DNA of 64,000 nt, from contig NW_026252105.1 of NCBI RefSeq assembly GCF_025399195.1, forward strand, positions 1-64,000. Reading direction: 5' to 3'. Below, in pieces: positions 1 to 64,000 of the stretch. The stretch is from Umbelopsis ramanniana AG. Lineage: Eukaryota; Mucoromycota; Umbelopsidomycetes; Umbelopsidales; Umbelopsidaceae. The number at the start of each line of letters is the position of its first letter. The first letter of the stretch is position 1. The notes below the pieces were generated by a model. That model had not been told where the DNA came from and made no database searches. It saw only the letters and a list, made by a program, of their open reading frames with translations. The position numbers were made by a program, and so were the translations under genes.

Positions 1-31
1 TTCGCTCGCGCGCAGAATACTTTAGTATATG

Positions 32-78
32 TTATTGCGACGCGTTACTCGCTGACGCTCGTAACCCTTTCGCAATAA
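32..78. repeat. Imperfect inverted repeat (hairpin) upstream of the first gene
   Basis: Outer arms TTATTGCG (32-39) and CGCAATAA (71-78) are exact reverse complements. Inner arms GTTAC (44-48) and GTAAC (61-65) are also complementary, with unpaired stretches between them. It lies about 90 bases before the ATG at 165 and just upstream of a TATA-like box. It could be a foldback-element remnant or a regulatory hairpin; sequence alone does not decide. Confidence 0.55.
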
Positions 79-106
79 AAGATTCCTTAAAGTTCAATAT
101 CACTTG

Positions 107-114
107 TATAAAAG
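107..114 (+). promoter_or_regulatory. TATA-like box of the secreted Ser/Thr-rich protein gene
   Basis: TATAAAAG lies 51 bases upstream of the ATG at 165, a plausible spacing for a fungal TATA element with a short 5' leader. This is motif and position evidence only. Confidence 0.45.
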
Positions 115-164
115 TTCAATCTTTACGATAGGTGTCTCATCATTCACTCTAACGTATCTTGACA

Positions 165-698
165 ATGCGCTCAGCCATCCCCATTCTGTTTTGCTGCTTG
201 TATGCACTAAGCGCGGTTGACGCTACTCCCTTCTCAGAGAGAGGAAATGCTGAAATTCAGCAAGGTAGTGCCAAGGTTGTCGAACCTCAGAACTTTTGGT
301 CGGATGACAAGAGTGATGACGATGACAAGGATGACAAGGATGACCATCATGATAAAGACAGCGCCGATAAGTGTGCTTCCCGTTCGGTTTCCGTCTTGCT
401 TGGAACCAGCACTTTTTCCATTCCCTGCTTGGGAGCCGGCTCTATCGTTGATATTAATGGCCTTCTTGCAGCTGCCTTCCCTTCGCTTGTTCCCTCCCCT
501 ATGCCTTCTTCTGCTGCTCCCAGCTCTGTTGCTTCCAGCTCTGTTGCCTCCAGCTCTGCTGTTGATTCTTCATCTGCAAGCTCCGTCACTACCACCACTG
601 ACAGCACCACTGACAGCACCACTACCACCACCGATACCACCACTACTACCACTGCTACTACAACCACCGATGACAGCATTATTCCTCCGGCATTGTAA
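165..698 (+). CDS. Small secreted Asp-rich and Ser/Thr-rich protein
   Basis: A single-exon protein of 177 residues. The start is the ATG at 165; an in-frame TTG just upstream is not a likely start. The N-terminus (MRSAIPILFCCLYALSAVDA) is a clear secretion signal. A short acidic region of Asp/Lys/His follows (about residues 45-65). The middle has two cysteines, and the C-terminal half is almost only Ser, Thr, Ala and Pro, ending in Thr/Asp repeats typical of O-mannosylated surface or wall proteins. No C-terminal hydrophobic tail is present, so a GPI anchor is not indicated. I recognise no catalytic domain. Antisense reading frames across the low-complexity part are artefacts. Role in the wall or as a secreted mucin-like factor is inference. 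Confidence 0.75.
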   Translation: MRSAIPILFCCLYALSAVDATPFSERGNAEIQQGSAKVVEPQNFWSDDKSDDDDKDDKDDHHDKDSADKCASRSVSVLLGTSTFSIPCLGAGSIVDINGLLAAAFPSLVPSPMPSSAAPSSVASSSVASSSAVDSSSASSVTTTTDSTTDSTTTTTDTTTTTTATTTTDDSIIPPAL

Positions 699-2238
699 TC
701 GGATGAATCTCACACAACTTGCGCGTCGTCGTTTTTTATTGCCTTGCTTGTAACATATGCTCGTTTTGATCTCTCTATATTTCTCCTTACATATGGAGAA
801 AGAGTGTCATTAGACTATTCTTAGTGGACTGTAGAGCAGAAAAATATTTTTATGATTAAATAAACAACCCTCATAGTAATGAAATCAGCTTAACAGTACT
901 AGCAGTGACCATAGAAGTTGGAACAACACTGATCAAGAATTTGCCAACAACTTACCTTTTCTTTAAGTGCCTAGACTATCGAAAAAGAAGAACAGCGTTG
1001 GAAGACATTGCTGTCCGCACTGCGGACATGCTTTCTTCAGATTTATGAAGCACACTCGCAAGCCCTTGGGGTCGAATATGGCGTGCTGAAAAAGATAATG
1101 CTAATGATCTTATGGTGATATTCAATGAAGCGCTGCATCAAGCTCCAAAAAAAACACAGGCGCTGAGACTGTACCACTTTGTACGTTAAATGTTTCACAG
1201 TAATTGACAGAATTTTCGTTAGATGATGAAATAGAATGTTGCTTGGGAGATACCATTTTGAAAGATCAACTAAAATTTCGTTCGCAGCTTCAATGGCTCA
1301 ACCAAGCAATCTCAGTTACTACGCTTCTGTATTCTGGGTAATTGGACAGATATTGAATACTTGGCTTTTGTATTCCGCTATGAAAGAAAAGGTGAAAAAC
1401 AGTCTTGCAGGAGATTGTCCTAGTTCTTTGGACTAGACATACAATTGTTACGGAAGTCTGTTACTTTGAGAAATATTCAAATAAGGTTAACTAAGTTCTA
1501 GAGAAATACAACATGTGGATCAACTTTCTGCAAAGGAGATAATGAGGGCAGACAAAAGATTATTGTTCACGGCGTAAGCGCGTATATGCATACTGTATCA
1601 GCATTATGCGACTTTCATGACATTTTCTACATGATCTTTGTGCATACGTCTCCTTACGCAATTTCAGTGAATTTTCGTTCATTCATCCGAGTTTACATTT
1701 ACAGACTCTTTCCTTGAGAACACTTTGCATGCTTGAATGTATTTTTCAGTCGCTTAATAAATATGTAAGATGATGAGTGTTCCGATCAATAGCCAACAAA
1801 ACTTTCCGTTACAAATTGTACTTAGTGCAAAGGAATAGGCAACTGACGCATTTCCATGATCTCTAACTATGTATGCTAAAGTTGCAAGAGCAGTAGCTGA
1901 CACTGTTGATATATTACATCGCAGGTGACCCTTAAAGGTGCTTCAGAAACATAGGTATAAATCCGTGACCTTGCAATTCAGTGGAGGCTCTAAAACCAAA
2001 TATATGTGCGATGTGCCTATCTGCGGCATGATAACTTTGATGAGTGTATCAGCAACATGACGTTTTAAAATTTCCAACCACAACTTAAATGAATGAAAAA
2101 ATGTTTCTTTAAACTTAGGTGTGAGAATCACATCACTGAACATGACCTCCATTTCCTAAAATACAGCCCGTTTGCAGTAAGTAGGTAGTAGTTGATGTCA
2201 AATTAATATACAAGCAAGCAGGATCATCTAGATGCTAT
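699..2238. other. Gene-free spacer
   Basis: No supported gene in 1.5 kb; the open frames (for example 1236-1436 plus, 1943-2152 minus) are short and lack recognisable domains. A perfect palindrome GTCCGCA-C-TGCGGAC sits at 1013-1027. The 3' end of the sensor kinase gene lies at the right edge. Confidence 0.5.
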
Positions 2239-5200
2239 TTACAAGGTTGCCGTACTAGAATGCATACAGTGGTTCCTTATGGCAGCCACTAGACGCTCCA
2301 TTATCAAAGGCTTCGTAAGGTAGTCCTCCATACCGTTTTGTTCCGACGCTTTTCGCGCAATTGCTCTCACATCAGCTGTCAATGCAAATATGGGCATTCT
2401 GTTCAGATTATCTGTAGCTTCGATATGGCGAATGCGTGCCGCTGCTTCAGGGCCATCACACTGATAATCATGGAGTTAGGATAAAGCCATGGCGTTCAGA
2501 AAAAGCATAGCATGAAATTTACCTTGGGCATGTGATGATCGAAAATTGCAAAAGAGAAATGATCTCTTTTACTGGACGTAAATATATTTATAGCCTCTTC
2601 TCCATCCTTCACACTTTCAACTGCAAATCCAAGTTTTTGAAGCTGTCTAACGAGCAGTTTCTGCGCAACGGGGTTATCTATGGATTGGTGTTAATAAACC
2701 AGGTAGTTACGATGGCAATTGCATTACGCATATATACCTTCTGCAATCAAAACATTGTTGTGTGTACTAATCCAAACTTCTTCCTTCACAGTCCAGAATG
2801 TTTTATTCCTCGACCCTGAACTTGGATTTGGTTTGGTTTCTTCCTTTACTTCCCGTTGGGATATCGGTACCGATAGTATTTCCAATAGAGCTTTCGTGAA
2901 AACCTCTCTGCGAAGCGGCTTAGTTATTCTGGCGCTGGGTGTATACTCCTTCCAGTAATTTTCATCTCCAAGTAGTCTACGGTGCCAATCAACAGAGGAA
3001 TGATATAAAACTATTGTTTCGCAGGTCAGCTTTTTTGTTTTGATTAGCGATTGGAGTTCCTCACAAAGACCTGGCTGTTGTATCAATGGCAGATCTATAA
3101 TCAACAAATCGATACTGTGACAGTCTGAAAACAGATCATTTGTGAGTTCTTTCACAGTAATTGTCAAATCTGGCGTCATTGATTGGACCATCTTCGCAGT
3201 TGGTAGGTGTGTAGTGGCCAGAAGAATTTTGTTGCTGCTGAGCTTTTTCAAATGAGAGTTCGACCTTGTCAACTGCGTGGGATAAACGCATTTAACTTGA
3301 ACGGTAAACCAAAAGGTTGAGCCTTTGCTCTTTCCTTCAGATATCACTCCTATTGAACCAGACATGAGTTGTATCAACTGCAAACAGATTGAAAGACCTA
3401 GTCCAGTTCCACCGTAAAGCCTAGTTGTACTGCCGTCGACTTGAGCAAAAGGCTCAAAAAGACCTTTTTGCTGTTCAGGAGCAATTCCAATACCAGTATC
3501 AATGACTTCAAAACGAAGAGTTGCATACACGCCATCCTGATGTGTATCTCTGCTATCAAGCTGACAATTCACCTGGACATCTCCATTTTTTGTGAACTTG
3601 ATGGCATTACCTATGAGATTGAGGAAAATTTGTCGTAGTCTAGCAGCGTCGGCTAATACAGTACTCGGCACCTGATGGTCGACAGAGTATGTTACATTGA
3701 CATTGTTTTGTATGGCCAACGAAGCCATAACATCAATGGCGTCAGCAATAACGTCAGGTACACTGGTGGGGCCAAGGTCTAGTAAGGCTTTATGCGCCTC
3801 AAGCTTACTGAAATCCAGTAAATCGTCTATAATCTTCAGTAACATTTGACAAGATTCTTTGGCGGTTTCAACGATATCCAACTGCTCATCGTCTAAATCA
3901 GTTTCCGTTAACAGTGATATCATGCCGTAAAACCCAGCAAAAGGCGTTCGTAGTTCATGCGATATGGTCGCCAAAAAGTTGGATTTGGCTCTATTCGCCT
4001 TTATAGCTGCCTCTCTGCTTTCTTTGGCGTCTCTCAAAGCAATTTGCTGCCTCTCGATCATCTTTGCGTTATCCTTCATAGCGCCTTGAAGACTGTTGAA
4101 AAGCCTTGCGTTGGTGACGGAGATGCCAATTTGCCTAGTCAGAGCCTGTAATGATCTTACTTGTCTTCCTGATAGGTACTTTTGGTAAGTTTCGATGAAG
4201 ACACATCCTATCAATACCCCTTTGTAAAGAATTGGCGTGCAAATTGCAGACTTGATAGAGCAGTATTCATCCAAGAAGGTTGTTCTTGTCATCGAGTCTG
4301 TGACAATTGTCGGCTCGGAAACTTGCATGGTATGGAGAGCAATACGAACCAGAACATGGTCTATAGAGCTTTCTAACCTTTCTGGAGGAGATAGATATCT
4401 GCAGCCAGAAGTTTTAGAACCTTTGCCCACAATGTTCAATTCTGTGCCATCCTTGACGATAATGACACCGCTATCTGCGCCTGAGCTTTCCAGAATTACT
4501 TCGAGCATTTGCTTCATGAGCAAGTCAAAATTCATCTCACTGGATATAATCTGACCACTCTTGAGAATAGAAGCCAGATCAGCAATTTCCAAAGACATCA
4601 AGTTTTCGTCTGTTTCCCCATATTGAAAAGATTCAGTAGATTCCTTTGCACTTGAACGCTCAACGTTTATATCAACTCTGGCAAATTCAGTCTGAACTGA
4701 GACTTCTATAGGCAAGGAATCTATCAATTCCAAATCCTTGTGATAACCTCGTAATTGACGAGCTTTTCCATATGAGCCGTGAGCACTATAAGCCGACAGT
4801 GCTTTTTGTAGCATAGCCTCGGCTACGAAAGTGTTATCTTGTCGTATATGATGTTCGCCAAGCAGCTCATAAAACAATGCAATTTCGACGTTCCAGCCAC
4901 CGGCTCGAGCCAATTTCAAAGCCTTTTCGTAATGTTTTTGTGAGATGTGTAGTTGATTGTCCAAAGAGGCCAGCTCTGCATCAAGAGCAATCACATACAT
5001 CTGATAGTTGATAGGCGATATCTGCGACCATTCTTCAATCAATGACTTGTTTACACGAATTTGCTCCATGTATCGCACCCGCACATCATCCGCGACTGTT
5101 TTCTGGTGCAATTTTCGAATGAGCGAAAGGCTGAAATAAAAAAGCATCCAACGAGTGTGACGATGACATGGCTGGCTGTCCAAAATGTTGAAGCATTTAA

Positions 5201-8200
5201 AGGCGAGCTCGATAGCAAAATCGTCGTGACCAAACATATATAAGCACATTATCTTGTACGAATAATGCCAGTTCATGACTGCATCACTTTGTTCTCCGGT
5301 TGGAAAAGATTCCTCGATGAAGTCATTGTCATTGTACTCGTCATCGTCGAAAATGCCTTCTGCAGTGCCGTAAGTTTTTCCTTGTAAGGCGAGAATGTTT
5401 CTTTTAACTGCCTTGATCAAGTTATAACTCTCAGTTGAGGTTGTCCAACTGTTGATGTAGAGGGTTAAAACAAAAATTTCTTTCATAAGGCACTACAATC
5501 AATGCATACTCTTACTTTCTAATCTTGACACTACTGTCCCAAGCTTCCTTCATGACTTGATCCAATGGCATACCACTAAAATACATGGCAACTGCAATAC
5601 GTACAGGAATATATCGTGCAAACATAGCATCGCCAGAGAGAACAGCATTGTCATATGCTGCTCGCAAAGGTGCTATGTCTTTCTCGATGTGATTGTTGAA
5701 AGTGCTCATAAAGGTATAATAGTAAAAGGCGGTCCGTGCCTTTTGGGAGTGATTTCCATACTTCTCACTAATTTGAAGACCTAATTGCGCAATGTCACAA
5801 CCGAATTGGTATTTTCCGTATCTTGTCGCAATAAAAGGTGCAAGGATAGTGAACGCGGTCCCAGAAGCCACGGAAAGGCCATGTTTGAGAGACGCTTCTA
5901 TTATGGTAATTGTATTCGCAAATAGTGAGGTATGCTCGCCTTTCCAGAAAAGAGAAATACATCTATGGTGGAAGGTAATTAATACAGGTAATGAGATTGG
6001 CATACCACATTTGATCATACTTACAGTTGTTCCATGTTCACCATGGTAGCATGCAAAATAGGGTCTTGAGAAGGTTCAATACTCAGTATGTTATCCATTC
6101 CAATCGCCGATATCTCATGTTCAAGTCTATTGTACGATTTGTCAACTTGTTCCTTCTGTGCCTGTCTTGCAACCGTGATGAGACCCAAGTCGTCAATGGA
6201 GATTTCCAAGAGTTTAATACTCTCTTCGTATTTTTTGGAAGCATAAAGATGCAAATAAATCACTTTATAAGCGCGTGAGCGATCGATGCCGTTCCTCGCC
6301 TTGTAAATAATTTCGTCAGCTGCAGCTCGACTGTCGGCCTGATGAGCAAAAAAGCAGTGTAATTGAGAGAGGTTGTGATAAATATGCAGCGTTTCATCGT
6401 AGCTGGAATCTTCACCGTCAACCCAAGGTGATGGTGCTAATAGTGCGCGTGCGGATTTGCAGTACTTCAATGCCATATCCTGTACCCCATTTGCATTAGC
6501 CTTATCCATCGCTTGGACTAGAATTTTTCGATAGATGGCTTTCTTTTCCAATTTGCTTATGATCCGGAATGCTCCAAGTAAATGGTTTGCTACCCAAAAG
6601 ACATCAAGGCTAGATTCCGTGGCATAGCGTTGCGCAATTTTGCTTCGCATATTTGCTTTCTGCTCCTCATCGATCATCGTTGCAGCGGCGCGTAAATATC
6701 GCTTGTGTGCAAAAGTATAATCATCTAGTCCAGAAGCATGGATGAAGCCATGTTCAAGGGCATGTTGTAGACCAAGTGAAGATTTTGACATGGAGTCAGT
6801 AGATGATTCCTCGTCGTCCGAGTCGCATAGCTCTAATGATGTACCATCCAAATTATGCTTATAATCATCGGCCGCCATAAGCTGAGATACCGTTTGAAAC
6901 GAAAAGTTCATTCCCATTAGAGATGCCCATTTCAACAATTCCTGACCTTCCACTGGCATACTTTCTATTTGTGACTTAATTGCAATACGAGTTTAAATGA
7001 CTGAACAAGTGAATAAAAAGGTATGAAGCAATGACTTACGGCGATATAGTCAGTATCAGAAACCGGTTCATCGCTATCTTGATTTACAGTTGTAGCTGCT
7101 CGAAGCTCTTCAAAATCATAATCCTGTTGACATAAACGCAGCGTATCAGAGAGGTAAGCAAAAATAAAAGTCAATTTGCCAAATTACTATACCCAATACT
7201 GTTCGTCTACGTCGTAGTAAATTATATTGCGACTCGCCAAACTCTTGAGCAGTTGTGATATTTTATAGGCATTGCCCAAAGAATCACGGTATATCAAATC
7301 CACCATAGGTAACAGGTCGGCGCGATCAGTAAATTCTTTGCGGTTGAATGAGGCTGCAATTAAGGTTACAATATCTGAATATTCCAATGGAGGAAGCTTG
7401 ATGTCTACAAGGCTCTTGTTAAAGTATTGAGCGAAAAGCTGAAGTGCTGGAGTTATTTCGTCAGTTCGATAGGTAAATACAAGTACAAGTCTGCGGTTGG
7501 TAGTGGCAATGGTATTCAGGAGTTCTAGAGAAGATTCGTCGGTGTGATGCAAATCATCAAAAATCTGTTTGGGTAAAGGCAGCCATAAGAGATTAGCAAT
7601 GGCTAAGTCGAATTGTAGTAGGAGAACTATCGGCACTTACTATGGTACAAAGCCTGAAGGTGGTCAAGGCACGAAAGATGCTTGAAATGGCACGATGATA
7701 CAATGTTTTTGTTTCAAAAAATGTTGCTACGTGATGAAACCCTGTCCTTAAAGGTTCATCGCGGTAATTGAAAAACTCGCCAATATCTTCAAGTTGATCC
7801 AGAACTTCAGCAGGCAAGCCACGAATATCCCGGAATCCACTTTTACGCAAACAGTGATCCAGAATTGATTTGAACAGCTCAATCTCCTCGTCAGATTCAG
7901 ATAGCACCCTTCGCAATAGATGCTTTAAGCTCAGCAACACATAATGGTAAGGGGAAACTTGCAGAGAATTCAGACTAGCTGTAGCAACATAGCCATGGCG
8001 CCGGGCGTACTCTTGACCGCATAGCGTGATCTTGGTTTTCCCTGTGAGAATAGTCAGAAAATTGATGTTGTCGAGTAATGTACATTGTGGTATTACACTG
8101 CATTTAAAACCATACTATCTGTTACTTACCAATACCTTCATCTCCATGTATAGCTATCACCGTTGCATTTCTCGCTTCAGCTTTCTGAGTGGCTTCTTCG

Positions 8201-9618
8201 TCGTCACTGTCTATCTCTTGCAGCTCTTGGAGGTCTTCATACTCGTCAATTACATTCGCAAAATAGCTACGTGAGCCATCGGAGACAATGGTTGGAGGAC
8301 TACTTTGATTAGAACTGTTGCGACGATCGGCTGCAGCTCTAATGGCGTTTGAAATCGTATGTAGCTCTGCAGTTCTTCCGACGGTCTTATTCGACATCTC
8401 AAAGCTGAAGGAATTATTATCGACACCTAATTCGAAGTTGATATCTCGGAGTGCAGCTTCGCCCTCCACCGCCTGTAACCGTACTAAATCTGCATGCAAT
8501 GAGGTGACATATTGATATCGATCATGTGGATACTAATTGGTGGTTGTTAATAGAAAGTTGATTGTCGACTCTATGGAGATATCTGTGCACTTACTTTGCT
8601 TGTAAGCTTCTCTACAATAGCCCAAATGATTGGAGGATACGTTGCCTTCAGTTCTTCAGTCAATGGCAGTGGTTTCGTCAAAATATTACGCAAAATTATC
8701 CTTGGGTCTTGATCCATAAATGGTAAACCTTGGCTAAGCATGAAGAAAAAGGTGATACCAAGACTGTATAAGTCTGTCCGATTATCTACTTGATATGCCG
8801 TTTGACCAGTTTGTTCAGGAGCCAAGTAAGCCAACTGTTCGTTTGACATGGTCTGCGAAAACTGCTTTCGCATATGCATTCTGTCCATTATGGATATGAT
8901 TGATTCTGGGGCACGACTGCTAGTCTCAAAATCCCAGATTTTTCTAATATTCTTGGAATCAGGCTGATATAGGAATGAAGATGGCCGTATACCAGCGTGG
9001 ACGACTAGTGTCATTCTGGAGCATTAAACAAGGAATCTGCCTACAGGCCATACTGCGAAGATCGACATACCTTTGTGAGAGTGAATGTGACCGAGACATT
9101 CACAAATCTGCACTGCTAGTTTGAGGAAATTTCTAATGGTTTGATATCGTGCGTACGGCGTCGAGCCTAAGGACAGCAGCTTGCCATCGTATACTTTGTA
9201 ACCTGCAATGGAAGATCGAGTCTTAGTCCCCTTTAAATCATGTACAATGCATGTTGCTTTCGTCCTGTTCCGTACCGTCATCCTCAAAAACTAAGGCGGT
9301 TATTTCTTCTGAAATTAGCTCGATCGGTTTAACAAGGTATTGGCCGTCTACTTTCGACGCTGATAATCGTGTTGTTATCTGATATTCGTTTTCAAGCTTG
9401 TTGGCATATGTGGAGAGTTTGACTATGACTGGCTGCTTGTCGCTTAACCTAGGAAGCTGTTGTCAGTTTCTTTTAAAAACAATACTACTGCGTCAAGTAT
9501 ATGATCCTAACCGGTAGCCACTCGCTATAGCAACAGGCGCTAGTTCGTCATGATAATCGATTTGGTCGAGTTGATAGCTTGATTTTAGTGACGTACAAGC
9601 GTCTAATGGCACTACCAT
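2239..9618 (-). CDS. Hybrid histidine kinase with N-terminal protein-kinase-like domain (group X type)
   Basis: Thirteen exons (9618-9512, 9448-9276, 9202-9072, 9005-8595, 8532-8130, 8041-7641, 7564-7193, 7123-7040, 6974-6025, 5962-5516, 5448-2738, 2677-2523, 2460-2239) join in frame to about 2188 residues. Order: protein-kinase-like domain (1-280), P-loop ATPase (Walker A GDEGIGKTK near 408, Walker B-like IIFDDLHH), a long helical TPR-like region, GAF (about 1450-1615), HisKA (ISHELRTPF, His near 1658), HATPase (NLIGNAIKF near 1771, DTGIGI, GGTGLGLSI near 1841) and receiver (AEDN, phospho-Asp near 2110 in FDHHMP, Lys near 2165 in LTKP). This matches the Mak2/Mak3 and Chk1 family of fungal oxidative-stress sensors, which signal through a His-phosphotransfer protein. 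The kinase-like domain lacks the HRD aspartate (VVHAGIRPSS), so it is probably a pseudokinase, while all His-Asp relay residues are intact. No membrane segments seen; probably cytosolic. Confidence 0.93.
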
Positions 9619-12489
9619 GGTAGAGCAAATGCGAATATGATGGCAGACAGTTGGTGGAGAAAGAACCAAAAAAAAAAATCACAAATAACCGGCCGATAGA
9701 TTGTAAGTGGTAGGACAGGTTAGCACCTAAACTTTCAAAAGCTTTATTTCCCACTTTCGTCATCTACCTTTGTGGCGCGGATTGAAACTCAAACAGACCT
9801 AGGCAAATGTCTAGGCTGTAGCCCTGATTTTCTTTTTAAAATATCATATCCCATTGCCTATGGTCCTTCTCCCACTGACTCCATTTCGGCCCACAGAATC
9901 AAGCGCTTTCACCACTATTATTGCAGGTGCAAGAAAAATTAACATCTTCATACATGATCCATTGAGAATTTTAATATGTCGGTTCGCAACACAGGCCACT
10001 CGTTTCTCGCTCTACCAAGTGAAATATATACTCCGACTAAGCGTCGGGAGAAGTCTAGGGCTCTATTGAGGAAGTCCAGATTTTATTGGTTTGTCGCTGA
10101 CAATCTTGAAGCATTCACCTGAGCCATTAATCCCGACATATAAATGGAATGAAATATGGACATTTACAGTACACATTGATATAAGGCAAGATAATATTGT
10201 CTACTACAAGTATTTTCGCAACCTTTCAATTCAGGGTAAAATAAATCCATTGGTTAAGTTCCATCAACTAAAATTTTCAAGCCCTTTTTCTCTTCATACG
10301 ATTTAGAAAAGTTCATTTTGGGAAACACTTGACTCAATGCAAATATGGGCAAGTATGGATCGAATTAGCCTTCCAGAATAGGGTGGTTTGTAAACTAAGA
10401 AAATCCCACTGACAGTTAAATGTTTGCAGATCATTGGGTTGGGTTTCGGAGTTGTCTGATCTTGACGATGACACCACCAACTCAGGATACTGGCAAAATA
10501 CAAGCCACCGCCCACGGTTGGCAGCTTTCATGTGTCTGATATATGTCCAGCGATGGTGAAAATATCATCATATGCGCTCGATGTTGTAAGGAACAGCAAA
10601 CCCTCTAGGAAAAACCATATTAATTCTGCCTAGAAAGCACCCGCATGCTTCTGTTTAGAATACAAACGAGAAAGGCTAAGCTGATTAGATTGAGACCATA
10701 ACTTAAAGATTGGACCAGCCTATCCTCCGTCAATCATTTAGACTGGTATCTTAGGCCATGGAGAGTACGCTGGGGTGACACCTACCATGATGGTGCTCAT
10801 TGGTTTGCGCCTGCGAACGTTGCTGTGCAAGTACATGTTGTATCATCTGGCCTTGCTCGGCCAACTGAGCGGCAAAGGCACTGCTTGTAGCTGCAAGGTC
10901 TTGTTCTGCCATTTGTTACGTTAATGTTTCGTTGCAATGTTGAACAAGCGAAAGAAAATGAGTCAATGTTGTTAGGATAATTATTTTTCCCTTTTACCAT
11001 AATTTCATTGCTATCTGAAATAAGAGAAGCTCATGTTCATTTTAATACCCGGCCTGAAATAATCAAATTTGTATTTACACAGAAAAAATTACATTTGTTG
11101 TAGATAGTGTGGTGAACAACTGAATGCTTCTAAACACTTTAAATGCAACATAGACCCACACTATTTGACCCAAGTTCCATACTACAAGAGGTCTCCAGTT
11201 TGAACATTGCGTCTGACTTTCATTCGCGAGACTAAAAATGATAGTAATCGATTAAAGTGCACAGTATTTTCCAGTTTAATCGGCTGTTTGCAATTCTTGT
11301 CTTGTACTATCTTGCGTTCTATATGTATACGAATGCTCGAGGGTATATGTATGATTTTTTACATAGCAAAATATAAAATGTAAACTTACGATCTTGAAGA
11401 AGTACATGACCATCATTTGATTATTTCTGTACAAGATTTTGAAAAAAAAAAAAAAAAAAAGTTACAGGACAGCTTCACCATTAATGCACTTCTAAGGTAC
11501 GTGGTTAATCTAGGACAGCTTAAGCTACTCTAAGTGGAGCGAGGCATATTTGGTGAGAAAGTGGCTTGAGATATCTGCAATAAGTTATATCAAACACAAA
11601 ATGTAACTGAGGCTTCCGTAAAAATGGTAGATTTATATGACGAATTTTCCAAGGTTGTTGTACTTTGTAAGACTATTGAATTTCGCGGGAGATAAGGGAA
11701 TAGCAATAGAATTTTTTCAATGCTTCTATTGACTGTACTCACCGTATATCTACATTTTTGAACAGCCTTCTCGACCTTGAAGATTTGTGATTGACGACCA
11801 AAAGCTACTAGCTGTAGGGCAATTTGTCTCGCTCCATAGCTGGCGAGCCTTACATATTCAAATAGACAGGTGGTGCAAGATAATACGATCTTTTCATTTA
11901 GAAATATTGTTAAGATAAATTTTTGGTAAACTCTGCTATTGCAATCCACTACTTATGACATTCCATTTGGATGAGAGTTTGATGCATATTCCTGAAAGCT
12001 GAGTCCCCGGTACCGCTTTTTAAATTTTATAGGCCCACATAGAACGCTGATATTTGCACCGGTTCTTAGCCGAGACTAGACCCCTTCCATAGCCGTAAAC
12101 TAAAATTTTATATGCTGTACTATTACAAGCATGATAGATTACTCTTGATTATGACCTTTAATTGAGTGATGCGCCGTAATAAATCGCCGTTGATTTGGTT
12201 CTTTGCAACGTCCCAATTTTCCAAATGCAGTAACTTTTCATGGTGTTTTGAGATTCCGAACGATTCATTCAATACCTTATATCGTCAATATCAGCATTAG
12301 TATACATCTTTGAGTAAAAATGACTGCAAGCTATGTAAAAGAAAGATTCAAGCGAGTTTATCGAAGACACTTGGTTAACGAACGTGCCCCTGAACACGCG
12401 ACCTCTTTATTGCGGTAAGGTCGGATATCGAAATCTCATAAAGCTTTCATTCTCCTGTGCAACCTCCTTTAGAGTAACTTTTGTTCATC
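9619..12489. other. Largely gene-free region with weak ORFs and an A18 tract
   Basis: Nearly 2.9 kb without a convincing gene. It holds a 53-codon minus-strand ORF (10751-10912), a minus-strand open frame at 11590-11949 with good splice-donor sequences, and a poly-A run near 11443-11460. The 5' regions of the sensor kinase (left) and the Mso1-like gene (right) are included, so it is also the divergent promoter region for both. Confidence 0.5.
10751..10912 (-). CDS. Possible small protein or first exon, unknown
   Basis: Fifty-three codons starting MAEQDLAATSSAFAAQLAEQ, rich in Gln and Ala and predicted helical, ending in a short tail after three histidines. The codon usage looks protein-like and a GTAGGT donor-like site follows the His codons, so it may be the first exon of a longer or decayed gene. 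No downstream exon could be assigned. It could equally be a gag-like remnant of a retroelement. Very uncertain. Confidence 0.2.
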   Translation of the reverse strand: MAEQDLAATSSAFAAQLAEQGQMIQHVLAQQRSQAQTNEHHHGRCHPSVLSMA

Positions 12490-14092
12490 ATGGGCCCTGA
12501 AGCAATTGACTACCGAGTTTCTAAAATTGTGGTACTATGCAAAGATTGTGGGCAAGATGTCGGAATGTATCCAGCTCGACACAAGTGTGACGAAGTAGTT
12601 CGTCCTCCACTACCACCTTTGCCGACATCCAGCCAGCTCAACGGGATGCAGAGTAGGAGTCCTATCAGGGATCGATCTCCAGGACGATCGGACAGGCCAG
12701 TGTCACCTCCACCCTCTCCAATGCCTTCCAAGAAAGCAGAAAACAACAGAAAGCCCAAATTTGGTAGAAACTTGACTGCTGAGGAAGAGGAGCCTGCAGA
12801 TCGGCAAATCTACTTTAACGACATTGCAGAATCTACATCTGGTTCGTCTACACCTTCATCTGGAAAGAAGTTGTGGGGGAACTTAAAGCAGAACGATAAA
12901 TGGAAGCAAATGGCATATGGAGGTAGGGGAATTAGAAAATGGCATGCTCTATCTCTGCTTCCATAGATGTATTTACCCTTTGTTTGCATGTTTCGGCGTC
13001 TCTAGAGAGCAAGCCATCAAATGGTGCACGTCTATGGGATAAGCTGATTTCGGCAACCCAAACTATGGCTGATAAGATGCCTAACCGTGATGATAAGGGA
13101 CCAGGTACGAAATTTCGCTTTTGGAAAGGGTATGTTTCTGATAATTTGTTCCTGAGCCTCATCTTCATTTAGATTCCGATGAATCCGACTGGGAAGGAGA
13201 AACGCATGTATCGCGAGTCTTGAGAGAATATCACGAAAAAAAAGGTGGATCGCTCCCATCTTGGTTGCGGGATGCTAAGACACCATCTGCAAGCAAAAGC
13301 AGCAGCCAACGTGAGCGCTATAGCAACGAAGAAAGCAACAGACTGTCCGAGAACACTCGCCAGCGCCAACGTTTGTGGGAGGTGGAAGATGATCCAGCAG
13401 ACTTAACGCCACGTGAGCGTGAAAGACAACGCTTGCGGGAACAAGCTGAAAATCGAGATAGCTACCGAAGGCAATACAGTGACGATGTACCTAGTAGACA
13501 ACGAGACAGGTCGCGTGAGCCAGATCCTAGACATGACACCAGGCGGGCACCTAGTAAATCGGCCAACACCGACCATTACAATCATGAAGAGCGATCTAGA
13601 CGTCATGAAAGAGAAAGATCAAGTCCCCAAAACCCAGGTGATTATGACTTGGACAGAGCTCGGATGAGGTCTATGCGTGAACCGTCCAATACACAAAGTC
13701 GCGAACCGCAGACTTCGCGATCATCCAGGAGAGAAATGGACGAATACGATCATAGACAGCATCCGTCATCAAGACGCGAAGTGGATGACTACGACCAAAG
13801 AAGGCGACAGCCATCAAGGCGAGAAATGGACGATTATGATGATAGAAAACACCCTTCGTCCAGACGAGAGATGGATGACCCAAGACAACCACCTTCATCC
13901 AGACGACAGCCAGACAACTATGAACTCAGGCACCATCCATCTACAAGACCAGCGGACTATGATGCACGCCAGCCACGATCTCGTTCGCCTATGTACGACG
14001 AGCCTTCGGACCGAGAGCGGTTGCGAGGACCTCGCAGAGCTCCGACAAGAAAGAAGTTAGATGATGACATGTTAACAGGAGGATACTTTTAA
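12490..14092 (+). CDS. Mso1-like Sec1-binding protein with Arg-rich repeat tail
   Basis: Three exons (12490-12922, 13006-13104, 13173-14092) give 483 residues. The start is the ATG at 12490; the earlier in-frame TTG is not used. The N-terminus has a small zinc-knuckle-like pattern (CKDCG, then HKC about 14 residues later), followed by a proline-rich stretch. Exons 2 and 3 form a segment ending ETHVSRVLREYHEKKG and PSWL, which resembles the Sec1-binding region of Mso1, a regulator of exocytic SNARE assembly. The last 250 residues are extremely Arg/Glu/Asp/Ser-rich, with at least four imperfect copies of SSRREMDDYD. Intron 2 uses GTACGA at 13105; the nearer GTATGT at 13131 would cause a stop. 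Family assignment is by motif memory and moderately sure; the tail may be a disordered, charged scaffold. Confidence 0.65.
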
Positions 14093-14314
14093 ATGTTTGA
14101 TATATACCATTTTGTTATAACCAAGCTTTCGCAGTTAAAATAAAGGAAGGCTCAGTTATTTTTATGATTGCCGAATTGGGCAGAGGGGTCTTTGAAAAAA
14201 GAAGTAATAGCTTGAGGCTGAGTCTGGCCTTGAATGTGGCTCAGCGAGCAAGGACCCCTAGCGTAAATTCTCGGCACTTCTCGTTTTTCTCTTCATTTTC
14301 AACACTTCTTCACA

Positions 14315-15238
14315 ATGGGCATGTCAACTTGTTGCTGCTGCATTCCCTTGAGGTAAGTATTTTGAAGCAGAAAGGAACAAGCTACATTCAATCTCATCCT
14401 TTCCATTGTAGAATCGGAGTCATTATTATCGCGGTATTCTCAACGGTACATACCTACAGCCCTGACGTGAACTATACACCACCCCACCCGCAAACTTACT
14501 CAATATCTTGTTTACAGATTTTATATGCCTTGGGAACTGCCTCTCTTTTCATTTCAAGGAATCGTAAGCTGTTCGTTCCTTGGTATTTGCCACCTCCTTT
14601 CCAGCATCTGATGAAATCCTTTTGTAGACGCAAGTGCATCTTTCCCTATACAGTCCAACCAATATACAGCGGTTTTCTGGACCTTGGTTGCTGTATATAT
14701 TCTTTATACACTCAGTTCGCTTATTGGTGTTGTTGGAAGCATCACTCAAAGACGACGCATGGTCCTCTTCTTCAGCATTCTCAACTGGATCATGGTTGTC
14801 TTGACGTTGATTGCAACTTTTGCTGTTTGGATCATATTGTTGGTCAAAAAATCGGATGTAGAGACAGCTTGCGAAGCTGCTGTTAGCAATAGTATTGCCG
14901 CCAATGACTCTCCATACCATACCCCCGTTGCCATTCCAAATCAACAGGTCGATATCCAGAACGCATGTCAAGAAGCCATCAAAAATGCAAGTATCATCGG
15001 CGGCGTTCTCGTTTTTGTCGGAAACGCTTTGCAGGTAAGTTGACAGTCTTTGTTATCAAGTGTGAGAGAAAAACCACGATGAAGCTAAATGATTTTTTTT
15101 TTCAAGTTTTACTTTGCATCCGCCATCAGCGCTTATGCTCAACGTTTGAAGCGCAACAACCAACATCAAAAACTAAGAGATCTTGACGATTTTCCCTCCG
15201 CTAAGGGAATGCCTGCCATGGCAGCCCCAGTTTACTAG
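14315..15238 (+). CDS. Four-transmembrane tetraspanin-like protein
   Basis: Five exons (14315-14352, 14412-14445, 14518-14563, 14628-15034, 15107-15238) join to 218 residues. It begins MGMSTCCCCIPLR, a cysteine cluster likely to be S-acylated, directly before the first membrane helix (IGVIIIAVFSTILYALG). Two further helices lie around residues 60-120, then a loop of about 50 residues with two cysteines, a fourth helix (ASIIGGVLVFVGNALQFYF) and a short basic cytosolic tail ending APVY. This layout is common in uncharacterised Mucoromycota membrane proteins and resembles tetraspanin or MARVEL-type proteins. Function is unknown; a role in membrane organisation is inference. The first three exons are very short, and small exons of this type are easily missed by predictors. 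Confidence 0.75.
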
Positions 15239-15718
15239 GCGAAATTTATAAAAAGAAAAAAAAAAAAAGTTTTTCCAATTGATGTGACAGAAATCAGCTT
15301 TCAACCTTTGTATCGAAATCCTTGATGTATTTATATTCCAATTTTCCTGAAGCCAATAAATGTATATGAAGGGTAAATCAAATGTATGAGAGCTTCAATA
15401 GTATCCTCTACCATGGTCTTCGTATGAAATTGGAATCGTTTTTTAAGCCATGCCTTAGCTGAAGAACGATGGCAAACAGATAATGAAAAATGAGCGGCCT
15501 CTAACATTGTTTTGCTTCATACCCATTATTAAAATTAATATAGGTTCAGACTTAGTCGACCCAACCAAGACTAGCACTTCTTAGTGTACGACAACCATCG
15601 ATGAAGTATATCAATAAGTACCTTTTATTCGTAGTTTTTATGTATAAGCAGTGTCTTTATACTTAAGTGATTCTACAATCTATAATACAACGCTTGCTTC
15701 GCCAACGGTAAGTGACAC
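15239..15718. other. Spacer between two convergent genes
   Basis: AT-rich 480-base interval holding the 3' ends of the four-TM gene (plus) and the THOC3 gene (minus). It contains an A-rich run just after the first stop codon and AATAAA-like sequences. No gene is seen. Confidence 0.5.
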
Positions 15719-17100
15719 TCAGGAGGAAAGACTAGCTGAGGCACTCCAGATCTTGAAGTTTCCAGCATAAGACCCATCGGACGCCTTCTCGTCTCCAGCA
15801 AATGCAAGGTGATATTCAAATGGATGCCACGCAACAGTATTCATAGCTGCAGAGCAGTCGATATGTTTTACGGATTGACCAAGGCGAACATGAGACTGTA
15901 ACAAATCGATATTGGTTTAGTGACTTTCAGTTTTAAAAAAAAAAAGGTGGTGAATTACTCACAATATCGACATAGCTATCCTCGGATGCAGATGCCAAAA
16001 ACTGGCCATCATAGCTGAAGCTTATGGTGCGAACCGGCCATCTGTTTCAGTGACAAGTCAGTAAACTCAGCCGATGAAGCCCTAAATTGTCCGTAATTAC
16101 GTACCTTAACTCAGTAAAGGATCTCAAGCAAGTGTAAGATTCTAGGTCCCATAATGACACTGTTGCATCAGCAGAGCCAGCCGCAAGATAGCGTCCTCTG
16201 GGATCAATTTCGATGCAATAGCAATTCGCAGTATGAGCGCGAAGGGTATGCAATAGTTTAAATGATGGGTAATCGAATATTTTGATGGTGCCTTGACCAG
16301 TCGTCAAGTAGAAGAGATCACCCGATGTGTTCCAGCTAATTTCGTTCACTTCCACGTTATTAACTTGCTGGTCAACGATTTCAAAAGTCCTCGTGTCTAT
16401 GATACTGACAGTATCATTCTGCAATGATAATGAAAGATTAGTAGACATTAAGAGACCTGCTTATTTATGGTATTCTAATATACCTTGTCTCCAACAGCGA
16501 TGTGATTACCATCTGGACTCCAGCAAATGTTGATGTTTTCTCCTTGCGTTTGTACAGTTGTTGTACATTTACCAGCTAAACAGACAAATTTAGCTTTCCT
16601 TGGATAGGTAGAGGCGACAATGTTATAACAACCTAAGCCCACTCACTTCTTTGATCCCAAAGTCGAACAGTACGGTCACATGAGGCTGTTGCTAACCGAT
16701 CTGCATGTGTAGGGTCCCAATCGAGCTGGTCGACACTATCAGTATGTCCACGAAGTTCGACCGAATAGCGCACGTCAGTCTGATAGAACGCAAATTGGTT
16801 AAACATAACCCCCATGCCTAGCCGTACAATCATTATACATACGCCTCTGTGCGGTGTCCATATCCGTGCTGTTTTGTCGACAGATCCGGAGGCTAATCGT
16901 CGCCCGTCACAGTTCCATGCAACTGTATGAACTTTTTCACGATGACCTCTGTATTCCTTTATTTTTGAATCCGAGAATAGCTTGCTAGCCTATAAATTCT
17001 CGCGTTAACTGACGATTTTCCACATTTTTCATATTATATACTGACTAGTTACCTCCTCTTGCGTGTATTCTGAAATAATGCTGTCTTTTTTGCTAATCAT
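15719..17100 (-). CDS. THOC3: THO complex subunit 3 (Tex1), WD40 protein
   Basis: Seven exons (17100-17053, 16989-16843, 16779-16647, 16575-16484, 16418-16105, 16041-15963, 15895-15719) give 329 residues, the usual length of THOC3. The protein is a single seven-blade WD40 propeller with repeats ending SGSVDKTARIW, TASCDRTVRLWDQR, GQGTIKIFDYP and AGSADATVSLWDLE. The N-terminus (residues ending KIKEYRGHREKVHTVAWN) and the KCTTTVQTQGENINICWSPD segment are characteristic of THOC3/Tex1. In the THO/TREX complex it couples transcription elongation to mRNA packaging and export in the nucleus. The gene is convergent with the four-TM gene, and its ATG lies only 135 bases from the divergent PHO88 start, so the two share a short promoter region. 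Confidence 0.92.
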
Positions 17101-17234
17101 GTCAGTGCTGGAATTCTGGTAGGGCTCGTCTTGAGTTGAATTGAAATTTGCTGGTGTTGACTGCTCTTCGGCTTTTTAAAATTTCCCAATCACCGACTCG
17201 TGTGTCCACATTCATCTTGATCCAATCATCCATC

Positions 17235-17956
17235 ATGACCCCACCACCCGCTTGGCTCAGCCATCCTTTGTTCAATGTTGCAAGCTTCTTCATTCTTGGC
17301 CAAGTTGCCAAGCGATTAAACCTCGAGGATCCTGATAACCTCTTCTACGCTCGAGCTGTTTATGTCATGGCTCAAGCAACCATCATCGGACTGTCGTACT
17401 GGTTGATATCCAAAGTTGATAAAAAGAACGGTAAGCGTTATCAAAGTGAAAAGCGTAAAATAGCAATAAGAATATTTTCACTGACAATTGCTTTCACTAG
17501 ACACTACTATCTTGCGTTATGTCGAACCTGCAAAACCTGATTGGGAAGGAAACAAGGGTACTGAAAAGTTGGTCGTCACCAACCATAAGGGTGAGTTCCT
17601 TCTCAATTGTAACGTCACTGTATTTGTACGGAGAGCTGACATCAATACCTTGATTAGATTATGACATTTCAGAGATTAAGAAGACCATCACTCAGACTTT
17701 GACCGGTGTTGGTATTATTGCTTTTCTCCACTTGCAATTCAAGTTTACCCAGCCTCTTGTAGTGCAATCTGTTCTTGCTTTCAAGACCTTCTTCCTGTCT
17801 AAGGAAGCTCTCATTCACGTTTGGGGTGAACCTACAGTTGGCGTTCTTCGAAGACCATTCAAGAATGAGTCTCCATTCGGTGGTATGATGGGTCAAACGT
17901 ATCTTACTGATAAGGCATCTATCAAGCGCGCCGAAAAAGCCATGAAGAACGAGTAA
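17235..17956 (+). CDS. PHO88: Pho88/Snd3 family ER membrane protein
   Basis: Three exons (17235-17430, 17501-17590, 17658-17956) give 194 residues, the normal size for the family. It opens MTPPPAWLSHPLFNVASFF, has an N-terminal hydrophobic segment, and contains the conserved VEPAKPDW and a second membrane helix (TLTGVGIIAFLHLQFKF), then LFLSKEALIHVWG-like and RPFK segments. In yeast Pho88 was first linked to phosphate uptake and later shown to be Snd3, part of the SRP-independent ER targeting pathway. It should sit in the ER membrane. The gene is divergent from THOC3 with about 135 bases between start codons. Confidence 0.93.
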
Positions 17957-18367
17957 AGTTGCGATCTCTAGGACTGCAGTTATAGATCGAGAACTGCAGA
18001 AAAGTAACAAGTTAACCCTGTATATTGATGCCATGCTCAAGTGTGTAACATTGGGATAATAAAAATTATAAAAACGGCAAACATACGAGCAGCTTCTGAA
18101 GCAGTGTGAGGTTTACTAAATGGTGGGAAGAAGGCTACGATTGTAGCAGTGACCTTCTGTTCAGCAAGCTTTATGCAACAACGAATTTATCGCATCATGG
18201 CGGACTTAAAAACCATCTGCTACCTGTCGAAACCTCAGAATCTTGGTAAACTTTTACCTATTCGTAATGCACAGGCAAGCCCTCTGAATCAAGTAAACCT
18301 AGACATAATGGTGTTCTAATTCCAATTGCCTTGTCTTTAGTGCAATATCTACCTTTGACACGTAATT
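17957..18367. other. Spacer between PHO88 and the BORCS5-like gene
   Basis: About 410 bases. It holds the PHO88 3' end and the probable promoter of the next plus-strand gene. A 40-codon ORF beginning MADLKTICYL (starts near 18197) is present but joins no later exon convincingly. Confidence 0.4.
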
Positions 18368-19503
18368 ATGGTAAACGAGCTTGAAGCGCGAGTCAAAACT
18401 TGAAACGAGATCCATATCTAACACTTGCTGATATCGTAGGACATAGTTAATGTAGTTGAAAATACAAATGATAGAGAAGAAGAGGCAGAGTTAAAGGAAG
18501 TACGGGAGCTTATGGAGGTACGTTGATGCTCCTCTCAAACTTGGTACTATTATCCAAGTCTAAACTCTAGCCCAGTTACAGCGACAGATACCACCATTAT
18601 TACCAGCTTCCAGCTACACGCAGTTCAATAAGCTTTTCAACCTTGGAATCCCCGGTTGGAGCCAAGAAGTAGAAACAAAAGAGATGCAGGACACATTCTC
18701 AAGCAAGTATAGTTTGCGTTTTATAACCTTGGAGCAACAATTCTTTATTGACACCACGCTTCTTAGCTTCCATATCGTCAGAATATTTAAACGACATACT
18801 GGTAAATCTACAAAACCATATGGGCAAATGTGCAACAGATATTACCACTGAGCAAAATAAGCTTTTATTGCGATGCAAGTATCTTGATGATACTGCGGTG
18901 ATGGTTACGAAAAGAATGGCACAATCTCTAAGCCATGCTACCGTGACAGCCGAAAAGATTAGCCAAGGTAATTAAGTCAGTTAGATATACAGCAGGCGAT
19001 TCGAAAAAAAATTAACCATCATGTCGAATTCCAATGCAGTAACTATGCTCAATAAGCAGAGCAAAAGCGTCAAAGCAAATTTTGGTACGGTGATGCGTGG
19101 GTTAAGGGAAGTCGAAACCATCCTCATGGAACGGAAGGTGTTGGACATAGATAGCATTGAAGGCTCTTCTCGATGGCCACTGCTGAAACATTTCAAGGGT
19201 CAGAAAGATGATGATAGTGAAGACCATGTATATACCAAATCTACAGATGAGCTTGAAGCGCTGACGGATTCACATTTCGTACTTTCTGGCACAAATTCTG
19301 GGCCACACAAAACTAAAGCTCCCGCATCATCGATACCCGCTTCAAAAGCTTCCTTGTTACCGCCATCTTCCCAATCACGACCAATGATAGTTCGAACAAG
19401 TACTTCAAATTCATCCTTCGCTACGCATCAGTTGAAAGAGCTGGCAGCTGTTGCTGATAAGCAGGAAGAGAAATTTAAACTTTCAAAGCATCTTACGAAG
19501 TAG
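18368..19503 (+). CDS. BORCS5-like protein (BORC complex subunit)
   Basis: Best model: exons 18368-18370, 18440-18517, 18576-18654, 18767-18967, 19040-19503, 274 residues, all in frame. The core has LQRQIPPLLPASSY, a helix with NHMGKCATDITTEQNKLL, and a coiled-coil with AEKISQVTMLNKQSKS. This order and spacing match metazoan BORCS5 (myrlysin): a PLL segment, a helix with a cysteine-alanine pair, then a coiled coil. BORC links lysosomes to Arl8 and kinesin. The C-terminal 110 residues are acidic and Ser-rich. The start is uncertain: exon 1 would be the ATG alone, and no myristoylation Gly follows. The 18654 donor is GTTGGA; a 28-nt alternative is implausibly short. Another BLOC-1/BORC family member is possible. 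Confidence 0.55.
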
Positions 19504-19928
19504 CCTTTATTGATTGGATATCTCGCAAGGTTCCTATGTATAAGAATTAGATAATACCACCTTGGCCATTGTACCTTCAAATTTTCTTAGTCATCCCTTT
19601 ACAAAGGTACACAACAAGCATTATAAATGGTATAATAATTACACCTCGTTATGTCGCATGAAAATTACCACTCTTGGTAGAGAGAACGCATTAATTCATT
19701 CAGTGGATGATACACAAGCACGGACACTGAAACTACACTGAGCGTCCGCTATGGTTTAAATATCTGCTTGATACTCCCTACATGTCGTTACACTGTTTTG
19801 CAGAAGAACAGAGTCGTTTCTCTACTTTCATATTGATAAAGTTTCAGATCTATTAGAGAATTATATGCACCCGCCAATAAAAAGATAGAAATGCTAATAC
19901 TTTTTTTACACACAGAGCTAAAAACTGA
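19504..19928. other. Spacer between convergent genes
   Basis: About 425 bases of AT-rich sequence between the stop codons of the BORCS5-like and Osh3-type genes. No coding signal seen; presumably two 3' untranslated regions. Confidence 0.45.
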
Positions 19929-22900
19929 CTACCAAAGCTGAAGTAGATCGCTGGGCCAGTTATGAGATTCTCGCGCTGGCCAATACTTTCCGTTGTATTT
20001 CCAAGTCATGCCGGAGTTGTCAGTGTCATTGCTGTCATCGTCGAATTCAGCTTCAGTAAGCGAGAACCATCTTGGTTCAAACTGCTTGCCTTCTGCTTCT
20101 AATTTCTTCCTGTAATCTCTCTGCTTTTGCTCCAGTCGCTGCTTTTCGATATCTGCTTCCTCCACATTTCCTGTGAAAAAGCGAGATGAATTAAATATGT
20201 TGGTAGCAAACAGGGTACCTAATCGAGCAGTGTCTTACCTTCTTCATACATCCTCTGATCTGGGCGGTATCGAGTGTCGGTACAAGGAAGCTTGCCACGC
20301 TCCAGCTCGCTGATTTCGTTCAGTTCGCAACAGAACTTTGTGAAGCCGTAGTAGCGCTCATGATCCGGTATGCCAGGAGACTGGGCACGCCACAAGACCT
20401 CGTATTGATCTTTACCAAGTTCTCGAGCTAAGCTTTCGCTCCACTTGCCAACGAGCTTTCTGCTTTCCTTTCCATTCTTGTCGCAAATGCTGACGGAAAT
20501 GATGTTGCGTTTGGTGGGCACACCAAAGAGGCCACCACCAGTGCCTTCCTTAAAATGAACCATGGCGTATTCACCCGTTTGATGGTTCGTCACGCGCATT
20601 TCTCCAACGTGTTCCAGATATTTATTGCCAGCAATCATATTGCGGACCCAGCTGGAGGGTTTGCAGTAGGTATAGTGGTCCTGATGATCCGCCAAGGTAA
20701 CATGAGCGTTACCCTCACTCATAAGCTCCATAGATTTTCCCCAGAATTTACTCTTGACTGCGGCATTTTGCCAGAAGCAAAAGTTGGAAGACTCTGCGAT
20801 GGCCTGTGATAGCATTGAGGTTTAGTTTAGAGGAATGCGATGTGATAGAATCTCGTTAGGCTAACTGGTTAGGTACTCACCGCCACAACTGGTGGATTGT
20901 GTTTAACTTTTTCTGCAATAAATCGGAATCCTTTATCTGGGCGGATACACTCGTAGGTCTCGCACATCATTGGGTTGAAAGGCTATGAAACAGCGAATCA
21001 GTCAGCGACATATTTTCATTCTGCTAAGCCTGCAGTATGCATCTTACCTTTCTACCTGTTCGATACTGCGTAGAAGCATATCCCGAAATGGCAAAGCAAG
21101 CAACATACATCAGGCGATCCATAGAGTCTTCCATGCTATTAGCCTTGTCAAGAAGTTCTGAATACTGCAATTCTTCACAAGCTTTTTGCAAGAGATTGAG
21201 AGGTTCATTCATGGAAATAGGCATAGCAATATTGGAAAGATCCTTTCCAACATTCTTTCGGAAAACAGATAGTGCAGACGCAGCTTCACCAACAGAGGGT
21301 GACGGTAACAGCTGTCGGCGCTTGACATCTTCGCCAAGCATCCCGCTGAGTGTGGACTTATGATCGCTATCACCGGAATCTACATGAAAACACCGATTAG
21401 TGCACCCATCCATGTACGCTAGCTATCCCATAAACCTTTGACCATGTCACCAACCTTCCTCGTCTTCTTCGTTTTCGTCTATGATGTCATTCTCAGCAAA
21501 TGCGTAATCATCGTCATCATCGCTCAAAACAATTTCTTCAGCATCAAAGAATATGTCAGAATGATTGGAGGTGCGATAGGAAATGAAGCTGGCTGTTCGC
21601 TTGTCGACGGACAATGAATCTCTCGAACTATCAATATCATCATTGTTTTCAACTGTAAACCCGTTATCCCGCTGAGATGTTTTGGAAAATTCTTGGTAGT
21701 TCTGATGAACCTTGTGCCAGAACGTTTGGTCGTCTTCGAATGCTTCAGCCACCTGGTCCCTCTGCTTTTTCATCTGGTTGATGGCAGTAAGCAGCTTAAA
21801 GTGCATTTGGGATGGGTCGACCTCATCTCCAACTAGAAGTTCAGTGCCATTGCTGCTCTTGATCGAAGAAGCCGAGGACGATGAGTTTCCGCTGATGGCA
21901 GGGGGTCGAGCTGACGACAATGACTTGCTGGCAGTTCTCCTAAAGTTGAACCGACTACTGCGGCTTGGACTTTGCCCGGCGGATGAAGTCGCCGAACCTC
22001 CGCTGTCACCAATCATGTTGCCCATGGTATCCAATATCTTGCGGATGTTGTTTATTTGTACATCCATACTGGCTAGGTTTTCGCGAACAGTACTGGCCGT
22101 CTTTGCTTGGTCAGCTAACTCGCTTTCCGATGAAGGTGCGGGTATGAAGGTGCCATCGCGTAATTGTTGAGCACTGGCGACTGTGGACGTTTTGTGATAA
22201 CGCAAGGCTTTCGTCCATCTTTCAAAGTCATCTGGTGTCAACGCTTTTAGATGGTATATCATGGTTCCGGAATCAATGTGAATGAGGCTCTGTTGAGGAT
22301 TGACAGAGATAGTGGATAAGCATATTTGAATGCTACCTCGACATATGGAGTTGTTATGAATAGAGTATGACAAAACGCCAGCAGATGACAAGTAGAACCA
22401 CCGCTTTGCCCAGCCTGATGAATTTAGATATGATAGTTGTGGTCAATAACCTTATTACTACAGTGGTAGCACTCATTGCGATTACCTTGCATCTTCTTTC
22501 TACGTTTTTTCAATATCCATCCGGCAAGCTCAGTCTGTTCGTTAGAACCAACTTGTTCACCGTCTCCTAATGCAACGGAGAACGTAAGCGTTTTGGAAGT
22601 GTTCCTAGAAAATGTATTGTCTATCCACAAACAGAAAAAAAAGATGAGGTTGATGGGCTTGTTGTCTCGTGCTCAGCTACTAAGAAAGAATACATACCAA
22701 ACACAAGGGCATACGACCCGGGTTCGTCTACGAGGTAATGACCGGAGACTTTGTTATCAGCGGAATTGCAGTGCTCGATAGGCAGTATCTCTACCAGATT
22801 ATCGGCCAATTTCTGGGTTGCCACAGACTTTCTTCGAGATCGAACAGATGCAGCAGAGCCTTGTTGAATGGAGCCTTCTTGGTTATCCGAGCTATAATTG

Positions 22901-23175
22901 CTTGGTTCATGTGAAATGGTAGGTCTGCGGCCAGACGGAGTGCTTGCATTGACTGAACGAGTTGATGGGGGCGATTGAGGGGATGATCGAGCTGTGTCTT
23001 GGGCATGAAAAAGTACATCGGAGGAGGACACCTGAGCTTGGTTGAAGGTACGGTAAAGTCCAAATGCAATGTTTTTTCGCTTTGTAGAAAACCACCAACG
23101 AATGGTGGTCCCAGCATCGGGCACATATACATAGTGTATGTAAATGTCACGCGGCTGGACTTGCACAACCTCCAT
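19929..23175 (-). CDS. Osh3-type oxysterol-binding protein (GOLD-PH-ORD)
   Basis: Seven exons (23175-22698, 22620-22486, 22414-21455, 21379-21048, 20982-20881, 20803-20239, 20170-19929) give 937 residues. N-terminal GOLD domain (from [15 protein letters not shown] to YALVFDNTFS) is interrupted by a Ser-rich loop. Next comes a PH domain ([15 protein letters not shown] and KRWFYL), a Ser-rich and acidic linker, and the lipid-transfer ORD ([20 protein letters not shown] to the Trp-rich end). GOLD-PH-ORD is the Osh3 layout; Osh3 acts at ER-plasma membrane contacts in PI4P metabolism. I see no FFAT motif with certainty; the acidic EENEEDEEDSGD region may serve. The family signature reads EKVKHNPP rather than EQVSHHPP. 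The gene starts 134 bases after the Nma111 stop, on the same strand. Confidence 0.9.
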
Positions 23176-23308
23176 TCCTTGACAAAAAGTTGATGAATGG
23201 GGGACCGAAAGAGAAAAAAAGTGGGGAAAGGCATATGACAAGCACTCGTTATTTATTATTGAACTTCCGCTGAGCTGACCCAAAGATGATTCAGCTTGAA
23301 ATGTGCAA

Positions 23309-26300
23309 TTATGGCAATTTACAGACCCACCCACATACAGAATGATCATCTCTTACAAGCTCCCATGCTCCCCAATAATGTGAATCTAGTTTAAGTGCTG
23401 CCACTCGAACAACGTTGGTACGACTGACGGTTTTGATGCGAATATAGCCTTCATCGTTATCATCATCATCGTCCGAGTCATCTGCCGCGACCTGAAGAAC
23501 ATCACAATCTTTCACAGGAGGTTCGTCTTTTAGTGAATCCTTGCGTTGAACGGGAGGAATGTATTTTGATCTTCTTCGTCTATTTTTGGCGTGCTGTTCG
23601 TACAACTTGATAGTCCTTAGGAAAGAGTCCAGGTCATTGACAGGTTTGCCTTGTATTTCGCTAATCCAAACGCCGGGCCGAAGTACCGTGGAAGCAGGAG
23701 AGCCATATAATGTACATGAAACATAGACTCCTGTAGGAATGTTTCTAACTTGCTCCAATACTGCTTTATAAGGCATTTGGATTAAAGCACCTTGCCAACC
23801 AATCACTCTTGTCGTCTCATAACCACTGAATGTTGAGGTGGGGATATCCAGTTCAAGCTCAGCACCGTCTCGGAAAACTACCATTTGAACGCGCTCCATG
23901 TTCTGTACCACACTGAGTTCGGCCATTCGAGTGACGATATTTCCATTAAGAGATAGGATAATGTCGCCGACCTTCAAAAGTTTGGCACTCTCACTTCGTT
24001 CGTCCAATGTGTTCAAAACATACAGCAAAGTATGTCGTGAGTTCTTGCTTTGTTCCACTTTCTTGACCCATGCATCGCTCAATCCTAATGTACGTGCAGC
24101 AGCAATACGCATGGTCCAGAATTCAACGTCTAATCCTCGTAACTCAGGCTTTTCTCCACGAATCAGAGGGTCAATCACGGGTCGAACAAGATTGATGGGT
24201 AGACCACACATGAAGGATATGTCTTTTCCTTTCTCGTTTTGAGAAGAATAGTTGACCCACAGGCCCTGGACGTTTCCTTCATCATCACATAAAAGTCCAC
24301 CTTGAGAATTGATAGAATCATCAATTTTGATGCCTTCAACGTTCATGGCACGCCATCGTGGAGGAGAACATTCCTTGGTCCCAATGTTGCTGACGGAGCT
24401 GACGGTAGCCTTCTTCATAACCACCGAGTGATCAGTACCGATACCGATTTGAAACAGTTCGTCACCTTGTACCACCGTCTTGTCACTGAACGTGAGAGGT
24501 CTGACAGGAGTTTCCCCAATAAGACTTGCATCATAAGTAATGACAACAAAGTTGTAGAACGGATGTAAAAAGACCAATTTGGCTGGAATAATAATACTGT
24601 TGGCAAAGGTTACAAAGATATCGCCAACACTGATGGGCACAGTGTCACGGTCACAGAGAATAAGCGGAGGATCTGTGGAAACAATGAATCCAGTACCATA
24701 GAACTGCGTTGTCTTCATACCATCGACAAGGTATGGCAGATAAAAGTCAATAGCAACAAAGGAAGGCATAAGTGACTCTGCCAACTTGAGCGAAGGGTCC
24801 AGGGAAGGGAAGCTGGCGGTTGATGGTGCATAGGGCAATGTAGGTGGAGGAGGGGGCATATTCACAAAGTCCCAAAGACCGGTTTCATCTGAGGGAAGTG
24901 ATCAATCAACATATGCAGAGTACGTTGGAGCAAACAACAATGCCTTACCATTTCTCGTAGCCACTCTGAATTGATGCCAATGTCTATCTACGTGCATAAC
25001 CATAACTTTTTCTTTGTAGGCTTTTTGTAATGAATAGTATCTAGAGAGGATGTTAAAACGATAGAGCCTTGGGGAAACCTGCCATTTTCTCGATGCTTAC
25101 CTTATTGGGACTCTGGCGCCATCTGGTAGAGTCTTCATAGCTTCAATGAATGCGTCAATATTGGGTGTGGGAACATTGTTCACACTAATAATGATGCTCT
25201 TGCGCCATGCACTTGCACTGGCCAGCATGTGTCCAGAGGTGGCGACATAAACACCACCCACAGGCTGTGAGTAGCTTTTGGCAAGTTGATAGGAAAGTTC
25301 GTTCACAATACCACCTCCAATTTCCACAAAACGATTTGGCGTAATGCGATGCAAGTCTTCCACAACAAGTTGAACATCTTGCATTTTCTTGTTTCTGCAC
25401 ACGGTCAGTGTTACAGCTTTACCAACGGAATCATCCAGTATGCTGAATAGATGTGTGAAATTGGCCACCATGTTCGCATCACAGCCTAAGATAATATCAC
25501 CAGGAACGAGTATGCCGTCAGCCGGACCCTTAGGAAGTAGCGATCGTACAACTAACATTCCATTTTCGTCAGGGAATCTTCTTCTTGCCTTCTCTTCAAT
25601 ATGAGCTTTCAACCCAAGTCTGCGGACTTCGTCATAAGGCAAATATTCAAATTCGGTTTGCAATGTGCCTCGAGGCACAATTTTACCATCACGAACATAT
25701 GTAAGGGCCCTCTTGACTCTGTCTAAAGGAAGATAGTAGCTAGAGGATGCCTTGCTGGCACCACCGGCATTGAGAGCAACCGCTTGACCTTCAATATTGA
25801 GAACGGGACTACCAGATGAACCACCGCTCGTCCCGGAAGCTGCTTGAAGATAGAAGGTATTGAAATCATTGTATTCTCCAACTCCGTATTCAGGTGCCCT
25901 GATATGAAATACCAATAAGTTGCATGCACAATGGCATCAGCTGCTAAACAATACTACTTACCGTCTATCCAAACGAGCCAAGGTTCCTGCTAAAATACTG
26001 AGCTTCTCGCCAGCATCATTTCTAGAAATAGACGATTAATTCTCATGATATGTATGAGGTGTGTCGACAGACGTAAAATATGACAATTTACCCCACGACC
26101 CTGATTTCCAGTCCGACCTTAGCTTTCTCGGGGCATAGATCAATTTGCTGCAGCTCCATGAACTTTACTTTGCTGGGATCGAATTTCAAAAAGCCAAAAT
26201 CATGAACAGGATCTCTGTATATTGGGATCAAGTCGACTTCTTCGTAGTTGGTCAACACTGCTTGAGCGACAATGGGTGCAGGAGAAACGACATGACGATT

Positions 26301-26777
26301 CGACAGGATGATGCCTCGTTTAGCATCGACAATGAATCCAGTAGCTGAATACACGCCTGGGAACGAGAATGAATAGGTAGGCGTATCAAACAGTTAGGTA
26401 ATGGTATTTTGCGAACCATTCATGCAGATGTCATAAAATTTAACATTACCTGATGTTTCGGTATCAAAACTCCTAACATGGCTTGCCTTGATGGATATGA
26501 TAGCTTTAATGGCGTTTTCAAGAATAGGTTCCCAGGATCTTGCAGAAGATGTCTGGCTTGTTCCAAAAAAGTTGGGGTTCTCATAACCCATAGGTAAGCG
26601 CGGAGCGTTCATAGTCCAAGCTAGGGAGCCGTACGCCAGCGACTTTGACCTGCCACGGCTACTCTGTCGGTGCTCGTGAGAAGCAGCTAGGGCTGAGTGC
26701 GGCAGTGAGCTACCGTCTTCTTCAGTGAGAGCGTCAGGTGAGGAGGTTTTCCGACGGGATAGTGGATGTTGACTCAT
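23309..26777 (-). CDS. NMA111: Pro-apoptotic HtrA-like serine protease Nma111
   Basis: Six exons (26777-26450, 26356-26092, 26021-25962, 25898-25101, 25040-24949, 24888-23309) give 1040 residues, close to yeast Nma111. After a Ser/Arg-rich N-terminus with basic patches (possible nuclear signal) comes the active protease: His in NRHVV, Asp in VHDFGF, Ser in GSSGSPV, so the catalytic triad is complete. PDZ domains follow, then a second protease-like domain whose active site is lost (LCDRDT instead of a His site, NSQGGLL instead of GNSGGP), and another PDZ. This tandem is typical of Nma111, a nuclear HtrA protease implicated in stress-induced death. The acidic DDSDDDDD stretch sits near the C-terminus. 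The last exon is a single 1580-base unit. Confidence 0.93.
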
Positions 26778-27673
26778 TTATTTCAAAGCTGTTGAATTTT
26801 GCAATGGCACAAAAGCTTCTTAAACCGAAAAAATATTGGGCTTATTTTCCCTTTGCATGAATGGGTCGATTTGACGCCTGAATCTCAACTCGACGTCACA
26901 GTGATGGCGTGACTCGCAAAGTAAACTCGCCGCAAGACAAAACCAAATTCTGGCTTCATATTTTTCGGGCCCAATCGAATTGATGGCGTGCTTTTCATCG
27001 CTTTGAAGCCGCTTTCCCTGCAAAGCAGTAGCATTCGAGCGGGCCACAGTCAATAGCTTAGGCGTTCATCACATTGGAACTCCGCGAGCTGTTCATTAAC
27101 CAAGCTAGCCTCACCAAACGCGATCAAAGATCATGCTATTGGAAAATATTGGATATGTCTGACAATGTGTTATGATGTATACAAGTTTTTATTTTGGCTA
27201 CAACGAATTTAAATTAACTTACTGTAGTACGTGCTTATGGCATTTGGCAATAGTCTGCTGAGCTTGCAACTGCCAGACCATCCAGTATACAGTAAGGATG
27301 ATGTGTGTGTCGCTAAGGTGCCTTCAATGACGTTCTTTTTCATTCCGAGAGTACTCGCTCAGTGCTTTACTTAAAAATCGGAACAGCAAATGCTATATAC
27401 CTCAGGCTCATTAATTATGCTTCTTTATACAAGCTCAAGAAGTATAATAAAATGATGTACGCGGCCGATTGTACATGTCATTATCAATCAGACCTTTGTC
27501 CGCATGGGTAATACGTGTCATTTCTACAATAGAAACGGCAGTAGCTCTTTACTGCAGCGGTGTGCCTTTGGAAAGACAAATGTGACTGGCAAATTCAACC
27601 AAACTGTTGAAATGAAAATCACATTTTCAAAATCACACTCGTATCTCAGCTCCAAAAGGGAACATAAATCATA
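26778..27673. other. Divergent promoter region (Nma111 / CHY-RING)
   Basis: About 900 bases between two divergent start codons. No gene supported; a 77-codon minus-strand frame at 26820-27053 has no recognisable feature. Presumably carries both promoters. Confidence 0.45.
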
Positions 27674-29262
27674 ATGCACAACGACGAAAACGAAACGAAC
27701 AGCAATTCAGACGAATTTTCTGACGAAGAGTATGTCGATGCAACGTATGAAACTATCTACGATAATATGCCATCAGGAGATAGCACCCACGATAGTTCAT
27801 GGACAGCACCGCCGCCTGAATCTCCCATAACGCAAACTGAGCTTCGGAAAAAGATTCAAGAAATCCGTGCCGATCGCAACATGGATGCTAAAGAAAAAGC
27901 AAAAGCAATACAAGTACGTGTATCAATTACGCTTTTTATCTGACCTACAACCTTGCATTAAGCTCATTGTCAACATTTATACTTGCAGCGTCTAATGACC
28001 ACTAAAGCATCGACACATAAACCCCATAGTGGATCTGACAACGACCATACGCAGCATGAAAATGATAGCGATGGAACCCCTGGCGGTGAAACATTAGAGC
28101 CCTCTTATCAAGTAAGTTGCTAGAATTAAATACCCTTCTGGGAAGCGTTCCTAACCATTAATACCCAACATAGGATTCTGAAGCAGGCATATACGGATGC
28201 AAGCACTACCAAAGAAAAGTCAAGCTCCAGGCGAATTGCTGCGGGAAATGGTATTCTTGCAGGTTCTGTCACGACGATGTTGAAGATCACAATCTGGTCA
28301 GGTAGGTCAACAATTTAGGCTCGAGTCGTAGTGGATGAATCATATGGTTAACGGATGACACATTTGGGACTGCAGACGTGAAACAAAAAATATGTTTTGT
28401 ATGCTTTGCTCTGAGATTCAACCTGCCGCACAAGTATGCCGAAATTGTCACGAAACCGTCGCCCGCTATTATTGCGACACCTGCAAACTTTGGGATGATC
28501 GCTCAGAGAAGTCTATCTACCACTGTGACCAATGTGGTATTTGTCGAGTAGGAAAAGGTCTCGGGCAAGATTATTTCCACTGCGAAAAATGTAACATTTG
28601 TATGGTGATTTCCTTGAAGGATAACCATCGGTGTATTGAGCGCAGTTTAGAGTGCGACTGCCCAATATGTGGAGAGTACATGTTTACCAGCACTAGCAAG
28701 ATTGTCTTTGAGGTATGATTGTCTTTTGGTTTTTAATTGCTTTAAACAAATGTATCTAAACTGTGGCCACTGGTGTTTTCAGAATTGTGGCCATTGCATT
28801 CATGAAAAATGTCATGAGGAACACGTCAAAACATCATACCAGTGTCCCACTTGTTTGAAGTCACTCTGGGACATGACCACTTACTTTACTCGGATCGATA
28901 ACTTTCTCAAAGTTCAGACAATGCCTCAAGAATACGAAAATTTCGTGTCCTATATTCTCTGCAATGACTGCGAAATGAAATCACAGACGAAGTATCACTT
29001 TCTATATCACAAATGCACGCATTGTAATGGATACAATACAACTGTCCTGAAGACCAAAGAATTGGGCCGACCGGATGATGCCACAACCGACTCTGTCTTA
29101 CCAGACGATTCACACGGCATGGACAGCTCTAATACGGACCAAGCATACATGATATCATCGCAGCCAGTAACGAGGGCAGGAAACCCTGTAGATGCTGTAC
29201 AGATGAATGGAACACAGTCTTCTCAAGGTCCTAGAGAACACGGTAGTCAAGATGCTTCGTAA
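27674..29262 (+). CDS. CHY-type and RING zinc-finger E3 ubiquitin ligase (RCHY1/Pirh2 family)
   Basis: Five exons (27674-27913, 27989-28111, 28174-28301, 28376-28712, 28783-29262) give 435 residues. An acidic N-terminal extension of about 120 residues precedes the CHY zinc finger (YGCKHYQRKVKLQANCCGKW, CRFCHDD), the CTCHY segment (CEIQ-like, YYCDTCKLWDD, YHCDQCGICRVGKG) and a RING (CPICGEYMF, then CGHCIHEKC and CPTC). A rubredoxin-like zinc ribbon (LCNDCEMKSQTKYHFLYHKC) follows, then a polar tail. This is the full Pirh2/RCHY1 layout; plant and animal members ubiquitinate regulatory proteins such as p53 or receptors. The substrate here is unknown. The gene is divergent from Nma111, with 900 bases between starts. 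Confidence 0.92.
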
Positions 29263-29379
29263 ATACACATGCATTTCCACCAACAAAGATGTTTTCCTCA
29301 TTCAAGTTTTGTCTATAGCTTCGTCTTGTTTTGCCGCAATATATCCACTTTTTTTTTGCGACTCATATTTAACTGAACA

Positions 29380-29392
29380 TTCCCCCCCCCCC
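29380..29392. repeat. Poly-C run
   Basis: A C homopolymer of about 12 bases in the convergent 3' region between the CHY-RING and lectin genes. It is a likely sequencing or slippage hot spot and has no coding meaning. Confidence 0.5.
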
Positions 29393-29442
29393 AATCTCTC
29401 ACTCTGTTTCTTTCATGTTATGGGAAGGAACTTGTTTTTAAT

Positions 29443-31554
29443 TTACATAAATTTCTTTTGGTTCTGTTGGACTCGGAACTTATAATATCCAAAAGCAGCT
29501 GCAAATGCCACAATTTGAGCAATGAAGAAGTAGGCAATGAAAGTCGTTACCGAGCTAGTCCCCTTTTTAGCGTTATCTTGTTTCGGAGACGACAGCAGTG
29601 TTGACAATTTGAGTGTGTTTTCAGCTTGAAGATTCTACAAAATGACGCAGGGTGTAAGGGTATTATTATGAATGAGTACAGTCTCACTATGTTGCCATAC
29701 CTCTAACGATCGGATACCGTTTTCCAATCTTCCTATTCCATTCAATATGTTCATGACTTGGCTCTCTTGATCGCGTAATCGCTTAATTAATTGTTCCAAA
29801 ACGACTTGCGTAGAAGATTCAAATGCCCTGCCATGGTCTGGGCTGCTACTGCATGCCAGGTTGAGTACCAATGCTTCATTAGGAACAAAATCAGGAGAAG
29901 AGAACTTACCCGCTGTCTGTTGCACCAGATGAAGGTGGCGTTCTAGGCTTTATTATGTCTTCGATGTTGCCACTTGCAATATCCTCTGTACCAGGTGCAC
30001 CAAGCGTTTGTAGTTGTAGTTGTACCATTTTCAGCTCCTCTACCAGCCTATGCTGTTGATCCAGTACAGCGCCCTTTCATGGTGGACAAATAAGTACATT
30101 GATATGCCTCGCTGTAGCAGTGTTGCTCGTCTCATTCTTACCATGCCAATCAGAGTCTGATCGCCAGCTTCCTTTTCCCCTGCCATTTCTCTCAGCACAT
30201 TGACTTTGTGAGATATTTCTTCAATTTTCTACAGGAAGGTCAGTCAATGAGTAAGTTTATATCAACGTGAGGCAAATGTGTGTTATCACTCAGCAAGGTG
30301 CGCGCTTTCATAGCTGTTGAAATTGGCCCAATAGGCTACTTACCTGCTTCTGTACATCATCCAAACCCTCGAACTTTTGGCCTTTCTTAACTTTTTCCGC
30401 TTCCATTGGTCGGTTAGGATGCTTTGAATAGGATTAGACTTTGCAAATAATCATTACAGATGTCCTGGAATATCATACCGATAGCTTTGCAGGCGGGTTT
30501 AGTTCCCAGGTTTCCAGCGTAATGACATCATGGTCGTCCGCAGGATTTTGGGACGCAGCCTAAAGATATTGCTAAGTATACTATCGAAATTGCCAGCATA
30601 TGTAAAAAACTGGTACTCACACTCAGGCCAAAAAAGTATCCTGTAGGCAGCTCGACATCCTGTTTCTTAAAGCAGTGGCGATAGCTCGATCCACGGTTTT
30701 CACGATCCATCATAACCTAAGATCCAATGATGAGGTGACACATACCTACATTCGACAATGCGATGAGTTTAAAAAACACTTACGGAGAGCGTTTTGTTTC
30801 GGTATGTAACTTTAACATACAGAGGTTCATATGTATTCCGGTAATTTTGAAAGCATGAGCCAAGCATATGCTGCGTTGGATCGACCCTAGAGGCAAACTG
30901 CTTGGTTCCGTCATTCACCAGAGCCATTGTCATCGGGGACTTGGTCTGCAATGAAAATTGCGTCAGTAGCCTGAATTAAAGAAGCTCACAATAGAAGAAA
31001 TCATCCTTACCTTTGGGTTATAAGAGTCGAACCAAATGCCAAGGCCATTCCATTTATCCTTGGATCCGAAAATGGGGCCATCTTGATTTGGCTCAGCTGC
31101 ATACCAAAAAGCCATACCTCTTCCACCTCCCACATGTTGGCCAGAGATTCTCAATTGCATATTGACCTCCCATTCTGGATGTGAGTTAGCAATAGTTGAC
31201 CATATCCGGCCCTTCGAGCCGGGAACCGAAGGCGCAAGGCGTATAAAGTCTTCAGCCTTGATGACATCTGTTCGAAAGAAGGTAAGTGGTTTAAACACAA
31301 GTTATAGCATTGCTTGACGACCATATATACACTTATATCATACCTCCAGATGTCTGCCAAAAGGGTACAGTATTGTTGTAGTAATAAGGCTTTTTGAACG
31401 AGAGCTTGTAGTCCAGCTTGAATGGTGCAGCTTGCGGGTTCTCAACTCTGGTAGTCTTTGAATCCTCGTCGGATCCTCCAAAGAATCCGTACGCAGTGGA
31501 TCCACTTATGCAGCTTCCAATACACGCTATACCGAATAGTATAGAAGCCTTCAT
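29443..31554 (-). CDS. ERGIC-53/Emp47-type L-type lectin cargo receptor
   Basis: Ten exons (31554-31344, 31267-31011, 30945-30784, 30716-30621, 30559-30479, 30421-30344, 30228-30142, 30073-29910, 29848-29701, 29634-29443) give 491 residues. A signal peptide (MKASILFGIACIGSCISG) is followed by the L-type lectin domain (FKLDYKLSFKKPYY, RIWSTI, GGGRGMAFWY, GLGIWFDSYNPK, LGSCFQNYRNT, GYFFGLSA). Next are coiled-coil segments (IEEISHKVNVLREMAGEKEA; LIKRLRDQESQVMNILNG), one transmembrane helix and the cytosolic tail ending QKKFM. The KK at -4/-3 is a dilysine COPI signal and the hydrophobic end resembles the ERGIC-53 FF exit signal. It should cycle between ER and Golgi carrying glycoproteins. The 3' end converges on the CHY-RING gene. 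Confidence 0.92.
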
Positions 31555-32807
31555 TGCAAGTTAGAATCAACGCGTGAAGTGAAAATAAGGAGAAGGAGGC
31601 AGGAGACGAAAGTGCTGCAGTCCCCGAAACGGCTGGTCCATTTGTGCGCTTGTGACTGTTGGAGACACCGCATTGGCTGGCGTGAAAGCAACGATGGCCA
31701 CAGCCAATAGAGCGCCACTCACCCCTTTGTTTTTCATCCTCTTTACTGCCTTGCTGACTCCACTGTTAAAACAACAGGAATAGACAACAATTTCAACTAT
31801 CATTTACATTGTATTTACACTTGCTCCATTTCTACATAAAAATGAAAGAACGGCCGAATCGAGCGTCAACCCCGTTGTTGTGCACTGAAAGTACCAATAT
31901 CAGAAGCAAAGTGGATACTTTTTTATCCCAGGTCATTACAGCTTCAGAATAAAGTGTGAATCTTTTTGCTTCACAAAGGTTATTAACTACCTAGTTGGAC
32001 ATGAAATTCTCTTCAAGAGACAATGATTCGAAATGATTTCAACATGCAAAGGGGTCCTCGTTGAGAAAAAGTCATATGTGTATAAAATATAATATTCATT
32101 GCCGTACGCTTCATTTCATTCCATAACCATAATGAAACAAAGACTTTTGATGATAACAAACAAATGAATGAGGACAATGTGTGTTTGATTCAGTTTTATA
32201 GCTCAAGAACATGTCCGCTTAAAAGCGACCCCATACTATGGCAATCTTTATTTACGAGAAACAATTGCTGACCATGGTGTTCAGGTAACAAACAACCAAG
32301 AACTAAACATGAGCAGTTCGACCATGGTTGAAAATGAGTTTGCGACATAAAAAGTTACATTTCACTACTTAATGGTGCGCTGGATACGAAATTGGAACAA
32401 AACATTGACGTTTGAATAAGAAGCCATAGTGGTCTACTTCGTAGTTCTGAACTTGCCTTCATTCCACATTTCTACAACTCTAAAAAGCGTAGGTTAACTT
32501 GAAGTAATGCTCCTTCCCATTTGAAAATTATATAGGGGCTATGTTTGCTTAGGAATTTTTTTTTTTTTAAATTATTATCCTAAAATTTGTCGTACATGGC
32601 ATGGAAAGCAAAACTGAAGCGTTGATTAAAAGAAGAAACGTAAATACAAGTACAGTTGCGAACAAGTTCTATGAAAGTACTGCGAGTGCAAAGAAGCAAG
32701 CGAGAATCAAAAACAAGAATAAAAAAGAACGACTTAGAACAAACAGCAATAAAAAAAAAAGAGAGGGTTCAGACATACAACTATGCTACTGAAATCTAAA
32801 CCTAAGA
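31555..32807. other. Spacer upstream of the lectin gene
   Basis: No supported gene in 1.25 kb. A minus-strand frame at 31567-31803 contains a signal-peptide-like stretch (VSGALLAVAIVAFTPANA) just upstream of the lectin ATG, but it has no conserved content and overlaps the probable lectin promoter. A TATAAAAT-like sequence lies near 32080-32090. Confidence 0.4.
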
Positions 32808-34379
32808 TCAATGACCAGCAGTCTTGCGTGCAAATTGAAGGACTTGCTCGTACACTAAAAAGTTCAAAGAATGGATGGGGAATGCTCTCATCAGAGTGAC
32901 AGACATACCACGATAGAACCCACGGTATCCTTGGCGAGCTTTGATATCGCTTACACATTCCCGTATGGTGTCATATGTTGGCTTTGGTGCCATGATATCT
33001 TTTTGCATGACTGATTTGATCAAGTCAATGGGAAATACAACTATCCAGCAAAGGATGCCACAAGTTCCTCCTGCCATAAAATGCGTCAAAGGTCCGGGTG
33101 GTGAACTGGGTGAGGAGAGGATACGTTTCGTACTTTCGTAGGTGCCAAAATATACCGCCGTTCCAATGGTATCGCGAACTGGAGCATCAAATAAAAACAA
33201 AATTGTTTAGCATTCATTCACCAGAAAGTGTTTTTAGAATAGAATACTTACATAAATGTAGTGAGTAGCCACTCCATAATCCTTTTACGCCTTTCAGTCG
33301 GACAATCTCGCGAGCAGACCTCCAACTAGAAGTGGACGGCCCATTTGCCGGTCGCGTGGTTTGTTTTGGGATATCTTCAACAATGGGGGTTACCTTCCCA
33401 TACACGCTATTAGCCAATTTTTCAGATGTGGTAGATGGAAGGGCAATATTGGGGAGTTTGGGTGGTCTCAGCGGTGATGAAGACGATCGGGTAGCTTGTG
33501 TCGTAATGGGAATACCAGCACCGACTTTATGAGCCAGATCTGTTCTCTGAATACCCACTTTTTGACCATTAGCACCATTGGAACCTCGTACAATGGTACC
33601 ACCGGTCGCCATACTGCTTGTCAATAACAAGTGCTGTAATTGCTGTTGGATTTTCACCAATTCTAAAGGGCAGCTAAATGTTGCAATAAAACTTCCACTG
33701 GTCGCTCCTCCAAGTGTCGATACAGCAGCTACAGATAAAAGCGAATCCCGATTGAAGAATTGATAGCGTTCTCTCAAAAAACTTTTCGTGCCTTCGTACA
33801 CAGAAAACGATACAGACTTGATGATACTGACAGTGATCAAAGGGGGTATAATACCTAATGTTATACCAAATGATCAATTAAGCAGGTACATGGTAAGTAA
33901 TGATGTAGAAATTGGTCACTCACCTCGGAAATAGCCTCTCATGCCTTCTTCATGGTATGTGCTCTTTATGCATTGTAGCATCGAATCATAATGATGGGTC
34001 TGCATTCTGGTTTTGATTGAGTCAAACGGAAATCCAGCCGCTACACCAACTACGGCGGCCGATGAAGCTGCCACCACCGTCCTGTTAACTGTAAACAAAG
34101 TGAATGCAAGGGTTAAGAACGGGGTAAAGACGGACAGGCATGAATGAATGGAAGATAGGTATACGTACCCCATAATAATTCTGTTGCAATATCCCGATAT
34201 GGGTGAATGTGTGGAATGGAGTTTGAGTTGGTTGACTGAGTGTCCTCGGTGGACGGTGGTTGAGATTTCGACTCTCCTAGAGGGGAGATGCTTTCACTGT
34301 CCTTGCTTGATCTAACATATAGGGTACATTGAGTTTCAAGTATGCGACTTTGAGGCAGATGGAGGATTTCTGGGGACAT
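32808..34379 (-). CDS. Mitochondrial carrier (SLC25) family protein with long loop insertion
   Basis: Four exons (34379-34169, 34088-33924, 33854-33252, 33178-32808) give 449 residues, longer than the usual 300. The three signature motifs are present: PFDSIKTRM, PLELVKIQ and PIDLIKSVM, one per repeat, in the inner mitochondrial membrane. RDTIGTAVYFGTYESTKR in repeat 3 resembles the carnitine/acylcarnitine and basic-amino-acid carrier branch, but the substrate cannot be called. Repeat 2 carries an insertion of about 100 Ser/Thr/Pro-rich residues after PLELVKIQQQLQ, with no carrier homology. The start is the ATG at 34379, because an upstream frame (34408-34602) cannot be spliced in frame. The N-terminal 70 residues are polar and may be a presequence or linker. 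Confidence 0.85.
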
Positions 34380-34986
34380 GCAATGCTTAAATCATTTAAA
34401 GAACATTTCAACTTACTCTGGCACGTCTTTGGACATGAAGGCTAACAGCAAGCTTTCCTTGTTGTAAGGAGAGTGAGTACTGAGTTCGTATTGGTGGGTG
34501 GCTGGCAGATTTGGCACACAGGCGTTTCCCTGGCTGCTTGCCAAAAAATACCCTCAAATGAAATGCCAGTCCCAATTTGATCCAATAGCCAAATGTGTCC
34601 ATTTCCCGAGAGGGTCACAGTGACTAAACTATGATCTATGATCGATGGGCTCCCCGACCGCTTGTTTGATAATCACAAAATGCATCTACCTTCTGAACGT
34701 TGTATCACGAGCGGAAGTTATCGGTTAAGGAACGGAGCGGGAAGTACTATGCAAATGCCATAAATTATCCTATTCGTTCAAACCTATGCTTTTATTTATA
34801 TGATTATTGTATTTAACAAAACTGGTGAAGGGAAATGGGAATCTAATGATACTACTATACAGTGTTGTGTCCCAACCACTTTTTAACAAGTCGTCTAACG
34901 CAAGTCTATTGTTGTTGTTATATTTTTGCCTCTTCTTTTTTTGTTTGTATCTTTTGCGTAACAGCAGCCTATAGCATGCATGCACT

Positions 34987-35580
34987 TCATGGTTGGTTGT
35001 CCTGCTGGTCATAATCTTTCTTCTGATTCGCTGCCAGACCTGCTGCCTTTCGTAAAATAGTAGCATCCTCTTCATCCGTGCTAACAGGGCTGTTGAAATT
35101 ATTTTCCTTAAGGAACCCTTTTTGTTCATGGAAACATTTCCAGAACCGTTGCTTTTGTTTTTCACACATCTTTGCCTTATCCCACCAACTTCCGTCCTTG
35201 AAGCACGTGAGAAGATCAGAGTGAAGGTCGGCGCAATTATCGAGGGCAGTGTCGTGAATGGCGCGTTTCTGATCAATGAAATCTCGAACGGCCCATACTA
35301 CCTTTGGCTCTTCTTGGGGCTTTGTTGGTGCTTCTTGGCCAGAAGCTGGCTCAGACGACGAGAATTTGGGATCATGGGTGGGAATATGTAATCCAGCATG
35401 ACTTTTAGGGGTTGAATTGCTGGTGTCAGCTGAGGACGAAGGTGGCAGTGGTGCTGCAGGAAGCGATGCAGCTTTTTTGGGATCAAATGAAGGTTGATTC
35501 TCTTTCAAAAAATCCTGCGTATCATTCTTGATATCCTTTACATATGCGTCAACGTAGTCTCTTGCGTTGTTTTTTGACAT
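34987..35580 (-). CDS. Twin CX9C protein
   Basis: Single-exon gene of 197 residues using the ATG at 35580 (MSKNNARDYVDAYVKD). An in-frame ATG 51 bases upstream (MLTRR) is possible but less likely. The first 100 residues are polar and Pro/Ser-rich. Residues around 120-155 form two helices with a CX9C motif each: C-ADLHSDLLT-C and C-EKQKQRFWK-C, the hallmark of coiled-coil-helix proteins oxidised by Mia40 in the mitochondrial intermembrane space. The spacer between them (FKDGSWWDKAKM) and the C-terminal KENNFNSP segment match no family I can name. It may be an assembly factor for respiratory complexes. Mitochondrial targeting by the disulfide relay is inference. Confidence 0.75.
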   Translation of the reverse strand: MSKNNARDYVDAYVKDIKNDTQDFLKENQPSFDPKKAASLPAAPLPPSSSADTSNSTPKSHAGLHIPTHDPKFSSSEPASGQEAPTKPQEEPKVVWAVRDFIDQKRAIHDTALDNCADLHSDLLTCFKDGSWWDKAKMCEKQKQRFWKCFHEQKGFLKENNFNSPVSTDEEDATILRKAAGLAANQKKDYDQQDNQP

Positions 35581-38033
35581 CTTGTGTAGGAGGAATGCGT
35601 GGAAAATAGTGACCACCCTTCTGGTGAGCAAAGTATTTTGGCACGTGACTTGCGCCTAGCCATGAAATGGGATCTTTCTGATTATGCCTTTTTGCCTTGG
35701 TCTAGACAACTAAGACCACCGCTGTTCTCGCACTTGGATAACATATGATTGAATTATATCCCACAATAGATTTGTGCAAACAAGGAGATCGCCATGCGCC
35801 TTTCTAAACCCTCAGCTGATGGATGGTAAACATGACATATTCATTATCGTCAGCGATCTCCTGCACAAATGCTATCTTTTCCCACCCCAACTTATTGTTG
35901 TACCAGCCACCTCTCCACAAATAAACTATCAAACCAGCTGGGCAATGCCTGTTCCCACCCGCCCACGCGCACTCTGCCGTACAACCGCAAAGTACTTTGA
36001 CCGGTAATTTCCGTGTACTGGGGGGTCAAGGCACAACCGGCTGTCGTACATAACGGTGCAATTAAATGTGTGAGTTTTACTTAATTAACAGCAGCAGTAC
36101 ACAGGTAATTTTCATCTTGCCTATTTTCCTTGAGTTGAACGTACACTTTGGTCTTGTCTTAATCTTTCACTATTTGCAAGACCGAACGATGGATGACATC
36201 TTTCACTACCTTGATTTTGGCATCAGTGACTACAACGCCAACCTTGTCATAGCTTCTTCCTTCGCACGGATACTTCTTATTGACTCGGTTCACTCCGCAG
36301 TTGTCTCACGGGTATTAGTGGCCACACGTGTACGTAGGAACTTTTTTTTCGTAGCGCTAGAGATGTTGGAAAAGAAGCTCGCCAGATCACGAGCGAGTGT
36401 GACATGATAATCCCCTTATAGTAAAAGATAAGGAGCGGAGTGGCGACTTGTCCCTGAACGCCACGCACGTTGTATAGATGTTGAAGCCAAAAGTCACCGT
36501 GGCATAATTTTTCTCCGCTTATTTGTTATATCGTCAGCCAGCGTGTGAACTAAATGAACCGGGGATGAAAAGAAGTCATTTTCCCGATAACACCGACGAA
36601 CATGACTGAGTCTAATATAAGATAAACCAATCCTATCACTACATCCTGCTTTATGGTTGACTGCGTTGAAAATGCTGCGTAAGGCAAGTTCTGAAGCACA
36701 CAAGGGGGGGCCAAATGGGTTACAAAGGCCATAAATAGCAATAGATAAGAAAGACCCATTTGCCACTCACATGGCTTTTCGTTCTTCCCACAGTCGGTAA
36801 GATAAGACCGGCGAACGACTTATTAGGTAATAGTGGAGTGAGCGTTAAACCCTTGAAACTGTAGAATGGGGGGTATACGTGCAGATAGGTGGGGAAGAGT
36901 GTGGAGAAGGAGGCTAGTGTAGGTATACGTGCATGCATCTCTAGTAGACATGCCATGTAAAGTGAGCCGATACTTACAGAATTTAGTTTTTCATTGTGTT
37001 GTTTAAATTGCCAATACGGTGTATTCAAGTATTTTTCCAGCTGGCGGTGCTACCCCCCCCCTCAAAACGCCGTGTGAAATCAAAACTTTATTTGCGATCA
37101 ATAAAAGATAAGTCCGTGCGGAGCCCCATATCATAGATGAAAGCCTGGATATAGAGAGCTAAAGTGTTAAGCTAATATGATCAAGCAGGTAAAGCAAATA
37201 AGAGGGTGCATAGGTGGACTGTAGCGTACCACTTTTTTCATTTTCCTATTTAAACAGGCACAATCGACTTTGAAGGCTGAAGTCGAGTCATAGTCGATCC
37301 AGGGCGGTGATTGGCTGAAGCATTCAATCCTGGGTCTATGATTTGATGATGGAGATTCAAAGCCAGATCTCAAATATACCATTCATAGCAGGGTATAAAC
37401 GGGATTAGAAGGTATATTTCCCACAATCTTCTTATCTTGCCATCAGCGGTTTCTAAGCGTTATACACTTTTCCATGAAGCAAAGCACACTGAAATTGCCT
37501 AAAGTCTTTAACACCTAGGCTACCATGGTTATGCTCAACAGCACAACTGGCCTGAAGTTTTAGCACTGGCAAACACGGGATCTACAGCGGTCTTAGGGCA
37601 TACTGATATCCGATTGGCCCGATAAGCGACTCTGCTACACCAATCGTGCGAATTTTTTTTGGTTCGGCAGTTTTCGAACCTTCTGACATTTTCATTCCTA
37701 GATATATCGATAGCGGTTTTTTATGCTGCGATGTGATTCTCCACTGTTGTAAAGGGAACGTGGTTGATTATATGCGTCTGCCGTTGAGTGAAGGAAGCAT
37801 GACCGTATTCATGCTGTGGGAAAGTAATGTTGGCCAAAGTAGCATTATCTGCACGTGATGATAGATTGGATCAGGTAAAAGCAAATAATTTTTTGGGAGT
37901 CAATCTTATCTATTTTCATATTCAGTCAGGTTGTAACGCTTATCAGCTCAGCTATAAAAATCCTTCACTCCAACTTCTTTTTTAACAATTCCCGTTTACT
38001 TGCCTTCTTTCTACTTTTAAACTTAAAGAGTGC
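35581..38033. other. Gene-free region upstream of the CSL gene
   Basis: About 2.45 kb holding no gene I can support. The open frames (for example 36494-36766, 37167-37382) are short and featureless. A TATAAAAA lies at 37953-37960, about 75 bases before the CSL start. C-rich runs occur near 37050. The long region may carry distal regulatory sites of the CSL gene. Confidence 0.45.
37953..37960 (+). promoter_or_regulatory. TATA-like box of the CSL gene
   Basis: TATAAAAA lies 74 bases before the ATG at 38034, followed by a pyrimidine-rich leader, as in many fungal promoters. Confidence 0.45.
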
Positions 38034-39938
38034 ATGTCTTCGTCGCACGTCATTTCCGATCAGGTTTTTGGTTCTAGTCGACGCGTTCGTTTCATTGGCA
38101 TGTCGCCTATGGATAGTTTATTATCAGCCATTGATAAAGCCCATCATAATCATCATCAACAACCACCACCGACTCCTCCCATGTTGCCATCTCTATCGTC
38201 GTATTTGTCGTCCAACAACAACTCTGACCGACCACAACAAAAATCTCCTACCATGTCAATACAGTCTATCTTAGACTCTCCTCAACAGCAAGAAGCAGCT
38301 GCCGCCGCCGCTGGTTTGACAAAGACCGAGGCCAATGTCGCCTCTTTGCTCGCCAACCACCCCAATAACTATTTGCCTCCTTCTCCCCACATGGAAACAG
38401 TGGGTATGAAGCGACGACAATGGTCCGATGCGCCTTTTGAATCACAAGATGACCGAGCTGCCAAAATCCGACGTTGTATTCGTGAACAAATTGCTGGTCA
38501 ACATGCAAAGTATCCTATCTGTGATGCGCCTCCTTCTCCTCCTCATACCGCCAGTGTTTCCAATAACCGCATGACCACTATTACTTGTTTGCATGCTGCG
38601 GTTGCTCAAAAATCCTATGGCAGCGAGAAGCGCTTCTTGTGTCCTCCTCCTGTGGTGTCTATCCAATCACCCGCCAACGCACAGACCGACAAGACCATGG
38701 AACGTCCCTCCGTAGCCATGTCTGTCATTTGCTCAGAAATTGGTCCAGATCGTACGGTCGGCCAAAGAGCCATTTTGGATGAAACCATGACTGGTAGCTT
38801 CAAGTATCTTCATGTTACTGGAACAGCCAAAGCCAAACAGTTTCAACTCCGCGTCAATGTCAGCCATGCTCGCCACGCAAATGAGCCCTATGCCACCTTT
38901 GATACCAACCCTATCAACATCATCTCTAAGCCGTCAAAGAAAACTGCCAAGGCTCGCAATGTATCCAGCTGCATTCTTTCCAACTCTCCTGTATCTCTTT
39001 TCAACCGCATCAATTCTCAAACCGTTCGCACCAAATACATGACGGTTGAACGATCTCAATTATGCGCTAAGAATTCCACTTGGTCTGCCTTTTCCATCAC
39101 TGTGGTTCGCTTGGCAGGTGCCAGCAACGGCCGTATGCCTTCCAATGTCCCTGTTTCTTACGGCGCAGAAATCATTCTCACCGATTTGGAAACGGGTGTG
39201 TCCTCAGAGCCTTTGATCATTCGCAAGGTTGAGAAGGGTCGCATTGCTCAGCAAGCCGGTGGCCCAGTTAGCCAAATGCAAAAGGTCGCTCTTCAACGTG
39301 TATCCTCCATCAACAGTGGCACACCATCCTATTTGTCTGCTGCTGGTGCTTTCACTGATGCTGTCGTTGATCAATCCACCAATAATGCCAACGCATTTTT
39401 GGGATACGAGAACTCTCGTGTTATTGTCAATGAAGCCACCGCATCAGAAGGCTCTGCTGCTGTTACTGTCGAAGAAGTCGATGACTATCTTTGCTGGACT
39501 ATTGTTGGCATTGCCAAATTCCAGTACTCTTACTTTGAAAGCCTTGCTCCCAAGCAAGACGAGCCACAATGCAAAATCACCCCATTCCCAACCTTGACTA
39601 CCGCAGTCTATAAGCCAGGGTCGCACTCATTGGATCTCTGGACGAAAGATGTCGCTGAAGGAACAGAAATTTGGCTTGGTCCTCATGGCCCTCTCCATGC
39701 TCGCCGACTACAAAGTGCAGGTGTACAAGAACAATACACTGTAGAATTACCCTCCACTCAAGATGTCATTGTCACAAACCATGACCTTCTCACCCCTGAT
39801 ACTCACGGTAGCCGAAGCCTTGAACTTCCCATTCTCTTTGTTCGTGCTGATGGCGTTGTCTATCATTCGGGTCGAGCCGTTCGTTGTCGAGTTGAAGAAA
39901 ATGGAGATGCTGGTCGATGGTGCTTGACCGAAGCATAA
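38034..39938 (+). CDS. CSL (CBF1/RBP-J/Su(H)/Lag-1) transcription factor
   Basis: A single-exon protein of 634 residues. A Gln/His/Pro/Ser-rich N-terminus of about 180 residues precedes the CSL core. The core begins TCLHAAVAQKSYGSEKRFLCPPPVV, the conserved DNA-contacting Rel-homology N-terminal segment. It continues through the beta-trefoil (SKPSKK, SPVSLFNRINSQTVRTKYM and ICKVEKGR-like) to a C-terminal immunoglobulin-like domain. CSL proteins bind GTGGGAA-type sites; in animals they are the Notch effector, while fungal CSLs act without Notch in cell adhesion and morphology. The extended QTVRTKYM motif and the separated trefoil loops are usual for fungal class F1 or F2. No introns, unlike its neighbours. 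The protein should be nuclear. Confidence 0.94.
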   Translation: MSSSHVISDQVFGSSRRVRFIGMSPMDSLLSAIDKAHHNHHQQPPPTPPMLPSLSSYLSSNNNSDRPQQKSPTMSIQSILDSPQQQEAAAAAAGLTKTEANVASLLANHPNNYLPPSPHMETVGMKRRQWSDAPFESQDDRAAKIRRCIREQIAGQHAKYPICDAPPSPPHTASVSNNRMTTITCLHAAVAQKSYGSEKRFLCPPPVVSIQSPANAQTDKTMERPSVAMSVICSEIGPDRTVGQRAILDETMTGSFKYLHVTGTAKAKQFQLRVNVSHARHANEPYATFDTNPINIISKPSKKTAKARNVSSCILSNSPVSLFNRINSQTVRTKYMTVERSQLCAKNSTWSAFSITVVRLAGASNGRMPSNVPVSYGAEIILTDLETGVSSEPLIIRKVEKGRIAQQAGGPVSQMQKVALQRVSSINSGTPSYLSAAGAFTDAVVDQSTNNANAFLGYENSRVIVNEATASEGSAAVTVEEVDDYLCWTIVGIAKFQYSYFESLAPKQDEPQCKITPFPTLTTAVYKPGSHSLDLWTKDVAEGTEIWLGPHGPLHARRLQSAGVQEQYTVELPSTQDVIVTNHDLLTPDTHGSRSLELPILFVRADGVVYHSGRAVRCRVEENGDAGRWCLTEA

Positions 39939-40679
39939 AGCCAATGCTATATATTTTTGTTTTCCCTTTCACTGCATATCATATTTTACGTTTGTATATT
40001 TCCCACCCCTTGATCTCCATCCTTCATATCAACCACCTCTCCACACTTTTTACTCCTTTTACCCCCCAAAAAATTCACTGTGTTAATCCTAGTCTGGTTA
40101 CTTGCTTTTAGACAAAAAAATTTTATATTCCACTTTGTAAATATCCCCTCCCCGTATTACAATTTTTTGTTTGCATTATGCCAAAAATTATATAAAATCC
40201 AAAAAATCCTAAATTTTCAAAGATATGCGTCATATTGAACCGAGAAAAAACCCCGTTCACGGTAACATCCGTTCTACAAGATGTCTTGTGCCCACGCTTA
40301 ATCATCCCGTCCTTACCGTGTGAATAGTTACAGTTCATTGAATGACGTGCAAACGCAAAGAGTGCACTGTCCGCAAATGGGATGCTATACCTGGCCGTCG
40401 GTAATTTCATGTGGTGGGAAAGTAGAGATAGGCTTAAAACAGAAGGAAGACGGTATGATGAAATTGTTCAGTAGCCAGCATGAATGATGAAGTCGCTGCA
40501 AATTGAGCTTGTCGGCCCTCTTCTAGCCATTAAGCATTTGTCACAAAATTGGACCAATTGGTTCTCAGCCAGTGGAGCTTTTCAGTTTTGTCGCCCGCCT
40601 GAAAACATTTTGCCCCACACAGTCGCAAGTTGGCCCGACATAGTTATATCCCAGAATACCCATTCCATCTCCCGTCAGC
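39939..40679. other. Spacer between the CSL and acyltransferase genes
   Basis: About 740 bases with an AT-rich CSL 3' region and the promoter of the acyltransferase. No coding potential supported; the 95-codon frame at 40123-40410 is featureless. Confidence 0.4.
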
Positions 40680-43600
40680 ATGGCTAATGTCCTGACAGAG
40701 GACAGACTTAAACGTCTACTGGAGCAATACCGCGAGATATGTTTGATGCAGAACCCACAAGATGACTCACCCGACTTGAATCTCGTTACTCACAATGCAG
40801 GTGGAGGTGCCAACCATGAAGGTAGCGACGATGACGACGACAGTCAGCAAAAAGCAGAAGAGTATACCTTGGATGAATGGACAACTGGTGTACGAGAGCA
40901 TCGAAATATTGTGTAAGTTGGAGAATTATGCCGAATAATTTATGGATGCGAGCGAGCGAGCGAACGTTAGATATCTAATGTACACCGACAACTTTAATTA
41001 GTGCCAAAGAACCTCGAAGAATTCGTGAAGATCCCGTGGCGTTTTTGCTCAACGTTGGGTTGTTCTACAATGGAACGGTAAGGCTTTGAACAATGAATTC
41101 CAAAAAAAAATTCCTTGCTTGATGGACGACTGATTTGTGTGATCTTGTTTGAACAGGGATGGCGTGGTTACAGACACTATATTGGGTCTAAATTTTATTA
41201 CAAGGGCTTTTCCAATGAGATGAAGGACAAAGTCTTGAATAGTAGAGAAGGTAGGTGGTGGAGCTGCTCACTACGACGTGTCACTATCCACTCGTTCACG
41301 CAATACTGATACCACATCCTACCCAGTTCAAAATGTCATCGATCTTCTGGCGGAGAGACAAGCTCATTTCCTGGGCGATTCACAAAAATCAGGATCTCCA
41401 GTTCCAGAAAAGAAAAGAATCGCTGAGCTCCAACGAAAGCGAAAGCAGTTTAAAAAGGAATTAGAAGCCGTCGCCAAGGTGATCGCCGATAAATGCTTTT
41501 CTAACATGGACGACGTTCGGTTATTGCGATTTTTCGCATTCACTATCAACAACATCTTGGTTCGCTTATATCACCAAGGCATACATATCAAGGAGAGTGA
41601 ATGGATGGAGGTAAAGTTCAGCCATCGCTTTTCTCAAAAAGTAGCATCATGCTGACATGATCAACCTCAATAGCTTCGTAGAGTAGCTCAGATTGCGGAA
41701 CAAAAAAAGCAATCTTTGATTCTATTACCATCTCACAAGTCTCACGTCGATTACCTCGTAGTCAGCTATGTCATGTTCCGCCTTGGGTTGCAAATCCCTC
41801 ATATTGTTGCAGGCGATAACCTAGATATGCCCGTCATTGGGACCTTGCTGCGTGGTTCCGGTGCCTTCTTCATTCGACGAGAATGGGGTGACGATCTATT
41901 GTACAAAGCTATTGTTGAGGAATACATAGCGAAGTTGATGTCGGGTGGCTACAACATTGAATGTTTTGTAGAAGGTACTCGTTCCCGTCTCGGAAAGCTG
42001 TTGACCCCTAAGTTTGGTATTCTCAAGATCATTCTCGATACCATCCTCGCTGGCAAGGCTACAGACTGCATGCTTGTCCCCATTTCCATTGGTTACGACA
42101 AGATCATTGAAACATCCAACTACGCTAATGAGCTGCTTGGAACTCCAAAGCAGAAGGAGAGTTTGTGGGGTGTCTTTTCAAGTTCCAGGCTCTTGCAACT
42201 CAAGTGGGGACGGGTAGATGTTCGTGTATCCAAGCCATTTTCGTTGAAAAATTGGATCAATAAGCAAATGGCCATTCGTACAAACTTTGATGTCAGCTTG
42301 GCATCAAATAAGGTCGTTTTACTCAAATCTCTTGGATACAAGTATGTTTCTATTTGGTGTGACATGGATGGGTTGGATTAGGTTTGGACATTAGACTAAT
42401 TTATTTCATTGTTGTTTGCCTTTTCTTATTTAGAGTTCTTGCTGATATTGTAAGTAGCAGCAAACCTCCAAATCCGCTTGTAACGACCAGTGTCCTTTTT
42501 TTCATTCACTAATTTACTTAAATCTCAGAATGCCATCTCGGTTGTCATGCCCTCTGCCTTGGTTGGTACAATTATCTTGACGCTTAGAGGACGTGGTGTA
42601 GGACGAAACGAACTCATTCGCCGTATTGAATGGCTTCGACGTATCATCATCAACAAGGGTGGCAACGTTGCAGAGTTCGGCAATATTCCAACTGGTGTGA
42701 TTGTTGATCGGTAAGTTCACAATGAAGAAGGAAAAAAAAAACTCCTGCTTAGGCGGCATACTTAATAATAGATAACAACTACGTAGTGCCACTACCATTC
42801 TCAAGGACCTCATTGGCGAACGGACTGGAAAGGAAGTCATTGAGCCGACATTCTATGGCATCAAGCGATTTGAGTTGTCATACTACCGCAACCAAGTCAT
42901 CCATCTTTTCGTTGAAGAATGTAGGTTGCACCTAGTGATGTTTATCTTTGTATCAATCCCCTCTTACTGATTTCTCTCGCTCTGTCCAGCCATTGTCTGC
43001 GTTTCACTTTACACGGTCATTAAACGTGGTGGAGCTAAATTGCAACAGCGTATGCAAATTGATCAACTGCTTGATGAGGTCAGCTTTGTGTCCAGTCTCC
43101 TTAAATTGGACATGATCTTTAAACAAGGAGGTGTTGAATCTAATACCCTACGAACGATTCGATGGCTGGTTGAAAATGATGTATTGGAAGTGACCGATGA
43201 TGGATGGGTTGGTCTAACGGATGCTGAAAGAGCTTGTGGACGCGAGAACTATGGTAAGTTCATGCCGAAATTTACTTCGTCTGAATGAATGCTGTCTCAC
43301 CCTATGTCTACAGATTTCTTATGCTTCCTCATTTGGCCATTTGTTGAAAGCTACTGGCTTGCGGCGGTTGCTTTGCTATCGCTGACACCCGCCAAGCCAG
43401 ATGCAGAAGTCCCGCAATGGATAGACGAGAAGACATTTTCAAATCGAACCCAGGCTTTGGGTAAAACACTTTATTACCAAGGCGATTTGGTAAGTTTGTT
43501 TGTTTCTCCTGGACTCATTGTGAATTAGCGTAACAGCCACTCAATTGGATCATTCGTTTGCACAGAGCTACCTGGAAGCTGTCAATAAGGAAACCATGAA

Positions 43601-43990
43601 GAATGCATTCTCTCGTTATATAGAGCAGGGTATTCTGTTGAACCGCAAGTTCAAGACCGGCAAGGTGACAAGCGAGGTTGCATTGAATCCAGAATGTATC
43701 CCCAAGCGTGGAAGCGATGGCACCATCTTGCCGGAAGGGCAAGCGTGGGATCTGGTTGAACGGATCGGCAAGTGCAGACGAGAAGGCAAAAACCGTAGAG
43801 ATAATGCCACAGGTAGGTACACAGACACTGCCAATGTATCGTTCTGCTCAAGAAGTCTTACCCGAAAATTTCAGTGAGTGCACGCACTCTTAGGTTGGCT
43901 GACATGGTTGGTCAAGATAATTTGCCCAGCATTCAGGAGCAGAAAAAAAGAGCCAAGGCAGAGGCAGCCTCTGTTGGCGCTCGATTGTAG
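40680..43990 (+). CDS. Glycerol-3-phosphate/dihydroxyacetone-phosphate acyltransferase (PlsB/GPAT-like)
   Basis: Thirteen exons (40680-40912, 41002-41077, 41157-41250, 41327-41610, 41674-42341, 42434-42449, 42529-42710, 42787-42920, 42990-43253, 43314-43489, 43566-43812, 43875-43990) summing to an in-frame 829 residues; counted with a 16-nt micro-exon. Acyltransferase blocks: motif I SHKSHVDYL (H-x4-D), II GAFFIRREW, III FVEGTRSRLGK, IV LVPISIGYDKI. The C-terminal half resembles GNPAT/GPAM-type enzymes, which acylate glycerol phosphate or DHAP at sn-1, the first step in glycerolipid or ether-lipid synthesis. An acidic DDDDD stretch lies in the first 70 residues. It lacks the integral helices of yeast Gat1/Sct1, so a peroxisomal or mitochondrial association is inference. 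The C-terminus ends ARL, not a clear PTS1. Confidence 0.9.
42434..42449 (+). other. 16-nt micro-exon of the acyltransferase gene
   Basis: Between acceptor TATTTAG (ends 42433) and donor GTAAG (starts 42450) lie only 16 coding bases. They are needed to keep the frame: exons before total 1355 bases (phase 2) and the next exon starts in phase 0. They encode part of KVLADI. Confidence 0.7.
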
Positions 43991-44738
43991 ACTATTTACC
44001 TCGTATCTATCTTCTAATACCTGTCAAGCGGTCAATCTATACCGTATTAAAAAAAAACGTTATTTTACTTTTATCATATTCATTTCCCTCATATCATTGT
44101 TTTTATTTTATCCCTCAGTATAATGAACATGATGATTTCTCGTTGCACGCCAATATTGAAATATGGCCCGTGCGGAACTTTGCGGGGGTTTGGGGAGTTT
44201 GGATTGGTATATGCGTCCTAATTTCAACCAAGACGTTTGGGCTTGCAAATAGCGTAAGATAGGGGACTGAGGTAGCTAATCCATAAAGAATAGCTCTTAC
44301 CTATGCCATGTAAGGGTTCCAACGTCATTGAAGGCAATAGAAATAAAGCAATGAAGAAAAGTCGATGGAGCAAATGGGTTGTAACGTCATTTCATCCTAA
44401 GCAATAGACGCAATTCGAATTCAGTTTTATAACATATGCTCCCGAAAAGTCAATTTTATCGTCAACAAATTGACTCGTTGATATCTACAGTAATGAATTG
44501 TGTTGCTTGAAATGAAATTAAAAAACGCTGTTTCCCTGACTGCTAATAATATTATTACGTCGAGTCGATATTGGCGAATACGGGGTATCTGCGTCAATAT
44601 ATAAATGATCAACTGCTGTATTGGTGGGTGTAACCCTTTCGATTTTGCTATTGTTTTTATTGCTTCAACTCTGCCGAGCATCTTCACTTTTTAAAACATT
44701 ACGCAACTTCAACTCTTTTCTCAAAACTTCGTCCCATC
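43991..44738. other. Spacer upstream of the chitin deacetylase
   Basis: About 750 bases with no supported gene. A TATATAAA box lies at 44598-44605, about 134 bases before the deacetylase ATG, with a CAAT-like and pyrimidine-rich leader after it. Confidence 0.45.
44598..44605 (+). promoter_or_regulatory. TATA-like box of the chitin deacetylase gene
   Basis: TATATAAA 134 bases upstream of the ATG at 44739. Motif-only evidence. Confidence 0.4.
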
Positions 44739-46164
44739 ATGATCTATAAGTTAGCCATCATCAGCGCATGGATGTCGATCGTTTTGGCGCAAGCAAATGA
44801 TGGTGTCTTGCCACAGAGCTCACCAGCATTTTTATCCGACGTTCCCAAGCCTACAGGTGTAGTTGACGCTGTACCTACTAAGCCATATCCAACCGGTAGC
44901 TTGGACATGCATTGGAAATTGGATCTTTCCAAGTACCCTGCAGTGAAGCAAGTGCCACCCACCGACTCCCCCGAAGTCAAAAATGCCATTGCTGCTATTG
45001 ACTGGACCAAAGTTCCAAAAGCACCTATTCGCAAGAAGCTACCCAACGGCAGTCTCGATGTATCCAACTATAACATAGATCAGGATCCCGACTGTTGGTG
45101 GTCCGCTAGTATTTGTAAAACTCCAAAGGCGACGTACCTTCCTTCCGATTATTACATGTGTCCCACCGTTGGTGACTGGGGTCTCAACTACGACGATGGC
45201 CCATTGAATCCGGTCAACTTTGACCATCCCGACAGTTGGGCTGAACCTGCCCTTTACGATTTCTTGACGGACCAAAATCACACTGCCACATTATTTTGTA
45301 AGCTCACTCCTAAAAAAGTATCACCCAGTTTAGATATGTTTTTGTTGACTTTTTCTCTCACTTTAATATTTAGATATTGGCTCGTATGTGGTTAGTTTCC
45401 CCAGCGCAGCTCAGAGAGCACTAAATTCTGGAAACGTCCTCTGCAGCCACACCTGGAGTCACAAGCAGATGACTTCCCTCACAAACGAACAGTTAGTCGC
45501 TGAATTCTACTGGTCACTTCGTGCTATCAAAGAAGCTACAGGTGTTACTACCAAGTGCTGGCGTCCTGTAAGTTTGTCCTAGGACGGAACCCAATATGGC
45601 AGTGCTGTAGATTTAAGAGTACTAACCTAATTTTATCTTCAGCCGTTTGGAGACGTTGACGATCGTGTCCGCGCTATCGCACATCAAATGGGTATGCGAA
45701 CCTTTTTGTGGGAACAAGATTCGTTTGATTGGCAAATAGGATCTAGCCATCCTTCATCAGAAGTTGATGGATATTTCGAAAAATGGCTTGCTGATCGCAA
45801 CACCTCTGCCGATTCGACAAATGGCCATATCACTCTTCAGCATGAGCTCAATGCCGACACCATCAAAACCGCCATGAAGTGGCTACCTCAGGTGTCCAAA
45901 AAGTTCAACGTCATGCCTATTCATCAATGTCTCGATGATACGTCGCCTTACTGGGAATCAAACTTTGTGTATCCCAAGCGAGACGGAAGTGTGCCAGAAA
46001 CCAAGCAGCAAGTCGATAGCAGTAAGCCATCAGCAGCATCCCGTGAAAGCGCCTCGGGTAGCGCTTCTACCCAACAGGCTTCTTCTTCATCATCATCTAT
46101 GCATGCTACTTTATTGCCTTTCGTTGCCGCCACTGCCATGTTTATATATAGCACCTACTTTTAA
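44739..46164 (+). CDS. GPI-anchored chitin deacetylase (carbohydrate esterase family 4)
   Basis: Three exons (44739-45297, 45374-45567, 45643-46164) give 424 residues. A signal peptide (MIYKLAIISAWMSIVLAQ) is followed by a 130-residue N-terminal segment and the NodB domain. The five CE4 motifs are visible: NYDDGP (motif 1, usually TFDDGP), HTWSHKQM (H-T-x2-H metal site), RPPFGDVDDR, DSFDWQ and ITLQHE. The C-terminus is Ser-rich and ends in a hydrophobic tail (LLPFVAATAMFIYSTYF), the GPI signal, so it is anchored at the cell surface. It deacetylates nascent chitin to chitosan, a major Mucoromycota wall polymer. The conserved motifs suggest an active enzyme. Confidence 0.93.
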
Positions 46165-47464
46165 ACATAATTTTGTTTATATAGAATCTTTGCTTTAGAG
46201 CAACAGTTATGTACATTGGAGGAATCCGAATCAATTTTTTTTTTTTGATAAATTCATTTCTTTGATCATAGTAGTGTTTTTAAGATGAGATCAAATGTAT
46301 TGGAGTGCGACATGCTCTATGCGTGTGTTAGATGGATGTCAGTCCTAAACAAAATGCTGCTAAATTATATTCTACGACCTTCCTTGAGCATAGTTGGCAG
46401 CGATAATCGCAAAGCTATTGTCTGGTATGTCTTGCAGTTGTTGAGGCATTGCAAAGCAGCACACTGCGCAATGAATGATAAATTATAAGCAATGATCATA
46501 GTGCATTCGAAATGTTCAGTTGTCGCCTCTCTTGTTATAATTAAACAAACATAACCCGAACTTGTTGTATGGCTAATATCAACGCCGATCTTTTCTCACT
46601 TCTGAAACCTACTGGGTTTTGACTGTTGTATATTACACATTCTTCTATTGATTCTGTTCTGATAGTTAGATGAGAAAATTTAATTTAATAGATTGAAGGA
46701 ACAAGGTTACCCAACGTCGCGATTTCAGAACCCCATCGTTTTCTTAGTATGCTTGGCTGGTCCGGCTAACGAGGATTCTGAGAAGTCATTTTGTTCAATT
46801 CATCATCAATAGGAGTATTATTGTTTCGCGTCAATTACTCTGAGACACACGTGTAAGAAACTGTGATACCATTCATCTATCTTTGCCTGAGAAAACGAAT
46901 GAGACCATGACAAGGACAGACACCATTTAGCAAAGATTTCTTTGTAAGGACAAAGGTACAGCAACCAATGTTTCGTACAGCACTTCCCCTCCTTGAGTCC
47001 TGGTAACCTTTCCATTATTAAAACGTTCAAAAGACATTGATGAATGCATCTGGATATATCTCTCTCGAGAAAATGGGCAAGAGAAAATATATTCCAATTT
47101 GACTTGCCCAATCCTGCTTCCACAGGTGTCTACAACAGGCTTCGTGACAATTTTTGTCTTGGTAAAAATATGAAGATCTCCAAAATGTAGATTTGAAATG
47201 CAGTACCCCACTGTAAAGTTCATGGAGATGAATGTTTATGCGTTGAATCCAGAAGTTGCTCATCTGGCAGTCTTTCGTTATGTGGTATTTCATGTTCCTG
47301 ACATTTTTGACAGATCCAACTCTTAGGGCCCTATCAGAATCATGCCCTGTCAGGATATGCGATTGCTACCGATGGCTTCTGCCACAATATTTGATTGATC
47401 CCTCAAAATCATAGACACCGCAGTAATGTGTTTTTTATTATTATTAAGATTATAGAAGGGTTTC

Positions 47465-47480
47465 GACCTTGCCAAAGGTC
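47465..47480. repeat. Short perfect hairpin in the repeat-like region
   Basis: GACCTT and AAGGTC pair around a 4-base loop GCCA. It sits at the left part of the 47.4-48.4 kb noncoding stretch. Function unknown; could be part of a transposon terminus. Confidence 0.4.
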
Positions 47481-47711
47481 TCATCAGATGGCTTTAGGCT
47501 ACCATTACCCCTGCAGACCGGCTGTCATTGTAGAAGGTTGCAGAGCAACACAACTACATGACCAGAGCTCCTAAGTAGCTTGCCAAGCACACTATCTTTG
47601 GAGAACTGACTCTTCGATCTAGGAGCCCTTCTCAAAGCTGGCAAGGCTCTTCATAGAAGGATCCCGGAGGTTTAGATCGTGAGCAGCCGGATGTTTGAGA
47701 GCTCTGTTAAA

Positions 47712-47775
47712 AATTTCTAAGCTATTTGCTAAACTACTTTCTAAACTACTAATCTCTAAACTACATTTCTAATCT
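47712..47775. repeat. Degenerate tandem repeat of CTAAACTACTTT type
   Basis: Several imperfect copies of a roughly 10-13 base unit (TTTCTAAACTAC and close variants) follow one another, ending before TTTCTTGATATCC. It is a small minisatellite inside the noncoding region and looks like a hallmark of a dispersed element. Confidence 0.5.
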
Positions 47776-49199
47776 ACCTTTCTTGATATCCTCTGCTCCT
47801 TGCCAACCTTGTCTGTGGTGACCTTGGCGGTCAGATAAATGGTACCTGGGTATTTGTATGTGCTTATGTACTTACCCAAACCTCTACCTAAATCTTCAAG
47901 TGGGGAAAGCCTGGAGAACTTGCTCTGATCTGACCTATAAGAAAAAAGGATGAGGAAAAGCGTGGGAATGGAAATGATGGGTTCTTTATATACGAAGTAG
48001 CAAATGGAAGAGCGGTCCCATCACATGAGGTAAAGCTATTCATGCAACGGATGGTAGTGGATGAAAGAATTTTTTGATCCGACCTCGGCCCAACAGTCTT
48101 GAGGCAGGGAAAATCTGATAGCGAGAGGTACGATTGTGCCTGGTTTGAAATTTTTTGGCTAACACTCTCTCACAACCAACCTTACTCAAATGGTTCCAAC
48201 AAAGCATATCCCACCTCTACTCTTCGCTTTGAAATCGTCTTTGGATAAAAGTGTTGCATGATAGCGGTCCTGAGTCGTTCTTTTTTTTTTTAGGACCCGA
48301 GCTTGTCCGGGAAGTCGTGAGCTGTCCCGACTAACAGTCTCGTATATTCTATCCAATCAAGAGGCATTAACCCATTTCCAGGGTAGCCGTGATCAGAGCA
48401 GTGAAGATGAAGAGAGCAAGGTGAAGATGCTAGGTGAGTGGTATGAAAACGTGAATCCGCCACAATGTCTCTATTAGAGTTTGACAGCTTGGGTTAAATG
48501 CCGCTTTCATAGGCACCATTGTAAAGACTACGCTCTCAATCAGCCCAGAAAGTTAAGCTTATGCAAGTGAAACCGAGAACTGCTCAACCATCAGCACGGG
48601 CAATCATATACCTCAACGCAATAGTAATCCTAATGCTGCCGATGATATCAAATGCTAGAATTCGTATTCACGCTGATTCCTAGGCTGCATTTACTTATGT
48701 ATTGTTTACGTTTTATAAACTTTGCTATAATTGGTAGCATCCCGGCAATGGGAAGGGGCATTTCACCATACTCTCGCAATAACATATGTTCGTTCAAGCG
48801 ATTGTAAAGCGGAACTACACCCTGTGATATACTTTGTATAATCTAACCAGTACAACTGGTGAATTATACTTTAATAACTTGAAGATTCTTCTAAAGCTAT
48901 AGAGAAGGGAACAGTCGCTGAATACACTTGTTGCTCAACAGGAAAGATTATCGGCATTACGTTCTGTGGATGGATGACTCGCTGTCATAGAAATAGCGAC
49001 TATATGATAGAAAAGGAGAGTACTGGAGGAGCTATAACCAACGAAGCACTATATAGCATGAGTAAGTTATCTGGATCAGGAACAGCAAAAGTAGTTTATA
49101 TAGTACATGTGAACTGTTGTTCCGTTATGGAGTTTACAACCCTGCCTCTGCATTTCACTTGATTCTTCCTGGTGAGCAAATCTACTTCAATTCTACAAA

Positions 49200-49306
49200 A
49201 TGGCTCAAATATCGCACATTGATCCAACTTCGTCCTGGGGACTCATTGAACAAGCATGCTCAATCTTATCTTACAACAATGTTTCGGATTGTGTTGTTGC
49301 TCTTCA
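49200..49306 (+). other. Possible exon or decayed coding fragment
   Basis: From the ATG at 49200 a frame of about 35 codons begins MAQISHIDPTSSWGLIEQ and ends at a CAG|GTGAG donor near 49306. The codon pattern is protein-like and the ATG context (CTACAAAATGG) is reasonable. No in-frame following exon could be identified: the nearest acceptor at 49473 joins to a stop. I cannot name a family. Confidence 0.2.
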
Positions 49307-51238
49307 GGTGAGATAGTACCCAAGGATATATGATTTTCTTATATCCCTGCGCCATGAGCGAAAGAAGACGCCTTTAGAATGATTGATAGGGAACACTGAT
49401 TTCAAATAACGATTGACGTGGTCATTGGTTGGCCGATCCTTGTGTTGCATGAAACTTGTTTCTTTTTTCAGTAGTGGCCAAAGCACCATCGCCGAACAGC
49501 ATGCGCTGTGTTAGATCCACACTGACAACACTACTTCGGCTGCGCACGCTTTCAACATTTGGAAGGGGAATGAGACAGACTTACAGTAACATTATCGATG
49601 CTATTACACAGTGAGAGACAGACATATGGTGAGCACTCTGCTCCTTCATGTTTTGAAACGTGGTCGTTACGCGAGAGCCATAAATTTATTGCTCAATTTT
49701 ACAACAACGCTACTGTTCCTGAAAATATTGAGCAGTTTTGAACTCACTTCTAAAATAAAAATTTGTAATCTTTTACATCCATTGAGGACCCGGTTTTGGC
49801 TTATAGCATTCGAATGTCCACGTTCTGGCATTCATTTACAGATTTTGGTAAAATTCGAAGATGAGCAAGCTGAAAGTTCATCACATGACTTGTCACTGCA
49901 CCTGTCATATAAACCAATGGCGATTTCCTGTTCAAATTTATCTGTAACAGTCGTTTCATGGCAATCACTGAATTCAATACAATACTGAGTACTTTCAGTT
50001 CCGCGGCTCAACCATCAATATCGCTGGATGTGTCCAACAAATCGCAAGAAATATTGTGAAATCAAGTGTTTGGTGCGGTGGACGAAACAAAATTTTCATC
50101 TCAAGTTTTAGTGCCACATTTTCAACAGAGACAACCACCGACTCAGCGTGGAACAGGATAGCGGTAGGCGATAGAACGAGCGCGCGAGAACAACACTCTT
50201 TTATCTCAATGATGTTGGCGGTAATTTTCTCAACAGGAGTTGGGCGTCTGTTTCGAATTGGTGAGTTTGAGATACATGAAGTTCTTTCAAAGGGGAATCC
50301 GTATGTGCGATGTAACACAGGCGATACAAATAAAAGATTTTGTTGAGCTTCATGTTTCCCACTTCATGTTTTCCAAACAGACAAGGTTACAAAGAAAAAA
50401 ATTCATTGCTGTACGATGTTAATTTGAAAGCGATAGGACTACTGTTCAGGAATGAGACAGTAGCGGGGTGGAGCCAGGTATGAAACCATTGAAATACACG
50501 TCACCAAGTTCTGGAACTTATAACCTTACCACAGAGTTGTCTCTAGCGTCATATAAGCGAAAAAGGACTGGGATTTTGTACGTTCCGGTTTCTATCTTAC
50601 ATTTCGATATTCACAAGCATGTGCATTTAAGCAGCGAAGTACAATTGCACGAAAATAGTAGCAATTTACTGCCGAACCCGGCCATTGCTGATCGCCGTTT
50701 TAGGCAAGTCTGTGATTCTAGCCGACTATGTCTTTTTGTTGAGGGCAGAAGCAACACCCAAATACAACATAACTGAGACCTAAAGTCTACAATTGTCGTC
50801 GAACACAAGCACTTGCTATACGGCACGTCCGACGTACCCGCGGTGATAATGGTACCCGCCTAAAAAATGGCCATTTTTGATCATAATACGGAAATAGAAT
50901 CGCCTGTGCGCGCCACACTCTTTCAAATTCCTTTGACTGCATTAACATTTTTTTAATCAAAGAGAGCAACGGAGTGGAAAGGTGTTCATGTGGGCCTCGC
51001 ATCTTCAGCGTCCAAAATATGAGACACTACGTAATGATGGCAAAAGTTGAAGAAGAGGGGCGAGACAGTGTTTAGAGAAAGGAAAAGAGGCTGTACAATT
51101 CGGAGTGACTTGAGAACTGCAAGAATTTTTACCCTTTTGACACGCAAAGATTCGTATATTAATGCAGCCAACTTTTTCCAACTTTTTTTCTTCTTTTCCT
51201 TGGTCTACTCCTTCACCATTGTTTTAATGTTTGCGTAT

Positions 51239-51791
51239 ATGAGCCGCAGAATCTTTGTATATTTGTTCTTATTCCTCACACTGTTCACCGTTGTTAATGC
51301 TTTACCACGCCCAAACATTGACGATTTAATCACGCAAAATTCCCACCAAGAACAGGCAAGTATTTTCTAAATCTGTTATAATCACAAAGTGCTATTCTGT
51401 GTTCTGGCCTTGGAAGTAGCAAGAAGTCCAGATTCAACGCAGCTACAACTGTGATTGAATTCCCATTTACTGCCGCCACTACTGCTTACCGATCACTAAT
51501 CTTGGGTCCATCTTACTCTATTTGGATTTATTATGTTAGGCCACTGTATTGGATAACGGTGAAACAAAATCGGTACTAGCCCGAATACGAGATTGCTTGA
51601 AAGGAGGACAGTTTGATATATCAAAAGGATGTCGACCCCAACGAGTGGATAAGCATATCATTTCAATCGAATCTCCATCTCCCAACAAAGTCAACGCCCC
51701 GCAACCGGACAAATCGGGTCGGAGCGGCAAGCATCAGTATATATCCAACGAAGTGTTCGATTGTTTGACATCTGATTTATTGTTGATTTAG
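51239..51791 (+). CDS. Small secreted protein, unknown
   Basis: Two exons (51239-51355, 51540-51791) give 122 residues; an in-frame ATG at 51227 would add four. A hydrophobic signal peptide (MSRRIFVYLFLFLTLFTVVN) is followed by a polar mature protein with three cysteines (RIRDCLKG, SKGCRPQR, VFDCLT). The intron starts with GCAAGT, a GC-AG type, because the GT donor three bases away would put a stop in frame. The intron is 184 bases, long for this genome. No known family is recognised; the size and cysteines suggest a small secreted effector or wall-linked protein, but that is inference. It lies at the edge of the gene-poor region. Confidence 0.6.
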
Positions 51792-51880
51792 AAATAGTTC
51801 TTTAAGGTGTCTTTTGTCTATACCCTTGTGGGTTATACTGAATAATCCAAATATATACTCATCCCTCGCCTGGATAGCGA

Positions 51881-52982
51881 TCATAACTCTGTTTTATCTT
51901 GATTGTTGCTAGAAAACTCAAAACTGGACCACCCAATGGTTGAGAAAAAGTCGTCTAATATCTTGACAGCCTTATCATCGCCGGCAGCACCAACAGCTAC
52001 ATGAAGAGGAACAAGATGTTCAGCAGTAGGATGACATTTCCTGAATGCTGGGTCTTTGTTGAGTTTGCACACTTCAGCCTTTCGTTGTTCCCCCTATAAG
52101 TGATGGATGGTCAGTCACTTATATGTTTCGTCTTTTTCAAATTTTCAGCACCTACCGTATACTTCAACACACTATCCTCCAAGTTTTTATCGAAAGATTT
52201 GATATAGGATGGTGATGGTCGATTGATGTGCTGCCACATATCGCGAAGATTGTGCTCTGCAGCACCACTACCAATGATCAGCACGCCTTCGTCTCTGCGA
52301 TTTTCAATTTGTTGTGGATGAGATCTTTTGAATATCAATGTATAAATAAAAACAGATAAACATCTTTCTGCTCACCTTAATGGTTGAAGTGCTTCTCCCA
52401 GTTTGACATGAGATGCCATATCTTCATGCTCAAATGTTGATACTTGAACAAGTGGTATATCGAAATCAGATAAAGCTCTCTTCAATGGGACCCACACGCC
52501 GTGGTCAATACCACGCTTAGTCAAAGTTGCTGGAATTCCTTTCTATATATATGTTGTCAATGATTCGTATCTTGGCTAAATCCACTTATGTTGCCCCCAT
52601 TGCACCCACCTGCTTCAACAACTCTGCCACTTTGTTGGCCAAAGACGGTAATCCAGTACCGTTCCATGTTTGTTTGTAGTATTGTGGCGGAAAACCATAG
52701 AAGTCGTATATCAATTTCAAGGGACCTTCGGTGGCCTCCACTAGAATGCATTCTTTAAAAGGCGTGAAGAATTTAAACACACCATGATCTGCAGGTCTTA
52801 CCATAAACACCGTTGCCATCTCCTTGCCAGTGAGCGCTTACGATAACCACCGCCTTTGGCTTGATTTTCTCTCGGATGGTTTTTCCAAACCAGTCATAGA
52901 ATTTTCCAGGCTTATCTTTATCGTCCAGTAGGTTGGGTCCACCGTGGCTGATAAAATATGTTGGTAATCTGGTTGCGGACAT
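51881..52982 (-). CDS. Extradiol dioxygenase of DODA/LigB type
   Basis: Five exons (52982-52802, 52752-52610, 52542-52376, 52324-52156, 52093-51881) give 290 residues from MSATRLPTYFISHGGPN. The class III ring-cleaving dioxygenase fold shows HGGPN near the N-terminus, SAHWQGD (metal ligand His), DFYGFPPQYY, a GIDHGVWVPL segment and HLVPLHVAVGAAGDD with conserved His residues. These match plant and fungal 4,5-DOPA extradiol dioxygenase and related aromatic-ring enzymes; the true substrate is unknown. An ATG at 53057 would add 25 residues, but a TATATATAAA box overlaps it, so the inner start is preferred. The 3' end is 90 bases from the convergent small secreted protein gene. Confidence 0.9.
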
Positions 52983-54855
52983 ATAAAGTGGTCTGGTCGA
53001 ACGAAGCACTGTGACGAAAAATTGGCGGGAGAACTCGATTGACGACGGAGACCGCATTTATATATATTTGTGACCGACAATGCTGGCTGAATCAGCCTGA
53101 CTAATTGGAGCTCCGCACAATTTAATAACTTTGAAACGACTGCTGCAGGCATGTAAAGACAATCAAGGTAGAAATACCTTCAGGTAGTACGACATTTGTT
53201 TGGTAATTTACAAATTAGAGTGTTCATAATAGTCTTTATTGGTAATGGCACAAATTGAGTGTTCAAGTATATAAACAGTGTTCACAAAATTACGCATAGG
53301 GACGCTCATAATCACATCAACAGAATACGACTCAAAGCTGTTCAATGGAACGATGGTCTGACATTAGCGTTCTTCAGGAAAGCGAGCAATCTCATCACCA
53401 ATGCGTTGGTCCCGTTTGCTTGATAAAAGTCCACGACATAGACGATAACACTGCCCTGAATCCTCATCTCAAACCAAAGAAATTTTGTAGAGTGACTACA
53501 AACTGTGCAAGGAGTCGATATGCGCTCGTCGTCAAAAAGAGCTTGCAAGTCTCTTGTTAACTGTAGGTAAAAAGACCTGCAGGAAAGAAATAAATACGAG
53601 AACATAAGGATACTCAGTGCCTGTATCCAATTGACTTGACGGCAATACATCCAAATTTTGGCATCTGTGTCGGAATGGTGCATCGCGGGTTACTAATCCT
53701 TCTGCAAGTCTTTCTTCTGAAAACGTTTCGGAGTGACGTTACCTTCAAACAGGTTGACAATGCCCTTTCATAAATACTGAAAAGGAAACTGTCATATCTA
53801 TGTTGCAATCCACGGATGGATGTAGAACCGGTATAGCATGAGAAAAATTGCGAGTCGAAATGACAACGAACCGACCAGATTGTCGAGTAGACTTATTGAT
53901 CATATGATTCTGCATGTATAGATAGATGGCGACGTTTGCATGGCAAACTTGGTGTATACGTTTGTTGGACTGGCCAGTTGTGCGACAATGGTGTCAAGCC
54001 AGTGCACTCTGACTGGGAGGTTTTTATGAGTGTGTCCGTATCATAATAGTTGCTGTTCAGAACTTACAAGGCTCTGGCCAATTCTCTGCCAGAGTCGGGA
54101 TAGCTGTCAACAGAATAGTGAATGTTTTCATACCATCAAAGCACGTTCGTGCGACGCCAGTAATATTCAGGGCTTTGATGACGAATAGCTGTGTGGCGAC
54201 TCAAATGTGGTATTGGATATGAGACTTCTATTCTTTTAGCCGAAAGATACATTGGAACACGGTGTTATTTCCTACATGGAGTTTGGGTTAAAAATTTCAT
54301 CCCTTCAATAGTGTACACGCTTGTAGAAAAACAATGACAAGGCAATGAGGTACCTGACCAGGGTCAACATTGTCACGTATCGGTATCAAAAAGTCAAAGG
54401 CGAGTAACACGACTTGTTGGCTGAGTGTTTTGAAAAGTCAGCTTTTCTGCATGTAGTAGATGGCAAATCATCAAAGACTTGAAATGTTAGACACACTGTG
54501 ATCTCAGCATTAAAAGAGTAAGAATAAAAAAATAGTGTTTGCAGGTGGTGGGTTGAAAAGTTTCGTAGTCATTGTTAACGACATAGCAAACAGCTGCTCT
54601 GTAAAGAAGATTGATTAAATGTTTTATGCGAAATTGATGAAGGAACCTTTGTCGCAAAACAAAGCTAGTTAATAGCAAAAAGACATTGGTAACATGTTTA
54701 TCCAATGAATTTTATATATCAAACGTAGGTGCACTAACTTTTTGTTTGAGTTTCGTCGATATGTTTTGTTGGCATTGGGTAGCAATTAGAGTATTTATTA
54801 TTAGTTTGGGAATGGAGCTTCTTTATAATTTACGTGCTTATGTTATTTCATTTTT
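52983..54855. other. Unresolved region with protein-like minus-strand fragments
   Basis: Nearly 1.9 kb without a gene I can assemble. On the minus strand several open stretches look protein-like: 53342-53683 (including IVYVVDFYQANGTNALVMRL), a stretch around 53700-53920 (KSTRQSGRFVVISTRNFSHA), around 54140-54250 (RHQSPEYYWRRTN) and around 54370-54420 (LLAFDFLIPIRDN). They are in different frames and do not join by obvious GT-AG junctions, so they may belong to an intron-rich gene, or be chance or decayed frames. Confidence 0.3.
53057..53068 (-). promoter_or_regulatory. TATA-like box of the dioxygenase gene
   Basis: TATATATAAA on the minus strand lies about 75 bases before the ATG at 52982 and directly at an upstream in-frame ATG. 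This arrangement argues that transcription starts inside and that the downstream ATG is the real start. Confidence 0.45.
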
Positions 54856-56884
54856 CTAATCCTCATCTTCATCTTCCTCTTCCTCTTCTTCTTCTTCTTC
54901 TTCTTCTTCTTCTTCCTCTTCCTCTTCCTCTTCCTCTTCCTCTTCCTCTTCCTCTTCCTCCTCCTCCTCTTCTTCTTCTTCGTGTTCTTCTTCTTCCTCC
55001 TCATGTTCTTCTTCTTCTTCTTCTTCCTCATGTTCTTCTTCTTCTTCCTCGCGTTCTTCTTCTTCTTCCTCATGTTCTTCTTCTTCTTCNNNNNNNNNNN
55101 NNNNNNNNNNNNNNNNNNNNNNNNNNNNNNNNNNNNNNNNNNNNNNNNNNNNNNNNNNNNNNNNNNNNNNNNNNNNNNNNNNNNNNNNNTTCTTCTTCTT
55201 CTTCCTCATGTTCTTCTTCTTCTTCTTCCTCATGTTCTTCTTCTTCTTCTTCCTCATGTTCTTCTTCCTCATGTTCTTCTTCTTCATGCTCCTCCTCTTC
55301 CTCATGTTCTACTTCCTCATGTTCTACTTCTTCATGCTCTTCTTCTTCATGTTCGTGTTCGTGTTCTTCTTCTTCTAATTCTGCTTCGTGTTCTTCCTCC
55401 TCATCTTCTTCTGCGTCATATTGTTCGTGCTGGTGTTCCTCCTCCTCGTACAGTCCTTCATGTTCTCCTTGATACAATACTTCGTGTTGTTGATGATCTT
55501 CTCCATGAAGTACATGTACTTCCTTGCTTTCTTCATAGTCTTCATATGCTCTCTCGGCTTGACCCAAAACTTCCGTAGCAAGTGGTAAAGATTGTCCGAT
55601 AGGCCCTCCAAAATCTTCTGCGCTAGCGCCCGGTTGGTAATAGGCTGGTGCTTGGTGATAGGGATCAGAAGCCATAGTAGTAGCTCCAGAGGGATAACAG
55701 GGTGGTGCTTGGTGATAGGGTTCAGGAGCCATAGTAGTGGCTCCAGAGGGATAACAGGGTGGTGACTGAGATCGAGGCTGCGCAGTCGAGACGGCAGGGT
55801 ATTGGGCCGGTCGAGAAGCTGGAGAATAAGTCTTTGTGGTAGTTATGGTAGAGTTTTGAGACACCTTGTAGACTGCCCTGGGAGCTTGAGAAGTGTTCTG
55901 TGTGATGGCTTTGGCAGAGGTTTGAGGAGTCTTGTAGACTACCTGTGGTGCTGATGGAGGAGATGTCGTGAGGGTTGTCGGTGGAGCTGCCATGAGTACT
56001 ACCGGTGGAGATCTCTTGAGAATTGCCTTAGAGATCATCTTGGGAGCTGCCTTAGAGATTGTTATGGGAGCTGCCAGAGGGTCTATTTTGGGAGCTGCTA
56101 GAGGGTCTATTTTGAGAGCTACGTTAGAAACTGCCTTGGGAGCTGCCTTAGGAGCTTTCGCCGGAGGTTTGCCACCTAGATCGACTGTAGCCTTGCCAAA
56201 CTTCGTATTGAAATTCAGAGAAATAGAAGGCAATTTCCAAGATTTTAATCCAGACTTTTTTGTGATAGTGATAGCAGTATCTTCAGCAGTGGTGGGAGCA
56301 GTCTTTGCGGACTTTTTGACAGTCTTGGTAGTAGTTTCTTTGACGGCTTTAGGAGCATCTGTCGCAGCCTTTTTCACAGTCTTGGTAGTAGCTGTTTTAA
56401 CAGCTTTGGGATCGCCCGTGGCAGCCTTTTTCACAGTCTTGGTAGTAGCTGTTTTAACAGTTTTGGGATCGCCTGTGGCAGACTTTTTCACAGTCTTGGT
56501 AGTAGCTGTTTTAACCGCTTTGGTACCGTCCGTGGCAGACTTTTTGATCGTCTTGGTGGTAGTGGTTTTGGCAACTTTGGGAGCATCGGTTCCAGGGGTT
56601 TCTGGAGTCTTGGCCGTGGTGGATTTGACAGTTTTGGGAGCATCCGTCTCAGACTTTTTGACCTTCTTGGTAGTAACAGCTTTTACAGGCTTAGTGGCAT
56701 CCGTTTCGGATTTTGCGGTGGACTTGGTAGTGGGAGCTTCGCCAGGCACGTCAGCACCTGCTGCAGGCTTTTTAACAGTCTTGGTAACCGTTTTCTTAAC
56801 AGGGTTAGAAGCTACTGCTGGTGGTGGTAGAGGCGACGCAGAAATGGTAACATCTTGGCTAGGTAATTGGACGACGACGGACAT
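54856..56884 (-). CDS. Lys/Thr-repeat and Glu/His-repeat protein (interrupted by assembly gap)
   Basis: A minus-strand gene from the ATG at 56884 (MSVVVQLPSQDVTISASPLPP). Residues 25-220 contain tandem copies of the unit TKTVKKSATDAPKAVKT, with Lys and Thr dominating, reminiscent of histone H1-type tails. A middle part is Ala/Pro/Lys-rich (KAAPKAVS, SPPCYPSGATTM twice) and includes two near-identical AYYQPG / CYPSG repeats. The C-terminal part is Glu/His-rich (EEEEHEEEE units). A run of 100 N at 55090-55189 lies in this tract, so the true length and frame are unknown; the frame on the far side ends EDEDED at 54856. No domain is recognised; likely disordered, possibly polyanion-polycation. An opposite-strand ORF of 311 codons here is an antisense shadow. 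Confidence 0.7.
54860..55400. repeat. TTC/TCC microsatellite-like tract (poly-Glu with His)
   Basis: A pyrimidine-rich trinucleotide tract interrupted by CATG-containing units. Every interruption gives a His codon in the poly-Glu reading. Tract length is a probable site of strain variation and of polymerase slippage. Confidence 0.8.
55090..55189. other. 100-base assembly gap (N) inside a Glu-codon repeat
   Basis: Exactly 100 N, a standard unknown-length gap, embedded in a repeat of TTC/TTCC units on the plus strand (GAA/GAG on the minus strand) that runs from about 54860 to 55400. The repeat probably broke the assembly. Confidence 0.98.
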
Positions 56885-57611
56885 GGCTTGCTATATCGTT
56901 TGAGAGCTGTTAACATGAAAGCAGTTGTTTATATACACATATATAGGTGTTTTTTTTCCCTCCAAGAGGACCACTAATCCTTGAACATCATTGGCTCACT
57001 AATTATCTCCATTCTTAGACTTGAAGCCTACCGAGAGCCCATTTTGTATGCCCAAAAATGGCTGCCGGCCTGTTGTGGCAACTCCACAACGCTTGTTTTG
57101 AAAATCTCGGTGGGTTATGTTTACTACGTTTTTTGGTGATATTACTTTTTTCTCGGGTGGGTTCTCTACCAAATTGTTGGTTATATTCTCGTTCATTAAT
57201 ATGTTGCAGCTGAACATTTCTTTCTAGCTGGTCATCATGAGCCAGTTGTATCAATTTGGCGCCAAAATTTGGGAAACCTTGATTTATGCTCAATGGCATT
57301 GCCCACGACAAGAACTGATTGTGGTTGCAAAAAGAGCATTCGGTGATACGGAGCGAAAGAGCAACATGAAGCGAGATGGTGGGCGCGCTCTACATCAAAA
57401 ATGACGACAAAGGCAAAATGGCGGTTACTGTGCAACATGTGGAAGCCATGAAGCTTATTTTACATTATACCCAAAATAGTTGATTTGCTTGGTGGCTTGA
57501 AAAAAGGCCTTCAAAAGACACAACGAGGAATACAAAAGGACGTTGAACAGGGGCAGAAGTGTTTTCATTTATTGATATACATTCAATCATTTCAACCTCT
57601 ATTGATTACGA
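56885..57611. other. Spacer between divergent genes
   Basis: About 730 bases separate the repeat protein start (minus) from the membrane protein start (plus). A minus-strand frame at 57015-57311 with a GAKLIQLAHDDQLERN-like stretch looks protein-like, but no start, family or splice partner is visible. A T-rich run lies near 56950. Confidence 0.35.
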
Positions 57612-59684
57612 ATGTTTATTCAGAAGAGCTTACTGCAGTTCGTGTATTCTGTAGCAGGTGTTGCGCTGAGCGTCATTTTTGCCGCTTTACTATTGCTGCT
57701 CAATATGAAATATGGCGACCACGACTTTAGATACTTTTCAAAAAACAAGACGGTATCTGATTTTGCCTCACCAAGTTTTCTGCGCACTTTGGCAAAGAAG
57801 AGAAAGACTCAAGGTATCATGGTTTATGCTCTGGTCTGCTACATCATGGGACTCCTGCTTGTCCAGTATGTGCCTACCCTGTTGTCAATCTCAGAGAGGT
57901 TTGAGCTCGACATGATTAGCATTTCCAATCAGACAGTTGTACAGACCCCCACTCCTTACTGGATCACGGTTGAGGACAATGGCATGCAGGGCAACTCGGA
58001 TCCCACTTCTTTACAAACACAACTGCTTTATGACTTGTTCCATCAGCTTGACCCTGTTAATCAGCTCAATAACATGACTTTCGATCAAAGCCATGTAACA
58101 TACACTCCTTTGACAGGAACGCAAATGAGCGAGTTTACCATAGCTTCGGATTACGGCGTGAATCTATGGACAAACTACACCTCTGTTCAACCGCGTCTTA
58201 CTAATGCATCCATGACCATAACCGGCGTTACCCAGAGCAACAACTGGACCATCACAAACTATGCGTATACGACAGATGGAGACTGGAGTTTCTTTATGTA
58301 TCGACCAAATCTTTATTACTCCTTCCTTCAGCCCCTTCGGCCGCCATCTGAGCTATTTGAGCCGAGCTTTAAATCACTGGTGTGGACAAATGAATTTGCC
58401 GGGAGCTGGTCCATGCTCAACCAGTCTTACCTATGGTCTTCTCTTACCTATGGCGTGATCCAATCTGTACAGCCGAACAATAACTTTACCTTCTTTATGA
58501 ATCTGGCTGACCTGGGAGACAACAATACTGGTGTTTGCGTCGAACAAAGTCATATAGACACACTCTTGGCTGCCGTTCCTCAAACGCCAAGTACCAATAG
58601 CGCTTTTATGCAATGGAACACCACCGACTCGGTCTGTGAATTGAGAGCCGTGGTCTATGTCGATGGTACAACCACAACACTGGTGCTTGGCGCATCCAAG
58701 ACAAAGGTAGCAAGAGCCAACTTTACTTACGCAGAGTGGGTCGCCCCGGTGCAATTGGGTCAAAACTCAAACAGTCCTCCTTCACCCATGGGTCAACTTT
58801 TGAACAATATAGGAAGCTCAGACCGGTTCAAAGCCGCTAATAATCTACTGATATCCGCTGACACCTATTTGCTAGAACCTAATGACAATATGGGTCTGGT
58901 CAATATTACAGCTACGGACATCTTACTTCGATCTAGGTTGGTGGACCCTGCCAAGGACAGCCCGGGAAGAGACGCACTTTTCTTGACCTCGGTGGTAAAT
59001 GGTCACTCTCTGGTTATTCCGTTGGTCATGCACATCAATGTTGAGGCCATTGATTCACCTGTTTGGGTCCCTATATTTGCGGGAGCTTTGGTCGTAATCG
59101 CTATTTCACTCATCTTGTTCAGGAGGAAGATCTCTGGAGATTGGGATTTGGATCTCTATCTCTTGTTTATTGACACTGCGGATGTTCACGGTGAATTTGG
59201 CGAACACGTTGCGGATGTCGAAAAGCACTTGGAAGTCCTGTACGATCCCGAGACTGGCCGTAACTACTTGACGACGCCCAAGGCCATGGTCACTGAAACT
59301 ATATTGGAACATGTGATATCTGATGAAAAGCGCGAAATGGTTGAAGATTCGATGGATAAATACTCATCTCTCGATGACTCTGTGAAGAAAGCGCCGCCCA
59401 AATTTGTGTTGGATGCTTATACCACGGCTGACTTGAAGAAGGCTGTGGCTAAAATCAAGAAGGCGAAACATACTTTGACGGCCAAGAAGAGCCATTTGAA
59501 AATTTTGGATGCTGTCGCTCAGAATTGTGCCATCACCAAAGAGCTTAGCAAGAAAGGCATCGATGTGACAGGTCTCTGGGATCTTCTGCAAGAGGTTGAT
59601 TTTGCCAAGGTTATCAGCCTGACGCAAAAGGCTGCCTTGTCTCAAACTGTTATCACTGTGCCTGAAATCCAACATGTTGTATAA
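57612..59684 (+). CDS. Large glycosylated membrane protein, unknown family
   Basis: A single exon of 690 residues. The N-terminal 110 residues contain a signal-anchor (VYSVAGVALSVIFAALLLLLN) and a second membrane segment (GIMVYALVCYIMGLLLVQYV). The central 375 residues are a lumenal or extracellular domain with many N-x-S/T sites (for example NQT, NNMT, NYT, NWT, NQS, NFT, NTT). A third helix (VWVPIFAGALVVIAISLILF) is followed by RRK and a cytosolic tail of about 180 residues that is Lys/Asp-rich and ends PEIQHVV. The topology suggests a plasma-membrane or endomembrane surface protein. No enzyme motif is recognised. It looks lineage-specific, and database search would tell. The ATG at 57612 is used because the upstream frame (57485) is short and in another frame. 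Confidence 0.75.
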   Translation: MFIQKSLLQFVYSVAGVALSVIFAALLLLLNMKYGDHDFRYFSKNKTVSDFASPSFLRTLAKKRKTQGIMVYALVCYIMGLLLVQYVPTLLSISERFELDMISISNQTVVQTPTPYWITVEDNGMQGNSDPTSLQTQLLYDLFHQLDPVNQLNNMTFDQSHVTYTPLTGTQMSEFTIASDYGVNLWTNYTSVQPRLTNASMTITGVTQSNNWTITNYAYTTDGDWSFFMYRPNLYYSFLQPLRPPSELFEPSFKSLVWTNEFAGSWSMLNQSYLWSSLTYGVIQSVQPNNNFTFFMNLADLGDNNTGVCVEQSHIDTLLAAVPQTPSTNSAFMQWNTTDSVCELRAVVYVDGTTTTLVLGASKTKVARANFTYAEWVAPVQLGQNSNSPPSPMGQLLNNIGSSDRFKAANNLLISADTYLLEPNDNMGLVNITATDILLRSRLVDPAKDSPGRDALFLTSVVNGHSLVIPLVMHINVEAIDSPVWVPIFAGALVVIAISLILFRRKISGDWDLDLYLLFIDTADVHGEFGEHVADVEKHLEVLYDPETGRNYLTTPKAMVTETILEHVISDEKREMVEDSMDKYSSLDDSVKKAPPKFVLDAYTTADLKKAVAKIKKAKHTLTAKKSHLKILDAVAQNCAITKELSKKGIDVTGLWDLLQEVDFAKVISLTQKAALSQTVITVPEIQHVV

Positions 59685-60810
59685 TCGTTCACCGGTGTAT
59701 CTGGTAGCAGTTGTTCCAGGTGACTGTCAATACGTCTACTGAGTCGATCCATCCGTCATCGATATACCAGCGAAACTGACTCCAAGCCGATTTTGCTTTT
59801 TTTTAAACTCGAAACTAAAACTCATGCTTTACATACAAATAATCAAATACTGTATATGACTTATCTTCTATTGCTCAAGTATCTGGCGTGATTCCTCAAA
59901 ACAGTTGTGAGGACATGTGTAGGACACATAATAACATCCAAACGAATAAATTAATACACCACTTTTCATTTGCTCAACTTTTTCTGAAAAAGCAATATAG
60001 TGCTGTTCTTGATGAAAGCGGGTGAACCAAAGTGCCATTCAGTGTTAACGTGGAAAGCGATATTTGACGAAGCGAAGTTAGAGATGGTTGCCAAGCCATT
60101 TGTCCTAGCATGTCAGGTACCGAGTGATCTCTGTGAGCGGACGTTGTAGCGTTCATCTTTACATTGTGCATTCTATGCTGCCGAATGGATGGTGCATGAC
60201 TCAAAATTTTTGCACGGTAACATTGACTAATATAAAAAAAAAAAAGTGAACTCAGCTTTAAGTTCTTAATGCAAGTTCTGTGGGTCGAGCAGGAGCCATG
60301 AAAGAATGACCTCAGAATCGTACATTACCGCATGCGGAACTTAATTTCTATCATCAATGGCCCGGACGATGTATAAAAAAATTCAAGTACAGATGGAGCT
60401 ACTGCGAGAGGTGATGATGACTACGATAAGAAGTTTTCTAACTTATATCATTTGAATACCATACCATCTGTTTAAGGTAACCAAGGTCAATATGTCACGG
60501 AGGTAAGGACAATATCCAAGCAAAATTTTCTCCGGTGTGTACAATGCTTAATTTGTGGCGTGCAGAATGGTTAAAGTGGTTGATGAGCAATCAAAAAGCT
60601 TGAGTAAAGTATGAAAGACGAGTTGGAATACCCCGTGCGCGGATTATGAATGAAAAGCACTGTAATTTGGCTGTTCCTGGCTTGCTTGCCGTCCCGATAA
60701 CTATTCCAAATGGGGTCTGAAACACACTGTCATTTTTTTATATTTTATTTTTTTTCTTTGGTGGTGCTCACCGCTTTTCTATCTCTTCTTCCCATTTGAA
60801 TGAACCTCAT
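59685..60810. other. Spacer between membrane protein and arrestin genes
   Basis: About 1.1 kb of AT-rich sequence with no supported gene. A TATAAAAA-like box is seen near 60371-60378 and an A-rich run near 60230; the arrestin promoter should lie here. Confidence 0.4.
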
Positions 60811-62073
60811 ATGATCCGTTTACTATCAAAAAACACAGTACATATTGATCTTGTTGAACCCGTCGTCTACCTGAGAGGATCGCATCAAGATGATACCCAT
60901 ACTACAGTCAAAGGGGCTGTTATCCTCGACTTACAGGATTCCACCTTGATCAAGAATATCACAGTTCGGTTGCTGGGACAATCTAACACTGCATGGGAAG
61001 AAGGTGGCCCAACAGGTGTGGGAGGTCAGCAGAGACGATTTCAGAGCTCCAAAACATTTATCGATTCGATCATACCCATTTATCCAACTGTACAATCAGA
61101 GGCCGAGCGACTGATGGTCTTATCACCTGGCCAATATCGATACCCATTTGAGTTATGCCTCCCAAACTCATTACCAGAATCTGTAAATTTTGAAGAAGCC
61201 AAGGTGAACTATAAGCTGATTGCTACACTCGAAAAAGAGAAACGACAAGGCAACAGCTTGCTTCCTGGATTTTTGCAAGCCAAAGTTGATACGGCGGAGC
61301 AGGAGATTAATCTGGTTCGACTAGCTTCAGATGCGGTTTTCACCAGCGACGGTTTGAGAGAATCAATCACAGCCCACCATCAACTACCCGACTTGTGTGA
61401 CTACCACATTACCGTAGAAAAGAGCGCCGTTTCCCCCGGTGGCATATTACCTGTTTCCGTCCGTGTGATACCACACCTTAAAGGCATGCGGATTGAGTAT
61501 GTCCATGTCCGACTTCAGGAACGTCGTGACTTAAAAATTCCTGAAAAACAAGTGCAGCACACCTTGGAAAAACAGCATTACTTACGACGACAAGATCAAG
61601 CCAAGATGAAAGTGAATGCTGATATCGATGATGTGGGCAGCTCTTGGGAGGACCGCATTGTGTTTGTTGTACCAGAGGCTGACAGTTGCCCTAATTTGCA
61701 CCATTCTACCATGGCCCATCCGGAAATATCAGTACAACACTGGTTGCAAGTTACCGTTTTGGTGGCCTACCCCGGTGAAAGCAACAAGCCGACACAACGA
61801 GCGCTAGTACTGGATACTAAAATCACAGTTCTCAATGAATGTGTTGCTGGTCACGCAGATGAGGATTGTGTTGCTTTACCCCAGTACCGAGAAACCTCGC
61901 GTGACGATCATCCCCGCAAAAACCATAATCTGCATCATTATTCTCATGGTGGATATTGTGCTTATGAACTCGTCGAACCTAATCCGCAACAGTCTGTCCG
62001 AGATGTTTTTGGCCTTCCTCTTCCTCCTCCGGCCTACGACGAACAAATCGATGTTCGAGGAGTCCCTATTTAG
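60811..62073 (+). CDS. Alpha-arrestin (arrestin-related trafficking adaptor)
   Basis: A single-exon protein of 420 residues. The ATG at 60811 (MIRLLSKNTVHIDLVEPVVYL) is chosen; the in-frame TTG upstream is not a start and the ATG at 60800 is out of frame. The N-arrestin fold opens with VEPVVYLRG and continues through VILDLQDSTLIKNITVRLLG and QYRYPFELCLPN. The C-arrestin fold contains YHITVEKSAVSPGGILPVSV and HWLQVTVLVAYP. The C-terminal tail has LPQY and PPAY motifs; PPxY binds the WW domains of Rsp5/Nedd4 ubiquitin ligases. Such proteins act as adaptors that direct nutrient transporters to endocytosis. Length and order match fungal ART proteins. It should be cytosolic or at membranes. Confidence 0.88.
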   Translation: MIRLLSKNTVHIDLVEPVVYLRGSHQDDTHTTVKGAVILDLQDSTLIKNITVRLLGQSNTAWEEGGPTGVGGQQRRFQSSKTFIDSIIPIYPTVQSEAERLMVLSPGQYRYPFELCLPNSLPESVNFEEAKVNYKLIATLEKEKRQGNSLLPGFLQAKVDTAEQEINLVRLASDAVFTSDGLRESITAHHQLPDLCDYHITVEKSAVSPGGILPVSVRVIPHLKGMRIEYVHVRLQERRDLKIPEKQVQHTLEKQHYLRRQDQAKMKVNADIDDVGSSWEDRIVFVVPEADSCPNLHHSTMAHPEISVQHWLQVTVLVAYPGESNKPTQRALVLDTKITVLNECVAGHADEDCVALPQYRETSRDDHPRKNHNLHHYSHGGYCAYELVEPNPQQSVRDVFGLPLPPPAYDEQIDVRGVPI

Positions 62074-62807
62074 AACAATTGCCACTTTAGATTGTAAATA
62101 TTTTATTGGAATTTATGTTTTATCTGATAAATATCCGTGTAGCATAAAAAAGGTTAACTGTGTGAAAAACAATGGGAGTCTGCCTTCCCAACATTATACT
62201 TAGCCAGTAGCCATAACTCTTGCGGAGTAATTGCTTGGAGACTGAGTTCGTGAGCTGAAGTGAGGAAATTCGTGTGATCTTGTACCGAATTGCCTTAAGC
62301 CATGTAAGATAAGGCATACATTATTAAGGATAGTGACTCTTTGGGTAAGAAATAGAACGGCCGGCCATGAGTTGCAAACAATCTTGGTTGGTACACCTTA
62401 ATTGGTACACCTTACCGAGCCATGGCAAATCATCGTCGATTTATTTTTGACTTTGCCGAATTCGTAGGTTTGGGACTCGCCAAAGAGTTTCCGCTTAAAT
62501 ATCGAGTCAAAGTAGCATTTTATACAATGCTGAGCCATACAGTTTATTCACAATAATAAGTAGAATAATCACAGCAGCACAAAGTATATACAGGCTAGAT
62601 TGGTTACAATCAAACAGTGCTTAATATTTGCTGCTTCAAGTAGCTGTATCTTATTTACCATGCCCAAACTGGGCACAAATGTACTGCAACCTGGCGGGTA
62701 TATATGTCTAAGGGGCTTGCAAAGTATTTTGAGAAAAGACAATTTTTGGCCCTTGATGATCTCGGTAACACGTTGTTTACAAACCAAGAAAAGAGGTTTG
62801 TACCTGT
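62074..62807. other. Spacer between arrestin and FANCL genes
   Basis: About 730 bases between two convergent genes. No coding signal beyond short frames. A short direct repeat (TTGGTACACCTTA twice, near 62389-62415) is visible. Confidence 0.45.
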
Positions 62808-63937
62808 TTACAATAATATGACTTTGCTGGTGATGTCCTGATTGGTGCAGAGTTTGTATGACTAAGTAGCGCAAACAGGAAATCGGCGGCAGCATGGACT
62901 GTCAATGGGACTAACCTGGTTACAATATGGGCAAAACCCGAATAGAACGTCGAAACTTTGCCGAGTCGTCGGCACTGATCGTAACCACTTTGAGGTGTGT
63001 CAACAAATACCCCAGGAAGATCACTGCATGTGAAGGTCAATAAAATAAAGCCATTACTTACTTCGTACATACAACGATGGTGGAATGCACGACCACATGT
63101 CTCGTTGTTGCAAATCAAAGATGGCGTTTGTTCCTTTTCTGGCGTCTTGGTGGTAGCACTAGTGTCGGGTGTGTTAAGGTGGTAGGCGTAGCAGATACCA
63201 CATTCAACGTCAGCCGAGTTGTCGCCAAAATTGTCCCTCTGTGGCAATTTTGGCAGTTCTAATACTCGAAGTATATTGTCGAGCAAGGGTTTGGACCCAT
63301 CCCTATTAGATAGGTTCAATCAGTATATAGTACATATTGCTGAAGACGATGCACATGCTTGGCCTGCTCCTCACCATGCTGCCATGTTGCGGTTTATAGC
63401 CTCCTTCCACACTGCAATGCGTGACTCGGCGCCAAATAACTGCAAGTCAGGTGCTTCACACGGGTTTTTGGTGTGTTTGATCTCAAGATGAAGTGTGCAG
63501 TGATGACCAAGTGCTAGTCGTCGCTGTGTATCTCGTCGAGTAGGCCGCACAGGGTCTAATACCCAGGAGTTGGCATCCAAGTTGTCCAATTCGTCAAATA
63601 GCTTTTGGTAGTCGTTCAATATGTCTCGGATGGCGGATATAACTGTGGGTATATTGGTCTTGACACTAAACGTTGGCATCTCGCACGGCAGCTCTGCAAT
63701 GACATTGAGCGGATATATATGACTGCCTTCAGGAAGATCGATATAAACAATATGCTGTCGACCAGATGAATCCCTGCAAGGTGTGTTAGCGAACATATAG
63801 GTCAGCATTCACTGGTGGGCTGGCACTCACCGTATTGATAGGTGGAAGGACTTCAAGCCTGGGTCCATGTAGACTACATTTTCCATTCCAATAGTATTCA
63901 GTTGACTGAGGAGTATTTCATATTGTTTTGTGGACAT
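62808..63937 (-). CDS. FANCL: FANCL, RING E3 ubiquitin ligase of the Fanconi anemia pathway
   Basis: Five exons (63937-63831, 63773-63375, 63302-63062, 62987-62916, 62861-62808) give 290 residues. The first half is the UBC-like RWD region with signature blocks SGRQHIVYIDLP, SWVLDPVRPTRRDTQRRLAL (usual WVLEP...), and VWKEAINRNMAAWDGS. The C-terminal RING has CGICYAYHL, CNNETCGRAFHHRCMYEW, RQSFDVLFGFCPYC, so the C4HC3-like zinc ligands of FANCL are present. FANCL is the catalytic subunit that monoubiquitinates FANCD2-FANCI for interstrand cross-link repair. Human FANCL has 375 residues; this one lacks the N-terminal ELF domain. The final exon (62861-62808) is the least certain. The gene is convergent with the arrestin gene. 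Confidence 0.9.
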
Positions 63938-64000
63938 GGTTGCGACTTTTTTCGAAACTTCTTGTTCCTGGGCTTCCGCGTTTTGGGATTTTCTCTCCTT

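What the first reader, a model, noticed from the sequence alone, without database searches (positions are those of the whole stretch)
62808..63937. A FANCL orthologue in a fungus, in reduced form
The exons join to a protein with FANCL's WVLDP, RRLAL and CGICYAYHL blocks and a full RING, but with only about 290 residues and no obvious N-terminal ELF domain. Fanconi pathway core subunits are thinly recorded in fungi, so a minimal E3 for FANCD2-type substrates would be informative on the ancestral module. The presence of the RING with all cysteines suggests it still works.
Basis: partly seen in the sequence, partly recalled or inferred. Interest (0 to 1): 0.8.

Follow-up and report, generated by a model that had tools for sequence, protein, structure and literature searches.

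The report
Full-length fungal FANCL, cut by window
This is an ordinary, complete gene for the DNA-repair enzyme FANCL in the fungus Umbelopsis ramanniana; it looked shortened only because the sequence window ended in the middle of the gene.

Summary
A real FANCL orthologue, but not a reduced one. The gene is on the minus strand and runs past the window edge. In the contig it has seven exons, six GT-AG introns and 384 codons plus stop. The two exons outside the window encode residues 1-82, that is the ELF domain thought to be missing. Pfam finds all four FANCL domains above cut-off (ELF, PF09765, E 2.9e-15). All 6 solved-structure sequences matched at E <= 0.001 are FANCL. The model is 100% identical over its length to a deposited Umbelopsis ramanniana AG "hypothetical protein". 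The genome also encodes FANCD2, FANCI and UBE2T, with both human acceptor lysines in place and the main FANCL-UBE2T contacts kept (PMC3979106). Against full equivalence: some interface residues differ, and three of four residues of the human URD hydrophobic patch are not hydrophobic here. A minimal Fanconi pathway with FANCL in early-diverging fungi was published in 2024 (PMC11061109). The FANCL assignment holds; "reduced form" is an artefact of the window edge. Low interest.

The parts
63831..63997 (-). FANCL exon 3 (residues 83 to split codon 138); end of ELF, linker and start of the URD. Exons 1 and 2 (residues 1-82, ELF) lie outside the window at 64369-64301 and 64240-64064 in extended numbering (L002:3370-3302 and 3241-3065)
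63375..63773 (-). FANCL exon 4: most of the URD (FANCL_d2/d3), with WVLDP and RRLAL blocks
63062..63302 (-). FANCL exon 5: end of the URD and first part of the RING (CGICYAYHL ... FHHRCMYE)
62916..62987 (-). FANCL exon 6: RING, WLRSVPTTRQSFDVLFGFCPYCNQ
62808..62837 (-). FANCL exon 7: C-terminal residues and stop codon
   Evidence: deposited protein has the same C-terminus

Best explanation
The locus is the FANCL gene of Umbelopsis ramanniana AG (Mucoromycota), seven exons on the minus strand, coding for a full-length ELF-URD-RING E3 ubiquitin ligase of 384 residues. Most likely its RING holds the UBE2T orthologue encoded elsewhere in the genome and its URD and ELF engage the FANCI-FANCD2 pair, so that one ubiquitin is put on FANCD2 (and FANCI) during interstrand cross-link repair. 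Shown here by sequence: gene structure, domains, kept zinc ligands and main E2 contacts, presence of E2 and substrates with their acceptor lysines. Inferred: enzymatic activity, complex formation and role in repair.
Against: Human D306 and S363 of the RING interface are E and N here; UBE2T S5, R99 and S101 are N, V and A; the paper reports that changing S5 or R99/S101 still allowed binding and ubiquitination. In the URD patch whose mutation in human FANCL weakens FANCD2 binding and cuts ubiquitination to 47% (L248, F252, L254, I265; PMC7273913, passages), this protein has A, Q, F and E, so three of four are not hydrophobic; human M247 and E217 are E and V by the same alignment. No expression or activity data were seen for this gene. 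Whole-chain TM-scores of the model to FANCL chains are only about 0.5 with rmsd 15-17, so relative domain placement is not established.
Confidence: 0.95

Rival explanations
1. A genuinely reduced, ELF-less FANCL of about 282 residues starting at the Met at window 63937, as sole or alternative product.
For: The internal Met exists. A metagenome relative, P0002 (281 aa, 70% identical), is annotated from the equivalent Met and lacks FANCL_d1; several plant entries of 286-294 aa, some labelled isoform X2, also lack it.
Against: Two upstream exons in the contig give a frame-keeping ELF domain, and the deposited protein includes them. P0002 lies on a contig of 2638 bases and may share the same missed first exons; its contig could not be read here.
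Confidence: 0.02
2. Another RING-RWD ubiquitin ligase that only resembles FANCL.
For: Generic RING models match weakly, below their cut-offs (zf-rbx1, zf-RING_2); one non-Fanconi chain, 8aaf_e of the yeast RQC complex, is among the ten Foldseek hits at E <= 0.001.
Against: Four FANCL-specific Pfam models above cut-off, 6 of 6 PDB sequence hits FANCL, and 8aaf_e matches far worse (E 6.4e-4, TM 0.18).
Confidence: 0.01
3. A decaying FANCL pseudogene.
For: URD patch residues have diverged and no transcript was seen here.
Against: Seven open exons with GT-AG introns, invariant zinc ligands, and E2 and substrates retained in the genome.
Confidence: 0.02

Closest known systems
FANCL (E3 ligase of the Fanconi anaemia pathway; human 7kzp_L, and 6sri_q)
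   Same: ELF, URD (d2, d3) and C-terminal RING in the same order and nearly the same length; 31% identity to human over 354 aligned columns (108 identical); main E2-contact residues kept.
   Different: Longer loop in the RING after CGICYAYHL; three of four human URD patch residues not hydrophobic; D306E and S363N.
FANCL of other early-diverging fungi (Gigaspora rosea P0003, Dentiscutata heterogama P0004, Syncephalastrum racemosum P0005; PMC11061109)
   Same: Same domain set where complete; group together in the tree, 83/80; FANCL with FANCD2, FANCI and UBE2T reported for early-diverging fungi.
   Different: 36-37% identity to these three. The paper's main text names FANCD2, UBP1, REV1 and two UBE2T for Umbelopsis isabellina transcripts, not FANCL; its supplement was not read.
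Deposited protein K450DRAFT_235550, Umbelopsis ramanniana AG
   Same: Identical, 384 of 384 residues.
   Different: Labelled hypothetical / RING-type domain-containing rather than FANCL.

Membership tests
FANCL | N-terminal E2-like fold (ELF, PF09765) | tested here: met
   residues 5-84, E 2.9e-15, 56.5 bits, cut-off 23.8; encoded by exons outside the window
FANCL | Central URD / double RWD (PF18890, PF18891) | tested here: met
FANCL | C-terminal FANCL-type RING with eight zinc ligands (PF11793) | tested here: met
   87.7 bits, cut-off 27.3; eight C/H positions invariant in 18 aligned sequences
FANCL | Residues that bind and select Ube2T (I309, Y311, E340, W341, P360) | tested here: met
   all five identical (roles from PMC3979106 passages); further interface residues D306 and S363 differ
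FANCL | URD hydrophobic patch for substrates (L248, F252, L254, I265) | tested here: inconclusive
   A, Q, F, E here; W212 and L214 kept. The alignment is weak in this stretch, the other fungal and plant/algal rows also vary, and PMC7273913 calls F252 and I265 less well conserved. Not treated as defining the family
FANCL | Cognate E2 and substrates in the same genome (UBE2T, FANCD2, FANCI) | tested here: met
   acceptor lysine positions kept (that K561 and K523 are the human acceptors is recalled)
FANCL | Monoubiquitination of FANCD2/FANCI in vitro and in cells | not testable with these tools
   needs biochemistry
Fanconi core complex (FANCA, FANCE, FAAP100, FANCM partners) | Scaffold subunits present beside FANCL | tested here: inconclusive
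   no match for PF03511, PF11510, PF15146, PF16783, but nothing rang in the control genomes either; introns also hinder these searches
Other RING-RWD ligases | A non-FANCL RING/RWD family above its curated cut-off | tested here: not met
   of 13 Pfam families listed at E <= 1 only the four FANCL ones pass their cut-off

The most novel reading that the evidence does not exclude
In this fungus FANCL and UBE2T work on FANCI-FANCD2 without most of the animal core scaffold and with substrate docking moved away from the human URD patch, perhaps helped by the unusually long C-terminal tail of the fungal UBE2T (about 267 residues after the UBC domain in my model, against about 45 in human).
Probability: 0.1. 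Interest if true: 0.45.

Novelty: new member of a known kind. Interest (0 to 1): 0.12.

Why it matters
Mainly as a correction: a gene that crosses a window edge can look like a reduced form. For Fanconi biology it adds one well-formed FANCL-UBE2T-FANCD2-FANCI set from Umbelopsidales, consistent with the minimal pathway already proposed for early-diverging fungi (PMC11061109), and gives a name to a protein deposited as hypothetical. If core scaffold subunits are really absent, the set would be a compact system for testing what the scaffold adds; that absence is not shown here.

Tried and rejected
Reduced ELF-less FANCL: rejected after reading the contig beyond the window and by the deposited protein.

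Loss of the FANCI acceptor lysine: I first recalled the human K523 motif wrongly and noted a K-to-Q change (note). Counting on the numbering of chain 6vaa_A put K523 in LVLRKAMFA, which reads LILRKGLFA here, so the lysine is kept (corrected).

C-terminus: an unspliced ending of exon 6 was considered from the open frame; the spliced ending (exon 7) is the one in the deposited protein.

Core subunits: searches for FANCA, FANCE, FAAP100 and the MHF-binding part of FANCM gave no match but are uninformative, since no control rang. FANCB, FANCC, FANCF, FANCG, FAAP20 and USP1 were not searched. A VRR_NUC match (FAN1-type nuclease, E 1.1e-4) and a DUF3337 match (which I take for the UAF1/WDR48 C-terminal domain, recalled; E 1.5e-28) were found.

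VIA-align 2 mostly tested residues 102-198; the ELF fold was not predicted or searched alone. The ubiquitin-binding surface of the ELF (PMC4543658, passages) was not compared.

Tree: 23 of the 27 homologues were used (P0015, P0024, P0026 and P0027 left out as partial, odd or divergent) plus two PDB-derived rows; the fork joining the fungal rows is below the starred level, and the rows Galdieria, Syncephalastrum and P0021 have long branches. Alignment A1 used 18 of 27; the residue comparison used 6 of 27 plus human.

Full report
What is there. The finding lies on the minus strand at the very end of the window. I therefore took the contig beyond the window (L002 = G000:C19:61000-69000; its overlap with the window is identical) and found two further exons. 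The full model has seven exons, in extended window numbering 64369-64301, 64240-64064, 63997-63831, 63773-63375, 63302-63062, 62987-62916 and 62837-62808; 6 of 6 introns are GT-AG, and it encodes 384 residues plus stop.

Not reduced. Exons 1 and 2 code for residues 1-82. Pfam finds FANCL_d1 (the ELF) at 5-84 (E 2.9e-15), FANCL_d2 at 106-198 (5.9e-9), FANCL_d3 at 196-293 (1.1e-22) and FANCL_C at 302-380 (6.4e-25), each above its curated cut-off; the nine other families listed at E <= 1 are below theirs. The PDB sequence search gives six distinct sequences at E <= 0.001, all FANCL; the best aligns residues 5-380. The protein search finds a 100% identical, 384-residue protein, 'hypothetical protein K450DRAFT_235550 [Umbelopsis ramanniana AG]', on a contig of 343650 bases, the length of contig C19. 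Taxonomy: Mucoromycota, Umbelopsidomycetes. One FANCL_d3 locus was found in the genome.

Homologues. Of 27 proteins at E <= 0.001 the nearest named ones are from Gigaspora, Dentiscutata and Syncephalastrum (36-37% identity), then plants, algae and unnamed environmental entries. In a tree of 25 rows (23 of the 27 plus two PDB-derived rows) the five fungal rows join with support 83/80, below the starred level; this fits vertical descent but is not strong.

Does it look functional? The eight zinc-ligand positions are invariant in 18 aligned homologues. Human FANCL residues I309, Y311, E340, W341 and P360, reported to bind or select Ube2T (PMC3979106, passages), are identical; D306 and S363 are E and N. 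The UBE2T candidate on contig C20 (66% identical to human over residues 38-130) has six UBE2T sequences as its best PDB hits, well ahead of other E2s, and keeps R6, R9, R60, P62, F63, C86, P100 and N103 but not S5, R99 and S101 (read against human numbering). FANCD2 lies on C23 (six matched exon stretches, all over cut-off) and FANCI on C63 (two matched stretches). The residues at human FANCD2 K561 and FANCI K523, counted on PDB chains 6vaa_B and 6vaa_A, are lysines in conserved RK motifs; that these are the human acceptor sites is recalled.

Rest of the pathway. A DUF3337 domain and a weak VRR_NUC match were found. Searches for FANCA, FANCE, FAAP100 and FANCM-MHF models found nothing, but no control genome rang, so absence is not shown.

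What is known. Barua and colleagues 2024 (PMC11061109; abstract, passages, first part of Results and the domain section seen) surveyed 183 fungal proteomes, found 32 of 40 reference proteins, and proposed a minimal pathway with FANCL, UBE2T, FANCD2 and FANCI in early-diverging fungi. The main text names FANCL in Mucor lusitanicus, Lobosporangium transversale, Rhizopus delemar, Allomyces macrogynus and Entomophthora muscae; for Umbelopsis isabellina it lists FANCD2, UBP1, REV1 and two UBE2T. The supplement was not read, so whether this very protein is listed is unknown. A library search for 'Umbelopsis' with 'Fanconi' returned only this paper.

Verdict. A complete, ordinary FANCL orthologue from a lineage in which the pathway is already described.

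Noticed in passing
G000:C20:99290-100780 (minus), L025: The UBE2T candidate has a long C-terminal tail: 416 residues in my hand-joined model, with UQ_con at 9-149 and no other Pfam match at E <= 0.1. Human UBE2T is 197 residues (5ngz_A).
   Followed up: partly
Possibly the same missed first exons; the contig could not be read.
   Followed up: partly
window 60721-62073 (+): Arrestin-domain protein (Arrestin_N and Arrestin_C above cut-off), convergent with FANCL.
   Followed up: no
L002 about 3549-4856 (+), outside the window: A gene with a Myb-like DNA-binding domain (provisional model) lies head to head with FANCL, starting a little under 200 bases from FANCL's start codon.
   Followed up: no
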